Of a stretch of 64,000 nt of DNA, positions 1 through 64,000 are shown in pieces (the first letter of the stretch is position 1; every line of letters begins with the position of its first letter). The notes beneath the pieces are model-generated. The model searched no databases and had not been told where the DNA came from. It saw nothing but the letters and a program-made list of their open reading frames with translations. Source of the DNA: Ralstonia pickettii (GTDB taxonomy: Bacteria; Pseudomonadota; Gammaproteobacteria; Burkholderiales; Burkholderiaceae); the NCBI RefSeq assembly GCF_000607165.1, contig NZ_JFZG01000003.1:186001-250000 (forward strand), written 5' to 3'. A program made the translations under genes and the position numbers.

Positions 1-1125
1 GTCTGTCAGTTCATCCAAATACGCTTCCATGCCGGCCGTCTCGCGGTCGAGGAACCTGCCGACTGCATCGGCAAACGCCGGGTGCGCCAGCCAGTGTGCC
101 GATAGCGTCGCCACCGGCTCGAAGCCGCGCGCCATCTTATGTTCGCCTTGCGCGCCACCTTCGAACGTGCGGATGCCGTGCGTGATGCAGTACGTCAGCG
201 GCTGGTAATACGCCGTCTCAAAGTGCAGGCAGGGGTGATGTTCGATCGCACCCCAGTAGCGGCCGTACATGACGGACGCTTCGGGCCGTGTGTCGACCAC
301 CAGCAGCGCGCTGGCGATGTCGTTGCCGTCGCGCGAGGCGACCACCAGCAGGAGGTTTTCTGGCATCGTCTGGCCGATCTGGCGGAAGAACTCCAGGTTC
401 AGATACGGCGACGAGTGATGTTCGCGGTAGGTGGTGCGATAGCAGCGGTGGAAGAAGCGCCAGTCGGCGTCTGTTGCCGCTGCGCCGGGCACATGGCGGA
501 ACGTAATGCCGGCGTCGTGCACGCGGCGGCGCTCGGCGCGGATATTCTTGCGCTTCTTTTGTTCCAGCGCGGCCAGAAAGTCGTCGAAGCTGGCAAAGCC
601 CGGATTGCACCAGTGGAATTGCACCCCTTGCCGCAGCAGCATGCCGGCCGCACGCATTTGCTCGGCCTCGCCGGCGGTGGGAAAGAGCACATGCAGCGAT
701 GACAACTCGCTCTGCCGCGCAACCGCCAGCAACGTGTCGAGCAGCGCCGCGCGGGCAGCCGCATCCCGCGCCAGCAAGCGCGCGCCCTGGACTGGCGTAA
801 ACGGCACGGCGGACAGCCATTTCGGGTAGTACTCCAGCCCATGCTGCGCATACGCATTGGCCCACGCCCAGTCGAAGACGTACTCGCCATAGGAGTGGCC
901 CTTCACATACAGCGGTACGGCCGCAGCGAGCACTTCGCCATCGGGGCCGTCTTCCCACAGCGTCAGGTATTGCGGCGACCAGCCGGTGTCGGGCGATGCG
1001 CTGCCGCTCTCATGCAGGGCGTGCAGGAAATCGAAACGCAGGAAGGGCGTTGCCTCGGGCTGCAGGGCGAGCAGGGCGTCCCACGCATCGCGGCCAATGT
1101 CACGCAGATCGGTCACAAGTCGCAT
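1..1125 (-). CDS. GNAT/FemAB-like N-acetyltransferase (3' end outside window)
   Basis: The reading frame opens at an ATG (MRLVTDLRD) and runs open to the first base of the window, so the C-terminus is missing; 375 codons are visible. The sequence matches the large GNAT family once called DUF482 / peptidoglycan-recognition FemAB-like: a central KKRKNIRAERR basic stretch, then MYGRYWG, CLHFETAYYQ and FEGGAQGEHKMARGF near the visible end. Members are cytoplasmic acyl-transfer enzymes of mostly unknown substrate. It is divergent from nadE with a 127-bp gap. The family call is firm; the substrate is unknown. Confidence 0.85.
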   Translation of the reverse strand, partial: MRLVTDLRDIGRDAWDALLALQPEATPFLRFDFLHALHESGSASPDTGWSPQYLTLWEDGPDGEVLAAAVPLYVKGHSYGEYVFDWAWANAYAQHGLEYYPKWLSAVPFTPVQGARLLARDAAARAALLDTLLAVARQSELSSLHVLFPTAGEAEQMRAAGMLLRQGVQFHWCNPGFASFDDFLAALEQKKRKNIRAERRRVHDAGITFRHVPGAAATDADWRFFHRCYRTTYREHHSSPYLNLEFFRQIGQTMPENLLLVVASRDGNDIASALLVVDTRPEASVMYGRYWGAIEHHPCLHFETAYYQPLTYCITHGIRTFEGGAQGEHKMARGFEPVATLSAHWLAHPAFADAVGRFLDRETAGMEAYLDELTD

Positions 1126-1252
1126 GCGATAATTGGCTAATTCGTGCCGCGAACCAGCGCGCGCTTGGGGCTCGGGAAAAAGGGGGCGAGAGGTCATGCC
1201 GCCGATTCTAATTCCAGCTTCGAATGCCGCGCTTGCAATCCACATTGCCCCC

Positions 1253-2890
1253 ATGACCGTCTCTGTCGCTCTCGCCCAGATCAACTGCACCGTCGGCGAT
1301 TTCGCCGGCAATGCTGCCCGCATCGTCGCCGCCGCGCGCGAAGCGCACCAGGCTGGTGCGCGCGTTCTGCTCACGCCGGAACTGTCGCTCACGGGCTATC
1401 CGCCCGAAGACCTGCTGCTGCGCCCGGCCTTCATTGATGCCAGCGCGCGCGCGCTTGACGCGCTTATCGCCGAACTGGCGGCCTTCCCGGGTTTGCACGT
1501 GTTGATCGGGCACCCGCAACTCTCGGTGGAAGCCCCGGCCCCCGGCCTGTTGCCCAAGCCCACGAACAGCGCCACAGTGGCCGCGGACGGCCGCGTGGTC
1601 GGCCGGTACAACAAGCTGGAATTGCCCAACAACGAGGTTTTTGACGAGAAGCGCTACTTCCAGCCCGGCACCGAGCCCTTTGTGTTCGAAGTGGACGGCA
1701 CGCGCTTCGGCGTCGTCATCTGTGAAGACGCCTGGTATGCCACGGCCACGGCCTATGCCAAGGCTGCCGGTGCGCAGGTTGTGCTGATCCCCAACGCCTC
1801 GCCGTATCACCTCGACAAGGAAGACCTGCGCGAGCGGATCATCGGTGACCGCGTAAAGGAATCGGGCTTGCCGCATGTGTATGCGAACCTGGTCGGCGGG
1901 CAAGATGAGCTCGTCTTCGATGGCGGCTCGTTCGTGCTCGACGCCGAAGGCAACGTCGTCGTGAGGATGGGGCAGTTTGTGGAGGGCGTCGGCTACGCGC
2001 AGTTCGACGGCGGACGCGCGCTGCCGGGCGCGATCGTGCCGGAGCCTTCGCTGGAAGCCCAGGTGTACGAGGCGCTCAAGCTGGGCGTACGCGATTACCT
2101 CGGCAAGAACGGCTTCCCCGGCGCGATCATCGGCTTGTCGGGTGGCGTCGATTCCGCTTTGGTGCTGGCGATTGCCGTCGATGCGCTGGGCGCCGATCGT
2201 GTGCGCGCGGTGATGATGCCCTCGCGCTACACGGCCGATATCTCGTGGGTGGATGCGCGCGACATGGCGGCTCGGCTGGGCGTGCAGTACGACGAAATCG
2301 CCATCAGCCCGATGTTCGACGCATTCAAGGGCGCATTGGCGGAGGAGTTCCGCGGGCTACCCGAAGATGCGACGGAAGAGAACATCCAGGCGCGCATTCG
2401 CGGCACGCTGCTGATGGCGCTGTCCAACAAGAGCGGCCGCATCGTGCTGACGACCGGCAACAAGAGCGAAATGGCAGTCGGCTACTGCACGTTGTACGGT
2501 GACATGGCCGGTGGTTTTGCCGTCATCAAGGACATCTTCAAGACGCTGGTCTACCGGCTGTGCCGCTACCGCAATTCGTTGTCGGAAGTGATTCCTGAGC
2601 GCATCCTGACCCGCGCGCCGTCAGCCGAGCTGCGCGAGAACCAGACCGATCAGGACAGCCTGCCCGAATACGATGCGCTCGACGCCGTCGTGCAGCGCTA
2701 CATGGAGCAGAACCAGCCGGTGGCCGACATCATTGCTGCGGGGTTTGCCGAGGCTGACGTGCAGAAGATCGTGCGCCTCATCAAGATCAACGAGTACAAG
2801 CGGCGTCAGGCGCCAGTGGGCATTCGCGTGACGCAGCGGGCGTTCGGGCGCGACTGGCGGTATCCGATTACGTCGCGTTTCAAAGAGTAA
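1253..2890 (+). CDS. nadE: Glutamine-dependent NAD+ synthetase
   Basis: A 545-residue two-domain enzyme that makes NAD+ from deamido-NAD+, ATP and glutamine, the last step of NAD synthesis. The N-terminal nitrilase-like glutaminase domain shows its triad context (Glu43 in TPELSLTGYPPED, Lys in KLELPNNEVFDEKRYF, Cys in VICEDAW). The C-terminal synthetase domain carries the ATP pyrophosphatase loop SGGVDSAL at about residues 296-303 and TTGNKSEMAVGYCTLYGDM. I chose the ATG at 1253 because the protein then begins with the family start MTVSVALAQIN; an upstream GTG at 1133 would add 40 non-conserved residues. Length is normal for the glutaminase-fused type. Confidence 0.96.
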   Translation: MTVSVALAQINCTVGDFAGNAARIVAAAREAHQAGARVLLTPELSLTGYPPEDLLLRPAFIDASARALDALIAELAAFPGLHVLIGHPQLSVEAPAPGLLPKPTNSATVAADGRVVGRYNKLELPNNEVFDEKRYFQPGTEPFVFEVDGTRFGVVICEDAWYATATAYAKAAGAQVVLIPNASPYHLDKEDLRERIIGDRVKESGLPHVYANLVGGQDELVFDGGSFVLDAEGNVVVRMGQFVEGVGYAQFDGGRALPGAIVPEPSLEAQVYEALKLGVRDYLGKNGFPGAIIGLSGGVDSALVLAIAVDALGADRVRAVMMPSRYTADISWVDARDMAARLGVQYDEIAISPMFDAFKGALAEEFRGLPEDATEENIQARIRGTLLMALSNKSGRIVLTTGNKSEMAVGYCTLYGDMAGGFAVIKDIFKTLVYRLCRYRNSLSEVIPERILTRAPSAELRENQTDQDSLPEYDALDAVVQRYMEQNQPVADIIAAGFAEADVQKIVRLIKINEYKRRQAPVGIRVTQRAFGRDWRYPITSRFKE

Positions 2891-2899
2891 GCCGCCGCC

Positions 2900-3878
<979 letters not shown>

Positions 3879-3911
3879 AGCCTTTTTCTGTGGCCGGCGC
3901 GCTCGCGCCGG

Positions 3912-4535
3912 TCAGCGCGGCAGGGTGATGTTCCAGCGCAGCGTCGCTAGCCGCCCGATCACGATCGCCAGCGTGGCGATCACCACGGACACGCTTGGCA
4001 GCAAGTCCGTGTGCGTCAGCCCGACGTAAAGGAAGCACCCGAGAAACGCGCACGTTGCGTACGGGTGATTGTCCCGCAGCAGCATGGGCACTTCATTGCA
4101 GACCACGTCGCGCAGCAGGCCTCCAAAGGCCGACGTGATCACACCCATCATCACCGACACGAAGACCGGCACGCCCGCATCGAGCGCCAGTTGCGTGCCC
4201 AGCACGCCAAAGAGCCCCATGCCGATGGCGTCGGCCACGATCAGCACGCGATCGGACACCAGTTGGCTCACCAGTCGGATCACCCAGTTGGCGAACAGGC
4301 TCATCACGAACAGCGCGAGCAGGTATTGCTCGTGCTCGATCCAGTAGAAGGGCCGTCGATCCAGAAGCAGATCGCGCAATGTGCCGCCACCGAACGCGGT
4401 CAGGAACGCAACGATGAATGCGCCCACGGCATCGAGCCGGCGCCGTTTGGCCTCCGCCAACCCAGAGATGGCAAACGAGAAGACCGCGAGGATCTCCACC
4501 CAGTGCATCACCAGTTGCAGGCGGGTCACGTGCAT
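3912..4535 (-). CDS. TRIC-type cation channel family membrane protein (UPF0126)
   Basis: A 207-residue inner-membrane protein with two tandem UPF0126 repeats of three helices each. Each repeat carries the glycine-rich kink motif followed by LRD (GGGTLRDLL near residue 50 and GGLLRDVV near 138), the hallmark of bacterial homologues of trimeric intracellular cation channels. Family members conduct K+ or Na+; the physiological role in bacteria is unclear. The ATG at 4535 (MHVTRLQLVMHWVEIL) is chosen because the first hydrophobic helix begins just after it. It lies 47 bp downstream of the smr gene on the same strand, and it is convergent with glnB. Confidence 0.9.
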   Translation of the reverse strand: MHVTRLQLVMHWVEILAVFSFAISGLAEAKRRRLDAVGAFIVAFLTAFGGGTLRDLLLDRRPFYWIEHEQYLLALFVMSLFANWVIRLVSQLVSDRVLIVADAIGMGLFGVLGTQLALDAGVPVFVSVMMGVITSAFGGLLRDVVCNEVPMLLRDNHPYATCAFLGCFLYVGLTHTDLLPSVSVVIATLAIVIGRLATLRWNITLPR

Positions 4536-4582
4536 ATGCGTGTTGTTCTTGTGATGAGCGGGGCGAATGGGAGGACTGTGCT

Positions 4583-5248
4583 TCAGGAGCCGTGCGGCTG
4601 GCGCAGCAGCACCAGCACCGCGCCAGCGCCCCCGGCTGTGTTGCGGGGCTCGACAAAAGCAATCACTTCTTCCTTCTGCACCAGCCACGAGCGCACCTTG
4701 CCCTTGAGCACGGGCGTTTTGTCGGGCGAGCCGAGTCCCTTGCCGTGGACCACGCGCACGCAGCGGATGCCACGCTGTACGGCACGGCGCAGGAAGGCTG
4801 CGAGCGCCTCGCGGGCTTCTTCGCGGCGCATGCCGTGCAGGTCGATCTGGTCTTGCGTGGCCCACTCGCCGCGGCGCAGTTTCTTGAGCACGTCGTCGCC
4901 AATGCCAGGGCGACGGTAGGAAAGCGTGTCGTCGGTTTCCAGGAGGTTGTCCACGTCGAATTCATCCGACAGCGAATCGCGCAGCACGGTTTGCTCTTCG
5001 GCACGCGAATGCACGGGGTCGGGCGCGGGCGGATTGCGCGGATGCTCGACGCGCTTGTTCTGGCGCAGCGCGCTCACCTCGCCGATGCTGGCACGGAACA
5101 CGTTGGCTTCTTCTGCGGCCTTGCGTGCGGCGGCTTCGGCGCGCTGGCGTTCGGCTTCGCGTGCTTCCGTCTCGTGCTTGAGCTGGTCACGCAGGCTGGC
5201 CAGGTCGGTGAGGCTGAGCTTGTTGGCGGGGGAGGGGGCGCGTTTCAT
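4583..5248 (-). CDS. Smr/MutS2-like domain protein (DNA endonuclease SmrA type)
   Basis: A 221-residue protein with a charged, probably coiled N-terminal half (Glu/Ala/Arg-rich, about residues 15-50) and a C-terminal Smr domain. The domain shows IDLHGM (about residue 139), VVHGKGLGSPD and TAGGAGAVLVLLR, the nuclease-associated motifs of stand-alone Smr proteins. Such proteins cut or nick nucleic acids; recent work links some to mRNA cleavage on collided ribosomes. The ATG at 5248 (MKRAPSPANK) gives a typical length. It is transcribed toward the TRIC-type gene and lies after the trxB terminator. Confidence 0.9.
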   Translation of the reverse strand: MKRAPSPANKLSLTDLASLRDQLKHETEAREAERQRAEAAARKAAEEANVFRASIGEVSALRQNKRVEHPRNPPAPDPVHSRAEEQTVLRDSLSDEFDVDNLLETDDTLSYRRPGIGDDVLKKLRRGEWATQDQIDLHGMRREEAREALAAFLRRAVQRGIRCVRVVHGKGLGSPDKTPVLKGKVRSWLVQKEEVIAFVEPRNTAGGAGAVLVLLRQPHGS

Positions 5249-5314
5249 GGTGAAGGGCAGGCGAGCACATCGGGGGTGGAGCGTGTGTCGATTATACGAA
5301 GGTGCCGCACATGG

Positions 5315-5348
5315 CAAAACGGCCGATGGTCACCCATCGGCCGTTTTG
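5315..5348 (-). terminator. Rho-independent terminator after trxB
   Basis: A perfect 15-bp inverted repeat (arms 5315-5329 and 5334-5348, tetraloop TCAC) whose arms end in AAAA/TTTT, 31 bp beyond the trxB stop. The arms supply U-runs on either strand, so it could also work in the other direction. Confidence 0.85.
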
Positions 5349-5379
5349 TTTGCGCCCGGAAGCCCCGGCGCGATGACGC

Positions 5380-6471
<1,092 letters not shown>

Positions 6472-6559
6472 TTACAATCCTCGGCATCGCATTTGTGCTG
6501 TCCTTTTGTGCTGTCACCAAGCCGCGCGGCCTTGCCCAAGCGGCGCACCCGTCTCCCGC

Positions 6560-8905
6560 ATGGCTCGAGCTTCCACCACTCCGACAACCCGCACCGATCC
6601 CTCCGCACTGCCGTCCCGCATTGGACGGCTGCTGGGGGAGGTCCGCTGGTTCCTGTTGCTGGCGGTGACCATCGCCTTCCTGATCATCCTTCTGTCATAC
6701 AACCGGGCCGACCCCGGTTTCACCCACGCCAGCCAGGTCGACGAAATCCGCAACCTGGGCGGCCGCGTGGGCGCGTGGCTGGCCGATCTGCTGCTGTTTG
6801 TCTTTGGCGCGTCCGCCTACTGGTGGGCGGTGCTGCTGGTGCGCAAGGTCTGGCGCGGCTGGCGCGAGCTGATGTCGGACGAGCGCCTGCCGCGCACCTC
6901 CATGCCGCGCGTTGACGCCAGTGTCACGTGGATCGGCTTTGCGCTCATCCTGGCTTCCAGCATGGGTCTGGAAGCCATCCGCATGTACTCGCTGCACATG
7001 AAGCTGCCGCGTGCGCCGGGCGGCGTGCTGGGCGATGTGATCGGCGGGGCGATGCAGCATTCGCTGGGCTTTACTGGCGGCACGCTGGCGCTGCTGTTCA
7101 CGTTCCTGGTCGGGTTGTCGCTGTTCTTCCATTTTTCGTGGCTGAACCTGGCCGAGCAGATCGGCGCAGGCGTCGAGATGCTGTTCGTCGGCTTCAAGAC
7201 GCGCCGCGAGAGCAAGCAGGACCGGGCCATTGGCGAGGCAGCCAAGGTCGAGCGCGAGGAGGTGGTCGAAACCCGCCGCGTGCGCATTGAAGAATCGCCG
7301 CCGGTGCAGATCGTGCGCCCGACCGCCGTGGTCAAGAGCGAACGCGTGGAGCGTGAAAAGCAGCAGCCGCTCTTTGTCGACATTCACGATTCGGACCTGC
7401 CGCCGCTCGCGCTGCTCGATCCGATCCCGCCGGTTGTGGAAACCGTGAGCGCCGAGACACTGGAATTCACCTCTCGCCTGATCGAGAAGAAACTCAAGGA
7501 TTTCGGCGTGGATGTGCAGGTGGTGGCGGCCTATCCTGGCCCGGTCATCACGCGTTACGAAATCGAGCCCGCCACGGGCGTGAAGGGCAGCCAGATCGTC
7601 AACCTCGCCAAGGATCTGGCGCGTTCGCTGTCGCTGGTGTCGATCCGCGTGGTGGAGACGATTCCGGGCAAGAACTACATGGGTCTGGAGCTGCCGAACC
7701 CGAAGCGTCAGGCGGTGCGCCTGTCGGAGATTCTCGGCTCGCAGGTCTACAACGAGAGCGTATCGCAGCTCACGCTGGCGCTGGGCAAGGACATCGCCGG
7801 CAAGCCTGTGGTGGCCGACTTGGCCAAGATGCCGCACTGCATGGTGGCCGGTACCACGGGCTCCGGTAAGTCGGTCGGGATCAACGCGATGATCCTGTCG
7901 CTGCTGTACAAGGCCAAGGCCGACGCGGTGCGCCTGATCCTGATCGACCCGAAGATGCTGGAACTGAGCATCTACGAAGGCATTCCGCACCTGTTGTGCC
8001 CGGTCGTGACCGACATGCGGCAGGCTGGCCACGCGCTGAACTGGGCCGTGGGCGAGATGGAACGCCGTTACAAGCTCATGAGCAAGATGGGCGTGCGGAA
8101 CCTGGCGGGCTTCAACAAGAAGATCGAAGAAGCCGCGGCGCGTGAAGAGAAGATTCCCAACCCGTTTAGCCTGACGCCGGACGCGCCGGAGCCGCTCGAC
8201 AAGCTGCCGATGATCGTCATCGTGATCGACGAACTGGCCGACCTGATGATGGTGGTCGGCAAGAAGGTCGAAGAGCTGATCGCGCGGATCGCACAGAAGG
8301 CGCGTGCCGCCGGTATCCATCTGGTGCTGGCGACGCAGCGTCCGTCGGTGGACGTGATTACGGGCCTGATCAAGGCCAACGTGCCGACGCGGATCGCGTT
8401 CCAGGTCAGCAGCAAGATCGACTCGCGCACGATTCTTGACCAGCAGGGCGCCGAAGCGCTGCTGGGCATGGGCGACATGCTGTATCTGGCGCCCGGCACC
8501 GGTTTGCCGGTGCGCGTGCACGGTGCGTTCGTGTCGGACGAGGAAGTCCACCGCATCGTCGATAACCTCAAATCGCAAGGCGAGCCGAACTACATCGAAG
8601 GCATTCTCGAAGGCGGTGTGGCCGACGGCGAGGGCGGCGGCGATGGCTTTGGCGGCGGCGCGGGTCTTGTTGGCGCCGGTGGCGGCGAGGCTGACCCACT
8701 CTACGACCAAGCCGTCGACGTGGTGCTCAAGAACCGCCGTGCCTCGATCTCGCTGGTGCAGCGTCACCTGCGTATCGGCTACAACCGCGCCGCACGCCTG
8801 CTCGAAGACATGGAAAAGGCGGGCCTTGTTTCTGCCATGTCCGGCAACGGCAACCGCGAAATTCTGGCGCCCAACCGCAACGGCAACGTCGTCGAAGAGG
8901 AATGA
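6560..8905 (+). CDS. ftsK: DNA translocase FtsK
   Basis: A 781-residue septal DNA pump that moves chromosome dimers for resolution at dif. The N-terminus has four predicted membrane helices (residues about 25-175), then a short charged linker (about 210-300), the alpha/beta motor domain with Walker A GTTGSGKS and Walker [14 protein letters not shown], and a C-terminal winged-helix gamma domain ([33 protein letters not shown]) that reads KOPS. The linker is far shorter than in E. coli FtsK (about 1330 residues), giving a SpoIIIE-like size common in betaproteobacteria. It heads an ftsK-lolA-lipoprotein-rarA block. The start at [11 protein letters not shown] removes 36 non-conserved upstream residues. 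Confidence 0.96.
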
Positions 8906-9014
8906 TGCTGTCCGCATGTTGCGCGCATTTGCCGTTACATCGCGTTACCGCGTCGGCGGAATGTTCGGGCGCGGCCGGCCACTAAGAATAAGATCAACTG
9001 AAACCGGGATTCCT

Positions 9015-9662
9015 ATGTTTGTGTTGAAAGCACGTCACCTGATGGCCGCCGGGCTGGTTTCGCTGGCGGCATGGTCGGCCGGCGCCTATGCGGGCGCAGT
9101 CGAACAGCTCAATGCGTTCGTGAGCAACGTCAGCACCGCGCGCGGAGAGTTCGTCCAGCGACAAGTGAAGGGCGGCACCAACGGCAGCCCGTTGCGCGTG
9201 GCCGGTACCTCCAGCGGCGATTTCGTTTTCTCGCGCCCGGGCCGCTTCGTCTGGCGCTATGTGAAGCCATACGAGCAGCAACTCTCGGCCGACGGCCAGA
9301 TGCTTTACATCTTCGACAAGGACCTGAACCAGATCACGGAGCGCAAGCTCGATGCGTCGCTGGGCTCCAGCCCCGCCGCCATCCTGTTCGGCAGCAACGA
9401 TCTGGCTAAGAACTTCACGCTCAAGGAAGGCGGTACCAAAGACGGCATCGACTGGGCCGAACTCACCCCCAAGGCAAAGGACACCCAGTTCGAGCGCATC
9501 GCCATCGGCTTTCGCAGCGGCGAGCTGCAGGGGATGGAGCTGCGCGACGCCTTCGGGAACACCACCTTGCTGACGTTCTCGAACATCCAGAAGAATCCGC
9601 AACTGCCGGCCAACGTGTTCCGCTTTACGCCGCCCAAAGGGGCCGACGTAATCAAGCAATGA
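9015..9662 (+). CDS. lolA: Outer-membrane lipoprotein carrier protein LolA
   Basis: A 215-residue periplasmic chaperone that takes lipoproteins from LolCDE to LolB. The N-terminus is a Sec signal ([20 protein letters not shown], ending near AYA-GA), followed by the LolA pattern: FVQRQVKG, a [10 protein letters not shown] strand, [20 protein letters not shown] and the C-terminal [14 protein letters not shown]. The ATG at 9015 gives the signal peptide directly. The position between ftsK and rarA is conserved in many proteobacteria. Confidence 0.95.
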
Positions 9663-9697
9663 CGCGTGCAGGCCGGTTTTCGACAAGGAGACCGACC

Positions 9698-10123
9698 ATG
9701 CCTTTGCCGTTCACCACCCCGCTGCACCGAGCGGCCGCTCTTGCTGTCGCAGCGTCAGCGGCAGCCGTCTTTACCGGATGCGCCTCCACCGGTGCGTCCC
9801 GTTTTGATGTCGATTCCTTCCTCGCCGCGCCCGACACCGTGCTAGCCGAAGCCTTGGTCAACAAGGATTTCCTGCACGCGACCGAGCTGCCTGGCGCCGA
9901 GTGCAGCGCATTGGTGAAGGGGCACGCAGGGCAAGTTGTGCCGATCCAGACGCCGGCTGATCCGCGCCTGCCCGAGGCTTCCGCGCGTCAGCCGTTTGTG
10001 ATTCAGCCGCCGGCCAGCGAGAGCGTCTGGCTCCTCCTGCGCTCGCCCAGCGGTGCGCAGTCATGTCATGGGCCGCTGCCGGCCAAGGCGTTCATGGGGC
10101 TCGTGCAGCGCGCGTCAAACTGA
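9698..10123 (+). CDS. Hypothetical lipoprotein
   Basis: A 141-residue small protein with a strong ribosome site (AAGGAG, 8 bp before the ATG) and a lipoprotein signal ending in a lipobox (AAAVFTGC, Cys at about residue 28). The rest is soluble with no domain I recognise; it has two later cysteines (AECSA, AQSCHGP) that could form a disulfide. It sits between lolA and rarA, so an envelope role is plausible but unproven. Confidence 0.75.
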   Translation: MPLPFTTPLHRAAALAVAASAAAVFTGCASTGASRFDVDSFLAAPDTVLAEALVNKDFLHATELPGAECSALVKGHAGQVVPIQTPADPRLPEASARQPFVIQPPASESVWLLLRSPSGAQSCHGPLPAKAFMGLVQRASN

Positions 10124-10180
10124 CCGCGCGTCGCGCGAAGGGGCGCCGGGGTTACGCCCGGTTTCTGCGACAATCCCCGG

Positions 10181-11530
10181 ATGAACGCTTCCGCATCCCT
10201 CTTTCCGGACGCGCCCGCCCACATGCCGCTGGCCGAGCGCCTTCGCCCGCATTCTGTCGACGAAGTGATCGGCCAGCAGCATCTGCTGGGGCCGGGCAAG
10301 CCGCTGCGCGTGGCCTTCGCTTCTGGCGAGCCGCATTCGATGATCCTGTGGGGCCCGCCCGGCGTTGGAAAAACCACGCTGGCCCGCTTGATGGCCGACG
10401 CGTTCGATGCGGAATTCATCGCGCTGTCGGCCGTGCTCTCTGGCGTGAAAGACATCCGCGAGGCCGTCGAGCGCGCTGAGCAATTCCGCGCCAATGGCCG
10501 CCGCACGCTCGTGTTCGTCGATGAGGTGCACCGCTTCAACAAAAGCCAGCAAGACGCATTTCTGCCGCACGTGGAAAGCGGGCTGTTCACCTTCATCGGC
10601 GCGACCACGGAAAACCCCTCGTTCGAGGTGAACGGTGCATTGCTCTCGCGTGCCGCGGTGTATGTCCTCAAAAGCCTGTCTGACGACGAGCTGAAGCAGT
10701 TGGCCGAACGAGCGCGCCAGGAGCTGGGCGGGCTGGAGTGGGCCCCCGCCGCAGTCGACGCCATCGTCGCCTCTGCCGATGGCGATGGCCGCAAGTTGCT
10801 CAACAACATTGAAATCGTCACCCGCGCCGCGCGTTCGCAGGCTGAGGGCGATACCGTTCCGGTGGTCGACGAGGCGCTGCTGGCATCGGCGTTGTCGGAA
10901 AACCTGCGCCGCTTCGACAAGGGCGGCGACGCGTTCTACGACCAGATCAGTGCACTGCATAAATCCGTGCGCGGCTCCGACCCGGACGGCGCGCTGTACT
11001 GGTTCTGCCGCATGCTCGACGGGGGCGCCGACCCGCGCTATCTCGCGCGCCGCATCGTGCGTATGGCATGGGAAGACATTGGGCTGGCCGACCCGCGTGC
11101 CGGACGCATCACGCTGGATGCCGCGGAAACGTACGAACGTCTGGGCTCGCCGGAAGGCGAGCTGGCGTTGGCCCAGGCCGTGATCTACCTGGCCATCGCG
11201 CCCAAGTCGAATGCCGGCTACAACGCGTACAACGCAGCACGCGCCTTCGTCAGCCAGGACAGGTCGCGCAACGTGCCCGTGCATCTGCGCAATGCGCCGA
11301 CCAAGCTGATGAAAGAACTTGGCTACGGCCACGCCTACCGCTACGCGCATGACGAGCCCGAGGCCTACGCCGCGGGCGAAACCTACTTTCCCGACGACCT
11401 GCCCGCGCAGAACTGGTACGTGCCCACACCGCGCGGCCTGGAAGGCAAGATCGGCGAGAAGCTGCGGCACCTGCGCGAGCTGGATGCACAGTGGCATGCC
11501 CAGCAGGACAAATCCTCTCGCAACAAATAA
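10181..11530 (+). CDS. rarA: Replication-associated recombination protein A (MgsA/RarA)
   Basis: A 449-residue AAA+ ATPase of the RarA/WRNIP1 family that acts at stalled replication forks with SSB. Motifs: LAERLRPHSVDEVIGQQHLLG at the start, Walker A GPPGVGKTT, Walker B FVDEVHRFNKSQQD, sensor 1 GATTENPSFEVN, and the C-terminal tetramerisation region (VRGSDPDGALYWFCRMLDGGADPRYLARR). It precedes serS, as in many beta- and gammaproteobacteria. Length is normal. Confidence 0.95.
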   Translation: MNASASLFPDAPAHMPLAERLRPHSVDEVIGQQHLLGPGKPLRVAFASGEPHSMILWGPPGVGKTTLARLMADAFDAEFIALSAVLSGVKDIREAVERAEQFRANGRRTLVFVDEVHRFNKSQQDAFLPHVESGLFTFIGATTENPSFEVNGALLSRAAVYVLKSLSDDELKQLAERARQELGGLEWAPAAVDAIVASADGDGRKLLNNIEIVTRAARSQAEGDTVPVVDEALLASALSENLRRFDKGGDAFYDQISALHKSVRGSDPDGALYWFCRMLDGGADPRYLARRIVRMAWEDIGLADPRAGRITLDAAETYERLGSPEGELALAQAVIYLAIAPKSNAGYNAYNAARAFVSQDRSRNVPVHLRNAPTKLMKELGYGHAYRYAHDEPEAYAAGETYFPDDLPAQNWYVPTPRGLEGKIGEKLRHLRELDAQWHAQQDKSSRNK

Positions 11531-11552
11531 TCCCCACGGGCCGGTACGATAA

Positions 11553-12926
<1,374 letters not shown>

Positions 12927-12945
12927 TCGAGTGGCGCCGACCCTC

Positions 12946-12975
12946 TTGATCTGGCCGGAAAAATTCTGTTATAGT
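12946..12975 (+). promoter_or_regulatory. Predicted sigma-70 promoter of the tRNA-Ser gene
   Basis: TTGATC (12946-12951) and TATAGT (12970-12975) are separated by 18 bp, with a TG one base before the -10 (extended -10). A GC-rich discriminator (TCGCGG) follows, typical of stable-RNA promoters. The tRNA begins 31 bp after the -10. Confidence 0.6.
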
Positions 12976-13006
12976 CGCGGTTTCGCGATTCAGCGACCCA
13001 GTTACC

Positions 13007-13097
<91 letters not shown>

Positions 13098-13104
13098 CAG
13101 TAGC

Positions 13105-13140
13105 AAAAGCCCCTTGGTTTTACGACCAAGGGGCTTTTTG
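13105..13140 (+). terminator. Rho-independent terminator after tRNA-Ser
   Basis: Perfect 14-bp inverted repeat (13105-13118 and 13125-13138, 6-nt loop) ending in a T-run, starting 9 nt after the tRNA. Its A-rich left arm may also stop transcription from the acyltransferase side. Confidence 0.9.
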
Positions 13141-13187
13141 TTTGGCGCTTAGATTTCGTCTGGCGAAGAATGCGTCGATACCGGCGG

Positions 13188-14099
13188 TCACGCTGCGCGG
13201 TTTGCCGCCCGCGCCAGCATGTTTTCAATCTGCTGGTCCTTCTCTTCCCAGAGCTGGGCGAGCCAGCGGTGGAAATCGCTACGGAAGGCGGCGTCGGTGC
13301 TGTAGTCGTGCGTGCAGAAATCCGGCGGGATCGGCAGCTCGCGGATATGCACCATCACCCGGCCGGCTTGGCCGCTGGCCAGTTGCCAGAAGCTTGGTGT
13401 GCCGTCCGGGTAGGCAATGCTGATATCGAGCAGCGACTGGAACCGCCCACCCATGGCATTGAGCGTCAAGGCCAGCGCGCCAGCCTTCGGCTTGAGCAGA
13501 TGGCGATAGGGCGACGATTGCGTCCGGTGCTTTGAGGGGGTGTATCGCGTGCCTTCGGCAAAGTTCATGACGCTGGTCGGCACGTGGGCGAACTTGGCGC
13601 AGGCGCGACGCGTGGTTTCGCGGTCTTGGTTGCGCAGCTCGGGGTGTTTGCGCAGCGCCGCTTTGGAGTGCCGACGCATGAACGGGAAATCCAGCGCCCA
13701 CCAGGCCAGGCCGATGACCGGCACGTAGATCAACTGCTGCTTGAGGAAGAATTTCAGCAGCGGGATGCGCCGGTTCAACACCCGCTGCAGCACAAAGATG
13801 TCCACCCACGACCGATGGTTGCAATTGACCAAGTACCAGCCCGCATAGCGCAGGTTGTCGGCGCCTTCCACGCTCCACGGCTCGCGTTGCAGCACGCCGA
13901 TCCAGGCATTGTTGCAACCGATCCAGCACGTGGCGACCCAGTTGAGCATGGGATCGATCCGGCGGCGGACCGCCGCTACCGGCACCAGCAGCTTGAACGC
14001 CGAGAGCATGAATAGCGGTGCGCTCCAGAACAGCGTGTTCAACGCCAGCAGGATCGAGCTAAGCGTGCCCAGTACAAAGGCAGGCAGGACGCGAATCAA
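13188..14099 (-). CDS. Lysophospholipid acyltransferase family protein (YihG-like)
   Basis: A 303-residue membrane acyltransferase of the PlsC superfamily. It has a hydrophobic N-terminal segment, the catalytic HX4D box in NCNHRSWVDIFVLQ, and the substrate-binding FAEGTRYTPSKH motif. YihG-type enzymes acylate the sn-1 or sn-2 position of lysophospholipids. I chose a TTG start at 14099 because GGAGG lies 4 bp upstream and the protein then opens directly into the first membrane helix (IRVLPAFVLGTLSS). An ATG at 14195 would add 32 polar, poorly supported residues. The start is less certain than the function. Confidence 0.85.
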   Translation of the reverse strand: MIRVLPAFVLGTLSSILLALNTLFWSAPLFMLSAFKLLVPVAAVRRRIDPMLNWVATCWIGCNNAWIGVLQREPWSVEGADNLRYAGWYLVNCNHRSWVDIFVLQRVLNRRIPLLKFFLKQQLIYVPVIGLAWWALDFPFMRRHSKAALRKHPELRNQDRETTRRACAKFAHVPTSVMNFAEGTRYTPSKHRTQSSPYRHLLKPKAGALALTLNAMGGRFQSLLDISIAYPDGTPSFWQLASGQAGRVMVHIRELPIPPDFCTHDYSTDAAFRSDFHRWLAQLWEEKDQQIENMLARAANRAA

Positions 14100-14234
14100 G
14101 GCACCTCCAATGAGAGCCCGCCGGGTGACAGCGGCAGGCAGGAATCGTGATGTTAAGGATACGTGAGCGTAACTCGGATCACCCGCCCAGACCATGCGCT
14201 GCGTCAGGATTCATGCTTCGCGTCTGAGGGGCGA

Positions 14235-14268
14235 AAAAAAACCCTTGGTGTTGGCCAAGGGTTTTTTC
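14235..14268 (-). terminator. Rho-independent terminator after the porin gene
   Basis: 13-bp inverted repeat (14236-14248 and 14255-14267, 6-nt loop) with T-runs at both ends, 15 bp past the porin stop. It probably serves the porin, and it lies upstream of the acyltransferase. Confidence 0.88.
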
Positions 14269-14282
14269 TGCTCAGGTACGGC

Positions 14283-15413
14283 TCAGAACGAATGCTTCAG
14301 CCCCACACCCGCCAGCACCGTCTTGGCGCCCGGCGCCGTACCGCCCGCCACGATCGACGTCTTGAGACTTTCCAGCGGATCGGCCGTGCCCACCGCGCCC
14401 GCGTTGACGTACACGAGCTGCGCATACAGCGTGGTGCGTTTGGAGAATGCGTAGTCGTTGCTCAGCACGATCGACTTGGTGGAACTGTCGTGCGCGCTGC
14501 TTTCGTACTTGCTGTAGTAGCCGGCCAGCGTGGCAGTATTGGCGGGGCTCCACTTGTAGTCGAGCCCGGCGCCGATCGATTTGACGTCCGATACGCGTTG
14601 GCCAGTCGGCGCGTTGTTGGTGACGCCGATGTAGTTCAGCCGGCCCGTGAAGGCATCGAACGGCACGGCCACACCTGCGCTCCACAAGCGGCTGAGGGTT
14701 TCGCCCGTGCCACTGTCCGCCGTTGACTGATAGCCGAGGCCGACTGTGACCGGGCCCGTGTACGTGGCACCCAGCGAGAGTTCATTGCCGCGTTTGAAGC
14801 TGCCGGCGGTCTCGCCAAATGAATACGCAACGCCCAGCCACACGGGGCCGAAGTTGTTGGAGTACTGCAGTGCGTTGCCAATGAACACGCCCACATCGTT
14901 GCCGGGGTTGGTGCCGGCGCCCATCGCGTTGCCCGGTGCGGGCAGTTGGTTGTAGGCCCAGCCGTACAGATTCGAGAACTGCTCCTTGAAGCCGCGCGCT
15001 TCCGTGCCGATCGTGCCGAGGAGCGCCGGGCTGTACTGGCGCCCCAGCGTGATCGCGCCCCAGTTGCCGCTGAGTCCGACGTTCGCCTGCCGGCGGAACA
15101 GCTCCGAGCTGAAGCCCGGGCCGGTGGTGAGCGTGCCGGTGTCGCTGCTGAAATGTCCTTCGAGGTCGAAGTTGGCCTTCAGGCCGCTGCCCAGGTCTTC
15201 CGCTCCCTTGAGACCCCAGATGCTTGGGCTGATGCCGCCCGAATGCATTTCCGTGATGCTGCCGCCGGCTGCGCTGCGGTTTTGATACTGGAGTCCGGCA
15301 TCGACTGTGCCGTAGATCGTGACCGACGATTGTGCGATGGCGCCGCTCGCTGCGCAGCCGAGGGCGGCAGCAATGGCGGTCAGGACGCAGGGTCGAAGGC
15401 GTGTGTTCTGCAT
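14283..15413 (-). CDS. Gram-negative porin (Burkholderia-type general porin)
   Basis: A 376-residue outer-membrane beta-barrel. It has a Sec signal ending at GAIAQ-SSVTIYG; SSVTIYGTVDAGLQY is the characteristic first strand of betaproteobacterial OmpC-like porins. GNWGAITLGRQYSP follows in the body, and the last residues GVGLKHSF end in the terminal Phe needed for BAM recognition. The ATG at 15413 has GGAGAC upstream. It is probably monocistronic, with a terminator behind it and a 262-bp upstream gap. Confidence 0.94.
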   Translation of the reverse strand: MQNTRLRPCVLTAIAAALGCAASGAIAQSSVTIYGTVDAGLQYQNRSAAGGSITEMHSGGISPSIWGLKGAEDLGSGLKANFDLEGHFSSDTGTLTTGPGFSSELFRRQANVGLSGNWGAITLGRQYSPALLGTIGTEARGFKEQFSNLYGWAYNQLPAPGNAMGAGTNPGNDVGVFIGNALQYSNNFGPVWLGVAYSFGETAGSFKRGNELSLGATYTGPVTVGLGYQSTADSGTGETLSRLWSAGVAVPFDAFTGRLNYIGVTNNAPTGQRVSDVKSIGAGLDYKWSPANTATLAGYYSKYESSAHDSSTKSIVLSNDYAFSKRTTLYAQLVYVNAGAVGTADPLESLKTSIVAGGTAPGAKTVLAGVGLKHSF

Positions 15414-15675
15414 GTTGTCTCCGTATTGTCGTTGTGTGATGCGTCCATTGAATTGGCTCGGACGCATGCGGTGTTGGCGCCAAACACGCGGGGCGCGCGC
15501 TCAACGTCGGCGGGACTTTGCAATATGCGTACCACGACGTTCGCCGCGCATTGCACGGAGTTGCAGTCCGTTGCTTAACGTTTGCGGATGCCCGCGGCTG
15601 TGCGTGCGATGTGGCGTGGCGGGACAGTTGGCGCAACACATGTCCGCTCTCTGTTGCGCAGTGGAGCAGCCGCAG

Positions 15676-16644
15676 TCAGACCCTTGGCGCGCTTTGCATC
15701 CAGCGATCTTCGAGCTCGCGCCATGCACGTCCGACGTTCAGCGCATGGCGGGGGTCGAAGTTTCGCCAGTCGCGATAGGCGTCGCCCGGGACGTACGCGA
15801 GCGCGCGTGCTGCATCGCCCCCGGCTTCAATGGCCTGCGTAATCGCGCTATCGAGCATGTCGAGATAGGCGAGTGTTGGTTGCAGCATCTGCGCCGGTGT
15901 GCCGATGGCGGTGCCGACGACGATGGTGGCGGGCAATTGAACAAGCGCATGCAATGCTTGCCGCCAACCGACCAGCGAGCCGTCCTGCAGGTCGGGAATG
16001 CGCTGCCGATATGCCAGGCCACCCGTGCACAGCACGCCGCGCTGCGGCGCGTACAGCACCGTGTCGGAAGCGCTGTGCGCAGCTGTGCAGACGTGAACTT
16101 GCCAGGCTGTCTTGCCGGTGTGCAGCCAATCGCCATCGCGCAATGCGGGCTCGGGATAGACGATCTGCGTTTCGTGCATGACGCGTGCACCGAGCAGGGC
16201 GGTCAGCCGCGCCAGACAGGTCTGGCAACGCTGGCGCATCAGGTCGGTGGTGGCGGCCGATGCCAGGAAGGCAGGGCGCGGCTGCAGTTGCGCGAACGCC
16301 GCGTTGGCGAGCACGTGCTCCGGGTGCGCGTGCGTGTTGACCACCCAGCGGATCGGTTCAGCCGTGATGTGCCGGATGGCCGCGATCAGATGGTGTCCCC
16401 ATCGCGCGTGCGGGCCCGGGTCCACCACAAGCACGCCGTTGCCGGTCGTGTGCACCAGCGTGGGCACGACTTCTCCGGCATTCCCGCGCGAGGCCTCTGC
16501 GTTGACAGCGCGCGCAGCGTACAGGCCATCCTGCAGACGCAACAGCGTAACGCGGGCGGGTGCCGCAGACGCCGTCGGCGCCGGATTGATCAGGGTCGCG
16601 AGCATGATGCGCATCCAGCGTCGCCGCGCGGGGTCTGGCGCCAT
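15676..16644 (-). CDS. Metallo-beta-lactamase-fold protein, SoxH-like (quinoprotein relay group)
   Basis: A 322-residue protein with a possible signal or anchor near residues 11-28 and the MBL-fold layout. The main metal motif reads NTHAHPEHVLANAAF, so the usual Asp of HxHxDH is Glu. A second His is in CTAAHSASDTVLY, but the last-ligand region reads VVGTAIG where a His is expected. SoxH-like proteins of this type accompany PQQ dehydrogenases as quinoprotein relay system metallohydrolases; their reaction is not established. Its start lies 2 bp from the stop of the next MBL gene, in one transcript with the SoxYZ-like gene. The ATG at 16614 is an alternative start. Confidence 0.8.
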   Translation of the reverse strand: MAPDPARRRWMRIMLATLINPAPTASAAPARVTLLRLQDGLYAARAVNAEASRGNAGEVVPTLVHTTGNGVLVVDPGPHARWGHHLIAAIRHITAEPIRWVVNTHAHPEHVLANAAFAQLQPRPAFLASAATTDLMRQRCQTCLARLTALLGARVMHETQIVYPEPALRDGDWLHTGKTAWQVHVCTAAHSASDTVLYAPQRGVLCTGGLAYRQRIPDLQDGSLVGWRQALHALVQLPATIVVGTAIGTPAQMLQPTLAYLDMLDSAITQAIEAGGDAARALAYVPGDAYRDWRNFDPRHALNVGRAWRELEDRWMQSAPRV

Positions 16645-16645
16645 G

Positions 16646-17596
16646 TCAGGGCGCCAGCGCGGCGTTCTCGTAGCGTGGGTAGAAGCGGGTCACGTTGCGC
16701 ACGTACTCCGCGGGCATTCCGCCCCATTGCGCGTAGGGCGCGTCTACCGGCATGGCAATCACCTCTGCAAGGTCGCGTCCTTCTGCGGCCGCGCGGCGCA
16801 TGCGTGCATCGAGCCACTGCAGGTACTGACGTGTCTGTGCAATGGCATCTGCCTTGCCGAGCGCGGGCCCGTGGCTGGGGATCAACATGCGCGCGCCGCT
16901 GTCGGCAACGATCTTCTGCAACCGATCGAGGCTGGCCAGCCAATGCGCAATGTTGGCGTGCGGCGTGGTGGGAATCCGGTCTCGAAAGGCAATGCCGCCG
17001 GCGAAGACGACACCGCTGGTCCGGTCCACCAAGACGAGATCATCATCGGTATGCCCATCGAGGCGGATGAGGTCGATGCGGTGGCTGCCCATGGTGCGTG
17101 TGCCGGGCGTCAATGGCACGCCCGGCGGTGTGGATACCGTGTTCTGCATCCACGCGCCGCAGATGCGGTAGAGATTGTCGGCATAGGCCGCGCCTTCGCG
17201 TTGCGCACCGGCAATGGTGCCGGGCAGCGCCTGGGCGCCGATATCCGCATAGGCCTGGTTGCCGAAGAAATAGTCGGGATGCAGGTTGAGGTTGAACACC
17301 CAGCGCACCGGCGCCGAGGTGACTGTGCGGATGGCCTGGCGCTGCTGTTCGCCGTACAGCAGCGACGGCCCGGTGTTGATGACGAGCACGCCGTCGCCCG
17401 TATCAATAAAGCCGGTGTTGATGATGTTGCAGCCGTTGCGCGCCGAAAAATCTGCGTTGGCGCCTTCCAGCACCCAGACGCCGGGCGCAACCGGGTGCGG
17501 TACGAGGTGGTAATCGGGGCTCTCTGCGCGCGCGCTGGCAGTCAACATCGCCAGGCACAGCAGCAGGAGCCCCAAACGTTGGTGCCGTCGGTTCAT
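16646..17596 (-). CDS. Metallo-beta-lactamase-fold protein, SoxH-like, with altered metal motif
   Basis: A 316-residue exported protein (signal MNRRHQRLGLLLLCLAMLTA, ending near ARA-ES) with an MBL fold. The HxHxDH position reads FNLNLHPDYFFGN, so the first His is Asn and the last is Tyr. Later ligands are present (DGHTDDDLVL and IPSHGP). It overlaps the SoxYZ-like gene by 4 bp (ATGA) and is followed directly by the second MBL gene. Family knowledge: SoxH relatives near PQQ alcohol dehydrogenases. Whether it keeps a dinuclear zinc site is doubtful. Confidence 0.82.
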   Translation of the reverse strand: MNRRHQRLGLLLLCLAMLTASARAESPDYHLVPHPVAPGVWVLEGANADFSARNGCNIINTGFIDTGDGVLVINTGPSLLYGEQQRQAIRTVTSAPVRWVFNLNLHPDYFFGNQAYADIGAQALPGTIAGAQREGAAYADNLYRICGAWMQNTVSTPPGVPLTPGTRTMGSHRIDLIRLDGHTDDDLVLVDRTSGVVFAGGIAFRDRIPTTPHANIAHWLASLDRLQKIVADSGARMLIPSHGPALGKADAIAQTRQYLQWLDARMRRAAAEGRDLAEVIAMPVDAPYAQWGGMPAEYVRNVTRFYPRYENAALAP

Positions 17597-18369
17597 CGTG
17601 TCACCTGTGCGCGGATGCGGTTGCCGTTGTTGTCGACGCCGGCCACGCTGATGCCGCGTTCAACGGGGCCATCCAGATCGAACGAGAAGATCGGGTTCTC
17701 GGCCACGGGCTCGTACAGCGCCAGTTCAAGCATGGGCTGCCGCCGGGCATCGAGCAGGTTGAGCTGCTCGATATGGAAGGATGGAATGCCTGCCACCAAG
17801 CCCGTGTCCATCGGATGCATCACGCGCAGGCGGATGCGGCTGCCTGCGCCGTTGAAGCCCGGAAACACGCGCGACTCCACCTGGTTCAGCGTGGTGCTCC
17901 ACGTGGAGTTCTGGCGGGTGGCCCCGGGCAGCGTGCAGCCGCCGCCGGTGGCGTCCACCTGCAAGGTGCCGACATGCCACACACCGTCCTGCGTACGCGC
18001 CGCAACGCGCACCGCAGAGGCCTCCTGCAGCTTGAACCGGAACGACAGCGCCGGGCGCACGTGCATCGGCGCGAATTCCAGCACCTTGCGGATCGGGTTG
18101 CGGTCGACCACGACGACGATGCGCTCCACCTTGCCGAGCGCCGACGCGTCAAACGCAATCGGCACCTGCATCGGGTCTTCCGCAAATGCCGGCCCGGTGA
18201 TCCTGATGCGGCTGTCGAACGTTGTTCGCGCCGCGCCAAACACCTCCTGCTGAATCGTCGGCCAGAGCGGGGAGCCCGCCGGGTCGATATTCGTCTCGGC
18301 GCGGGCCGGCCAGGACAGGCACGCAGCGGCCAGCGCGGCAGCGGCAGCATGGAGTGAAGCCGTTCTCAT
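17593..18369 (-). CDS. Quinoprotein-associated SoxYZ-like fused carrier protein
   Basis: A 258-residue periplasmic protein (signal MRTASLHAAAAALAAACLSW, cleavage near ARA-ET) with a SoxY-like N-terminal half and a SoxZ-like C-terminal half. The carrier cysteine sits in DATGGGCTLPG near residue 150, like the GGCGG swinging arm of SoxY, but here between the two halves. Such fusions occur only near PQQ dehydrogenase genes and are thought to carry an intermediate or take part in thiol chemistry. It leads a three-gene transcript with the two MBL proteins, divergent from the aldehyde dehydrogenase, with a sigma-54-like promoter 37 bp upstream. Confidence 0.85.
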   Translation of the reverse strand: MRTASLHAAAAALAAACLSWPARAETNIDPAGSPLWPTIQQEVFGAARTTFDSRIRITGPAFAEDPMQVPIAFDASALGKVERIVVVVDRNPIRKVLEFAPMHVRPALSFRFKLQEASAVRVAARTQDGVWHVGTLQVDATGGGCTLPGATRQNSTWSTTLNQVESRVFPGFNGAGSRIRLRVMHPMDTGLVAGIPSFHIEQLNLLDARRQPMLELALYEPVAENPIFSFDLDGPVERGISVAGVDNNGNRIRAQVTR

Positions 18370-18405
18370 CGTGTGCCTTGGCAGGTTCAGGTGAAAGGCC
18401 CATGT

Positions 18406-18421
18406 TGCGAAAGTCATGCCA
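18406..18421 (-). promoter_or_regulatory. Candidate sigma-54 promoter of the SoxYZ/MBL operon
   Basis: On the minus strand TGGCATGACTTTCGCA has GG and GC spaced by 10 bp, one mismatch in the -24 box and one in the -12 box. It lies 37 bp from the start codon and faces away from the aldehyde dehydrogenase promoter. Confidence 0.5.
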
Positions 18422-18482
18422 TGCAAGCGGTGTGTCCGCACGCGCGTCCATCGGGTGTTCAGGTGATGGGGCGTTGAGCTTT

Positions 18483-18496
18483 GCAACACCTGTTGT
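18483..18496. promoter_or_regulatory. Candidate activator site (GCAACA-CC-TGTTGT)
   Basis: An inverted repeat lying between the two divergent sigma-54 promoters, about 78 bp from the -24 of the aldehyde dehydrogenase promoter and about 63 bp from that of the SoxYZ operon. The half site recurs upstream of the alcohol dehydrogenase and the PedF-like gene. Confidence 0.5.
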
Positions 18497-18573
18497 TCCA
18501 TTCTGGAGCACTCTCGCAGGCCAATTGGCGTGAACAAGCGATTGGGAGTGGATGCAGCATCCGCCGCAGGGGA

Positions 18574-18589
18574 TGGCCCGGGTTTTGCA
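18574..18589 (+). promoter_or_regulatory. Sigma-54 promoter of the aldehyde dehydrogenase gene
   Basis: TGGCCCGGGTTTTGCA matches the -24/-12 consensus (TGGCACG-N4-TTGCW) with one mismatch and exact GG-N10-GC spacing, 66 bp before the ATG. Confidence 0.75.
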
Positions 18590-18655
18590 GATGACGACCG
18601 GACACAGCGCAGACAACGACGCTGCGGTCATCACTCAAACATCAGGAGACAACCC

Positions 18656-20176
18656 ATGCGTTACGCTCATCCCGGCACTCCCGGCGCCATCGTTTCGTTC
18701 AAGCCGCGCTATGGCAATTTCATCGGCGGTGAATTCGTGTCGCCGGTCAAGGGGCAGTACTTCACCAACACCACGCCGGTGACGGGCGAGGTGATCGGCG
18801 AATTCCCGCGCTCGACCGCTGAAGACATCGACCGCGCGCTCGACGCCGCGCATGCTGCCGCTGACGCCTGGGGGCGCACTTCGGTGCAGGACCGCTCGCT
18901 GATCCTGCTGAAGATCGCCGACCGCATCGAGCAGAACCTCGAACTGCTGGCCGTGACTGAAACGTGGGACAACGGCAAGCCCGTGCGTGAAACGCTGAAC
19001 GCCGACATTCCGCTGGCCGTGGACCACTTCCGCTACTTCGCCGGCTGCATTCGTGCGCAAGAGGGTTCCGCTGCCGAAATCAACGAGCACACCGTGGCGT
19101 ATCACATCCACGAGCCGCTGGGCGTGGTCGGCCAGATCATCCCGTGGAATTTCCCGCTGCTGATGGCGGCATGGAAGCTGGCGCCTGCACTGGCTGCTGG
19201 CAACTGCGTGGTGCTCAAGCCGGCCGAGCAGACGCCGCTGGGTATCTGCGTGCTGATGGAACTGATTGGCGATTTGCTGCCGGCAGGTGTGCTCAACGTC
19301 GTGCACGGCTACGGCAAGGAAGCCGGCGAGGCATTGGCCACCAGCAAACGCATTGCGAAGATCGCCTTCACGGGCTCGACGCCGGTGGGCTCGCACATCA
19401 TGAAGTGCGCGGCCGAAAACATCATCCCGTCGACGGTGGAGCTGGGCGGCAAGTCGCCCAACATCTACTTCGAAGACATCATGCAGGCCGAGCCGAGCTT
19501 CATCGAGAAGGCCGCCGAAGGCCTGGTGCTGGGCTTCTTCAACCAGGGCGAGGTATGCACGTGCCCGTCGCGCGCGCTGGTGCAGGAATCCATCTACAGC
19601 CGCTTCATGGATGCGGTGATGACCAAGGTGGCCGCCATCAAGCGCGGTGACCCGCTCGACACCGAGACCATGGTTGGCGCGCAGGCTTCGGAGCAGCAGT
19701 TCTACAAGATCCGCAGTTACCTGGAGATCGCGCAGGAGGAAGGTGCCGAATGCCTGGTCGGTGGCGACGTGGAAGTGCTGCCCGGCAATCTGTCGAAGGG
19801 CTACTACATCAAGCCGACGCTGCTCAAGGGCGACAACAGCATGCGTGTGTTCCAGGAAGAGATCTTCGGCCCGGTGATTGCCGTGACGACGTTCAAGGAC
19901 GAGGCACAGGCCCTGCAGATCGCCAACGACACCGACTTTGGCCTGGGCGCCGGTCTGTGGACGCGCGACATCAACCGCGCGTACCGAGTGGGTCGCGCCA
20001 TCAAGGCGGGACGCGTGTGGACGAACTGCTACCACCTGTATCCGGCGCACGCGGCGTTTGGTGGCTACAAGAAGTCGGGCGTGGGCCGCGAGACCCACAA
20101 GATGATGCTCGACCACTATCAGCAGACCAAGAACCTGCTGGTGAGCTACGACACCAACCCGCTGGGCTTCTTCTGA
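18656..20176 (+). CDS. exaC: NAD-dependent aldehyde dehydrogenase (ExaC/AcoD type)
   Basis: A 506-residue cytoplasmic enzyme that oxidises acetaldehyde and related aldehydes to acids, the step after the periplasmic alcohol dehydrogenase. Motifs: [19 protein letters not shown], the NAD-loop GSTPVG, the general base Glu in [11 protein letters not shown] and the nucleophile Cys in [18 protein letters not shown], a sequence typical of the AcoD/ExaC group. The ATG at 18656 has AGGAGAC 7 bp upstream. A sigma-54 promoter precedes it. ExaC and AcoD are close homologues; the island context favours ExaC. Confidence 0.93.
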
Positions 20177-20189
20177 TGGTGTAGCAGGA

Positions 20190-20252
20190 CGGCTGGCGCA
20201 TGGTCATCGACACCCGTGCGCCAGCCGCTGACCTGCGAGGCAAAGACCTCGC
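20190..20252. other. Two hairpins after the aldehyde dehydrogenase gene
   Basis: A perfect 11-bp inverted repeat (20190-20200 and 20217-20227, 16-nt loop) is followed by a 6-bp hairpin (20235-20240 and 20247-20252). Neither is followed by a T-run, so they may be weak terminators, mRNA-stabilising structures or leader elements for the receptor gene. Confidence 0.55.
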
Positions 20253-20274
20253 CGGCGAAAAAAGAAGAGGAGAC

Positions 20275-20355
20275 ATGGCCATGCGCCCACCACATGCACT
20301 GCCGCAACGCGCGCAGGTGTCACCCCCATCGCCGCTGATTCCCAGCGGGGAATAG
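20275..20355 (+). CDS. Possible 26-residue leader peptide ORF
   Basis: An ATG preceded by a very strong ribosome site (AGAGGAGAC, 4-6 bp away) opens a 26-codon frame (MAMRPPHALPQRAQVSPPSP...) ending in TAG, 79 bp before the TonB-dependent receptor start. The peptide is Pro-rich with no signal or known motif. It may be a translated leader, a remnant or chance; the ribosome site is the only positive evidence. Confidence 0.25.
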   Translation: MAMRPPHALPQRAQVSPPSPLIPSGE

Positions 20356-20434
20356 TCCTCGCCACGCTTCGACTTCCGGACATGCCGTTGGCGCACCGGG
20401 GCTCGGCGAGCGAGAAACACCAGGGAGACACTCC

Positions 20435-23056
20435 GTGCATTCGAATACCAGCCGTTCGGGGAAGGACGCCAGCCGTCTGCGTAACGCCGGGCCGCGTCTG
20501 GCCGGCGGGGTGGCGGCGCTCGCTGCCGCGGGCCTGTACTCGCCGGCGTTTGCCGAAGACCAGATCATTGCGGTGGCGTTGCCCACCGCCCAGGTCGTCG
20601 GCTCAACCCCGATCGACAGCATTGGCGTTCCGCTGTCGCAGTTCCCTGCCAACGCGCAGCGCATTAGCGCAAAGGATGCGCGCGAGCAACGCAGCTCGAA
20701 TCTGGCGGACCTGCTGAACGATAACCTCGGCCAGGTCAGCATCAGCAATGGGTCGGGCAATCCGTACCAGAACGACATCAACTACCGCGGGTTTCAGGTG
20801 TCTTCGCTGCTGGGCGTGCCCATTGGCGTGTCGGTCTACTTTGATGGCGTGCGGATGAACGAGCCCTTCGGCTCCATCGTCAACTGGGATCTCATTCCCA
20901 TGAACGCGATGTCCAGCGTCAACATCCTGCCGGGCTCCAATCCGATGTTCGGCCTCAACACCCTGGGCGGCGCGCTTGTCGTCAACACCAAGAACGGAAA
21001 GGACAACGCGGGCACGTCGATCGAGGCGCTGGGCGGGTCGTTTGGCCGCCGGGCGCTGAGCTTCGAGACCGGCGGTGCTGACAAGGCGCACGGCACCGAT
21101 TACTTCGTCGCCGGCAACTTCGACCGGCAGGACGGCTTTCGTGACCACTCAGGTTCCGAGGTCAAGCAACTGTATGGAAAGGCGCGGTGGCACGGCAACG
21201 ACGGCGCTACCCAACTGGAACTGTCAGCTGCACTGGCAGATACCTCGCTGAGCGGCACGCAGTCGCTGCCGATGGACATGATGGCCAACCGCAGCGCAGC
21301 CTATACGTGGCCCGACACCATCTCAAACCGGATGGCGATGCTGAACCTGAAGGGCAGCCATTGGTTGAACGACACCAATCAACTGGCCGGTAGCGTCTAC
21401 TACCGCAAGGCCAACCTGCACAACGTCAACAGCAACGCGCAGCTGGACGACGGCTGCTTCAATGACGACGGCTCGCTGGCGACGACCACCGTAGGTGGCA
21501 TCACCGGCTACCAATGCGCGAACAGGGCGCCGAACGGCACGGCAGTGAATGCCGTGACCGGCGCCAATGCGCTGGCGCTGGGCTACGGCCGCTGGACGAA
21601 CGCCATCAACACGAGCGTCGTCGATTCCGCCACGCATGAGGACACGGTGGGCTCCTCCCTGCAGTGGTCGAACTTCAGCCAACTGGCGGGACGCAACAAT
21701 ACGTTCACGTTCGGTGGTGCGTTCGACCATTCGCGCATCACGTACGACCAGACCACTTACCTGGCTCGGTTGATCAACTATCAGGCCGTGGTGATTCCCA
21801 ATCAGGAGTACGGATTCACCGCCAATGGATCGGCACCGTCGACATCGAACCCGGCTTTGTTCACAGGCAGCAACGTGGTCGGCGCGGTCAACCTGTCGTC
21901 CAACGTCAACAACTTCAGCGCGTATTTCACCGATACGTTGAGCGTGACGGAAAAGCTGAGCGTGACGGCATCCGGAAGCTTCAACTACACCACCCTCAAC
22001 CAGGGCGGCGCCAACAACAAATACCTGAACGGTGACGGCGGTTACTCGTGGACGGACGACGTATCGGGCGTGTCGTACTACAACCCCGGCTATGCGAACG
22101 CCTATCGGTATTCGAACGCTGGATCGGGTGTGGCATCCACCCCGAACGGGGTTCCGGCAGGGGCGGTGGCGGGGCCGGAAACCAACAGTCTGGCCGGCTC
22201 GCACCATTACCACCGGTTCAACCCCGCATTGGGATTCAACTACGACCTCGGGGCCGGGCAGGGCATCTTTGGCAGCTATAGCGAATCGATGCGCGCACCA
22301 ACATCGATCGAGTTGTCTTGCGCCGATCCGAACAGCCCGTGCTCGCTGCCGACCGGGTTCAACGGTGATCCGGACCTCAAGCCCGTGGTGGCCAAGACCA
22401 TCGAGTTCGGCGGCCGCGGAAAGCTCGGCAAGTCCACCTACTGGAGCGCGTCTGTCTATGACTCGCGCCTCAGCAATGACATCCAGTTCATCGCCACGTC
22501 AAACACCTACGGCTACTTCGCCAACGTCGGCAAGACGGAGCGGCGCGGCTTTGAACTGGGCGCGAGCACGAAGATCGACAAGTGGTCGTTGTCGGCCAAC
22601 TTTGGTTATGTCGATGCAATCTACAAGTCGGCATTCACCACGGCCAGCGGGCAGAACGTGGTGAGCGGCAACAAGATCCCGGGCATCCCCGCAAAGACGC
22701 TCAAGCTTGGCGCGTCGTACGCCTTCAGCCCGAACCTGTCGATGGGCGGGAACGTGATCCTGGTCAGCAAGCAGATCGCGCACGGCAACGAAAGCAATGC
22801 CGACCCGAACGGCCAGGTGGCCGGCTACGGCCTCGTCAATCTGAACCTGCACTACAAGCCGACAAGCAACCTCGAAATCTCGGCGTACATCAGCAACCTG
22901 TTCAACAAGCGCTATTCCACGTACGGCCTCTCGGGCACCCGGAGCATCTACACGCTGGCGACGCAGCAGTTCATGACGCCGGCGTCACCACGCGCAATCT
23001 GGATTGGCCTGACGTATTCATTTGGAGGCAAGGCCTCCGGTGCCGACAAGGACTGA
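20435..23056 (+). CDS. TonB-dependent outer-membrane receptor
   Basis: An 873-residue receptor: signal peptide (cleavage near AFA-ED), a plug domain of about residues 60-190 (SNLADLLNDNLGQVSI, NDINYRGFQ, DGVRMNEPFG, LNTLGGALVVNTKNG) and a large 22-strand barrel ending in WIGLTYSFGG plus a short polar tail. I chose the GTG at 20435 because GGGAGA lies 7 bp upstream and it yields the signal directly. It is followed by a YVTN propeller and a b-type cytochrome, then the PQQ alcohol dehydrogenase. Substrate is unknown; in this setting a lanthanide chelate, iron chelate or PQQ itself are candidates. Confidence 0.9.
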   Translation: MHSNTSRSGKDASRLRNAGPRLAGGVAALAAAGLYSPAFAEDQIIAVALPTAQVVGSTPIDSIGVPLSQFPANAQRISAKDAREQRSSNLADLLNDNLGQVSISNGSGNPYQNDINYRGFQVSSLLGVPIGVSVYFDGVRMNEPFGSIVNWDLIPMNAMSSVNILPGSNPMFGLNTLGGALVVNTKNGKDNAGTSIEALGGSFGRRALSFETGGADKAHGTDYFVAGNFDRQDGFRDHSGSEVKQLYGKARWHGNDGATQLELSAALADTSLSGTQSLPMDMMANRSAAYTWPDTISNRMAMLNLKGSHWLNDTNQLAGSVYYRKANLHNVNSNAQLDDGCFNDDGSLATTTVGGITGYQCANRAPNGTAVNAVTGANALALGYGRWTNAINTSVVDSATHEDTVGSSLQWSNFSQLAGRNNTFTFGGAFDHSRITYDQTTYLARLINYQAVVIPNQEYGFTANGSAPSTSNPALFTGSNVVGAVNLSSNVNNFSAYFTDTLSVTEKLSVTASGSFNYTTLNQGGANNKYLNGDGGYSWTDDVSGVSYYNPGYANAYRYSNAGSGVASTPNGVPAGAVAGPETNSLAGSHHYHRFNPALGFNYDLGAGQGIFGSYSESMRAPTSIELSCADPNSPCSLPTGFNGDPDLKPVVAKTIEFGGRGKLGKSTYWSASVYDSRLSNDIQFIATSNTYGYFANVGKTERRGFELGASTKIDKWSLSANFGYVDAIYKSAFTTASGQNVVSGNKIPGIPAKTLKLGASYAFSPNLSMGGNVILVSKQIAHGNESNADPNGQVAGYGLVNLNLHYKPTSNLEISAYISNLFNKRYSTYGLSGTRSIYTLATQQFMTPASPRAIWIGLTYSFGGKASGADKD

Positions 23057-23076
23057 GCCCCTTCGAAGAGACGATC

Positions 23077-24150
23077 ATGAATGCATTGACCTATTACATC
23101 CGGATTGCCACGTTGATCAGCGTGGGTTTGGTATCGACGCTGCAGGCGGTTGCCGAGGTGCCGGACCCCATCGCGTATGTCACGAATCAGGGGGGCGGTG
23201 TGACCGTGCTGAATGCACGCACGCTCAAACAGGTTGACGAGGTTGCCGTGGGCAAGGACCCGCGCGGCCTTGCAGTCACCCCCGATGGCCGCTGGCTGCT
23301 GACTGCCAATCAGGGCAGCGCCGATGTGTCGGTGGTCGATACGGGCACGCGTAAGGAGGTCAAGCGCATCGCAGTCGGCAGGAATGTCGAATTCATGCGC
23401 ATCTCGCCGGATGGCCGCCGGGCGTTCGTCACCTACGAGCCTTCGTCGGAAGGTGGGCCGCCGGCCAAGAACGACCGTGCCGGGAAAGGCGAGGAGGCCG
23501 AGAAGGATGAAGCCCCCGCTGAAGTCGCAATCATCGATCTCAGCCAGTGGGCCGTGGTTGGCCGCATCAAGGCCGCCCGCGAGACCGAAGCCATCGAATT
23601 TTCACCGGGGGGCAAGTTGCTGCTGGTGGCGAACGAGGGTGACAACACGGTCGGCGTCTATGAGTTGTCCACGCTCAAGCAGATCCGGCGGGTGGATGTT
23701 GCGCCGTTCGGCAATCGGCCGCGCGGCATCAAGATCGCGCCGGATGGAAAGACCTATGTGGTGACGCTGGAAAACTCGAACAACCTGTTGCTGCTCGACG
23801 CCGCTTTCAAGCCGATCAAGACAGTGCCTACTGGGCAGGGGCCGTACGGTATCGCGTTTGACCGAGAGGGCCGATACCTCTGGGTGGCCGCCAGCCGAGC
23901 GGATCAGCTGCAGGTGTTCGATGCCCGCACCTTCGCACCGGTGGCCACCATTCCGGTGGGCAAGCGTTGCTGGCATTTCAGCTTCACGCCCGGCGAGCAG
24001 AAGCTGCTGCTTGCCTGCGGCCGGTCGAACAGTGTGCAGGTGATCGACGCGCAGAAGCGCGAGGTCGTCGATACGCTCCAGGGTTACAAGCTGCCCTGGG
24101 GCGTGGTGACCTATCCAACCTCGGTGGGCACGCTTGATGCGCCGCGCTGA
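23077..24150 (+). CDS. YVTN-repeat beta-propeller periplasmic protein
   Basis: A 357-residue exported protein (signal to about residue 26, TLQAVAEV) built of about seven YVTN-type blades (IAYVTNQGGGVTVLNARTLK, LLLVANEGDNTVGVYE, LWVAASRADQLQVFDART, and so on). A polar Lys/Glu insert lies near residues 127-148. Such proteins are scaffolds or binding proteins, often linked to quinoprotein dehydrogenases and to metal uptake. It starts 20 bp after the receptor gene and overlaps the cytochrome b gene by 14 bp, so the three form one operon. Confidence 0.85.
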   Translation: MNALTYYIRIATLISVGLVSTLQAVAEVPDPIAYVTNQGGGVTVLNARTLKQVDEVAVGKDPRGLAVTPDGRWLLTANQGSADVSVVDTGTRKEVKRIAVGRNVEFMRISPDGRRAFVTYEPSSEGGPPAKNDRAGKGEEAEKDEAPAEVAIIDLSQWAVVGRIKAARETEAIEFSPGGKLLLVANEGDNTVGVYELSTLKQIRRVDVAPFGNRPRGIKIAPDGKTYVVTLENSNNLLLLDAAFKPIKTVPTGQGPYGIAFDREGRYLWVAASRADQLQVFDARTFAPVATIPVGKRCWHFSFTPGEQKLLLACGRSNSVQVIDAQKREVVDTLQGYKLPWGVVTYPTSVGTLDAPR

Positions 24151-24712
24151 TCGACCCACCCCCGCAACGGCGCCTGCCTACGCGGGCCTGCCGATCGCTT
24201 TGCATTGGGTGAGCGCATTGCTGCTATGCGGGCTGTTTGCGCTGGGCTACTACATGACCGGGTTGGCCAAGGGTGCGCCCGGCAAGGCTGCCTGGGTGAA
24301 TCTGCATAAATCGCTCGGCCTGACGGCGGCGCTGGTAATCGCGTGGCGCGTGGCCGTGCGCCTGCGCCGTGCTGCGCCGCCTTCGATTCCGGGGCTGCAC
24401 TGCTGGGAGGCGGAGCTTGCGCGCATCACCCACCGCCTGCTCTACATGTGCATGGTCGTCATGCCGCTGTCGGGCTACCTCGGGTCTTCGTTCAATCAAT
24501 ACGGAACGCGCTTCTGGGGCGTGCCGCTGCCGCGCTGGGGTTGGGTCGACAGCGCACTGCAGCACATGTTCTACACGGTACACAGCACGACGGCCGATCT
24601 GCTGCTCTGCCTGGTTGCCTTCCACGTTGCCGGAGTGATCAAGCACCAATGGCTCGATGCACAGCGGTGTATGCAGCGCATGTTGCCTGGCCGGCGCTCC
24701 CGCGCGCTGTAA
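24137..24712 (+). CDS. Cytochrome b561-family membrane protein
   Basis: A 191-residue inner-membrane protein with four predicted helices and four histidines in b561 positions (ALHWVSALLL, NLHKSLGL, ITHRLLYMCMVVMPLSGY, VHSTTADLLLCLVAFHVAG). It would pass electrons across or within the membrane. The ATG at 24137 overlaps the end of the propeller gene, which suggests translational coupling. It could serve as reductase for the metal or chelate taken up by the receptor, or link the dehydrogenase to the quinone pool; the sequence does not decide. Confidence 0.85.
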   Translation: MRRADRPTPATAPAYAGLPIALHWVSALLLCGLFALGYYMTGLAKGAPGKAAWVNLHKSLGLTAALVIAWRVAVRLRRAAPPSIPGLHCWEAELARITHRLLYMCMVVMPLSGYLGSSFNQYGTRFWGVPLPRWGWVDSALQHMFYTVHSTTADLLLCLVAFHVAGVIKHQWLDAQRCMQRMLPGRRSRAL

Positions 24713-24754
24713 GCCGCGGTCTTCGCGGGCTGCGTTCATTGCGTTGCTCCATTT

Positions 24755-24795
24755 CGCAACAGAACACGCGATGTGTTGCGGTATGGCACGCAACA
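24755..24795. promoter_or_regulatory. Triple CGCAACA element upstream of the alcohol dehydrogenase gene
   Basis: CGCAACA (24755-24761), TGTTGCG (24774-24780) and CGCAACA (24789-24795) form two nested inverted repeats 47-87 bp upstream of the -24 box. The position fits an enhancer for a sigma-54 activator. Confidence 0.55.
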
Positions 24796-24841
24796 CCGCA
24801 CTGCAAGTCGGTTGAAACCGTGATTTCACGGCGTTTTTTGA

Positions 24842-24857
24842 TGGCACGGGATTTGCC
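24842..24857 (+). promoter_or_regulatory. Sigma-54 promoter of the PQQ alcohol dehydrogenase gene
   Basis: TGGCACGGGATTTGCC carries a perfect TGGCACG -24 box and TTGC -12 box with exact spacing, 67 bp before the ATG. It is the best -24/-12 match in the window. Confidence 0.88.
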
Positions 24858-24924
24858 CTGAGTCCGACCGGTGTGACATCACACTGCCGGACCTGGACCA
24901 TAAATAGAGGTAGAGGAGACAAGA

Positions 24925-26679
24925 ATGAGGACACTACGAGTGATTGCACTTGCGGCTGCCATGGCGGCAGCAAGTGTCGCCGTGCACGCGGCAACGCCCC
25001 CCGTTACCGATGCCATGATCGAGAACGACGCGAAATCGTCGAACGACGTGCTGACCTGGGGTATGGGTACGCAAGGGCAGCGCTTCTCGACGCTCACCAA
25101 GATCAACACGAAGAATGTCAGCCAGCTCGTGCCGGCATGGTCGTTCTCGTTTGGCGGTGAGAAGCAGCGCGGGCAGGAAGCCCAGCCGCTGATCTACAAC
25201 GGCAAGATGTTCGTCACCGCGTCGTACTCGCGCATCTATGCGATCGACCTGAAGACCGGCAGGAAGCTGTGGAAGTACGAGCAGCGTCTGCCAGAAGGCA
25301 TCATGCCTTGCTGCGACGTCGTCAACCGTGGCGCCGCGCTGTACGACAACCTCGTCATCTTCTCCACGCTGGATGCGCAACTGATCGCGCTCAATCAGGA
25401 CACCGGCAAGATCGTCTGGAAAGAGAAGATCGAAGACTACGCCGCCGGCTACTCGACGACCGCCGCACCGCTGATCGTGAAGGGCATGGTGCTGACGGGC
25501 GTGTCGGGTGGCGAGTTTGGCGTGGTGGGCCGTGTGGAAGCGCGCGATGCCAAGACCGGTCAGTTGATCTGGTCCCGTCCGACGGTCGAAGGCCACATGG
25601 GCTACAAGTACGACAAGGACGGCAACAAGACCGAGAACGGCATGACGGGCACGCTCAACGCGAGCTGGCCCGGCGAGACGTGGAAGACCGGTGGCGCATC
25701 GACGTGGCTGGGTGGCACGTATGACCCGCAGACCAACCTGGTCTACTTTGGTACCGGCAACCCGGGGCCGTGGAACAGCCACCTGCGCAAGGGCGACAAC
25801 CTGTATTCGTCGTCGACGCTGGCCATCAACCCTGACACCGGCAAGATCGTCTGGCACTACCAGAACACACCGAACGACGGCTGGGATTTCGACGGCGTGA
25901 ACGAGTTCGTGACGTTCGACATGGACGGCAAGCGCGTCGGCGGCAAGGCTGACCGTAACGGCTTCTTCTACGTGAACGACGCGAAGAGCGGCAAGCTGCT
26001 CAACGCGTTCCCGTTCGTGAAGGTCAACTGGGCCACCAGCATCGACCTCAAGACTGGCCGCCCGAACTACGCACCGGACCACCGGCCGGGCGATCCGGCG
26101 CAAGCCACGGGCGAAGACAAAAAGGGCAAGTCGGTGTTTGCCGAGCCCGGCTTTCTGGGCGGCAAGAACCAGATGCCGATGGCTTACAGCCCGCAAACCG
26201 GTCTGTTTTACGTGCCCGCCAACGAGTGGGGCATGGAGATCTGGAACGAGCCCGTCAGCTACAAGAAGGGCGCGGCCTACCTAGGCGCTGGCTTCACCAT
26301 CAAGCCTCTCAATGAGGATTACATCGGCGCACTGCGCGCGATCAACCCCAAGACCGGCAAGATCGAATGGCAGATCAAGAACAACGCCCCGCTGTGGGGT
26401 GGTGTGATGACGACTGCCGGCGGCCTGGTGTTCTGGGGCACGCCCGAGGGCTATCTGAAGGCGGCCGATGCCAAGACCGGCAAGGAGCTTTGGGAATTCC
26501 AGACCGGCAGCGGCATCGTTGCGCCGCCCGTCACCTGGGAAGACAACGGCGAGCAGTTCGTGGCCGTGGTGTCGGGCTGGGGTGGTGCAGTGCCGCTGTG
26601 GGGCGGTGAAGTGGCCAAGCGCGTGAACTTCCTGGAGCAGGGCGGTTCGGTTTGGGTGTTCAAGTTGCACAAGAACTGA
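24925..26679 (+). CDS. PQQ-dependent alcohol dehydrogenase, lanthanide-type active site
   Basis: A 584-residue periplasmic quinoprotein (signal cleavage near VHA-AT) with the eight-bladed propeller and repeated tryptophan-docking motifs ([23 protein letters not shown]). It oxidises primary alcohols and passes electrons to cytochrome c. Active-site features: vicinal disulfide Cys129-Cys130 ([10 protein letters not shown]), metal ligands Glu in [10 protein letters not shown] and Asn in GTGNPGPWN, catalytic Asp321 followed by Phe322-Asp323 (GWDFDGVNE). An Asp two residues after the catalytic Asp is the established mark of lanthanide-using XoxF/ExaF/PedH enzymes; calcium enzymes have Ala or Ser. 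No C-terminal heme domain. The cytochrome c gene follows. Confidence 0.93.
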
Positions 26680-26756
26680 CGTGCTGAGTTGAGCGCTGCG
26701 CGTCCTTTGCGGCGCGCAGCCTCTCGCACAGCTTCATGGAGTTTCAGATCGTGATC

Positions 26757-27083
26757 ATGCGTAATGGAGTGTTTTCGTTGCTGGCGGTAGCGTGCGCAGC
26801 AATTGGCGCGGCACCCGCCCATGCCGCCCCCGACATGCAGGCCCTGGCCGACAAGAGCGGCTGCTTCTCGTGCCACAGCATGCATGCCAAGATCGTCGGC
26901 CCAGCCTTTGCCGACGTGGCTGCCAAGTACAAGGGCGATGCTGATGCGCCGACCAGGCTGGCGCAGAAAGTACGCGAAGGCGGCAAGGGCACATGGGGCC
27001 GTATCCCAATGCCCGCGCATCCCGACCTCAAGGAAGACGAGGCAAAGCAACTCGTGGCCTGGGTGTTAAGTTCAGGCTCCTGA
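26757..27083 (+). CDS. Small c-type cytochrome (c551/c552-like)
   Basis: A 108-residue exported protein (signal MRNGVFSLLAVACAAIGAAP, cleavage near AHA-AP) with one heme site CFSCH and a methionine ligand in RIPMPAHP, the pattern of class I c551-type cytochromes. It is the likely direct electron acceptor of the adjoining alcohol dehydrogenase. Start choice is open: the ATG at 26757 gives a clean signal, while a GTG at 26751 has better spacing (9 bp) from the GGAG at 26738. A terminator follows. Confidence 0.88.
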   Translation: MRNGVFSLLAVACAAIGAAPAHAAPDMQALADKSGCFSCHSMHAKIVGPAFADVAAKYKGDADAPTRLAQKVREGGKGTWGRIPMPAHPDLKEDEAKQLVAWVLSSGS

Positions 27084-27108
27084 GCGTCTACGTCGCTCGC
27101 AAGGGAAG

Positions 27109-27140
27109 AGGGCCGGCATTGTCCGGCCCTTTCTTTTCTT
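27109..27140 (+). terminator. Terminator after the alcohol dehydrogenase-cytochrome operon
   Basis: 8-bp GC-rich inverted repeat (27109-27116 and 27123-27130, loop CATTGT) followed by a T-rich tract. It lies between two convergent operons. Confidence 0.85.
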
Positions 27141-27153
27141 CCATGACCGCGCT

Positions 27154-28356
27154 TTATCGCTGTGTCAGCCGGCGCGAATTCGCATCCGTCCGGAACACGA
27201 TCGGCACTTCACCGGTACGGGTGTCCCGCATCTGCCCGAACCCGTTTATTGCAGCCATCCGACCTTGCAGCACCACCTGCTGCAGCGCGCCGTGATCTGC
27301 CGACTTTCGGCACACCGGGTCGGTGCGTGTCGCATCGCCCGTCAACAGGTACGCCTGACAGCGGCAGCCGCCCGCATCTTCCTCGCGCGATTCGCATGAC
27401 TGACACGGCTCCGGCATCCAGTGCGTGCCGCGAAAGCGCTGAAAGGCGCCGCTGCTTCGCCAGATGTCGCGCAGCGGCTGGCTGAGCACGTTGGGCAGCT
27501 CCAGCTCCGGCAGCATGCGCGCGGAGTGACAGGGCAGCGCAACGCCATCCGGCGCGATGCCGAGGAATGTTGTGCCCCAGCCGTTCATGCACTTCTTCGG
27601 GCGCTGCTCGAAGTAGTCCGGCACGACGTAAAGCAATTGGCATCGGCTGCCAATGCGGGTCCGGTAGTCGTTCACGACGGCCTCGGCGTCGCGCAGTTGC
27701 TCCAGCGTTGGCATCAGCGCCAGCCGGTTCTCCCATGCCCAGCCGTAGTACTGCGTGTTGGCAAGCTCCAGGTATTCGGCGCCGATCTCCAGCGCCATGT
27801 CGATGATGGCACCCACGTGCGGCAGGTTGTGCCTGTGCATCACGCAGTTCATCACCATCGGATAACCGTGGGCCTTGATCAGATCCGCCACGCGGCGCTT
27901 CAGATCGAAGGTGCGCGTGCTCGACAGAAAGTCGTTCATCTCACGCGTGGAGTCCTGGAACGACAACTGGATATGGTCGAGCCCCGCAGCGCGCAACGCC
28001 CCAAGCCGCGCATCGGTCAGGCCCACCCCGGACGTCACGAGGTTCACGTAGAACCCGAGCCCATGCGCATGCGCGACCAGCGTTTCGAGATCCTTGCGCA
28101 ATAGCGGCTCGCCGCCCGACAGCCCGAGCTGCACCGCGCCCAGCGCCCGCGCCTGGGTGAACACATCGCACCACTGCTCGGTGGTGAGTTCCCGATCGTG
28201 CTGTGTGTAGTCGACCGGGTTGGAGCAGAAGGCGCAATGCAGCGGGCAGCGGTAGGTCAGCTCGGCCAGCAGCCAGAGCGGTGGACCGGGCATCGGCGCA
28301 GCTGCCGGCGCCTGCAGCGATTCGGCCTCAAACGAGCCAGCCGCGTTCGAATGCAT
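27154..28356 (-). CDS. pqqE: PqqA peptide cyclase (radical SAM)
   Basis: A 400-residue radical SAM enzyme that forms the Glu-Tyr carbon-carbon bond in PqqA. The SAM-cluster motif is Cys37-x3-Cys41-x2-Cys44 (CPLHCAFC) within LAELTYRCPLHCAFCSNP. The SPASM region has CMNGWG, PCHSARML and CQSCESREEDAGGCRCQAY. It overlaps pqqD by 29 bp. The ATG at 28356 gives an N-terminal Ala-rich extension; the ATG at 28293 (MPGPPLWLLAELTYRC) is an equally plausible start closer to family length. Last gene of pqqABCDE. Confidence 0.95.
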   Translation of the reverse strand: MHSNAAGSFEAESLQAPAAAPMPGPPLWLLAELTYRCPLHCAFCSNPVDYTQHDRELTTEQWCDVFTQARALGAVQLGLSGGEPLLRKDLETLVAHAHGLGFYVNLVTSGVGLTDARLGALRAAGLDHIQLSFQDSTREMNDFLSSTRTFDLKRRVADLIKAHGYPMVMNCVMHRHNLPHVGAIIDMALEIGAEYLELANTQYYGWAWENRLALMPTLEQLRDAEAVVNDYRTRIGSRCQLLYVVPDYFEQRPKKCMNGWGTTFLGIAPDGVALPCHSARMLPELELPNVLSQPLRDIWRSSGAFQRFRGTHWMPEPCQSCESREEDAGGCRCQAYLLTGDATRTDPVCRKSADHGALQQVVLQGRMAAINGFGQMRDTRTGEVPIVFRTDANSRRLTQR

Positions 28357-28600
28357 GTTTGACAAAGGCGTGGACCTCCGGAGCGATGCCCTGCACGCCA
28401 AAGGCGGATTGCAGGTCATCGATCAGCATGTCGAGGGTATGGGCACCGTCGCAGCGCTGCAGGATCGCAGCGGCGCTGTCATTGAGGGTGACCATGCCCT
28501 CGGGGTACAGCAGTACCCAGCTCTGCTGCATGTCTTCCCATTGCAGCCGGAAGGTGCGGTGCAGCATGGGGTGGGCCGGATCAGACAAGGGAGGGCTCAT
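28328..28600 (-). CDS. pqqD: PQQ biosynthesis peptide chaperone PqqD
   Basis: A 90-residue RiPP recognition-element protein that binds PqqA and presents it to PqqE. It shows the family core: [34 protein letters not shown] followed by the winged-helix LIDDLQSAF. It overlaps pqqC by 20 bp and pqqE by 29 bp, indicating strong translational coupling. Confidence 0.94.
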
Positions 28601-29291
28601 GGGCGTGGGCCTGTTGGATGGCATCGAGCATCGACCAGAGGATGTCGAGCTTGAACTGCAGAATGTCCAGCGCACGCTGTTGCTGCTCGGGCGTGCGGAA
28701 GTAGTCGAGTGTCACGCGCAGGCCGTGCTCGACGTCGCGCGAGGCCAGCGGAATGCGCGAGCGGAAGTACGCAAGCCCCTCTGGCTGCACCCACGGGTAT
28801 TGATCGGGCCAGCCGGCCAGCCGTTCCTTGTGGATGTCCGGCGCGAACATCTCCGTGAGCGACGAGCACACCGCCTCCTGCCACGGCGCGCGGCGCGCAA
28901 AGTTCACATACGCATCCACCGCAAAGCGCACGCCGGGCAGCAGATGCCGGTGAGACCACAGTGCATCGCGCGTCAGGCCCACGGCAACGCCTAAGCGCAC
29001 CCAGCTCTCGATGCCGCCCGGCTGTGACTCGTCGCCGTCGTGGTCATGAATGCGGACGATCCACTCGCGCCGCGTTGCCCGGTCAGGGCAGTTGGACAGG
29101 ATGGCCGCATCCTTGAGCGGGATGTTGACCTGGTAGTAGAAGCGGTTCGCAACCCACGTGCGGATTTCCTCCGGCGTGCATTCGCCAGCGCGCATGCGCA
29201 GGTTGAACGGATGATGGATGTGATAGCCCGCCTGCTTCGCGCGCAGTCGCGCCTCGAAGTCTTCGGCAGTCCAGGCAACAGGGTGTGTCAT
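28581..29291 (-). CDS. pqqC: Pyrroloquinoline-quinone synthase PqqC
   Basis: A 236-residue cofactorless oxidase that closes the ring and carries out the final eight-electron oxidation to PQQ. It has the helical-bundle family motifs [34 protein letters not shown] and [26 protein letters not shown]. It overlaps pqqB by 4 bp (ATGA). Length is normal. Confidence 0.96.
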
Positions 29292-30205
29292 AGCGAGATT
29301 TCCATGCCGTCGTAAGCCACCTCGATGCCGTGCGCCTCCAACTCGCGCCGCTGCGGCGAGTCTTCATCGAGGATCGGGTTGGTGTTGTTGATGTGGATGA
29401 GCACCTTGCGCGTTGCCGGCAACTGGTCGAGCACATCGATCATGCCGCCCGGGCCGGATTGCGCGAGGTGGCCCATGTCGGCTGCCGTCTTGGTTGAAAA
29501 ACCAAGGGCGAGCATCTCGTCGTCTTGCCAGCAGGTGCCGTCCACCAGCACCACGTCGGCCGCGCCCATTTCGTCGAACACATGTGGTTCGACACGGGCA
29601 AGGCCGGGCGCGTAGAACGCCCGCCGGCCGCTCTTTCTGTCGACGATGCGCAAGCCGATGTTGTCGCCCACGCGGCGCGCGTTGCGGCTGGGCGAGTAGG
29701 GCGGAGCCTTGCTCTCCAGCGGGATCGCCGTCAACGCCACGTCGTCGAGCGGAGGCACCGAGAACGCCGTGCCGTCCAGCGCCAGCGCGCGCGTGTCGAG
29801 CCCGCAGTAGTGCGACAGCATGCGCGTGAGCGGGAAGGCGGTGGACAGATCGCTGATGACGGCCGCGCTGGCATAGACGGGCAGCGCTTGGCGATGCTCG
29901 CGCAGCATCAGCAGGCCGGTCACGTGGTCGATCTGCGCATCGATCAGCACGACGCCCACGATGCCCGTATCACGCGGCGCGCGCGCGGGTTGCAGCGCCG
30001 GTGAGCTGCGCAGTTGCGCGAGGATGTCCGGCGAGGCATTCACCACGATCCAGTTGTGTTGGTCGTCGCCGAGTGCGATGGACGACTGCGTGCGGGGGGT
30101 GGCACGCACGGTGCCGCGCCGCACGCCGTCGCAGTTGCGACAGTTGCAGTTCCACTGTGGGAAACCGCCGCCGGCGGCCGAGCCGAGAACCCTGAGTATT
30201 GTCAT
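29288..30205 (-). CDS. pqqB: PQQ biosynthesis protein PqqB
   Basis: A 305-residue MBL-fold protein, now known to hydroxylate the cross-linked tyrosine in PQQ assembly. Signature: [19 protein letters not shown] at the start (CxCxxC zinc site), [13 protein letters not shown] and [16 protein letters not shown]. The ATG at 30205 ([14 protein letters not shown]) is canonical. It is separated from pqqA by 143 bp holding a terminator-like hairpin. Confidence 0.96.
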
Positions 30206-30284
30206 GATGCAATTCCAACGTGTCGGGCGGATTGAGCAAGAAGTCGGCCAGGGGATGGCGAAAAGGCATGCGAGCCGCAAGCTG

Positions 30285-30316
30285 AAAAAAAAGCCCGCCG
30301 TGAAGAACCGGCGGGC
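30285..30316 (-). terminator. Terminator or attenuator between pqqA and pqqB
   Basis: 8-bp GC stem (30293-30300 and 30309-30316, 8-nt loop) followed, in the minus direction, by eight U (30292-30285), 33 bp past the pqqA stop and 80 bp before pqqB. Partial termination here would make pqqA message far more abundant than pqqBCDE. Confidence 0.82.
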
Positions 30317-30348
30317 CTGTGGAGCCTTGCGTGCTCAGCCGCGCAGCA

Positions 30349-30423
30349 TCAGCGGTTGGCGATGTACATGGTGATCTCGAACCCGAGTCGCAGTTCGGTA
30401 TAGGCGGGCGTTGTCCAGTTCAT
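30349..30423 (-). CDS. pqqA: Coenzyme PQQ precursor peptide PqqA
   Basis: A 24-residue peptide (starts [15 protein letters not shown], ends MYIANR). The conserved Glu16 and Tyr20, with the E-x-x-x-Y spacing in [11 protein letters not shown], are the residues joined to build PQQ. A very strong ribosome site (AAGGAGGAGAC) precedes the ATG. It leads pqqABCDE and is divergent from the alpha/beta hydrolase. Confidence 0.96.
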
Positions 30424-30527
30424 GTCTCCTCCTTGAGGGTTGGCATAGTTAGTGAGTGCACTGCGTTGTTCAGCGGCTGACGCAGGCGTTTGCCGAACAC
30501 AGCCGCATCGTCATCAAGGCAACATCC

Positions 30528-31472
30528 ATGCCCACTTCCGACTGGCCAACCACGTCTGCCCGCATCAATCTGCGCACACCGGACGGCCATTGCCTGCATG
30601 TGCGCCAATGCGGCCGCGACAGCGGTGAGCCGTGGCTGGTGCTGCACGGCGGCCCGGGCAGCGGTTGCGCGCCCTCGATGGCCGCGTGGTTCGATCCACT
30701 GCTGCATCGCGCCGTGCTGCCGGACCAGCGCGGCGCGGGGCGGTCACGACCGGCCGGCACACTACGGCGCAATACGGTGACGGCGCTGCTGGCCGATCTT
30801 GAGCAACTGCGCGTCGCACTTGGCATTGAGCGCTGGGGCGTGGTTGGCGGCTCATGGGGCGCAGCGCTGGCACTGGCCTACGCCGATCGCTTTCCCGATG
30901 CCGTATCGGCGCTGGTACTGCGCGGCGCTTTCCTGACCGGTTTCGACGATGTGCAGGCGCTGTTTAACGCGCGCGGCGCCGGCCGTGATCTCTTGCAAAG
31001 CATCGACGGGCGAGGCGAGGGTTTTCCCGCGGCCCGTGGTCGCCTTTACGTTGCAACAGACATGTTGCAGCTTGGGACAACTGTTCAGAAATTGAACATC
31101 GCCAGGGCGTGGCAGCGCGCGGAACATCGTTTGTTGGGTCTGCAGCCGCAGGCACGTCGCCAAACCTGGCAACAGCGCATGGCCCTGGTGCGCAAGTACC
31201 GGTTGCAGGCGCATTACCTGTATCGGCGGGCGGGGCTCGGGAAATCGGCGTTGCTGCGGGCGGCTGCGCGTATCGGCGCGAGGGGATTGCCGGTGACGCT
31301 GCTGCATGGGCGGGAAGACAACGTTTGCCGCCCCCGGAATGCGCTGCTGTTGTCTGCAGCGATACCGCATGCGCGGTTGGTCTGGGTGCCGGGCGGGCAC
31401 CTGGCGGTGGGGGAGATGGCGAAAGCGCTGGGCGCCGCCATCCGTGCGTCGGCGTGGTCAGTCGGTGTCTGA
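30528..31472 (+). CDS. Proline iminopeptidase-like alpha/beta hydrolase
   Basis: A 314-residue serine hydrolase with the S33 peptidase pattern: oxyanion HGGPGSGCAPS, DQRGAGRS, nucleophile Ser in GGSWGAALALAYA, Asp in HGREDNVCRPRN and His in GGHLAVGEM. Family members release N-terminal proline or hydrolyse esters. It is divergent from pqqA with a 104-bp shared promoter region, and no pqqF/pqqG protease is seen here; a role in trimming the cross-linked PqqA is possible but unproven. Its last 15 bp overlap the end of the convergent regulator gene. Confidence 0.82.
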   Translation: MPTSDWPTTSARINLRTPDGHCLHVRQCGRDSGEPWLVLHGGPGSGCAPSMAAWFDPLLHRAVLPDQRGAGRSRPAGTLRRNTVTALLADLEQLRVALGIERWGVVGGSWGAALALAYADRFPDAVSALVLRGAFLTGFDDVQALFNARGAGRDLLQSIDGRGEGFPAARGRLYVATDMLQLGTTVQKLNIARAWQRAEHRLLGLQPQARRQTWQQRMALVRKYRLQAHYLYRRAGLGKSALLRAAARIGARGLPVTLLHGREDNVCRPRNALLLSAAIPHARLVWVPGGHLAVGEMAKALGAAIRASAWSVGV

Positions 31473-33479
31473 GGGCAAGCCGCCGGCCTCGTCAATCCTG
31501 CGGTAGATCGTGTTGCGCGAAATGCCGAGCGCCTTCGCAGCGGCCGAGATATTGCCGTTGTGCGCCTTCACGGCCGCCATGATGGTCATGCATTCCACAT
31601 CGGCAAGCCGCTTGGGCTGGGGGCCGCCAACGGCTTGATGCGTGACCGGCGGCACGGCTGCTGCCGGCGCCGGCGCATTGTCCGCAGCCGGCTGGTCGCC
31701 ATGGCGCGCCTGCCAGTCTTCAAGAAAATCGTCGGGCAGATGGTCTTCGGTGATTTCCGGCGCGCCTTCGGCCATCAGCCGGGCGGTGCGCAGCAGGTTG
31801 CCGAGCTGGCGGATGTTGCCGGGCCAGTGGTAGCTGCGGAACATCTGCATCACGGCTTCGCTGATGGGGGGCGCGTCGGCCTGTTCAAGCTTCAGCAGCT
31901 TGTCGGCCACCACGTCCAGGTCGGTGCGCTCGCGCAATGCCGGCAGGCGCACGACCAGACCGTTCAGGCGGTAGTAGAGGTCTTCGCGGAACTGCCCGCT
32001 GGCGACCATCTCGCGCATGTTGCGGTGGGTCGCGCATACGACCGCCACATCCACCTGGATGAGCTTGTTGCTGCCCAGCGGCGAGACCGCACGCTCTTGC
32101 AGGGCGCGCAGCAGCCGGGCCTGCAGGTGCAGCGGCATGTCGCCGATCTCGTCGAGGAAGAGCGTGCCGCCGTTGGCCAGCACCATCTTGCCGATGCCGC
32201 CCTTCTTGCGCGCGCCGGTAAAGGCACCTTCTTCGTAGCCGAACAGTTCAGATTCAATGAGCGCTTCCGGAATCGACGCGCAATTCACGGCGATGAAGGG
32301 ACCGGCATGGCGCGGGCTGTCGGCGTGGATGGCGCGCGCAAGCAGTTCCTTGCCGGTGCCGGTTTCGCCCAGGACCATGACAGGGATGTCCTTGCCGATG
32401 ACCTTGCGCAGCTTGCCGATCACGGTCTGGATCTGCGCGTCGCCGGTATCCAGCGCCTCCAGGCTCGCCGGCTGCCGGGATGGCTCGATGTAGGCCCTGC
32501 GCGGTGCCGTGTCGCGGTCGATCGAGAGATCGGCGCCAATCGCGCCGCCCACCATGCGGTTGGCCGGCCGCTTCCATTCGACGCGCGCAAACACCTTCAC
32601 ACCGCTGGGCAGTTGCAACTGCATGACGCCTGCCGCTGCGCTGCGTTCCCGGTCGATCAACTGCGACATCGACAGCCCGAACAGCGACGAAAAGGTATGT
32701 GCATGCAGCGCGCGGATCGACAGGCCAAGCTGGAATTCGCCGCTGCGGTTGGCCGACAGGAAACGCCCCGCCGGCGTAAAGGCCGCAATGCCCTCGACCA
32801 GCGTGCCGATGAATTCCGGACGCGAGTGGAAGTGGATGCACACCACGTCCTGGAACGTGTTGGCGAACAACTGGTTCTCGATCATCTGCGCCGACATGCG
32901 CACCAGCGCCATGGTGTGCTTGTGGAAGCCGCGATGGTCACCCGTCACGTCGAGCGCACCCACGGTGGCGCCATACGGATCGAAGATCGGCGCACACGAG
33001 CAGGTGAGGAACTGGTTGGCTTGCAAGTAGTGCTCGGAGCCGTGGACCAGCGTGGGTTTGCCATCGGCGAGCGCCGTGCCGATGGCGTTGGTGCCACGGC
33101 TCGCCTCCGACCACAGCGCGCCCGGCTGCAGGGCCACCTTGCTGGCCTGGGCCAGGAAATCGTCGTCTCCCATCGAATGCAGGATCAGGCCCGAGGTGTC
33201 CGTCAGGATCACCATGCTTTGCGTGTTGACGATCTGGCTGTAGAGCGTCTCCATCACGGGCAGCGCGTGCGTGAACAGCGATTGGCTGCGCTCGATCTCG
33301 GTCTTCAGCTCGTTGTGCAGCACCGGGCAGAAATCGGGCGATTCATAGGGTCGCAGGCCGTAGGACTTGGATCGCTCGTGCGACTGCGCGATCAGTTCGG
33401 GCTGATCGTTCGGGGCGTCGCCGAGCGTGGCCGGGGCGTTCTCGGAAGCGCGCGGGTCGGCTGCCGCGTGAGGGGTCAT
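31458..33479 (-). CDS. Sigma-54-dependent activator (AcoR-like, Fis family)
   Basis: A 673-residue enhancer-binding protein. Layout: N-terminal sensory region with a GAF-like domain (about 80-230), AAA+ domain with Walker A GETGTGKE (371-378), the sigma-54 contact loop GAFTGA (418-423) and Walker B LFLDEIGDM, and a C-terminal Fis-type helix-turn-helix (GNISAAAKALGISRNTIYRRIDEAGG). The architecture matches AcoR, the acetoin/alcohol catabolism activator. Four -24/-12 promoters in this island make those genes its likely targets. It is divergent from the PedF-like cytochrome. Effector unknown. Confidence 0.9.
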   Translation of the reverse strand: MTPHAAADPRASENAPATLGDAPNDQPELIAQSHERSKSYGLRPYESPDFCPVLHNELKTEIERSQSLFTHALPVMETLYSQIVNTQSMVILTDTSGLILHSMGDDDFLAQASKVALQPGALWSEASRGTNAIGTALADGKPTLVHGSEHYLQANQFLTCSCAPIFDPYGATVGALDVTGDHRGFHKHTMALVRMSAQMIENQLFANTFQDVVCIHFHSRPEFIGTLVEGIAAFTPAGRFLSANRSGEFQLGLSIRALHAHTFSSLFGLSMSQLIDRERSAAAGVMQLQLPSGVKVFARVEWKRPANRMVGGAIGADLSIDRDTAPRRAYIEPSRQPASLEALDTGDAQIQTVIGKLRKVIGKDIPVMVLGETGTGKELLARAIHADSPRHAGPFIAVNCASIPEALIESELFGYEEGAFTGARKKGGIGKMVLANGGTLFLDEIGDMPLHLQARLLRALQERAVSPLGSNKLIQVDVAVVCATHRNMREMVASGQFREDLYYRLNGLVVRLPALRERTDLDVVADKLLKLEQADAPPISEAVMQMFRSYHWPGNIRQLGNLLRTARLMAEGAPEITEDHLPDDFLEDWQARHGDQPAADNAPAPAAAVPPVTHQAVGGPQPKRLADVECMTIMAAVKAHNGNISAAAKALGISRNTIYRRIDEAGGLPSDTD

Positions 33480-33560
33480 GGTGTGTCTCCTAAAACCTCG
33501 CCCGCAATCTATGTGCGGGTCGCCCGGATCGCCTCATTTAACCAGGGTGCGAACCGGAAG

Positions 33561-33599
33561 TGTTGCGCTATGAAGCAAGACCCTTGCCAGGGTGTTGCA
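33561..33599. promoter_or_regulatory. Paired TGTTGCR sites upstream of the PedF-like gene
   Basis: TGTTGCG (33561-33567) and TGTTGCA (33593-33599) are direct repeats 32 bp apart, about three helical turns, ending 86 bp before the -24 box. They match the half sites in front of the alcohol and aldehyde dehydrogenase genes. Confidence 0.5.
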
Positions 33600-33684
33600 T
33601 TCCTGAGCACCTTTGCCAACCGATGCATCCGGTATCCGGAGCGTTTGGCGCACGTTGGCCGTGTCTCCCGGCAGATTTTCGACT

Positions 33685-33700
33685 TGGTATGGCTCTTGCA
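33685..33700 (+). promoter_or_regulatory. Candidate sigma-54 promoter of the PedF-like cytochrome operon
   Basis: TGGTATGGCTCTTGCA has the GG-N10-GC core and a perfect TTGCA -12 box, with two mismatches in the -24 box, 44 bp before the start codon. Confidence 0.65.
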
Positions 33701-33744
33701 GAAATGCCTCCAAAAATCGTTTCAACGACAACAAGGAGACACTC

Positions 33745-34230
33745 TTGAAAACGCCTCGCAACTCGCTCGCGCTGCTTTCTGCCTGCGCACTTCTGGCCGG
33801 GGGATTGCCCGCAGCCGCATCCGCTCACGGCGATGTCACGCCGCAGGCCGTAGACACACACACCTTACCGCAACTCGGCGCCGATTGGCGTCAGGACAAT
33901 CCATACAGGACGGGGCCCGCACATGACGAAGCGCTGCGGATCGGCTCCTCCGGGTTCAATCAGAACTGCGCGCGCTGCCATGGGCTGGAGGCCATCTCCG
34001 GCGGGATCGCGCCCGACCTGCGCAAGCTCGACACCGATTGCATGTCGCTGGCCGACGCCAAGAAGAAGGAGGCTTGCTACGGAGAGGTGTCGCAATACTT
34101 CACAGCCACCGTCCGCCACGGCCGCACGCGCGACGGCCGTGTCTACATGCCGCCGTTCGAAGGCGTGCTGACCCAGGAAGCGGTCTGGTCGATCAAGACG
34201 TATCTGGAATCGCGCCGCGTACAGGAGTAG
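33745..34230 (+). CDS. pedF: Cytochrome c-550 PedF-like
   Basis: A 161-residue periplasmic cytochrome (signal LALLSACALLAGGLPAAASA) with heme site NCARCHGLEA near residue 76, a further Cys pair (DTDCMSL, EACYGE) and a distal Met in VYMPPFEG. It fits the c-550 PedF group that accepts electrons from PQQ alcohol dehydrogenases. The start is a TTG at 33745 preceded by AAGGAGA at 7 bp; no ATG near it gives a signal peptide. It is co-transcribed with the binding protein downstream. Confidence 0.85.
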   Translation: MKTPRNSLALLSACALLAGGLPAAASAHGDVTPQAVDTHTLPQLGADWRQDNPYRTGPAHDEALRIGSSGFNQNCARCHGLEAISGGIAPDLRKLDTDCMSLADAKKKEACYGEVSQYFTATVRHGRTRDGRVYMPPFEGVLTQEAVWSIKTYLESRRVQE

Positions 34231-34326
34231 TAGGTCGGCCAGCCACAGCTGGCAGCTTTGCGAGCCGGTGCTGTCCCTGCCTTCGTGTGCGTCGGCTCGC
34301 TCATTTTTTCCGCCTGGAGATGTCTC

Positions 34327-35208
34327 ATGAACGCCCGTTCTCGGTTGGCCGCGGCTGGAGTTTTTCGCCGCCTTGCCAGCCTCCTGCTTGCCGCGGCAGC
34401 CATGGTGGCGAGCGCCGCGCCGGCACACGCCGACATGGCGAAGATCCGCCAGAGCGGCGCCCTGAAGGTCGCCCTGTACAAGGGTCTACCGCCGTTCTCC
34501 GATAACGTCGGGGGGCAATTCAGCGGCATCGACGTGGCGCTTGCCAATGCGCTCGGCAAGCAGATGGGGCTGTCGGCGTCGTTGCTTCCCTTTGATGCGG
34601 ATGACGACGGCATGTCGGGCGACCTGCGCAACATGGTCTGGAAGGGGCATTACCTGGGGTACGGCCCAGCCGATGTGATGCTGCATGTGCCGGTCGACCC
34701 GAATTTCATACGCCAGAATGGCCAGGTGCTGATCTTCGCGCCGTACCTTCGCGAAGGCTACGTGCTGGTGTACGACAGCGAGCGCGTCCACAGGGTCAGC
34801 CGTTTCGAAGACCTCGCCGGCCAGGCGACTGGCGCCGAGCAGGGATCGGGCGGTGCGAGCGCGCTGCTTTCCAGCGCCAACGGCGCCCTGCGCGACAAGG
34901 TGAAGATTTATCCGGAGGCCAACGAGGTCCTGCATGCGCTGTTCTCCGGCCAGATTGCCGCGGCAATGGTGACGCGGGCGCAATATGAAAGCGCGCTGAA
35001 GACGCAGAATCAATCTGCCACACGCTTTGTGGCGACCGAGCTGCAGTCGCCGCTGCTGCCCGCACGCGGCTGGGCAATCGGCATGGCCGTCAAGGCGGAT
35101 CAGCGCGAACTGGCGCAGGCGCTAGAGAGCGCGCTCAATGCACTGCGCGCCAGCGGCGAGCTGCAGCGCATCTTTGCGCAATACGGCGTCTCGATGGTGG
35201 CACCGTAG
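34327..35208 (+). CDS. Quinoprotein dehydrogenase-associated periplasmic binding protein
   Basis: A 293-residue exported protein (signal cleavage near AHA-DM) of the ABC-type amino-acid binding fold (KIRQSGALKVALYKGLPPFSDNVGGQFSGIDVALANALGK). It belongs to the subgroup encoded beside PQQ dehydrogenases without ABC transporter partners, sometimes likened to XoxJ/MxaJ, which may help activate or dock the enzyme. It lies 96 bp after the PedF-like gene and ends the island. Confidence 0.82.
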   Translation: MNARSRLAAAGVFRRLASLLLAAAAMVASAAPAHADMAKIRQSGALKVALYKGLPPFSDNVGGQFSGIDVALANALGKQMGLSASLLPFDADDDGMSGDLRNMVWKGHYLGYGPADVMLHVPVDPNFIRQNGQVLIFAPYLREGYVLVYDSERVHRVSRFEDLAGQATGAEQGSGGASALLSSANGALRDKVKIYPEANEVLHALFSGQIAAAMVTRAQYESALKTQNQSATRFVATELQSPLLPARGWAIGMAVKADQRELAQALESALNALRASGELQRIFAQYGVSMVAP

Positions 35209-35294
35209 GCGCCACCGCCTGCACACAGAGCCGAACGTGTCGACGTACCTGACGCACTGGCCGTGCGGGCTGGCCGCTCCGGCCAGTTCACGCG

Positions 35295-35762
35295 CTACGC
35301 TTTCTCCGCCGCGGCGTGCTTGGAGGGCAGGGCACTCACGTTGTCGTCGAACGGCGAATCCACTGGGATCTTCGAGAAGTGGTGGATCTTCGGCGCGTGC
35401 GAGTCGTCGACCTGTGCGTCGTGCGGGTCGATGAAGGACATTGCGGTGCGGCGCTTGAGCATGTGCGAGTCGCGCGATTGAGATTCGCGCCACAGCTCGG
35501 CCGTGAACTTGAGACCGGCGCGCAATGCGTGGGCGCTTTCCTGCTTGCCCTTGCGCTGGTCGGAGACGCGCTCGATGCCCTTCTTGACGACGTCTTCCAG
35601 GAATGTGAGACGGGCGCGGTAATAGTCCGCGTGCATTTGTGCATCCATCACGCGCTGCTCTGCCTGGTACAGCTCCATGCGCAATTCGCTTAGCGCGCGT
35701 TCGGCCTGCTTCTCGGGAGAGGGTGCGTGGCTCAAGGCCCAGTTTGCAATCCACCGCAACAT
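35295..35762 (-). CDS. Hypothetical protein with coiled-coil N-terminus
   Basis: A 155-residue protein I do not recognise. Residues about 18-60 form a Glu/Arg/Ala-rich probable coiled coil (PEKQAERALSELRMELYQAE...), with a basic central part and a polar C-terminus (MSFIDPHDAQVDDSHAPKIHHFSKIP). No signal or membrane helix. The ATG at 35762 is used; a TTG two codons upstream is possible. It is convergent with the binding-protein gene. Confidence 0.65.
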   Translation of the reverse strand: MLRWIANWALSHAPSPEKQAERALSELRMELYQAEQRVMDAQMHADYYRARLTFLEDVVKKGIERVSDQRKGKQESAHALRAGLKFTAELWRESQSRDSHMLKRRTAMSFIDPHDAQVDDSHAPKIHHFSKIPVDSPFDDNVSALPSKHAAAEKA

Positions 35763-36062
35763 GGTCAAGCCCTCCTGTCTTGCGGTGTCCGCCGCCGGTG
35801 GGAAGACACCGTTTACTGCCCGCGCATTGATCGGAAGTGATCGCCGCTTGCCAAACAGACTAGCAAAAAAAGCGGGGCGATTGCGCTAGTCCACGTGCAT
35901 GCCTGTTGTGAAAAGGAAGCATGGTCCGTTTGGCTGAGAGGCGCGCGGGCCAAGTTCTGGTCTCATAGGCAGATTGCCTCGCGTGCACAGGTTTGCGAGG
36001 AAAACGTCACCTGCCTGCGCAAGCGATTGCGCACATCGCGGCGCCCGATCTTGGGCGCGATG
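35763..36062. other. Intergenic region without recognised gene
   Basis: 300 bp between two minus-strand genes. It should hold the promoter of the coiled-coil protein gene. I see no RNA gene, repeat or convincing coding frame. Confidence 0.5.
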
Positions 36063-36890
36063 TCAGCGGAACCGGTACGTAAGCGAGGCCATGGCCGTGG
36101 TCTGTTGGCGACGCTGCGTGATCGGGCTGTCGGCGGCATCTCCGTGCAACCGCGCAACCGTGAGCGAGCCATTGGCCGTCCACCGGTCATCGAGCTTGCA
36201 GGTGACGATGGCGTTGAAGTGGATGTCGCGCAGCCCCGCATGCGTGGCAAATACCGGCAGGCCCGAACGGGCGCTTTGCCCATCGTCCACGCCAAAGAAC
36301 GTACGCATGTACTGACCGTTCGTCCACGACACGCCGGTGCCAAGGCTGAACAGCCAGCGGCCGACCGGCGCGCTTGCGTAGACATCGGCATTGGCGATCA
36401 ACCCCTGGCGGTTACCGAGGATGTCCTGCTCCGCATCGGTGGACAGGGTGAGGAACGACACCGTGTACTGCGCGAACGCCTTTGCGCGCACCGTGGCATT
36501 GACGTTGCCCAGACCACTCAGGCGCGCGTCGTCATGCGCATGGCGCCACGTCGGGTCGAACTGAAAGTTGCCGCCCACCTGCCACGTGTCGTTGTTGGCG
36601 AGGTACACGCCGGCAAAGTCCATCCCCTTGGAAAAGAACCGGCGCTTGTACTCGATCTCCTGATCGATCCACGGAAACACGAAGCTCGATTTCGCGCCCG
36701 GATACTTGGGCGACACGTAGATCGCCGGGCCCACAGCAATGCTCCAGTCGCCGGCTTCGGCGCTGTTTTTTGCGCTGCTTTCTGTGCTGGCGGCGGGTAC
36801 GGTCTGGGCCTGGGCGGTGCTGCTCAATGCGCCGATGGTCATCAGAAGGAAGAACGCAAAGCGGGGCAGGGCGCGCGAAGACAGCGGCAT
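36063..36890 (-). CDS. MipA/OmpV family outer-membrane protein
   Basis: A 275-residue beta-barrel protein with a signal peptide (cleavage near AQA-QT) and the MipA/OmpV pattern: GPAIYVSPKYPGAKSSFVFPWIDQEIEYKRRFF, then repeated barrel strands and a terminal aromatic-basic strand ASLTYRFR. In E. coli MipA scaffolds murein hydrolases; in other species family members are linked to antibiotic or metal sensing. Start at 36890 chosen for the signal peptide; the ATG at 36944 is an alternative. Confidence 0.88.
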   Translation of the reverse strand: MPLSSRALPRFAFFLLMTIGALSSTAQAQTVPAASTESSAKNSAEAGDWSIAVGPAIYVSPKYPGAKSSFVFPWIDQEIEYKRRFFSKGMDFAGVYLANNDTWQVGGNFQFDPTWRHAHDDARLSGLGNVNATVRAKAFAQYTVSFLTLSTDAEQDILGNRQGLIANADVYASAPVGRWLFSLGTGVSWTNGQYMRTFFGVDDGQSARSGLPVFATHAGLRDIHFNAIVTCKLDDRWTANGSLTVARLHGDAADSPITQRRQQTTAMASLTYRFR

Positions 36891-37107
36891 GAGAGAGCAG
36901 AAATTCGAAAGGAGTGTGAGCGAAGGAAACGGCGAGCACGTCATTCTAGTGGAACCGCCGGAATGCCGGATGACGCTGCAAGGGGGCACTCGGCGGGGCG
37001 GATGGCCACCCTGCCAGCGTTATCCGCTTGGTAGGGTGGCGTGACCCGACGCTAGGCGGGCGCTGACTACTTTGCGTCCAACGATGACGGTTTCGATTGC
37101 CGCACGC

Positions 37108-37563
37108 TCAGAACCGCACAAACAGCTTGACGCCGTCTCCCAGCTTGCACGTGTACGAGACCTGGCTTTGCAGCGTGTAGGCGGGCATGGCGAAGATGTA
37201 CGAGGCAAAGCGCGCGGTGCCATCGGCCGTGATGGTGTAGCGCAGGAATTGTGTGATGGGCGCACCATCACGGCCGACGGTGAAATGGGTGTCGGCGAAG
37301 CTGAGGGTGTGGTCCGGCTGGATCCGGTACGCATTGACCGTGAGACCGCCGCGCGTCTGTCCAGCAGGCGTGGTGTTGGTGTCGCCCTTGCAGCGCGTCA
37401 GATCGATGGTTGCTGTCATGGGCTTGCCGGCGCTTAGCGCCTGTTCGGCTGCCAGCACGTCGGGCAAGGGAATGGTTTGAGCGCCGGCGAACAGCGGCAG
37501 GGTTGCAAGGGTTGCTAGCGCGGCGAAGGGCAGCGTGATCGGTTTCTTGGTCTTTGGGAGCAT
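37108..37563 (-). CDS. VirK family protein
   Basis: A 151-residue exported protein (signal to about residue 28, FAGAQ-TIP). The body LxxALSAGKPMTATIDLTRCKG, GGLTVNAYRIQPDHTLSFADTHFTVGRDG and a C-terminal Cys (SYTCKLG) fit the VirK family first seen in the Agrobacterium vir regulon; its function is unknown. The two cysteines may form a disulfide. Isolated gene between MipA and the small exported protein. Confidence 0.75.
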   Translation of the reverse strand: MLPKTKKPITLPFAALATLATLPLFAGAQTIPLPDVLAAEQALSAGKPMTATIDLTRCKGDTNTTPAGQTRGGLTVNAYRIQPDHTLSFADTHFTVGRDGAPITQFLRYTITADGTARFASYIFAMPAYTLQSQVSYTCKLGDGVKLFVRF

Positions 37564-37715
37564 GCGTGAGATGAGTCGCAGGGGGCGATAGACAAATAAC
37601 CCTGCCCCGCCATGCAAGCCGGACCGGGCGGGGAGACACGCGTGGATCGTAGAAGAGATCATGCTCACCCACAACGCGAGATCGCGCCCCGATGCTCAAC
37701 TTTGCTCATCCAAAT

Positions 37716-37740
37716 AAAAAACGCCGGGAGTGCCCGGCGT
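37716..37740 (-). terminator. Terminator after the Ala/Lys-rich protein gene
   Basis: 8-bp stem ACGCCGGG/CCCGGCGT (37721-37728 and 37733-37740, loop AGTG) followed on the minus strand by a run of U, 20 bp past the stop at 37760. Confidence 0.85.
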
Positions 37741-37759
37741 TCTTCATGGCGCGGCTGCC

Positions 37760-38032
37760 TTATTGCTTGGCGGGCGCAGCGGCCTTCGGTGCCGAAGCAG
37801 CGTCGGTCTTGGCTTCCGACTTGGCTGCAGCCTTGTGGGCCTTCTTGTGGGTGCGCTTCTTCTCGTGCTTGGCTTCAGCCTTCGGTGCCGAAGCGGCATC
37901 GGTGGTCGTCGCTGCAGCGGTCGCAGCCGGTGCAGGTGCCGCGGCCGGTGCGGACGCGGTGCCAGCTGCGAACACGGGGGCTGCGAAGGCACCAGCAACG
38001 ATCAGAGCGGCCAGGGATTGAGCGACTTTCAT
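37760..38032 (-). CDS. Small exported Ala/Lys-rich protein
   Basis: A 90-residue protein with a clear Sec signal (MKVAQSLAALIVAGAFAAPV, cleavage near VFA-AG) and a low-complexity mature part: Ala/Pro-rich, then Lys/His-rich (KAEAKHEKKRTHKKAHKAAAKSEAK), then Ala/Pro again. The composition recalls acid-shock protein Asr, which is a resemblance in character rather than proven homology. A similar small gene lies divergently at 38435. Tandem TGTAAGCG repeats lie upstream. Confidence 0.75.
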   Translation of the reverse strand: MKVAQSLAALIVAGAFAAPVFAAGTASAPAAAPAPAATAAATTTDAASAPKAEAKHEKKRTHKKAHKAAAKSEAKTDAASAPKAAAPAKQ

Positions 38033-38434
38033 GTGAGACTCCTTAAACAGATACAAGCGGGATATTGGGACTCCAGATACATGGATCTCGTCCCATTTGC
38101 GATCCATGCCTCCAAAAACGTCTCACAGTGAGAGCGGGCTGACCGCCGTTTGTAAGCGTTCTGCCGACGGTGTAAGCGCGCGTAACAAGGTAGGTTCGCT
38201 GCGTCCAATGTCTGTTGCGATGGGTTGAGACACATCAAGGCCAGGCCCTGCGCATCGGCGTACCGTCAGGCGTCGGGTGGACAACCGCTGACGCGTACAC
38301 CACACTGCGTGGTGATGCGTGGGCCATTTCGATGTCAGGCCGCGCATTGCATCGCGGGCGTGGGAGCGCATTGGGTCACGCTCCATCCGATACCGGTAGC
38401 GCCACAAACCAGTCTCTTCTATAAGGACAACACG
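38033..38434. other. Divergent promoter region of two small exported-protein genes
   Basis: 402 bp with no recognised gene. It contains direct repeats TGTAAGCG at 38151-38158 and 38171-38178 (20 bp apart, two helical turns), a layout typical of tandem binding by OmpR-type response regulators, followed by a related CGTAAC at 38181. Confidence 0.5.
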
Positions 38435-38659
38435 ATGAACAAGCTTCTGGCCGCCCTCGTGGCTACAGTCTTCAGCGCCGGCGCGTTTGCGCAGGCATCC
38501 GCACCTGCAGCAGCTCCGGCACCTGCCACGGCCGCGCCGGCACCCGCCGCGTCGGCACCTGCCGCAGGCGAAAAGGCAACGCAACTTCAGAAGAAGAAAA
38601 AGAAACGCGACCATCGTCCGAAGCATCAGGACAAGAGCGCGTACGGCGTGGGCGGCTGA
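38435..38659 (+). CDS. Small exported Ala/Pro-Lys protein
   Basis: A 74-residue protein with a Sec signal (MNKLLAALVATVFSAGAFA, cleavage AFA-QA), an Ala/Pro repeat tract and a short basic tail (QKKKKKRDHRPKHQDKSAYG). AAGGAC lies 7 bp upstream of the ATG. It resembles the product at 37760 in layout, which may reflect an old duplication or shared composition only. Function unknown. Confidence 0.72.
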   Translation: MNKLLAALVATVFSAGAFAQASAPAAAPAPATAAPAPAASAPAAGEKATQLQKKKKKRDHRPKHQDKSAYGVGG

Positions 38660-38690
38660 TCTGCTGTAGCCCGTCGATTTTCTGCACACC

Positions 38691-38729
38691 AAAGCGCCGG
38701 CCTCCGAGAAGGGGCCGGCGCTTTGTTTT
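38691..38729 (+). terminator. Terminator after the small exported protein gene
   Basis: 12-bp inverted repeat (38691-38702 and 38713-38724) ending in TTTGTTTT, 31 bp past the stop at 38659. Confidence 0.85.
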
Positions 38730-38761
38730 GTGCGAGCCGAAAAGATTCACGTTAAAGTCGC

Positions 38762-38792
38762 TTGACTTAGAGTGCGCTCTAACTTCTAAGCT
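38762..38792 (+). promoter_or_regulatory. MerR-type promoter-operator
   Basis: TTGACT (38762-38767) is followed by the dyad TTAGAG-TGCG-CTCTAA (38767-38782), then a weak -10 (TAAGCT, 38787-38792) with the 19-bp spacer typical of MerR-controlled promoters. Transcription would begin at or next to the ATG at 38799. Confidence 0.7.
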
Positions 38793-38798
38793 CCGTTC

Positions 38799-39356
38799 AT
38801 GACCACATTCCTGACCATCGCCCAAGTTGCAGAAGCCAGCGGCCTGTCGACGCATACGCTGCGCTATTACGAGCGCATCGGCCTGCTCGACAGCGTGCAG
38901 CGACGCGATAACGGCCATCGTGTCTTCCGCACCGAAGACATGAGGTGGCTTGAGTTCCTGCTGCGCCTGCGCGATACCGGCATGCCGATCGCGCAGATGC
39001 AGGAGTACGCTGCGCTGCGGCGGCAGGGCGATAGTCTGGAGAGTGTGTCGGCGCGCCAACGCCTGCTGGAATCGCATGCCGCGGCGCTGGAAGCGGAGCT
39101 GCGCGCACGGGCCGAAACGCTGGCCGTGCTGCGCGTCAAACTCGTCGTCTACGACGGCATCCGGGCTCGGATTGCAGCCGTGGAAAACGCGTCAGGCTCC
39201 GCTTCCTCATCTTCCAAATCGAAACACCAGCCGAAACGCCAACCGAACGAGGACGCGCATGACACCGAACACGCACACAGCACAAGCCGCAAACCACGCC
39301 AACCTGCAGGACGACCGTTACGCACGCGGCTGGCAAAAGCTGAAGGAAGTCGATGA
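38799..39356 (+). CDS. MerR family transcriptional regulator
   Basis: A 185-residue regulator: winged helix-turn-helix at residues 1-70 (LTIAQVAEASGLSTHTLRYYERIGLLDSVQRRDNGHRVF), a long dimerisation helix (about 80-120) and a polar Ser/Lys-rich tail. No effector-binding cysteines are seen, which fits the AdhR/NmlR-like or small-molecule-responsive group rather than metal sensors. It probably controls its own promoter. The last 98 bp overlap the next gene in another frame, so the tail may be a by-product of that overlap. Confidence 0.9.
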   Translation: MTTFLTIAQVAEASGLSTHTLRYYERIGLLDSVQRRDNGHRVFRTEDMRWLEFLLRLRDTGMPIAQMQEYAALRRQGDSLESVSARQRLLESHAAALEAELRARAETLAVLRVKLVVYDGIRARIAAVENASGSASSSSKSKHQPKRQPNEDAHDTEHAHSTSRKPRQPAGRPLRTRLAKAEGSR

Positions 39357-39729
39357 TGTGGCTGGCGAACGCGTGGTCGAGGCCATGGCCGACATCTCGC
39401 CCGACCTCGGCCGCTACATCGTCGAATTCGGGTTTGGGGATGTTTACTGCCGCCCGGGCCTGACGCTGCGCGAGCGCGAGATCGCCACCATTGCCGCGCT
39501 CACGGCGCTGGGCAACGCGGCACCGCAGTTGAAGGTGCACATTGCGGCGGGGCTCAACGTCGGGCTCACGCGCACGGAGATCACCGAGACGATCCTGCAG
39601 ATGGCGCTATACGCGGGCTTTCCGGCGGCGCTCAACGGTATGTTTGCCGCCAAGGAAGTCTTTGCCGCTCACGACGCCGAGGGCGCGGCCCCTGCCGGCG
39701 GATCGATGCGCCGCGAAACCAGCAACTGA
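39259..39729 (+). CDS. Carboxymuconolactone decarboxylase family protein
   Basis: A 156-residue CMD/AhpD-like protein (all-helical): RYARGWQKLKEVDD, PDLGRYIVEFGFGDVYCRPGLTLREREIATIAALTALGNAAPQLKVHIAAGLNVGLTRTEITETILQMALYAGFPAALNG. The usual CxxC redox pair of AhpD is absent, so it is closer to the decarboxylase-like branch; the substrate is unknown. It starts inside the MerR gene and is regulated with it. Its last 61 bp overlap the convergent CNNM gene. Confidence 0.88.
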   Translation: MTPNTHTAQAANHANLQDDRYARGWQKLKEVDDVAGERVVEAMADISPDLGRYIVEFGFGDVYCRPGLTLREREIATIAALTALGNAAPQLKVHIAAGLNVGLTRTEITETILQMALYAGFPAALNGMFAAKEVFAAHDAEGAAPAGGSMRRETSN

Positions 39730-40985
39730 TCGATCCGGTGGTTGTCGATATCGAGCACTTCAATATGCAGTGGCCCGATGTCGACGGTTTCGCTCTTCTT
39801 GGGAATGCGCTTGAGCGCGTAGATGACTAGCCCGGCGAGGGTTTCGACGTGGTGTTCGCCGGGCAGGTCGTCGAGGTCGAAGGCGCGTTTGACGTCGCCC
39901 AGCGGCGTGACACCGTCGATCAGGCATGAGCCGTCATCGCGGCGCACGATCTGCTCGTCTTCGCCCAGGTACAGGATGTCGCCCATCACCGCGCCGACAA
40001 TGTCGTCGAGTGTCACCACACCCACCACCAGCCCGTATTCGTTGACCACCGCGCCAAAGCGCTCGTGCATCTCGCGAAAGCGCGTGAGCGCCTGCGACAG
40101 GTTGAGCGTGTCGGGCAGCACCAGCAGATTCTTGTCGTAATGTTTGCTGATGTTGCGGATCACGGCGGACGACTCCTCCGACAGGATCTGCTGCAGGATG
40201 TCCTTGGACGCGATGAAGCCGAGCACCGAGTCGATGTCTTCGCGGCAGACGAGGTATTCCGCGTGCGGCTGCGCAATGATCTTCATCTTGATCGACTCCA
40301 CCGGTTCGTCCACCGTGAAGTAGATCACCTCGTCGCGCACGGTCATCACTGAGGTGATCGTGCGTGATTCCAGCTCGAACACGTTTTCGATCATGGCCAG
40401 TTCGTGCTTGCGCAGCACGCCGGCTTGCGCACCTGCGCCCACCATGGCGGCGATGTCTTCGGTGGTGATCTGGTCGACACGGTGCGTCGGCACACCAAAC
40501 AGCTTGAGGAACATGTCGGCTGCCCCATTGAACAGCCACACCACCGGCCTCAGCGCGCGCAGGCACGAGTGCATCGGGCCGATGATCGACATCGCGCAGC
40601 GCTCGGGGTAAAGCACGGCCAGGCGCTTGGGCAGCAGGTCGGCAAAAAGAATGAATAGCCCCGTCACGATGATGAAGCCAACGATGCTGCCGATCCGTTC
40701 AGCGCGGGCGGCCGGCAGCCAGTCACTCAACCACGCGGCCAACGGCCCCGAGATCTGGCTGTCGCCGATGACACCGGCCAGGATGGCCACCGCATTCACC
40801 CCGATCTGCACCACGGTGAAGAAGTTGCCGGGCATGTCCTTGAGTTGCAGCACGCGCAAGGCGCGGGTGTCCCCGTCGTCTGCCAGGGTTTGCAGGCGCG
40901 TGCGCCGCGAGGCCGTGAGGGCGATTTCGGAAGCAGAAAAAAAGGCGCTGATCAGGATCAGCAGGGCAAGGATGAGGGCGGACAT
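39669..40985 (-). CDS. CNNM/CorC-type (hemolysin family) membrane protein
   Basis: A 438-residue inner-membrane protein: an N-terminal DUF21 domain with about four helices (LILALLILISAFFSASEIALTASRR, IGSIVGFIIVTGLFILFADLLPKRLA), a CBS pair (about 205-330, MTVRDEVIYFTVDEP, ASKDILQQIL, NEYGLVVGVVTLDDIV) and a C-terminal CorC_HlyC transporter-associated domain. Members export or sense Mg2+ or Co2+. The start at 40985 (MSALILALLIL) puts the first helix at the N-terminus. It is divergent from pelA. Confidence 0.92.
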   Translation of the reverse strand: MSALILALLILISAFFSASEIALTASRRTRLQTLADDGDTRALRVLQLKDMPGNFFTVVQIGVNAVAILAGVIGDSQISGPLAAWLSDWLPAARAERIGSIVGFIIVTGLFILFADLLPKRLAVLYPERCAMSIIGPMHSCLRALRPVVWLFNGAADMFLKLFGVPTHRVDQITTEDIAAMVGAGAQAGVLRKHELAMIENVFELESRTITSVMTVRDEVIYFTVDEPVESIKMKIIAQPHAEYLVCREDIDSVLGFIASKDILQQILSEESSAVIRNISKHYDKNLLVLPDTLNLSQALTRFREMHERFGAVVNEYGLVVGVVTLDDIVGAVMGDILYLGEDEQIVRRDDGSCLIDGVTPLGDVKRAFDLDDLPGEHHVETLAGLVIYALKRIPKKSETVDIGPLHIEVLDIDNHRIDQLLVSRRIDPPAGAAPSAS

Positions 40986-41364
40986 GGTGGCGGGGGCCGT
41001 CGCGGCAAGTCGCGTCGTTGCGCAGCGACAACTGCACGGTCGCGTGGAATGTGGCTTCGAATGATCATGGTGCAGCCCCGATCGCTTTGTCAAACCACGG
41101 CGTGCGCGGGTGATCTCAAACAATTGTTTATGTCCGAGGAGGATAGACGGCCATCCAAAATGTGGTTTGCCGTGTACCCACGCCATCGGCGATACTTCAC
41201 CTTCGGACACATTGTCTCGGTATGCCTTGCGGGGCCTGCGTTTGCGGGCGGCAGCCGTGAAGAAAAACAGCGGTTCCGGACGGCGTCATCACAGGCGCCG
41301 ATCTTCAGTGCCGGCGCAGATCGGCCTAATTGATGCACATAGTTGCATAGCGGAGTGCCAGTTC
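40986..41364. promoter_or_regulatory. Intergenic region upstream of pelA
   Basis: 379 bp between divergent genes, expected to hold the pel promoter. Visible elements are a perfect 12-bp palindrome AAACAATTGTTT (41118-41129) and an inverted repeat ATGCA-CATAGT-TGCAT (41333-41348) that ends 16 bp before the pelA ATG. No sigma-54 match and no clear coding frame. Confidence 0.5.
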
Positions 41365-44307
41365 ATGTGGGTTCTCAGCCGTTTACAGCGGCGCACCGGG
41401 GGGAAACGGGGGAATACGGCGGGGACGATCGCACGGTTGGCTGGGCTTTTTGTCGCAGCCGCCGTATCGATGCCTTGTGTGACGCTTGCTCAACAAGCGC
41501 CTGCCACCACCGGCTCCGGTGCGTCAGGGGTAACAGCTTCAGTTCCGGTTAACGCGCCGAACATCGCGTGGTTCTACGGCGACAAGCCGCCCGTGGCGCA
41601 GTTGCGCGCCTTCGACGCGGTCGTTGTGGAGCCAGACCACGGGTTCGATCCATCGCAGTTCAAGACGCCCAAGACGCAGTGGTACGCCTACGTGAGCGTG
41701 GGCGAGGTCACGCCCCAGCGCAGTTGGTACAAGGACTTGCCCAAGGCCTGGCTGTTGGGCCGCAATGCGGCGTGGGCCTCGCGCGTGGTGGATCAGGCCC
41801 AGCCCGAGTGGCCGGCGTTTTATGTCGATCACGTCATCAAGCCGCTGTGGGAGAAGGGCTACCGTGGCTTCTTTCTCGATACGCTCGACTCGTATCAGTT
41901 GGTGGCCAAGGACGACGCCTCGCGAGCGGCGCAGGAAGCCGGCATGGTGCGTGTGATTCGCGCGATCAAGGCGCGCTATCCGGACGCCAAGCTGATCTTC
42001 AACCGCGGGTTTGAGATCCTGCCGCAGGTGCACGACCAGGCGTATGCGGTGGCGTTTGAATCGCTGTATCGCGGCTGGGACCAGGGCAGCAAGCAGTACA
42101 AGGAAGTGAGCGACGCGGACCGCGAATGGCTGATGGGCCATGTACGCAAGATTCGCGACGATTACCACCTGCCCGTCATCGCCATCGATTACTGCCCGCC
42201 CACCGACCGTGCCTGCGCACGCGAAACGGCCAAACGTATCAAGGCGCAGGGCGTGGTGCCCTACGTGACCGATCCAGACCTGTCGACCATTGGCGTGGGG
42301 CGCATCGAGGTGTTGCCGCGCAAGGTGTTGATCCTGCAGGACCGCGACCCGCGTACCACCATTGACACCAGCGAGGGCGTGCGCTTCGTGGCCACGCCAC
42401 TCAACTTTCTCGGCTACGACGTCGAGTACGCCGACATCAACAAGCCGCTGCCCGCTTCAGTACCACCCGACAGCTACGCCGGCGTGGTGGTGTGGGTGAA
42501 CACCAGTCCGGTCAAGCAGGTGGCGGCGCTGTCGTCGTGGGTGCGGCAACGTATTCATGACGGCGTGCACATCGCCTTCCTGAACCAGTTTGGCCTGCCG
42601 GTGGATGGCAGCATGGCCGACATGTTCAAGCTGCACCTTGTGCGTGGGCGTGCCAGCGGGCCGCTGTCGGTGGTGTCGCAAGACAAGATGATGGGTTTTG
42701 AGATGGCGCCGCAACCGGAGCGCCGCGAAGCCCAGCCGATTCAGGTGAGCGCGAACGGGCAGTCGCTGCTGCGGCTGAAGTCGGGCAACTTTGAGTTTGA
42801 TGCCGCTGCCATTACCGATTGGGGCGGCTACGTACTGAATCCGTACGCGGTGTTCTCCATGGACACCGTTGAGCAGGCGCGTTGGGTTGTCCAGCCGATC
42901 GAGTTCCTGCGCCGCGCACTGGCGCTGCCAGACATGCCGATCCCCGACGTGACCTCTGAAAACGGCCGCCGACTCATGCTCGTGCATGTGGATGGCGACG
43001 GCTTTGCCTCGCGCGCCGAGTTTCCCGGCCCCGAATATTCCGGCGAGGTGCTGCTGCAGGACGTGTGGGAGAAGTACCGCATCCCGACAACGCTGTCGGT
43101 CATCGAGGGCGAGGTGGGCGCAAGCGGCCTTTACCCCAAGCTGACGCCGCGTCTGGAAACGATTGCGCGCCAGATGTTCGCGCTGCCGTACGTTGAACTG
43201 GGCACGCATACCTATTCGCACCCGTTCGATTGGAGCCGCACCGTGCCCGGCGCGGCCGCTGATCGGGCCAAGGAAGGCCCGGGTGCGGACAAGGGCGGTG
43301 GCGACACCGCATTCACGCTGTCCATTCCGGGCTACAAGTTCAGCCTCGACCGCGAGATAGCGGGCTCCATCAACTACATCAACGAGCGCCTGGCCCCGCC
43401 CGGCAAGCGCGTGAAGCTCCTGCAGTGGTCGGGCGACTGCCAGCCGCCCGAGATTGCCGTGCGCATGGCCTGGGACGCGGGCGTTCTCAATCTGAACGGC
43501 GGCGATACCACCATCACACGCAGCTCGCCATCGTGGACGGAGATTGCACCGCTGGGCATCGACAAGGGCCCAGGGGCTTACCAAGTGTTTGCGCCAAACC
43601 AGAACGAGAACGTCTACACAAACGATTGGACCGGGCCGTTCTATGGTTTCGATCGCCTGATTGAAACGCTGCAGTTGACGGACACTCCGTATCGCTTCAA
43701 GCCGATCAACATCTACTACCACATGTATTCGGGCACCAAGCTTGCGTCACTCAAGGCCTTGAAGAAGGTCTATGACTACGCGTTGTCGCAGCCCGTGTTC
43801 CCGATCTATTCGACCGAATATGTGGTCAAGGTGCTGGACTTCCGCAACATGGCCATCGCCCGAGAAGTCGGTGACGGCAACACCTGGGTGGTGCGCGGTG
43901 ATGGCGATCTGCGCGAACTGCGCTGGATGGCGCGCGGTACGCCGCGCCTGGCGGATGCGCAGGGGGTGGTTGGGTATGACAAGGCGGCCGGCGGTATCTA
44001 TATCCATCTTGATGACGGCGCCGCACGCTTTACGCTCGCACCTGAGGCGGAGTCGGCCAAGCCAGCGTACATTGCAGAAGCCGCTGCCTTTGTACGCAAT
44101 TTCGCACGAAACGGTAATGAGTTGAGTTTCGAGGCGGGCGGCTATTACAAGCCGTTTGTTCGTCTGGCCAACGCAGGTGCTTGCCGCGTGAAGGTCAACG
44201 GCAACCCAGCGCGCACGGCCCGCGCACAAGACAACACCGTGCGCGTTGATCTGACAGGAGCTGCTGCGCAAACCGTGACCTACCAACGTATCGATGTGGT
44301 CTGCTGA
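41365..44307 (+). CDS. pelA: Pel polysaccharide hydrolase/deacetylase PelA
   Basis: A 980-residue periplasmic protein (about 950 in Pseudomonas). After a signal-like N-terminus come a TIM-barrel glycoside hydrolase domain (IAWFYGDKPPVAQLRAFDAVVVEPDHG to VVPYVTDPDL), a middle domain and a CE4-like deacetylase (LMLVHVDGDGFASRAEFPG; metal ligands in GTHTYSHPFDW), then a C-terminal beta domain. PelA deacetylates and cleaves Pel, a cationic GalN/GalNAc polymer. CGGAG lies 9 bp before the ATG at 41365. It overlaps pelB by 14 bp. Confidence 0.93.
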   Translation: MWVLSRLQRRTGGKRGNTAGTIARLAGLFVAAAVSMPCVTLAQQAPATTGSGASGVTASVPVNAPNIAWFYGDKPPVAQLRAFDAVVVEPDHGFDPSQFKTPKTQWYAYVSVGEVTPQRSWYKDLPKAWLLGRNAAWASRVVDQAQPEWPAFYVDHVIKPLWEKGYRGFFLDTLDSYQLVAKDDASRAAQEAGMVRVIRAIKARYPDAKLIFNRGFEILPQVHDQAYAVAFESLYRGWDQGSKQYKEVSDADREWLMGHVRKIRDDYHLPVIAIDYCPPTDRACARETAKRIKAQGVVPYVTDPDLSTIGVGRIEVLPRKVLILQDRDPRTTIDTSEGVRFVATPLNFLGYDVEYADINKPLPASVPPDSYAGVVVWVNTSPVKQVAALSSWVRQRIHDGVHIAFLNQFGLPVDGSMADMFKLHLVRGRASGPLSVVSQDKMMGFEMAPQPERREAQPIQVSANGQSLLRLKSGNFEFDAAAITDWGGYVLNPYAVFSMDTVEQARWVVQPIEFLRRALALPDMPIPDVTSENGRRLMLVHVDGDGFASRAEFPGPEYSGEVLLQDVWEKYRIPTTLSVIEGEVGASGLYPKLTPRLETIARQMFALPYVELGTHTYSHPFDWSRTVPGAAADRAKEGPGADKGGGDTAFTLSIPGYKFSLDREIAGSINYINERLAPPGKRVKLLQWSGDCQPPEIAVRMAWDAGVLNLNGGDTTITRSSPSWTEIAPLGIDKGPGAYQVFAPNQNENVYTNDWTGPFYGFDRLIETLQLTDTPYRFKPINIYYHMYSGTKLASLKALKKVYDYALSQPVFPIYSTEYVVKVLDFRNMAIAREVGDGNTWVVRGDGDLRELRWMARGTPRLADAQGVVGYDKAAGGIYIHLDDGAARFTLAPEAESAKPAYIAEAAAFVRNFARNGNELSFEAGGYYKPFVRLANAGACRVKVNGNPARTARAQDNTVRVDLTGAAAQTVTYQRIDVVC

Positions 44308-47300
44308 CCTGACTCCGCGTGAACGGCTGCTGCCAGCCTGGCTGATCGGTACCCTGGGTGCGCTGATCGGGCTGGCGCTCGCCTTGATGTTTCCCCGCGA
44401 ACGTTTGGAGGCTCGCCTGCTGGAGGGCGGTAAGGTCGATGCGCTGTCGGTGGCCTACCTGGAAGCCTGGCTGCGCGTGCGCCCGAACGACGGCGAGTTC
44501 TTGAGCGTGCTGGCTGCCCAGTACGTGCGCACGGGCCGCCTGGCAGAAGCCGAAGCCATGGTCGCTCGCATGCGCGCGCTGCGCGACAAGACGCTCGACC
44601 GTGAAGCGCTGCTGCTTGATATCGCCATCCGAGAGCAACGCGCCTACGCGCTGCAACCGAAGGATCCGCAGCGCGCCGCCATGCTGGTCGACCTGCGTGG
44701 TCTGCTCAAGCAGGCGCTGGACTATCGCTGGACTGCGGCCGAGCTGGAGATTCTCGCCGCCAAGTCGCGTGCCTTGGATCAGGGCGCGATTGCCATCCAG
44801 TTCTATCAACGCCTGGCTAAACAGGACGTGGCGCGCGCCGCGCAATGGCAGGCGCGTACTGCTGAGATTGCGCTGGGCGTGGGCGAATACCGCGCCGCTG
44901 CCGCCGCCAACTTTGCCGCGCAGGCCACCGCCAAGTCGCTCGACGAACAGCGCCGCTACTTCATCGCCGGGTTGAAGGCCCTGCAGGCTGGCAACCTGCT
45001 CGACGACGCCATGACAGAAGCGCAACGCCGTGTTGGCCCGCTGATCGACGATACCGAAACGCTGCGCTTTCTCACGCGCCTGGCGATGGCATGTAACCGG
45101 CCGGATCTGGCAGACCAATACGCGCGGCGCCTGCTGCGGCTGTCGTGGCATCAGGCGGGCGAGGGCATTGCCTTGGCCTCCGGTGTCGCCCGGCATGACT
45201 GGGCATTCGCCGGCCGGCCGGAACCGCTGCCAAGCCCTGCAGACCTGGTGTTCATGGATGGCCCAGAAGGCCTGGCGCGTCGGCAGCGCCACACTGCGCG
45301 CATTCGCCCGGTGGCGGATAAGCAGAGCAAGGCTGACGATGCGGCTTCGTCCTCACAACCGTCGGGCGCACAGGCCATCGCACGCGGGATCGCCCCGTTC
45401 AATGCGGAAGACTACGATCTCGCATTCCAGGTTTTCATGGGCAGCGGCAATCTGAACGACGCCATGCGCGTGGCCGAGGCCGCCGTGCGTCAACGCCCCG
45501 ATCTGAAAATCTGGACCGAACGTGCCGCGCAGGTGGCCGAGTGGAACCGCCAACCGATGGCGGCGTTGAACTACTGGCTCGCGTACGCGCAATCCACGGG
45601 GGACGATGCGGCCTGGCAGCATGTGCTGCGTCTGGCGCCTGCGCTCCACGAAGACCACGCCTATCTGGCCGGGCTGCGCTACCAGGCAAGCCGCACCCCG
45701 GGCGACATGAAGTTGCTCGACCAGGTCATCGCGGCGTACGAGCGTCTGGGCGAACCCGTGGAAGGGCTGGCGTATCTGAACAGCATCGCGCACGGGTCGC
45801 ATCGTCAGGTGGTGCTGGAGCGCTATGCCAATCTGGCCGAGCGCGCCGGCAAAGACGATCAGGCTTACGACACCTACGTGCGTCTGCAAAAGGAGTTCGG
45901 CCCCAACGCGCAGTACGCGCTCAAGCTGGCGAACATCCTGTACGTGCGCGGGCAGTTTGCGCAGGCGCTTGCCGCCATGCAGGCTGCAGACAAGGCGGCC
46001 TTGCCAACCGATGACCTGTATTGGCGGACTTTCGCCCAGCTCGCGCGCCTGAACCAGCGTGATGATCTGTCGCGTGAGGCGTATCGGCAGTTGCTGATCG
46101 GCGGCAAGGCTGAGCCAGACGATCTGACAACGATGATCGATTTCTACGACGCCAGCCCCATCGATGCTGGCCGTCTGGCCGAACTCGCTTTCCGCAAAGA
46201 TGGCACGATGGTTCACCTGCAGCAGGCCATCTACTACTACACGCGTGCGCGCGCCTTCCGCCGCATCGACGGGTTGCTGGCCTCGCTCACACCAGAACAG
46301 CGCAAAGCGGCCGAGCAATCCGCCGGCGTGCTGGGCGCGCGGGCCGAGTATTTCCGCCAGAGCGGCCAGTGGGATGCCGCCATGCGTGACCTGCGGCGCG
46401 CAGTCTCGCTGCCGGATGCGGGCAGCGATGTGAAGGCGGCCTTCCTGTGGGGCCTGCTGGATTCCGGACAGAACGCCGAGCTCAAGCGCGCATTGGCGCT
46501 TTGGCGTAGCGAGGCCGAAAACGATTCCGCGTACTGGGGTGCCTACGCTGCCGCCGGCCTGCAGTTGTTTGACGCCAACCTGGCGCTGCGCTTCCTGGGC
46601 CGCCAGGGCAAGTCGATGCAGACCGATCCGCTCTGGTTGCTGGCCTATGCCGATGCACGCGAAATGGCCGGTCAGGCCGATGCTGCCTGGGCGCTGCGCC
46701 GCGAGGCGTGGTGGTTGCTGTGGCGCGCTGAAGATACGCCAGGCAGCGACAAGACCAAGCTGCCAATTGGCCGCCGTGTAGGCACGCGCGTCACGGTGGG
46801 GGATGGCGATGCGGCGCCGCTGGAAGAAGATGCGCGCACCGAATTGCGTGCCCGGCGCGTCTCACTGGCTCAAACATTCGGGTCTGGCGACTTGGCGCAG
46901 CGTCTGTTGATCGAGCTGCTGCGCGATGATCGCCGCGCGACGAAGCAGGCCCGCGAAGGTGGCCGCTCGGCGATGGCTAAGTCCGAGCTGGGCGATATCG
47001 ACACGTTGCCGCCGGAGCCGCCGCAGACCCCCACCGACAAACGCAAGCAGGCCCGCGTGAGCGATCAGCTCGTTTCCGCCGTGGCCAAGGAAGCGGCGCT
47101 GGGCTGGGCGCTCTCGCGGGAGGCGAATGATCTGGCGCGCGCGTGGTTGCTGCAGCAGTACACGCGCCGCATGACGCGCCCGGCCTATGCCGAGATCTCC
47201 ATTGCCCTGGCCGAGCACGATCTGCAGACGCTCAACCGGCTGCTTGACGATACGCCTGACCGCATTCCGCTCTACAACCGCATCGATGCCAACGTGATGA

Positions 47301-48325
47301 CGGACCGCCTCGGTGAGGCGCAGCGTCTGTCGTTTGAAGGGCTGACCACCGCACCCGATGACGAGCAACTGCACGAACGTGTGCAGGAGACGCTGCTGAC
47401 CAATGCACAGGCGCTGGAGCCGCGCGAGACGTGGTTCAAGCAGGCGCCGCTGACGTACTTCGAGAGCAGCGCTGCCGCCGGTATCCGCCTGACCGATCAC
47501 TACAGCATGCTCGTGCGCGCCACCCAGCGGAACCAGCGCTCGACCGACGATACGCAGTTGACCGGCGTGCCTGCGCAGGATCGGCAGGTGGATTGGATCT
47601 CGCAGTACCAGACGCAGAACACGCAGTGGAAGGGCACGGTGGGTTGGCGCCAGGGGCTGGGCTCGCTTTACGCCTTCCGGCTGGACGGCCTGCTGGGGCA
47701 GGTCGGGCCGGTGGGCACGGAGCTTTCGATCGGTCGCAACCAGCCGGCCAATGAAACGCCGCAACTGCGTGTGGGCGGCGTGAAGGATCTGTTCTCGATT
47801 GGCAACAACTGGCGCCTGACGCAAAACGAGTACGTGCGCGCCCGCGTGGAAGGCGACCGCTTCTACGGGCAGGACCGCTCGTTCCTGGGCAGCGGCATGG
47901 TGTTCGATGGCGAAATCGGGCACCGCTTCCGGGTGGAATATCCGGACTACACGATCCGCGTGGTTGGTACCGTCGCACGCTACAACGCGACGGGCACGGT
48001 CAGCCCATTGATGGCTCGCCTGCTTCCTTCGGGTGCCGCGCCGGACGTTGACCAGATCATGCCGCGCTCGTTCAACCAGTTCGGCATGCTGTTTGGTTTC
48101 GGCACGGATTATCTGGACCGCTACACGCGCGCCTGGCGGCCCTTTATGGATGCGGGCATGCTGCATGACAACCGCGAAGGGTGGGGCGTGCAGGCCCAGC
48201 TTGGCGTGGCAGGCAGCGTGTTTGGCAACGACCATCTGGCGCTGTACATCGAGCACCAGTCGATTACGCGCGCGGGGACATCGCCGCTGACAGAGATCGG
48301 CCTGCGCTACCGCTGGCTCTACTGA
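44294..48325 (+). CDS. pelB: Pel outer-membrane export protein PelB
   Basis: A 1343-residue protein with one N-terminal membrane helix (LPAWLIGTLGALIGLALALMF), a long run of TPR-type helical repeats (about residues 45-1000) and a C-terminal 16-strand barrel that ends GLRYRWLY. The TPRs bind PelA and gather it at the exit pore. The protein is about 150 residues longer than Pseudomonas PelB, and part of this is charged linker with SerSerGln/Lys stretches near 335-355 and 890-925. It overlaps pelA by 14 bp. Confidence 0.92.
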   Translation: MWSADLTPRERLLPAWLIGTLGALIGLALALMFPRERLEARLLEGGKVDALSVAYLEAWLRVRPNDGEFLSVLAAQYVRTGRLAEAEAMVARMRALRDKTLDREALLLDIAIREQRAYALQPKDPQRAAMLVDLRGLLKQALDYRWTAAELEILAAKSRALDQGAIAIQFYQRLAKQDVARAAQWQARTAEIALGVGEYRAAAAANFAAQATAKSLDEQRRYFIAGLKALQAGNLLDDAMTEAQRRVGPLIDDTETLRFLTRLAMACNRPDLADQYARRLLRLSWHQAGEGIALASGVARHDWAFAGRPEPLPSPADLVFMDGPEGLARRQRHTARIRPVADKQSKADDAASSSQPSGAQAIARGIAPFNAEDYDLAFQVFMGSGNLNDAMRVAEAAVRQRPDLKIWTERAAQVAEWNRQPMAALNYWLAYAQSTGDDAAWQHVLRLAPALHEDHAYLAGLRYQASRTPGDMKLLDQVIAAYERLGEPVEGLAYLNSIAHGSHRQVVLERYANLAERAGKDDQAYDTYVRLQKEFGPNAQYALKLANILYVRGQFAQALAAMQAADKAALPTDDLYWRTFAQLARLNQRDDLSREAYRQLLIGGKAEPDDLTTMIDFYDASPIDAGRLAELAFRKDGTMVHLQQAIYYYTRARAFRRIDGLLASLTPEQRKAAEQSAGVLGARAEYFRQSGQWDAAMRDLRRAVSLPDAGSDVKAAFLWGLLDSGQNAELKRALALWRSEAENDSAYWGAYAAAGLQLFDANLALRFLGRQGKSMQTDPLWLLAYADAREMAGQADAAWALRREAWWLLWRAEDTPGSDKTKLPIGRRVGTRVTVGDGDAAPLEEDARTELRARRVSLAQTFGSGDLAQRLLIELLRDDRRATKQAREGGRSAMAKSELGDIDTLPPEPPQTPTDKRKQARVSDQLVSAVAKEAALGWALSREANDLARAWLLQQYTRRMTRPAYAEISIALAEHDLQTLNRLLDDTPDRIPLYNRIDANVMTDRLGEAQRLSFEGLTTAPDDEQLHERVQETLLTNAQALEPRETWFKQAPLTYFESSAAAGIRLTDHYSMLVRATQRNQRSTDDTQLTGVPAQDRQVDWISQYQTQNTQWKGTVGWRQGLGSLYAFRLDGLLGQVGPVGTELSIGRNQPANETPQLRVGGVKDLFSIGNNWRLTQNEYVRARVEGDRFYGQDRSFLGSGMVFDGEIGHRFRVEYPDYTIRVVGTVARYNATGTVSPLMARLLPSGAAPDVDQIMPRSFNQFGMLFGFGTDYLDRYTRAWRPFMDAGMLHDNREGWGVQAQLGVAGSVFGNDHLALYIEHQSITRAGTSPLTEIGLRYRWLY

Positions 48326-48394
48326 CAAGCAAGAAAAAAGCAACGGGGAAAGAACGAGATGAAGCACACAACGGAAGACTCCAGGGAGAACGCG

Positions 48395-48955
48395 ATGACA
48401 CCCTTGATCAACAAGATGCATGCCGGCCGCCGGCGCTGGCTGGCCGTGGCAGCGGGCGTTGGTGCGGCGCTTGTGTTGTCCGCCTGCGCGGTGGTCGACA
48501 GCGCGCGTGCGCCGGCAACCAGCGCGTCTGATGCGTGGGTGGTCCTGCCCATCGCCAACTACACCGAAACGCCGCAGGCCGGCCTGCGTGCGGAGACGAT
48601 TGCGGCCAGCATCCTCAAGGCGCGCGGCTTCTCCAACCTCAAGCAGTAACCAGCCAACCTGAACAGCGAGTCGCTGTTCGAGCCCGCCGAGCGCGAGGCC
48701 GTGGCGCGCGCACTGGATTGGGCACGTGGCGAGAAGGCCCGCTATGCCCTGACCGGCGCCGTGGATGAATGGCGCTACAAGGTCGGTGTGGATGGCGAGC
48801 CCGCGGTCGGCATCACGCTGCAAGTGATTGACGTGCAGACCGGCAACGTGATCTGGAGCGCGGCCGGTAGCCGCACCGGCTGGAGCCGCGATGCCGTGTC
48901 GGCGGTGGCGCAGAAGCTGCTGCGCGAGCTGCTCTCGCCGCTGGGCCGGGGCTGA
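48395..48955 (+). pseudogene. pelC: pelC with internal stop codon
   Basis: PelC is the outer-membrane lipoprotein ring that funnels Pel into PelB. The frame opens at 48395 (AGGGAG 6 bp upstream) with a lipobox ALVLSAC (Cys31) and runs WVVLPIANYTETPQAGLRAETIAASILKARGFSNLKQ, then meets TAA at 48647-48649 (codon 85). The same frame continues with PelC sequence (PANLNSESLFEPAERE...ITLQVIDVQTGNVIWSA) to a TGA at 48953-48955, where pelD begins. So one nonsense change, with no frameshift, splits an otherwise intact 186-codon gene. An earlier ATG at 48359 is possible. Sequencing error is the main alternative. Confidence 0.85.
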
Positions 48956-50430
48956 TGAAGACCGAGTCGGCAGGTTCCGCTCAATCGGCCGGCCGCGCCG
49001 CCGCCGATGGGCGCGGCCAGGGTGGAAGAACTGAGCGCCGGCGCAACGCGCAGGGGATTGGCGCGTCGACTTGGTATGGGCGCATGATTGCGCCCGCCGT
49101 GTCCAGCCCGAGCGCTGTGCTGGAAACGCTGGGTACGGTGGTGGTGGCCATTGGCGTCGTCTGGCTGTTCGCGCCGGACAACCCGCTGCTGCTCGGCTAC
49201 GGCTTTCCGTGGATCTGGCTGGTGCCGCTCATCCTGGCGCTGCGCTACGGCACGCTGCTCGGCGCGCTTGCCGCGCTGGTGGTGCTGGGCGCCTGGGCCG
49301 TGTTCTACGGACAGACGGCCCAGGCCGGCAGCTTCCCGCGCATGTACTTCCTGGGCGGGCTGATGCTTGTGTTGGTCGGCGGGCAGTACGGCGATATCTG
49401 GGGCGCGCGGTTGTCGCGTGCCCGCACCGTCAACGGTTACCTGAACGACCGGCTGGCGGCGCTCACCAAAAACCACTTCCTGCTGCGCCTCTCGCACGAG
49501 CGCCTGGAAAACGACCTGCTGGCCAAGCCGACCACGCTGCGCGACACGCTCACGCAGTTGCGCAATATCGCGCTGGCCGCACGTGAACACGGCCTGGGTG
49601 ACAACCAGCCTGACGTGGCGCAACTGCCCGGCGCCGAGCCCTTCCTGCAATGGACGGCGCAGGCCTGCCAACTGGAAGTGGCGGCCATGGTGCGCGTGAC
49701 GGGCAACCGCGTCGACACCGAACCGGTGGCCCGCGTGGGCACGCCGTTCGACATCGTTGCCGATGATCCGTTGATCCGCCATTGCATCGACACCCACACG
49801 CTGGGCCACCCGCAGGCGCCCGAGCTGCGGAATGTGAACAACCCCGAAGACGGCTCGCGCTACGTGGCGTGCGCGCCGGTGCTCTCGGGGGCGGATGAGC
49901 TGATCGGCCTGGTGGTCGTACATCAGATGCCGTTCCTCTCGCTGTCGTACGAGAACCTGCAGTTCCTGCTCGTGCTGCTTGGCTACTACGCCGACGGCGT
50001 GCGCCATCTCACCGTCAGCTCCGAGATCCTGGATCTCGTGCCCGACGCGCCGTACGAGTTCGCGCTCGATCTCGGCCGGCTGGCACGCCTGCATCGCGAT
50101 ACCGGTATCGATTCGTCGGTGGTGGCGCTCATCTTCGATCAGGACGAGACCAGCGATGCGCTGTTCGAGAGCGTGGTGCGCAGCCGCCGTGCGCTCGACG
50201 TTGTCTGGCAGTCAAGCGGCAAGAACCGCCGCGCCATCATCACGCTGATGCCGCTGTCGGGCGCGGGTGCCGTGTCGGCCTATCTGGTGCGCATTGAAGA
50301 CAGCCTGCGCGCGCAGTTTGGCGTGGATTTCGAGGGCGGGCACATCAGCGTGCAGACGTTGCATGTGACCGGCGAGCATCCGGGCGAAGCGCTGCAGCGC
50401 TTCCTCGCGCGCTGCCATCTCGATGCATAG
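48955..50430 (+). CDS. pelD: Cyclic-di-GMP receptor PelD
   Basis: A 491-residue inner-membrane protein. Four helices (about 50-150), a GAF domain (about 170-310) and a degenerate GGDEF domain (about 325-480) that has lost catalysis but keeps the inhibitory-site motif RxxD (Arg412-Ala-Leu-Asp415), through which cyclic-di-GMP switches on Pel synthesis post-translationally. The ATG overlaps the pelC stop (TGATG). Family identity is clear from order and motif. Confidence 0.92.
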   Translation: MKTESAGSAQSAGRAAADGRGQGGRTERRRNAQGIGASTWYGRMIAPAVSSPSAVLETLGTVVVAIGVVWLFAPDNPLLLGYGFPWIWLVPLILALRYGTLLGALAALVVLGAWAVFYGQTAQAGSFPRMYFLGGLMLVLVGGQYGDIWGARLSRARTVNGYLNDRLAALTKNHFLLRLSHERLENDLLAKPTTLRDTLTQLRNIALAAREHGLGDNQPDVAQLPGAEPFLQWTAQACQLEVAAMVRVTGNRVDTEPVARVGTPFDIVADDPLIRHCIDTHTLGHPQAPELRNVNNPEDGSRYVACAPVLSGADELIGLVVVHQMPFLSLSYENLQFLLVLLGYYADGVRHLTVSSEILDLVPDAPYEFALDLGRLARLHRDTGIDSSVVALIFDQDETSDALFESVVRSRRALDVVWQSSGKNRRAIITLMPLSGAGAVSAYLVRIEDSLRAQFGVDFEGGHISVQTLHVTGEHPGEALQRFLARCHLDA

Positions 50431-50459
50431 GGGCGGCCAGGCCATGCTGCGGATTGACC

Positions 50460-51446
50460 ATGTTTAAGCTCACGCTCGGCGGCATCTCGGCGCAGATCGC
50501 GGCAGTGGTGATGGCACTGCATGCTGGCAACAGCCTTGCGCTGCTGCTGTCGTGCCTGATGCTGCAGGGCACCGCCGCCGCACTGATCGGCCTGGCTGCG
50601 TGGCGCTTGCTGCCGCGCCGTTATCGCGTGCCGTTCGTGTGGACGTATGGCTACCTGACGGCGCTGTGCTTTTTTGTGCCGGTGGCGGGCGTCCTGCTGG
50701 TGCTGGGCAGCCTGCTGCTCGCCAAGCTGTTTCCCAAGCCCGAAGACGACAAGGACATCGCCGATGTTGGGCTGCCGGTGTTCGTGGCGCATTTGATCTC
50801 ACGCGTGACGCATGGCGGCGGAGCGCGGCTGCGTGCGCAACTCAGCAATGAGCGCGCACCGGTACAAAGCCGCATGACCGCACTGGTGGCCATGCAGTCG
50901 ATGCCCACGCGCACTGCCAGCCCCGTGCTGCGCGACCTGCTGGCCGATCCGGTGGACGATATCCGCCTGCTGGCCTACGGCATGCTCGACAACGCCGAGA
51001 AGGTGCTCACGCAAAAGATCCTGGCCGAGCTGCCGCGCCTGGAAGAAGCCACCACGCCCGAGGCGCGCTACGACATCAACAAGCGCCTGGCCGACCTGTA
51101 TTGGGAACTGATCTACCAGAACCTCGTGCAGGGCGACGTGTACCGCTACACCGCCGAGCAGGTCGAGCGCTACGCCAGCGCCGCGCTCGACATCCAGCCC
51201 GACAACGCCGCGCTGTGGTACATGCGCGGCCGCCTTGCACTGTCGCGCCGCGAGCCCGATGTGGCCGAGTCCCATCTGCGCCGCGCTGAATCCCTCGGCT
51301 TCCAGCGTGACCGCCTGCTGCCCCCGCTGGCCGAAGCCTGCTACCTGCGCCGCGACTATGCCGGCGCGCGTGCGGCGCTGGCGCAGTTCTCCAGCCGTTC
51401 TCCGCTGCCGTTGCTGCGCCCGCTGTTGCGCTACTGGACATCATGA
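50460..51446 (+). CDS. pelE: Pel biosynthesis inner-membrane protein PelE
   Basis: A 328-residue protein, matching the length of Pseudomonas PelE. Two to three N-terminal membrane helices (LTLGGISAQIAAVVMALHAG, FVWTYGYLTALCFFVPVAGV) are followed by helical TPR-like repeats (YASAALDIQPDNAALWYMRGRLALSRREPDVAESHLRRAE). It links PelD and PelF to PelG in the synthase complex. The ATG at 50460 is used, with a TTG two codons earlier as alternative. It overlaps pelF by 4 bp. Confidence 0.9.
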   Translation: MFKLTLGGISAQIAAVVMALHAGNSLALLLSCLMLQGTAAALIGLAAWRLLPRRYRVPFVWTYGYLTALCFFVPVAGVLLVLGSLLLAKLFPKPEDDKDIADVGLPVFVAHLISRVTHGGGARLRAQLSNERAPVQSRMTALVAMQSMPTRTASPVLRDLLADPVDDIRLLAYGMLDNAEKVLTQKILAELPRLEEATTPEARYDINKRLADLYWELIYQNLVQGDVYRYTAEQVERYASAALDIQPDNAALWYMRGRLALSRREPDVAESHLRRAESLGFQRDRLLPPLAEACYLRRDYAGARAALAQFSSRSPLPLLRPLLRYWTS

Positions 51447-53056
51447 GCAACGACCACTTTCCGCGCGCCCAGTCCGCCGACGTTGCGCTGCTGCTCGAAG
51501 GGACCTTTCCCTACGTGAGCGGCGGGGTGTCGAGCTGGGTCAACCAGATGATCCGGGCGTTTCCGGACATCCGCTTTGCCATCGTCTTCATCGGCAGCCG
51601 CCGTGAGGATTACGGCAAGCCCGTCTACGCCATTCCCGACAACGTGGTGCACCTGGAGTGCCACTACCTGTACGACTTTCCGCCGCCGCCACTGGTGCAG
51701 GCCAGCGGCGGCGATGCCGCAGCGTTCGAGCGCTCGCGCAAGCTGCACGATGCGCTGCGCAATCCGGCAAACAAGGAAGAGACGGCCGAGTTGATCCGCG
51801 CCTCGATTGCCGACCTGCGCGACGATGGCCCGCTGGCCGAGGAACAGTTCCTCTACAGCCACCGCGCGTGGGACATGATGACGGACTACTACCGGCGCTA
51901 CTGCACCGACCCGTCGTTCACGGACTACTTCTGGACCGTGCGCATCATGCACAAGCCGCTGTGGCAGCTCGTGCGCATTGCCGAAAACCTCATCCCGGTG
52001 AAGGTGTTCCACACCATCTCGACCGGCTATGCAGGCTTCCTGGGCGCGCTGCTGCGCTACAGGCGAGGGCGTCCGCTGCTGGTGTCCGAGCACGGTATCT
52101 ACACCAAGGAACGGAAGATCGACCTGTTCCAGAGCCAGTGGATTCGTGACAACCGCAGCATCTTCGAGAAGGACATTGCGCAGATCAGCTACTTCCGCGA
52201 TCTGTGGGTGCGCTTTTTTGAAACCATGGGCCGGGTCTGCTATGACGCGGCTGAAGACATCGTCGCGCTGTATGAAGGTAATCGGCAGCGCCAGGTCATT
52301 GACGGCGCGCCGGCCGAGAAGACGCGCAGCATCCCCAACGGCATCAACCTGCCGCGCCTGGCTGCGTTGCGCGAGAAGCGGCAAGCCAGCGTACCGCGCG
52401 TGATGTGCCTGATCGGCCGGGTGGTGCCGATCAAAGACGTGAAGACGTTCATTCGCGCCATGCTGACCATCACGCGCGAGATGCCCGATGCGGAAGGCTG
52501 GATTGCCGGCCCGGAAGACGAAGATCCGGAATACGCGCAGGAATGCCACAGCCTGGCTGAAAGCCTCGGCCTGGGCGACCGCATCAAGTTCCTGGGCTTC
52601 CAGAAGATCGACGACATCCTGCCGAAAGTGGGCGTGCTGGTGCTGAGTTCCATCAGTGAGGCGCTGCCGCTGGTGGTGCTGGAAGGGTTTGCCGCGGGCG
52701 TGCCGTCAGTCACGACGGATGTGGGTTCGTGCCGGCAACTGCTGTTCGGCCTGGAGGGCGAAGACGCGGCACTGGGCGCGGCTGGCGCCGTGGTGCGCAT
52801 TGCCGACCCGGCTGCCCTGGCTGCCGAAGTGCTCACGCTGCTGCGCGATGAAACGCGCTGGCATGCGGCCCAGGCTGCTGGCATTGCCCGCGTCGAGCGC
52901 TATTACACGCAAGAGATGATGGTCGGCAGCTACCGCGAGCTGTATACGCGCCTGGAGACGTTGCCCGATCTGAGTACCGAGCACGGTGCGAAGGCCGCCG
53001 CCGCGGCCTGCCCGCACCACGCCCAGCAGAACAAGCCCCATGAGGGAGCCCGCTGA
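51443..53056 (+). CDS. pelF: Pel glycosyltransferase PelF (GT4)
   Basis: A 537-residue cytoplasmic GT-B enzyme that polymerises UDP-GalNAc. The start VALLLEGTFPYVSGGVSSWVNQMIRAFPD is characteristic of PelF; later VLSEHGIYTKERKIDL, IGRVVPIKDVKTFIRAM and the donor-site ISEALPLVVLEGFAAGVPSVTTDVG appear as in GT4 enzymes. A His/Ala-rich tail of about 25 residues is extra. It overlaps pelE (ATGA) and pelG (TGATG). Confidence 0.95.
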   Translation: MSNDHFPRAQSADVALLLEGTFPYVSGGVSSWVNQMIRAFPDIRFAIVFIGSRREDYGKPVYAIPDNVVHLECHYLYDFPPPPLVQASGGDAAAFERSRKLHDALRNPANKEETAELIRASIADLRDDGPLAEEQFLYSHRAWDMMTDYYRRYCTDPSFTDYFWTVRIMHKPLWQLVRIAENLIPVKVFHTISTGYAGFLGALLRYRRGRPLLVSEHGIYTKERKIDLFQSQWIRDNRSIFEKDIAQISYFRDLWVRFFETMGRVCYDAAEDIVALYEGNRQRQVIDGAPAEKTRSIPNGINLPRLAALREKRQASVPRVMCLIGRVVPIKDVKTFIRAMLTITREMPDAEGWIAGPEDEDPEYAQECHSLAESLGLGDRIKFLGFQKIDDILPKVGVLVLSSISEALPLVVLEGFAAGVPSVTTDVGSCRQLLFGLEGEDAALGAAGAVVRIADPAALAAEVLTLLRDETRWHAAQAAGIARVERYYTQEMMVGSYRELYTRLETLPDLSTEHGAKAAAAACPHHAQQNKPHEGAR

Positions 53057-54426
53057 TGGCCGGCATTGGTTTTGAGCTGCGCAAGATGCTCAAGCGCGAC
53101 AGCCTGCTCGGGCTGATGCGCGCGTACACCTACGCCGGCATCATCAGCTCCGGGCCGTGGATTCTCTCCATCGTCGGGATTCTGCTGATCGGTATCCTGA
53201 GCCTGCCGTTCGTGATTCCCGGCTCGCTCATCACGCAGTTCCAGGTGTCGGTCACCTACCTGATTGCGGTCAGCCTGATCCTCACGGGGCCGCTGCAGCT
53301 TGCCTTCACGCGCTTTACGTCCGACCGCCTGTTCGAGAAGCGCGATGACCTGATCCTGCCCAACTACCACGCCGTGTCGCTCGTGATGACGCTGGTCGCG
53401 GGCGGGCTTGGGCTGCTCGTCATCGTGTTTGCGTTTCCGCAGCAGTCAGCCATCTACCGGCTGCTGATGCTGGCCGGTTTCGTGGTCATGGCCAACATCT
53501 GGATCGCAGTGATCTTCTTGTCGGGCATGAAGCAGTACAAGGCGATCGTGTGGATCTTTCTGGTCGGCTACACGCTCACCGTGCTGCTGGCGCTGCTGTT
53601 TAACCGGTTCGGGTTGGAAGGGCTGCTGCTGGGGTTCGTGACGGGGCAGCTCTTCTTGCTGATCGGCATGGCCGCGCTCATCTACCGCAACTTCAGCGGT
53701 CGGCGCTTCCTGTCGTTCGAGGTGTTCGACAAGCGGTTTGCGTATCCGTCGCTCATGTTGATCGGGCTGCTCTACAACCTCGGCATCTGGCTCGACAAGT
53801 TCATGTTCTGGTACGCACCGGGCACGGGGCAGCAGGTGATCGGGCCGCTGCACGCCTCGGTCATCTACGACATTCCGGTGTTCCTGGCGTACCTCGGCAT
53901 CATCCCCGGCATGGCCGTGTTCCTGGTTCGTATCGAGACGGACTTTGTCGAGTACTACGACGCCTTCTATGACGCCGTGCGTGGCGGGGCATCGCTTGAG
54001 CACATCGAGGACATGCGCAACACGATGGTGCAGACCATTCGCGCCGGCCTGTACGAGATCGTGAAGATTCAGGCGATGGCCGCGCTGGTCCTGTTTGCCG
54101 TGGGCGCTGCGGTGCTGCGGGCGTTGCAGATTTCCGAGCTGTATCTGCCGCTGCTGTATGTCGACACCATTGCCGCCAGCTTGCAGGTGGTGTTTCTGGG
54201 CGTGGTGAATATCTTCTTCTACCTGGACCGGCGCCGCGTTGTGCTGGCGTTGACGGCCGCGTTCGTTGCGCTCAACGGCGTGTTGACGTGGATTACGTTG
54301 CAGCTCGGGCCGGCCTGGTACGGATACGGATTTGCCGTGTCACTGCTCTTGGTCGTGATGGCGAGCCTGGTGATCCTGGACCGGAAGCTGGATCGGCTGG
54401 AGTACGAGACGTTTATGTTGCAGTAA
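53056..54426 (+). CDS. pelG: Pel Wzx/MATE-like inner-membrane transporter PelG
   Basis: A 456-residue integral membrane protein with about 12 helices, the same length as Pseudomonas PelG. The start MAGIGFELRKMLKRDSLLGLMRAYTYAGIISSGPWILSI is the family signature. With PelD and PelE it moves the growing chain across the inner membrane. Last gene of the operon; a terminator follows. Confidence 0.95.
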   Translation: MAGIGFELRKMLKRDSLLGLMRAYTYAGIISSGPWILSIVGILLIGILSLPFVIPGSLITQFQVSVTYLIAVSLILTGPLQLAFTRFTSDRLFEKRDDLILPNYHAVSLVMTLVAGGLGLLVIVFAFPQQSAIYRLLMLAGFVVMANIWIAVIFLSGMKQYKAIVWIFLVGYTLTVLLALLFNRFGLEGLLLGFVTGQLFLLIGMAALIYRNFSGRRFLSFEVFDKRFAYPSLMLIGLLYNLGIWLDKFMFWYAPGTGQQVIGPLHASVIYDIPVFLAYLGIIPGMAVFLVRIETDFVEYYDAFYDAVRGGASLEHIEDMRNTMVQTIRAGLYEIVKIQAMAALVLFAVGAAVLRALQISELYLPLLYVDTIAASLQVVFLGVVNIFFYLDRRRVVLALTAAFVALNGVLTWITLQLGPAWYGYGFAVSLLLVVMASLVILDRKLDRLEYETFMLQ

Positions 54427-54497
54427 GGTCTGCCGACAGCCTCTGCTGGCATCCGGAGCCCCGCCCGCGACACCTCAACCCCCGTTCACGACCCTTC

Positions 54498-54541
54498 AAG
54501 CCTCGCGCACCGCGCCCCAAGCGCCAGCCGCGAGGCTTTTT
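54498..54541 (+). terminator. Terminator after pelG
   Basis: 10-bp inverted repeat AAGCCTCGCG/CGCGAGGCTT (54498-54507 and 54529-54538, 21-nt loop) followed by a T-run, 72 bp past the pelG stop. Confidence 0.72.
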
Positions 54542-54670
54542 GCTTGGCGGTTGCTGCTTTTTGCAGCGACCCCATGATGCTTTTTGCTCGGCCATTGGGA
54601 CTTGAAGTGCTGAGCGCCGGGCTCTTCGCTCCATGGTTGGGGCTTCGAACTCGGCAACCGGCGCTTTTTG
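54535..54670. repeat. Cluster of GCTTTTTG repeats
   Basis: GCTTTTTGC occurs at 54535-54543, 54556-54564 and 54579-54587, and GCTTTTTGG at 54663-54671, within 137 bp. The first copy is part of the pelG terminator. Spacings are irregular, so this is not a tandem array; origin unknown. Confidence 0.55.
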
Positions 54671-54704
54671 GTCGAAAGTTTGGAGCTCAGAACGCTGTTT
54701 CGTC

Positions 54705-55445
54705 TTACCAGGGTTGCGTGGTGGGCCCCACAGTGAACTCGCTCACCGTCGTGTCCGCCGGCTGCTCGATCGCGAACGCCACCACGCTGGCGATACGATC
54801 TGGAGAAATGCCGTGAGTCTCGTACAGCGCGTGCATGCCGGTCGAAGTAGCCTTGTCGCTGATCGTATTCAGCAGTTCGGTGTGGATTGCGGCAGGGTAG
54901 ATGGTGGCGGTACGGATGTGCGTGCCCTCCATGGCCGACTCGATGCGCAGCACCTCCATGAAGTCGCGCACGAACCACTTCGTGCCGCCGTACACAGCGC
55001 TGCCTGGGTAAGCCTTGAGCCCCGCGACCGACGACGTGGCGATCACTTGCCCCGCTTTCTGGGCGGTAAAGGTGGGCAGTACCGCCGCCACGCCATTGAG
55101 CACGCCCTTGATGTTGATGTCGACCATCTCGTGCCAGTCGTCTGTTTTCAGCGCCGACAGGGGTGAACTCGGCATGATCCCCGCGTTCAGGAAGATCACG
55201 TCGACCTTTCCGAAGGTTTCCTTAGCCAGTTTGACGATGGCATCGTTGTCGGCCTGTTTCGTGACGTCGAGCACTTGGTAGGCGACCTCGCCACCGGCGG
55301 CGCGGATTTCGTCGGCCAGCGCCTCGAGCTTGTCCTGCCGCCGTGCGCCCAGCACGACCTTCGCTCCCCTGGACGCCAGGAGCTTGGCGGTGGCCGCGCC
55401 GATGCCCGACGAGGCGCCCGTGATGATGATGACTTTGCCTTCCAC
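54705..55445 (-). CDS. SDR family oxidoreductase
   Basis: A 246-residue short-chain dehydrogenase: NAD(P) motif TGASSGIGAATA, NAG motif (LNAGIMP), catalytic Ser in ATSSVAGLKAYPG and YxxxK (YGGTK). The GTG start at 55445 (VEGKVIIITG) has AGGAG 9 bp upstream and gives the usual SDR length; the ATG at 55481 would add 12 residues. Substrate unknown. It is co-oriented with the LysR gene, 185 bp downstream of it. Confidence 0.9.
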   Translation of the reverse strand: MEGKVIIITGASSGIGAATAKLLASRGAKVVLGARRQDKLEALADEIRAAGGEVAYQVLDVTKQADNDAIVKLAKETFGKVDVIFLNAGIMPSSPLSALKTDDWHEMVDINIKGVLNGVAAVLPTFTAQKAGQVIATSSVAGLKAYPGSAVYGGTKWFVRDFMEVLRIESAMEGTHIRTATIYPAAIHTELLNTISDKATSTGMHALYETHGISPDRIASVVAFAIEQPADTTVSEFTVGPTTQPW

Positions 55446-55630
55446 GATTCCTTGCTCCTGATGTGAGACCTCGGGCTCCATCCCAAGGCTAACCAGCAGG
55501 TTACGGCCGCAGGGCACTCAGGACTAGACGCCGCAGATCGCATGGCCTTATCGAGGTGGCCCATGAATCATGCGCAATCATTGTTGCGCGGCGATCAATG
55601 GCCGAACGCTGCGCGGCGCGTGGCGCCGAA

Positions 55631-56530
55631 TCAGCCCGGCACCGCCGGACTGCGCAGGGCTTCGATTACCAGCTTGAGTGCGCGAGATGACTCGCGTCGG
55701 CTCGGGTAGTAGACATGCCAACCCGGCCAGGTCGGCCAGTGGTCCTCCATCACCCATGCCAAGCGCCCCGCGTCGACGTGGGGCTTGAGCGCATCCTCGG
55801 GCACGAACACCAGGCCGCAGCCGTCGATGGCGGCCTGAATCATCTGGTAGGCCCCGCTGAAGGTGGCCTGTCCGTCCACCTTGACGGCCAAGCCCTTGCC
55901 GTCGTCTACCAACTCCCAGGCGTAGACGGCGCCGTTGCTCAGCCGCAGCGTGATGCACTGGTGTCGGGCCAGGTCGTCGATGGTTCGTGGCGTTCCATGC
56001 TTGGCCAGGTACGCCGGTGAAGCCGCAATCGCCGCGCGCATGTTCGGGCTGATGCGTACAGCGACCATATCCTTTGCCACCTGGTCGCCCATGCGCACGC
56101 CGACGTCGAAGCGCTCAGTGACGACGTCCACCAATCGGTAGTCGGTAGCGATCTCGATTCTCAGGTCGGGATAGCTCTCGAGCAACGGCCGCAGCCGGGG
56201 CCACAGGTATAGGTCGGCCGCGATGTCGATCGCGGTGATGCGGATGGTGCCGGCAGGCTTGTCGCGGTATTCGCGCACGGCCGCGAGGTCGGCGGCGATC
56301 TCCTCGAGCTTGGGCCTCACGCTCTGCAGCAACTGTTCACCGGCTTCGGTCGGCGCCACGCTTCGCGTCGTGCGCGTCAGCAGCCGCACGCCCAGCCGTG
56401 TTTCCAGTCCTCTGACGGTATGGCTCAGAGTGGACTGCGACAGCCCAAGCTTGGCAGCGGCTTTGGTGAAGCTGCGCTCCTGCGCAACAGCGAGGAATGC
56501 GTACAGGTCGTTGAGGTTCTCGCTGTCCAT
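55631..56530 (-). CDS. LysR family transcriptional regulator
   Basis: A 299-residue regulator: N-terminal winged helix-turn-helix (MDSENLNDLYAFLAVAQERSFTKAAAKLGLSQSTLSHTVRGLETRLGVRLLTRTTRSVAPTEAG is split as in all LTTRs) and a C-terminal periplasmic-binding-like effector domain (from about residue 92). It is divergent from the cupin gene with a 184-bp gap, the normal arrangement for an LTTR and its target, so the cupin and cyclophilin-like genes, and perhaps the SDR gene, are the probable targets. Confidence 0.93.
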   Translation of the reverse strand: MDSENLNDLYAFLAVAQERSFTKAAAKLGLSQSTLSHTVRGLETRLGVRLLTRTTRSVAPTEAGEQLLQSVRPKLEEIAADLAAVREYRDKPAGTIRITAIDIAADLYLWPRLRPLLESYPDLRIEIATDYRLVDVVTERFDVGVRMGDQVAKDMVAVRISPNMRAAIAASPAYLAKHGTPRTIDDLARHQCITLRLSNGAVYAWELVDDGKGLAVKVDGQATFSGAYQMIQAAIDGCGLVFVPEDALKPHVDAGRLAWVMEDHWPTWPGWHVYYPSRRESSRALKLVIEALRSPAVPG

Positions 56531-56714
56531 TGATCGAAACGAGCCATAAGTCCATGCCGATTGTGCAGTCTAGTGCTGAATGGGCATGGCCGCTACAGTC
56601 GTTCCAAGGCCCGGAAGGGCGAAACAACGACCCGTAATCGCGGGCGGTATTGACGCGGGTGAACCGGCCGTGCGCCCCTGCCTTCGTCAGACCTCATGCC
56701 CGAGGAGTATCGAT

Positions 56715-57176
56715 ATGCACGACCCAATCACCACCAATGCTGGCTCGCCGGCCTCGGACGGGCAGACCCGTCAGCCAACCATTCAGGTCACCCCCGTCGG
56801 CGCGCGACCCTCGGCCCTCGGCGCGGCTGGACTCTTCACCGGCACCGTCGTGGTGGACGGGATGTTCGGGCCGAACTCACACTCACCGGGGTCTGGCGCT
56901 TTGGTCACCTTCACACCCGGCGCCCGCACAGCCTGGCATGCGCACCCCGTGGGTCAGATCCTGATCGTCACCGCCGGCCAGGGTTGGATCCAGGCTTGGG
57001 GCGAGGACCGGCGCGCCCTCCAACCTGGCGACGTTGCATGGGTTCCGCCGGGTGTGAAGCATTGGCATGGCGCCTCGGCCACTCATGCCATGGCGCACAT
57101 CGCCATCCAAGAAGTGCGTGACGGATCGGCTGCCCAGTGGATGGAGCAGGTCGACGACCACCAGTACGCGGCGTGA
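56715..57176 (+). CDS. Cupin domain protein
   Basis: A 153-residue single-cupin protein. Metal-site residues are seen in the two cupin boxes: GARTAWHAHPVGQILIVTAGQGWIQ (His, His, Gln) and PGDVAWVPPGVKHWHGA (His). Similar proteins are often encoded with SDR and carboxymuconolactone decarboxylase-like genes. GAGGAG lies 8 bp before the ATG at 56715. Probably in an operon with the cyclophilin-like gene that begins 2 bp after its stop. Confidence 0.88.
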   Translation: MHDPITTNAGSPASDGQTRQPTIQVTPVGARPSALGAAGLFTGTVVVDGMFGPNSHSPGSGALVTFTPGARTAWHAHPVGQILIVTAGQGWIQAWGEDRRALQPGDVAWVPPGVKHWHGASATHAMAHIAIQEVRDGSAAQWMEQVDDHQYAA

Positions 57177-57177
57177 T

Positions 57178-57567
57178 ATGGCCGGGCCTGCAATGCAGTC
57201 TGGAATGGCGCCCATGAGGATCCGCTTTCGGTTTTCTGCTGACGCGTTCACCGTCACCCTGATCGACCAGCCAGCGGCGTACGAGTTGGTATCCATGCTG
57301 CCGCTGCAACTGGAGGTGAGCGACTTCGGCTCGGCAGAAAAGATCGCCTACTTGCCCCACGAACTCACTGTGGATAGCGCGCCGGCGGGTACAGACGCCG
57401 ATGCGGGCGACTTGGCTTACTACGCCCCGTGGGGCAACCTGGCCCTGTTCTACAAGACGGCGCCCTACGCGCGGGGACTGGTTCGCCTCGGGAGCATCGA
57501 CAGCGCGATCGGCAAACTTGGCCAGCAGCGTGAAGGCGTCGTGACCATTGAGCTGATCGACGAGTGA
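57178..57567 (+). CDS. Cyclophilin-like fold protein
   Basis: A 129-residue protein of the small cyclophilin-like group (MRIRFRFSADAFTVTLIDQPAAYELVSMLPLQLEVSDFGSAEKIAYLP; YAPWGNLALFYK; GLVRLGSID). Family members have a beta-barrel without the prolyl-isomerase active site and are of unknown function. No good ribosome site helps choose the start: 57178 directly follows the cupin stop, and 57214 (MRIRFRF) fits homologous starts better. Confidence 0.82.
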   Translation: MAGPAMQSGMAPMRIRFRFSADAFTVTLIDQPAAYELVSMLPLQLEVSDFGSAEKIAYLPHELTVDSAPAGTDADAGDLAYYAPWGNLALFYKTAPYARGLVRLGSIDSAIGKLGQQREGVVTIELIDE

Positions 57568-57910
57568 CCCATTCCGACGGGTGAATTTGGCCGCAGCGGC
57601 ATGGCCCGGACCATGCGCGAGGCGCGCCATTGCTTGTATGCGTTTGCGACCGTCAGCTTTCGGTACGGCGATATCTGGACAGCGCGTGCCCCTTGAATGG
57701 CGGACGCGGCCTTTGGTGGAAAGGGTGCCTGCCTGCCGATATTGGTAGCCGCAACTGACATTGAGGGCGAAAGCCGCAATTCTTCCTTCGGCGTGCCGAT
57801 CCGCTTCGCATCCCGCTTAAGCTGACTTGCGCACGGACCGCGGCCCACTGCCGGTTTGTCCGTTCCTGCCCTGGATGGCGCCTCTTGAATCTTTGTGTCA
57901 GCCGGCGGAA
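57568..57910. other. Intergenic DNA without recognised gene
   Basis: About 340 bp after the cyclophilin-like gene. I find no convincing coding frame, RNA gene or terminator with a U-run. Confidence 0.45.
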
Positions 57911-58065
57911 ACAAGAAGGAGGCTGTCTGAGCGCAGCGAGTTTGTCTCCTTCCCCGCACGGTTACAGAAATTCAAGGGGAAGTCGCCATCTCGGGCGCGC
58001 CTTTCTTTGCTTACTTTCTTTGGCAAGACAAAGAAAGTGAGTCAGCCCCGGCAGGGGATGAAACA
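57911..58065. repeat. Hairpin-rich extragenic repeat-like element
   Basis: Three inverted repeats in 155 bp: GAAGGAG/CTCCTTC (57915-57921 and 57946-57952), ACTTTCTTTG/CAAAGAAAGT (58013-58022 and 58029-58038, perfect 10 bp) and CCCC/GGGG (58046-58057). The wording around TTACTTTCTTTGG is of the type seen many times between genes in beta- and gammaproteobacterial genomes. Only one copy is in this window, so repetition is inferred. Confidence 0.5.
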
Positions 58066-58192
58066 AGGGATGGACCACCAAGTCCAAAAAAAACCATAGC
58101 CCCACAACATCCCCCGCAACAACTCCGCATTTGCCCAACCACCGCTGGGCTCCTTAAGCTGCACCCGACATTTCAAATCTCGCAGCTTCTTC

Positions 58193-59461
58193 ATGCAAAT
58201 AGCAGTAGTCGGCGCCGGCATCATCGGCATCAGCACGGCCTATGCGCTGGCTCAGGAAGGCCATCAAGTCACCCTGGTCGAGCGGCATTCGGGCCCGGGC
58301 GAGGGCACCAGTTATGCCAACGGTGGTCAGTTGAGCTACAGCTATGTGGCGCCGCTGGCGGGCCCCGGTGTGCTTTCCCATGTGCCAGGCTGGCTGCTGC
58401 GCCGCGATTCGCCGCTGCGGCTGAAACCGTCGCTGGACCCGGCATTGCTGCGCTGGGGGCTGCGCTTTATCGCGGCCTGCAATCGTGATCGTGCCGATCG
58501 CACCACGCGTGAGTTGCTCGCACTGTCGTTCTACAGCCGCGCCCGCATGGAAGCGCTGCGGGAGGCGCTGCCGGATCTGGCATTCAGCTTTGCCCGGCGC
58601 GGCAAGCTGGTGGTGCATCGCGATGCTGCGGCGTTTGAATCTGCCCGCGCGCAGGTCGGCTATCAGGCCACGCTTGGGTGTGAGCAGCATGCGTTGTCTG
58701 CCGATGAGGCGGTCGCCCACGAGCCCGCGCTTGCCGGCGTGCGCGACCAGATTGTCGGCGCCATCTACACGCCAGACGAAGACGTGGCCGATTGCCACCA
58801 ACTCTGCGTCGGCTTGTTCAACCGGCTGCGCGCGATGCCGAACGTGATGCTGCGCTTCAATACCGGTGTGGAAGCGTTGTGGACCGAAGGGCGCCGTGTG
58901 CGCGGCCTCAAACTGGACGATGGCGAGCAAGTTGCCGCCGATGCGGTGGTGATGGCTGCGGGCGTGACCAGCGCCAGCCTGCTCAGCCCATTGCGCATCG
59001 ACCCGGGCCTGTATCCGCTGAAGGGTTACAGCATCAGCCTGCCGCTGGGCGAGGGCGATGTTGCCCCGGTGATCAGCGTGACGGATGCCGCGCGCAAGAT
59101 CGTCTATGCACGCATCGGGCAGACCCTGCGTGTGGCGGGCATGGCTGATCTGGTGGGTTGGTCAACGGCGCTGGACACGCGCCGCGCGCAGACGCTGTAT
59201 GACGAAACGCGCGCGCTGTTTCCGGGCGCCATGCGGGCGAATGATGCGGGTGCCGATGCCGCACCCTGGGCTGGCATGCGCCCTGCGACGCCAACGGGCG
59301 TGCCCGTGGTGGGCGCATCGCCGGTGGAAGGGTTGTGGTTGAACGTGGGCCACGGCGCACTCGGCTTTACGCTGGCGCTGGGCAGCGCAGGCTTGCTGAC
59401 CGATCTGATTGCCGGCCGCAAGCCCGCGATTTCCCCAGTGCCGTATGCGCTGGCCGCGTGA
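58193..59461 (+). CDS. dadA: D-amino acid dehydrogenase (DadA-like)
   Basis: A 422-residue FAD enzyme of the DAO family: N-terminal dinucleotide motif VVGAGIIGISTAYALAQEGHQVTLVER, GEGTSYANGGQLSYSYVAPLAGPG (typical of DadA) and the C-terminal GLWLNVGHGALGFTLALGSAGLL. It oxidises D-alanine and other D-amino acids to keto acids and passes electrons to the respiratory chain at the inner membrane. No alanine racemase (dadX) lies beside it; instead a binding protein follows. DadA paralogues are common, so the exact substrate is open. Confidence 0.88.
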   Translation: MQIAVVGAGIIGISTAYALAQEGHQVTLVERHSGPGEGTSYANGGQLSYSYVAPLAGPGVLSHVPGWLLRRDSPLRLKPSLDPALLRWGLRFIAACNRDRADRTTRELLALSFYSRARMEALREALPDLAFSFARRGKLVVHRDAAAFESARAQVGYQATLGCEQHALSADEAVAHEPALAGVRDQIVGAIYTPDEDVADCHQLCVGLFNRLRAMPNVMLRFNTGVEALWTEGRRVRGLKLDDGEQVAADAVVMAAGVTSASLLSPLRIDPGLYPLKGYSISLPLGEGDVAPVISVTDAARKIVYARIGQTLRVAGMADLVGWSTALDTRRAQTLYDETRALFPGAMRANDAGADAAPWAGMRPATPTGVPVVGASPVEGLWLNVGHGALGFTLALGSAGLLTDLIAGRKPAISPVPYALAA

Positions 59462-59573
59462 CACAAGAACGAGATTCAAAAGACCGAGCGCGCAGGCCCG
59501 ATGATACGTATCTGGCCCGCGCCAATTGGTAACCCAAGTAGTCTGGAGCGAACACACCCATAGGAGGGGAAGC

Positions 59574-60497
59574 ATGAAGACCTTGCATTCGACCAAACGT
59601 ATTCTGTCCGGCCTGACACTGGCTGCGGCCGGCGCGCTGGTAGTGCTGTCGACCGGCGCGCAGGCGCAGTCGAACGACACGCTGGCCAAGATCAAGCAAT
59701 CGGGCGTGATCTCGGTGGGCTATCGTGAGTCGTCGATTCCGTTCTCGTATCAGGCTGACGCGAATACCATCACCGGCTATTCGCAAGAGATCTCCAACAT
59801 GATCATCGCGGGTGTGGAAAAGACGGTGGGCAAGAAGCTGCAGGTCAAGCTCACGCCGATCACGTCGCAGAACCGCATTTCGCTGCTGCAGAACGGCACG
59901 ATCGACTTCGAGTGCGGCTCGACCACCAACAACCTTGAGCGCCAGAAGCAGGTGGCGTTCTCGAACAACATCTTCATCTACGGCATGCTGATGCTGGTGA
60001 AGAAGGACTCGGGCATCAAGGACTTTCCCGACCTGAAGGGCAAGACCGTGGTGACCACCGCGGGCACGACCGAAGACCGCATCCTGCAGAAGATGAACGG
60101 TGAAGCCAAGGATGCCGACAAGATGAACCTGATCCTCGCGAAGGATCATGGCCAGGCGTTCCTGACGCTGGAATCGGGCCGCGCTGTGGCCTTCGTGATG
60201 GATGAGCCGCTGCTGTATGGGGAGCGCACCAAGGCCAAGAACCAGGCTGACTGGGTTGTCACGGGCAAGCCGCTGCAGACCGAAACCTACGCTTGCATGA
60301 TGCGCAAGGACGATCCGGCGTTCAAGAAAGTGGCCGACGACGTGATTGCCGACCTGATGAAGTCGGGCAAGGCGAACGATCTGTACAAGAAGTGGTTCCT
60401 GTCGCCGATTCCGCCGAAGGGCCTGAACCTGAACTACCCGATGACGGCCGGCATGAAGGAGCTGTACGCACACCCGAACGACAAGGCCATTCAATAA
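59574..60497 (+). CDS. Polar amino-acid ABC transporter substrate-binding protein
   Basis: A 307-residue periplasmic binding protein (signal cleavage near AQA-QS) of the GltI/glutamate-aspartate type: DTLAKIKQSGVISVGYRESSIPFSYQ, FECGSTTNNLERQKQVAFSNNIF, KTVVTTAGTTED. GGAGGGGAAG precedes the ATG at 59574. It lies after dadA, same strand, and tail-to-tail with the ABC transporter operon, so it may feed that transporter with a substrate related to DadA. Confidence 0.9.
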   Translation: MKTLHSTKRILSGLTLAAAGALVVLSTGAQAQSNDTLAKIKQSGVISVGYRESSIPFSYQADANTITGYSQEISNMIIAGVEKTVGKKLQVKLTPITSQNRISLLQNGTIDFECGSTTNNLERQKQVAFSNNIFIYGMLMLVKKDSGIKDFPDLKGKTVVTTAGTTEDRILQKMNGEAKDADKMNLILAKDHGQAFLTLESGRAVAFVMDEPLLYGERTKAKNQADWVVTGKPLQTETYACMMRKDDPAFKKVADDVIADLMKSGKANDLYKKWFLSPIPPKGLNLNYPMTAGMKELYAHPNDKAIQ

Positions 60498-60616
60498 CCC
60501 TGCCCACGATCCTACTGCGCGGTCCGATCTTGGCCCTGTGATGCTCGCCGTACCCATGTACGGCTGCGCTTCTCGGGCCAACCTCGGACCGCTCGCTACG
60601 GATCGTGAACAGGGTT
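60496..60616. repeat. 121-nt interrupted palindrome
   Basis: Nested inverted arms: AACCCTG/CAGGGTT (60496-60502, 60610-60616), CACGATCC/GGATCGTG (60505-60512, 60600-60607), GCGGTCCGA/TCGGACCGC (from about 60518 and 60584), TTGGCCC/GGGCCAA, and a central GCCGTAC-CCAT-GTACGGC (60547-60564). Internal loops separate the arms. The outer arm begins in the stop codon of the binding-protein gene. Confidence 0.85.
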
Positions 60617-60637
60617 AAGCAAACGGCAAAGAAAAGC

Positions 60638-60663
60638 GGGGGACATCGTCCCCCCTATTTTTT
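60638..60663 (+). terminator. Terminator between convergent genes
   Basis: 7-bp GC stem GGGGGAC/GTCCCCC (60638-60644 and 60648-60654, loop ATC) followed by a T-run. Confidence 0.85.
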
Positions 60664-60680
60664 CTGCGCGCCGCCTTGGT

Positions 60681-61445
<765 letters not shown>

Positions 61446-61451
61446 CAGACC

Positions 61452-62135
61452 CTAACGCGTGCGCGCTGCAAGGCGGCGCTCCAGATAGAACGCCACGCGT
61501 GTCAGGCTGAAGCACATGATGAAGTAGCTGATGCCGAGCAGGCCGTACACCTCGGCGGACTTGACCATCACAGCGGTGCTGATCTGCCCAGCCACGAACG
61601 ACACCTCGGGCAGGCTGATGATGTAGCCCAGCGAGGTTTCCTTGATGGTCGAGACAAGCTGGTTGACGAGCGACGGCAGCATGTTGCGCAGCGCCTGCGG
61701 CAGGATCACCCGCCGCATTGCCTGCATGTACGACAGACCGAGCGATCGGGCACTCTCCATTTGCCCGCGCGGCAACGCCTGGATGCCCGCGCGCACGATC
61801 TCCGCCAGATACGCACCGTCGAAAATCACCAGCGCGGTCAGCATGGTGCTGAACTGATCCGTGCGCTGGCCGGTGACGGAGGGCAGCAGGAAATACGCCC
61901 AGAAGATCACCATCAGCAGCGGCGTACCGCGCACGATATAGACCAGTGCGGTGGCAGGCCAGCGCAGCGCGGCGATCGGGCTCACGCGGCAGAGGCCCAG
62001 GATGATGCCCATCGGCAGTGCCAGCACGAGGCCGGCGGACGCCAGCAGGAACGTCAGCGCCAGCCCGCCCAGCGGCCCGTTCGGGTACTGGCCGATCAGG
62101 TAATAGATACCGTAGGTTTGAATGAGATCGAGCAT
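61452..62135 (-). CDS. Amino-acid ABC transporter permease
   Basis: A 227-residue inner-membrane permease of the HisMQ/GltK family with about five helices and the EAA loop (EIVRAGIQALPRGQMESARSLGLSYMQAMRRVILPQA). It is 6 bp from the ATPase gene and 2 bp from the partner permease, which is clear operon spacing. Confidence 0.94.
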   Translation of the reverse strand: MLDLIQTYGIYYLIGQYPNGPLGGLALTFLLASAGLVLALPMGIILGLCRVSPIAALRWPATALVYIVRGTPLLMVIFWAYFLLPSVTGQRTDQFSTMLTALVIFDGAYLAEIVRAGIQALPRGQMESARSLGLSYMQAMRRVILPQALRNMLPSLVNQLVSTIKETSLGYIISLPEVSFVAGQISTAVMVKSAEVYGLLGISYFIMCFSLTRVAFYLERRLAARTR

Positions 62136-62137
62136 GG

Positions 62138-62833
62138 CTACAGCGTCCGCACGGGGTAGCGATGCTGATACCAGGCAGAGAACACCGTGATCGCAATCGA
62201 GATGGTCAGATAGGCGGCGGTGGCAAACGCAAACGCTTCAAAGCCGCGGAAGGTGGCGGACTCCACCTGCTGTGCCTGGTACATCAGCTCGGCCACGCCG
62301 ATGACCATGGCGATGCTCGAGTTCTTCCACAGGTTCAACGTTTGGCTGACCAGCGGTGGAACCGTCACGCGCAGCGATTGCGGCAGCACCACCAGGCGCA
62401 TGGCCTGCAGGAATGAGAGCCCGAGCGCGCGGCTGGCTTCAAGCTGTTCCTTAGGGATCGAGCGGATGCCGCTGCGGATGTCCTCCGCCATGTAAGCGGC
62501 TGTGTAGAGCACGAGCGCAATGACGGCGCTCGCGGCCTCGTAGTTCATGCTGTAGAGCCAGTCCCGGATGAACTCTGGCAGCATCTGCGGCGCGCCGAAA
62601 TACCAGAACAGCATGTGGGCGAGCAGCGGCACGTTGCGGATGGCTTCGACGAAAGTCTGGCCGATGCCGCGTAGCGGTGCGGCGGGCGCCAGGCGTAGCA
62701 GCGCCACCACGATGGCAAGCGGCAGCGCCAGCACGAAGGCCAGTACAGAGAGCTTGATCGACAGGAAGAAACCGCTGACGAGCCATTGGTGATACTGCCC
62801 AGAGAGCAGCATCGACAAATCAAAATGGGGCAT
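62138..62833 (-). CDS. Amino-acid ABC transporter permease
   Basis: A 231-residue HisMQ/GltJ-type permease with the EAA loop EDIRSGIRSIPKEQLEASRALGLSFLQAMRLVVLPQS and about five helices. It pairs with the second permease to form the channel. Confidence 0.94.
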   Translation of the reverse strand: MPHFDLSMLLSGQYHQWLVSGFFLSIKLSVLAFVLALPLAIVVALLRLAPAAPLRGIGQTFVEAIRNVPLLAHMLFWYFGAPQMLPEFIRDWLYSMNYEAASAVIALVLYTAAYMAEDIRSGIRSIPKEQLEASRALGLSFLQAMRLVVLPQSLRVTVPPLVSQTLNLWKNSSIAMVIGVAELMYQAQQVESATFRGFEAFAFATAAYLTISIAITVFSAWYQHRYPVRTL

Positions 62834-62881
62834 GGAGATTCACCGCCCAGAACGGCGTCTGGGCGGCCCGACCTTTAACGA

Positions 62882-63727
62882 TTAATCGATCTTGTCGGTG
62901 GAAATCTTGAAGGTGCGCTGCGGGAAGGCCATCTTTGTGTTCGGGCCGAACCACTTGTCGAACAGCTTCTGCGCCTCGCCGCTCTTTTCCATGCCGAGCA
63001 GCACGTCGTCGACCTGCTTCTTGAAGGCGGGCTCGCCCTTGCGGATGCCCAGTGCGAGGTGTTCGGTCGACAGGTTTTGCGGCAGGAGCGCGTAGTCCTT
63101 CGCTGCCGGACCCATCTTGGCCATGTTGCCGATCAGCGTGGTTTCGTCGTTCACGTAGGCGACGCCCTTGCCTTGCTGCAGGGCCAGCAGCGCCTGCGGG
63201 CTGTTGTCGAACGAGACAACGTCGGCGTTCTTGATGGTCTTGGCAATGTTGGCTTCCATGGTCGAACCCTTGACTGTCAGGAGCTTCTTGCCATCAAGCT
63301 GGGCGAGCGACGTGATGCCGCTGCTCTTCTTCACCATCGCCTTCTGGCCGGTGATGAAGGTCGACACCGAGAAGTCGATCTGCGCTTCGCGTTCCTTGTT
63401 GTGCGTGAGCGAGGCGGCCAGCAGATCGACGCGGCCTTGCTGCAGTTCAGGCAGGCGCGCGGCCACAGCCAATTGCTTGAGCACGGGCTTGACGCCCAGG
63501 CTCTTGGCGATGGCGTCGCACATGTCGACGTCATAGCCGACGATCTCGCGGCTCATCGGGTCTTTCAGGAAGCTGAATGGCTCGTCGGTGCCGAGCACGC
63601 CGCAGACAAGCTCGCCTTTCTTCTTGATGTCGGAAATTTGATCAGCGTGCGCGGTGGTGGCGACCAGGGTTGCCGCGGCCAGGATGGCGGCACCCGCAAA
63701 TTGCGTCAGATGTCGGTTTGTTTTCAT
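62882..63727 (-). CDS. Amino-acid ABC transporter substrate-binding protein
   Basis: A 281-residue periplasmic binding protein (signal cleavage near AHA-DQ): DQISDIKKKGELVCGVLGTDEPFSFLKDPMSREIVGYDVDMCDAIAKSLG and ERQEAQIDFSVSTFITGQK-type motifs of the glutamate/aspartate group. AAGGAGGAAATCC precedes the ATG at 63727. First gene of the transporter operon. Confidence 0.93.
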   Translation of the reverse strand: MKTNRHLTQFAGAAILAAATLVATTAHADQISDIKKKGELVCGVLGTDEPFSFLKDPMSREIVGYDVDMCDAIAKSLGVKPVLKQLAVAARLPELQQGRVDLLAASLTHNKEREAQIDFSVSTFITGQKAMVKKSSGITSLAQLDGKKLLTVKGSTMEANIAKTIKNADVVSFDNSPQALLALQQGKGVAYVNDETTLIGNMAKMGPAAKDYALLPQNLSTEHLALGIRKGEPAFKKQVDDVLLGMEKSGEAQKLFDKWFGPNTKMAFPQRTFKISTDKID

Positions 63728-63792
63728 CGGATTTCCTCCTTGACGACTTGGGTGGTGAACAGCGTGCGAATCGGAATCGGGATCGCCCGCGA

Positions 63793-63808
63793 GCATACCG
63801 GCGTATGC
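63793..63808. promoter_or_regulatory. Palindrome upstream of the ABC transporter operon
   Basis: GCATAC-CGGC-GTATGC lies 65 bp before the binding-protein ATG. It is a candidate operator. The rest of the 273 bp to the window end shows no gene I can support. Confidence 0.4.
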
Positions 63809-64000
63809 GCGGTTTGCATGCGCGGACTTCGGATAACCATATGACGGCGAGCGGAATGCCCGCCCCAGGCTTGCGTGGAACGCCCAACTATAGTCCTTGC
63901 CGAAGTGGCACAGACCAGTTGTGGCAAGCAGGGCGGGGGTGCAGTGCACAGGCGGGACGTTGGGGATGCCGGGTTGCGCGCGTGCAGCCCGGTAAGGCTG

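What the first reader, a model, noticed from the sequence alone, without database searches (positions are those of the whole stretch)
48395..48955. Nonsense codon inside pelC of an otherwise intact pel operon
Seen: the pelC frame reads through good PelC sequence, hits TAA at 48647-48649, and resumes PelC sequence in the same frame to the pelD start. Known: PelC is an outer-membrane lipoprotein ring required for Pel export. Inference: Pel secretion is lost or needs readthrough or re-initiation (GTG at 48701, without a lipoprotein signal). The stop may record loss of biofilm matrix in this strain.
Basis: partly seen in the sequence, partly recalled or inferred. Interest (0 to 1): 0.78.

Follow-up and report, generated by a model that had tools for sequence, protein, structure and literature searches.

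The report
Stop codon disrupting Ralstonia pelC
One Ralstonia genome carries a single stop codon halfway through a gene needed to export the biofilm sugar Pel, most likely a recent, ordinary loss-of-function mutation.

Summary
A TAA at 48647-48649 (codon 85 from ATG 48395) splits an otherwise open pelC frame in a complete pelABCDEFG operon. The window lies in a 5.75 Mb Ralstonia genome, G000. In 14 of 14 other genus members where pelC was found it is open across this codon; the 15th has no pelC match and no close PelF. Of 93 PelC-like matches in 299 family genomes, only this one has an internal stop. The piece after the stop is 100% identical in protein to G001 and G015, and its changes private to G000 are 5 silent and 0 replacement: the stop is recent, or an error that only reads can rule out. 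It removes the Asp and Trp that published work ties to PelC function. It also ends translation 305 nt before pelD, whose start overlaps the natural pelC stop (TGATG). Best reading: a null allele of this strain, perhaps polar on pelD, with Pel export lost. Total matrix loss does not follow, since a PgaC-type synthase gene is present. Nonsense mutations in pel genes of isolates are already published: a new member of a known kind.

The parts
41365..44307 (+). pelA (start inferred at ATG 41365)
   Evidence: GH114 Pfam match; five relatives have stops just upstream of this ATG and none of the 11 aligned relatives has one downstream, G007 being covered only from query residue 290
44294..48325 (+). 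pelB, outer-membrane barrel with TPR scaffold, open frame
   Evidence: PF24604 and PF13429
48395..48646 (+). pelC, 5' piece: signal peptide, lipobox (Cys codon 48485-48487) and about 54 residues of mature PelC; alternative ATG at 48359
   Evidence: PDB PelC matches with this piece alone; the lipobox Cys is invariant in 14 of 14 PelCs that I chose to align; SD-like energy -8.2 at 48395 against -5.7 at 48359
48647..48649 (+). premature TAA stop codon
   Evidence: no stop here in 14 of 14 other genus genomes that have pelC; 1 of 93 family matches has an internal stop, this one
48650..48955 (+). pelC, 3' piece (101 codons plus the natural TGA), same frame, untranslated if the stop is obeyed
   Evidence: PDB PelC matches with this piece alone; 100% identical in protein to G001 and G015 over 101 residues and to G012 over 100; 5 silent / 0 replacement private changes
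48701..48703 (+).
   Evidence: SD-like energy -4.1; 35 of 88 internal start codons in the pelB frame are as good or better; lies behind the signal peptide and lipobox
48791..48793 (+). Asp codon equivalent to D-loop Asp-119 of P. aeruginosa PelC, behind the stop
   Evidence: mapped through the 9h80_C match 14-98 to 85-169, taken as gapless; role from PMC12141448 passages
48881..48883 (+). Trp codon equivalent to membrane-embedded Trp-149 of P. aeruginosa PelC, behind the stop
   Evidence: same mapping; role from PMC12141448 passages
48953..48957 (+). TGATG overlap of the natural pelC stop and the pelD start (probable translational coupling)
   Evidence: present in the window and in 11 of 11 relatives' loci read (in L041 three bases further on)
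48955..50430 (+). pelD, open frame
   Evidence: PF16963
50454..51446 (+). pelE, open frame (start codon uncertain)
   Evidence: position between pelD and pelF; aligned without stops in 12 of 12 relatives' loci; only weak, below-cut-off family hits
51443..53056 (+). pelF, open frame
   Evidence: NF038011 PelF equivalog, 863 bits against a cut-off of 100
53056..54426 (+). pelG, open frame
   Evidence: PF16933 PelG

Best explanation
A recent nonsense mutation, confined to this strain or species as far as sampled, has inactivated pelC. Translation stops after 84 codons and leaves a lipoprotein stub without the Asp loop and the Trp that build the PelC ring on PelB, so Pel should not be exported. 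Ribosomes no longer reach the overlapping pelD start (TGATG, 305 nt downstream), so PelD, and through polarity perhaps PelEFG, is probably reduced as well. Shown here: the stop, its uniqueness in the genomes searched, the open neighbouring genes, the conserved junction and the lack of decay in the 3' piece. Inferred: loss of export, the polar effect, and that the base call is real.
For: Stop read directly. 14 of 14 other genus genomes with pelC are open here. 1 of 93 family matches has an internal stop. The truncated product's cluster in the protein database (4 member sequences) is on one contig, of the length of the window's contig (514,636 bases). The 3' piece has 5 silent and 0 replacement private changes against three near relatives (4 and 0 against each of two larger sets); the chance of 5 of 5 silent without selection is 0.0015-0.0032. 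45 of the 64 invariant columns of 14 chosen PelCs lie behind the stop (my count). P. aeruginosa PelC is called essential for Pel transport and its Trp essential for assembly (PMC12141448, abstract and passages); all seven pel genes are said to be needed for Pel (PMC10269871, abstract and passages). TGATG junction in 11 of 11 relatives' loci.
Against: No reads, no second isolate of the species and no phenotype were available. A piece still under full constraint is also what a sequencing or assembly error, or a still-functional split gene, would show. pelD has some SD-like pairing of its own (-5.0; 23 of 88 internal start codons in the pelB frame do as well or better), so the polar effect is uncertain.
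Confidence: 0.72

Rival explanations
1. The stop is a base-calling, assembly or culture artefact (for example a mutant that arose in the laboratory stock), and the wild strain has a working pelC.
For: The 3' piece shows no sign of decay; the truncated product is seen on a single contig; no held relative shares the stop.
Against: Only 1 of 147 matched coding-like genes of this genome, over about 232 kb aligned to G001, is interrupted, so the assembly is not error-rich there; completeness 99.99%, contamination 0.3%; the frame is kept, whereas many assembly errors are indels (recalled).
Confidence: 0.2
2. The split gene still works through TAA readthrough or re-initiation at a downstream start.
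For: Full constraint on the 3' piece; eight in-frame GTG codons exist behind the stop.
Against: A re-initiated product has no signal peptide or lipobox; GTG 48701 has an ordinary SD-like score (35 of 88 internal start codons as good or better); 74 of 254 coding-like ORFs end in TAA; none of the 92 other family matches has an internal stop. Suppressor tRNAs were not searched.
Confidence: 0.04
3. The stop is one case of repeated, tolerated Pel loss in Ralstonia, where Pel is often dispensable because another matrix sugar is made (not exclusive of the best explanation).
For: G007 has an element with IS66-family genes inside pelB; G009 has no pelC match and its best PelF-like match is 29% identical; G000 has a PgaC-type synthase over the family cut-off.
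Against: Only 2 of 12 operons looked at across all seven genes are interrupted (G000 and G007; ten are not; for the relatives, for G000; G007 pelA only partly covered). The constraint on pelC shows that Pel is usually kept. PgaC was looked for in G000 only.
Confidence: 0.3

Closest known systems
Pseudomonas aeruginosa clinical isolate PA121, pelA nonsense E537* (PMC12690498, abstract and passages seen)
   Same: A single nonsense codon in one pel gene of an isolate; that study associates it with impaired biofilm and did not find the variant in NCBI complete genomes.
   Different: pelA, not pelC; a phenotype was measured there, none here.
Streptococcus intermedius AP2, pelD premature stop (PMC12345266, passages seen)
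   Same: A single SNP creates a stop in a pel gene; the strain makes no Pel.
   Different: Gram-positive operon, pelD, and a sister isolate (AP1, isogenic except for three SNPs) with intact pelD was in hand.
Solved PelC chains (PDB 9h80, 5t10, 5t11, 5t0z) and PelC as described in PMC12141448 (abstract and passages)
   Same: Both pieces of the window gene match; lipobox, Asp loop and Trp codons are all present in the DNA.
   Different: Here the frame is cut before the Asp loop and the Trp. The calls do not name the organisms of these entries; that 9h80 is the P. aeruginosa complex of the paper is my inference.

Membership tests
pelABCDEFG operon (Gram-negative Pel system) | pelA hydrolase, PelB barrel, PelD GGDEF protein, PelF glycosyltransferase and PelG in order | tested here: met
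   GH114, PF24604, PF16963, NF038011 and PF16933 matches in order
PelC lipoprotein | signal peptide with lipobox Cys | tested here: met
   LSAC with Cys at codon 31 of the 5' piece (read by eye); Cys invariant in 14 of 14 chosen PelCs
PelC lipoprotein | one continuous reading frame giving the whole domain | tested here: not met
   TAA at 48647-48649
PelC lipoprotein | Asp loop and conserved Trp | tested here: inconclusive
   both codons are present (48791-48793, 48881-48883) but lie behind the stop
Pseudogene / loss-of-function allele | disrupting change absent from intact orthologues | tested here: met
   14 of 14 other genus genomes with pelC open; 92 of 93 family matches without an internal stop
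Pseudogene / loss-of-function allele | relaxed constraint after the disruption | tested here: not met
   5 silent / 0 replacement private changes in the 3' piece: no decay yet, so recent, not real, or still used
Pseudogene / loss-of-function allele | loss of product and phenotype | not testable with these tools
   needs the strain

The most novel reading that the evidence does not exclude
Pel is being lost repeatedly and independently within Ralstonia (a nonsense codon in pelC here, an IS66-type insertion in pelB in G007, no pel operon found in G009), with the two in-operon breaks both hitting the outer-membrane export end while the synthesis genes stay open, and with another matrix sugar such as PNAG remaining (its synthase was looked for in G000 only).
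Probability: 0.25. Interest if true: 0.4.

Novelty: new member of a known kind. Interest (0 to 1): 0.2.

Why it matters
If the base is real, this strain should be a natural Pel-export mutant with open synthesis genes, useful for asking what happens to Pel made but not exported and whether another sugar suffices for Ralstonia biofilms. It is also a caution that annotation by operon presence would count this genome as Pel-positive. Beyond that it is a single null allele of a well-known kind.

Tried and rejected
Rejected: a second pelC copy (one match in the genome with the 3' piece; one with the PelC alignment); general assembly decay (the looser filters were dropped as noisy in both directions, without checking each hit); a stop shared by the genus; pelA breaks in relatives (the stops of five relatives fall upstream of the inferred pelA start). 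The last part of the script failed and was not rerun; one search had already printed the insertion ends. A plasmid-collection search found 11 records, all at 60-80% identity.

Paper searches, of which I saw the listings only unless said otherwise: Ralstonia pickettii + pel operon (2 of 2 listed); PelC + Pel polysaccharide + lipoprotein (20 of 31 listed); Ralstonia + pelC + biofilm (20 of 60 listed); pel operon + premature stop codon + biofilm (5 of 5); pel operon + Ralstonia + exopolysaccharide (9 of 9); loss-of-function and parallel-evolution terms (10 of 15 listed); pel operon + nonsense mutation + Pel polysaccharide (12 of 84 listed). Passages were seen of PMC12141448, PMC3697988, PMC12345266, PMC6480722, PMC13352818, PMC12690498 and PMC10269871; no paper was read whole. 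PMC6480722 reports pelA-pelG in two R. insidiosa isolates, with amino-acid differences in PelC but no stop in the passages seen. Nothing in these listings and passages describes a Ralstonia pelC nonsense allele; the unlisted papers and the full texts were not checked. PMC5358405 (the PelC paper) is not held, so I know it only through PMC12141448 and PMC10269871. Not tested: suppressor tRNAs, raw reads, other isolates of the species, Rho-dependent polarity.

Full report
What is there. The window holds a complete pelABCDEFG operon on the + strand, and its pelC frame contains a TAA at 48647-48649. Counted from ATG 48395 this is codon 85; from the alternative ATG 48359 it is codon 97. The 48395 start has the better Shine-Dalgarno-like pairing (-8.2 against -5.7 kcal/mol). 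The frame then runs open for 101 codons to a TGA at 48953-48955, which overlaps the pelD ATG. Families found: GH114 in PelA, PelB barrel and TPR, PelD GGDEF, PelF equivalog and PelG. PelE was assigned by position and alignment. Neither pelC piece matches a Pfam family at E 0.001, but each on its own matches solved PelC chains.

Where it is. The window is G000:C3:186001-250000 of a 5,746,538-base genome in 38 contigs, 99.99% complete. The genus is therefore Ralstonia; the species name was not given.

Is the stop shared? In the genus search 15 of 16 genomes match the 3' piece, and 14 of those 15 have an open frame of 201 aa or more; only G000 has 101. In the relatives exactly three bases separate the regions matching the two pieces, with no stop: 17 of 17 loci, three genomes being represented twice, so 14 distinct genomes. 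In a family-wide sample of 299 genomes, 91 have a PelC-like match at E 1e-10, 93 matches in all; one match has an internal stop, G000 (I did not check the operon around each match). In a database of 5.8 billion proteins the truncated product's cluster (4 member sequences) is on one contig, of the same length as the window's contig; the four other hits lie on contigs of 0.9-2.2 kb and may be cut ends.

How old is it? Against G001, G015 and G014 the 3' piece has 5 silent and 0 replacement changes private to G000; the two larger reference sets give 4 and 0 each. The 5' piece gives 0 silent and 1 replacement, then 0 and 0 twice. With no selection, 5 of 5 silent has probability 0.0015-0.0032 depending on the transition bias. 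Selection thus kept the 3' piece for most of the time since the species split. The stop is recent, or it is not real, or the piece is still made; this test alone cannot choose between these.

Is it an error? I compared the first 400 kb of G000:C3 with G001:C9; about 232 kb align (summed). Under a filter for coding-like codon positions, 1 of 147 matched genes is interrupted in G000 (pelC) and 4 of 146 in the reverse direction. Looser filters tried first gave 32 of 169 and 29 of 171 and 22 of 263 and 26 of 256; these look mostly like spurious antisense frames or start extensions, and I dropped them for that reason without checking each. The assembly therefore looks clean here, but reads were not available, so I leave 0.2 for an artefact.

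What it does. PelC is a lipoprotein that forms a twelve-fold ring on PelB; it is called essential for Pel transport, and its conserved Trp essential for assembly (PMC12141448, abstract and passages). All seven pel genes are said to be needed for Pel in P. aeruginosa (PMC10269871, abstract and passages). Through the 9h80 match, taken as gapless, Asp-119 and Trp-149 of that paper fall on codons 48791-48793 and 48881-48883; Gly-117 and Gly-120 also land on Gly, which supports the register. Both key residues lie behind the stop, as do 45 of the 64 invariant columns of 14 PelCs that I chose to align (G001 and 13 of the 120 listed hits; my count). What is left is a lipoprotein stub of about 54 residues.

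Rescue. GTG 48701 would give a product without signal peptide or lipobox. Its SD-like energy of -4.1 is equalled or beaten by 35 of 88 internal start codons in the pelB frame; of the seven later in-frame GTGs the best reaches -5.9, and each would give a still shorter piece. 74 of 254 coding-like ORFs in the fetched 400 kb end in TAA, which speaks against general TAA suppression. Suppressor tRNAs were not searched.

Polarity. The natural pelC stop and pelD start overlap as TGATG in the window and in 11 of 11 relatives' loci read. The premature stop leaves 305 untranslated bases before pelD, so coupling should fail and pelD translation should drop. This is inference; pelD has modest pairing of its own (-5.0; 23 of 88 sites as good or better).

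Context in the genus. One other break turned up: in G007 pelB is split by 2.56 kb carrying IS66-family transposase genes, flanked by a 9-base direct repeat. G009 has no pelC match, and its best PelF-like match is 29% identical, so it probably lacks pel. Of 12 operons looked at across all seven genes (G000, and 11 relatives, G007 pelA only in part), 2 are interrupted; for G002, G004 and G013 only part of the operon was seen. G000 has a PgaC-type synthase over the family cut-off (595 bits against 422; in the control 1 of 14 genomes passes the cut-off) and no cellulose synthase over its cut-off, so another matrix sugar may remain; the rest of a pga operon was not looked for.

Verdict. Nonsense mutations in pel genes of isolates, with loss of Pel or impaired biofilm, are published (PMC12690498, pelA; PMC12345266, pelD; passages seen in both). 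This is a new member of a known kind, of low to moderate interest.

Noticed in passing
L033 (G007:C1:2196000-2214000) about 12663-15226: An element with IS66-family genes (HTH_Tnp_1, TnpB_IS66 and DDE_Tnp_IS66 matches) is inserted in pelB, flanked by a 9-base direct repeat: an independent break of the same operon in another Ralstonia species.
   Followed up: partly
G009 (same genus): No pelC match and no close PelF (best 29% identity): pel is probably absent from this genome.
   Followed up: partly
G000:C9:8349-9566: PgaC-type synthase over the NCBIfam cut-off, a possible second matrix sugar of this strain.
   Followed up: partly
window 41110-41365: The mechanical pelA ORF runs about 85 codons upstream of the likely start; five relatives have stops just before ATG 41365, so the start is best placed there.
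   Followed up: yes
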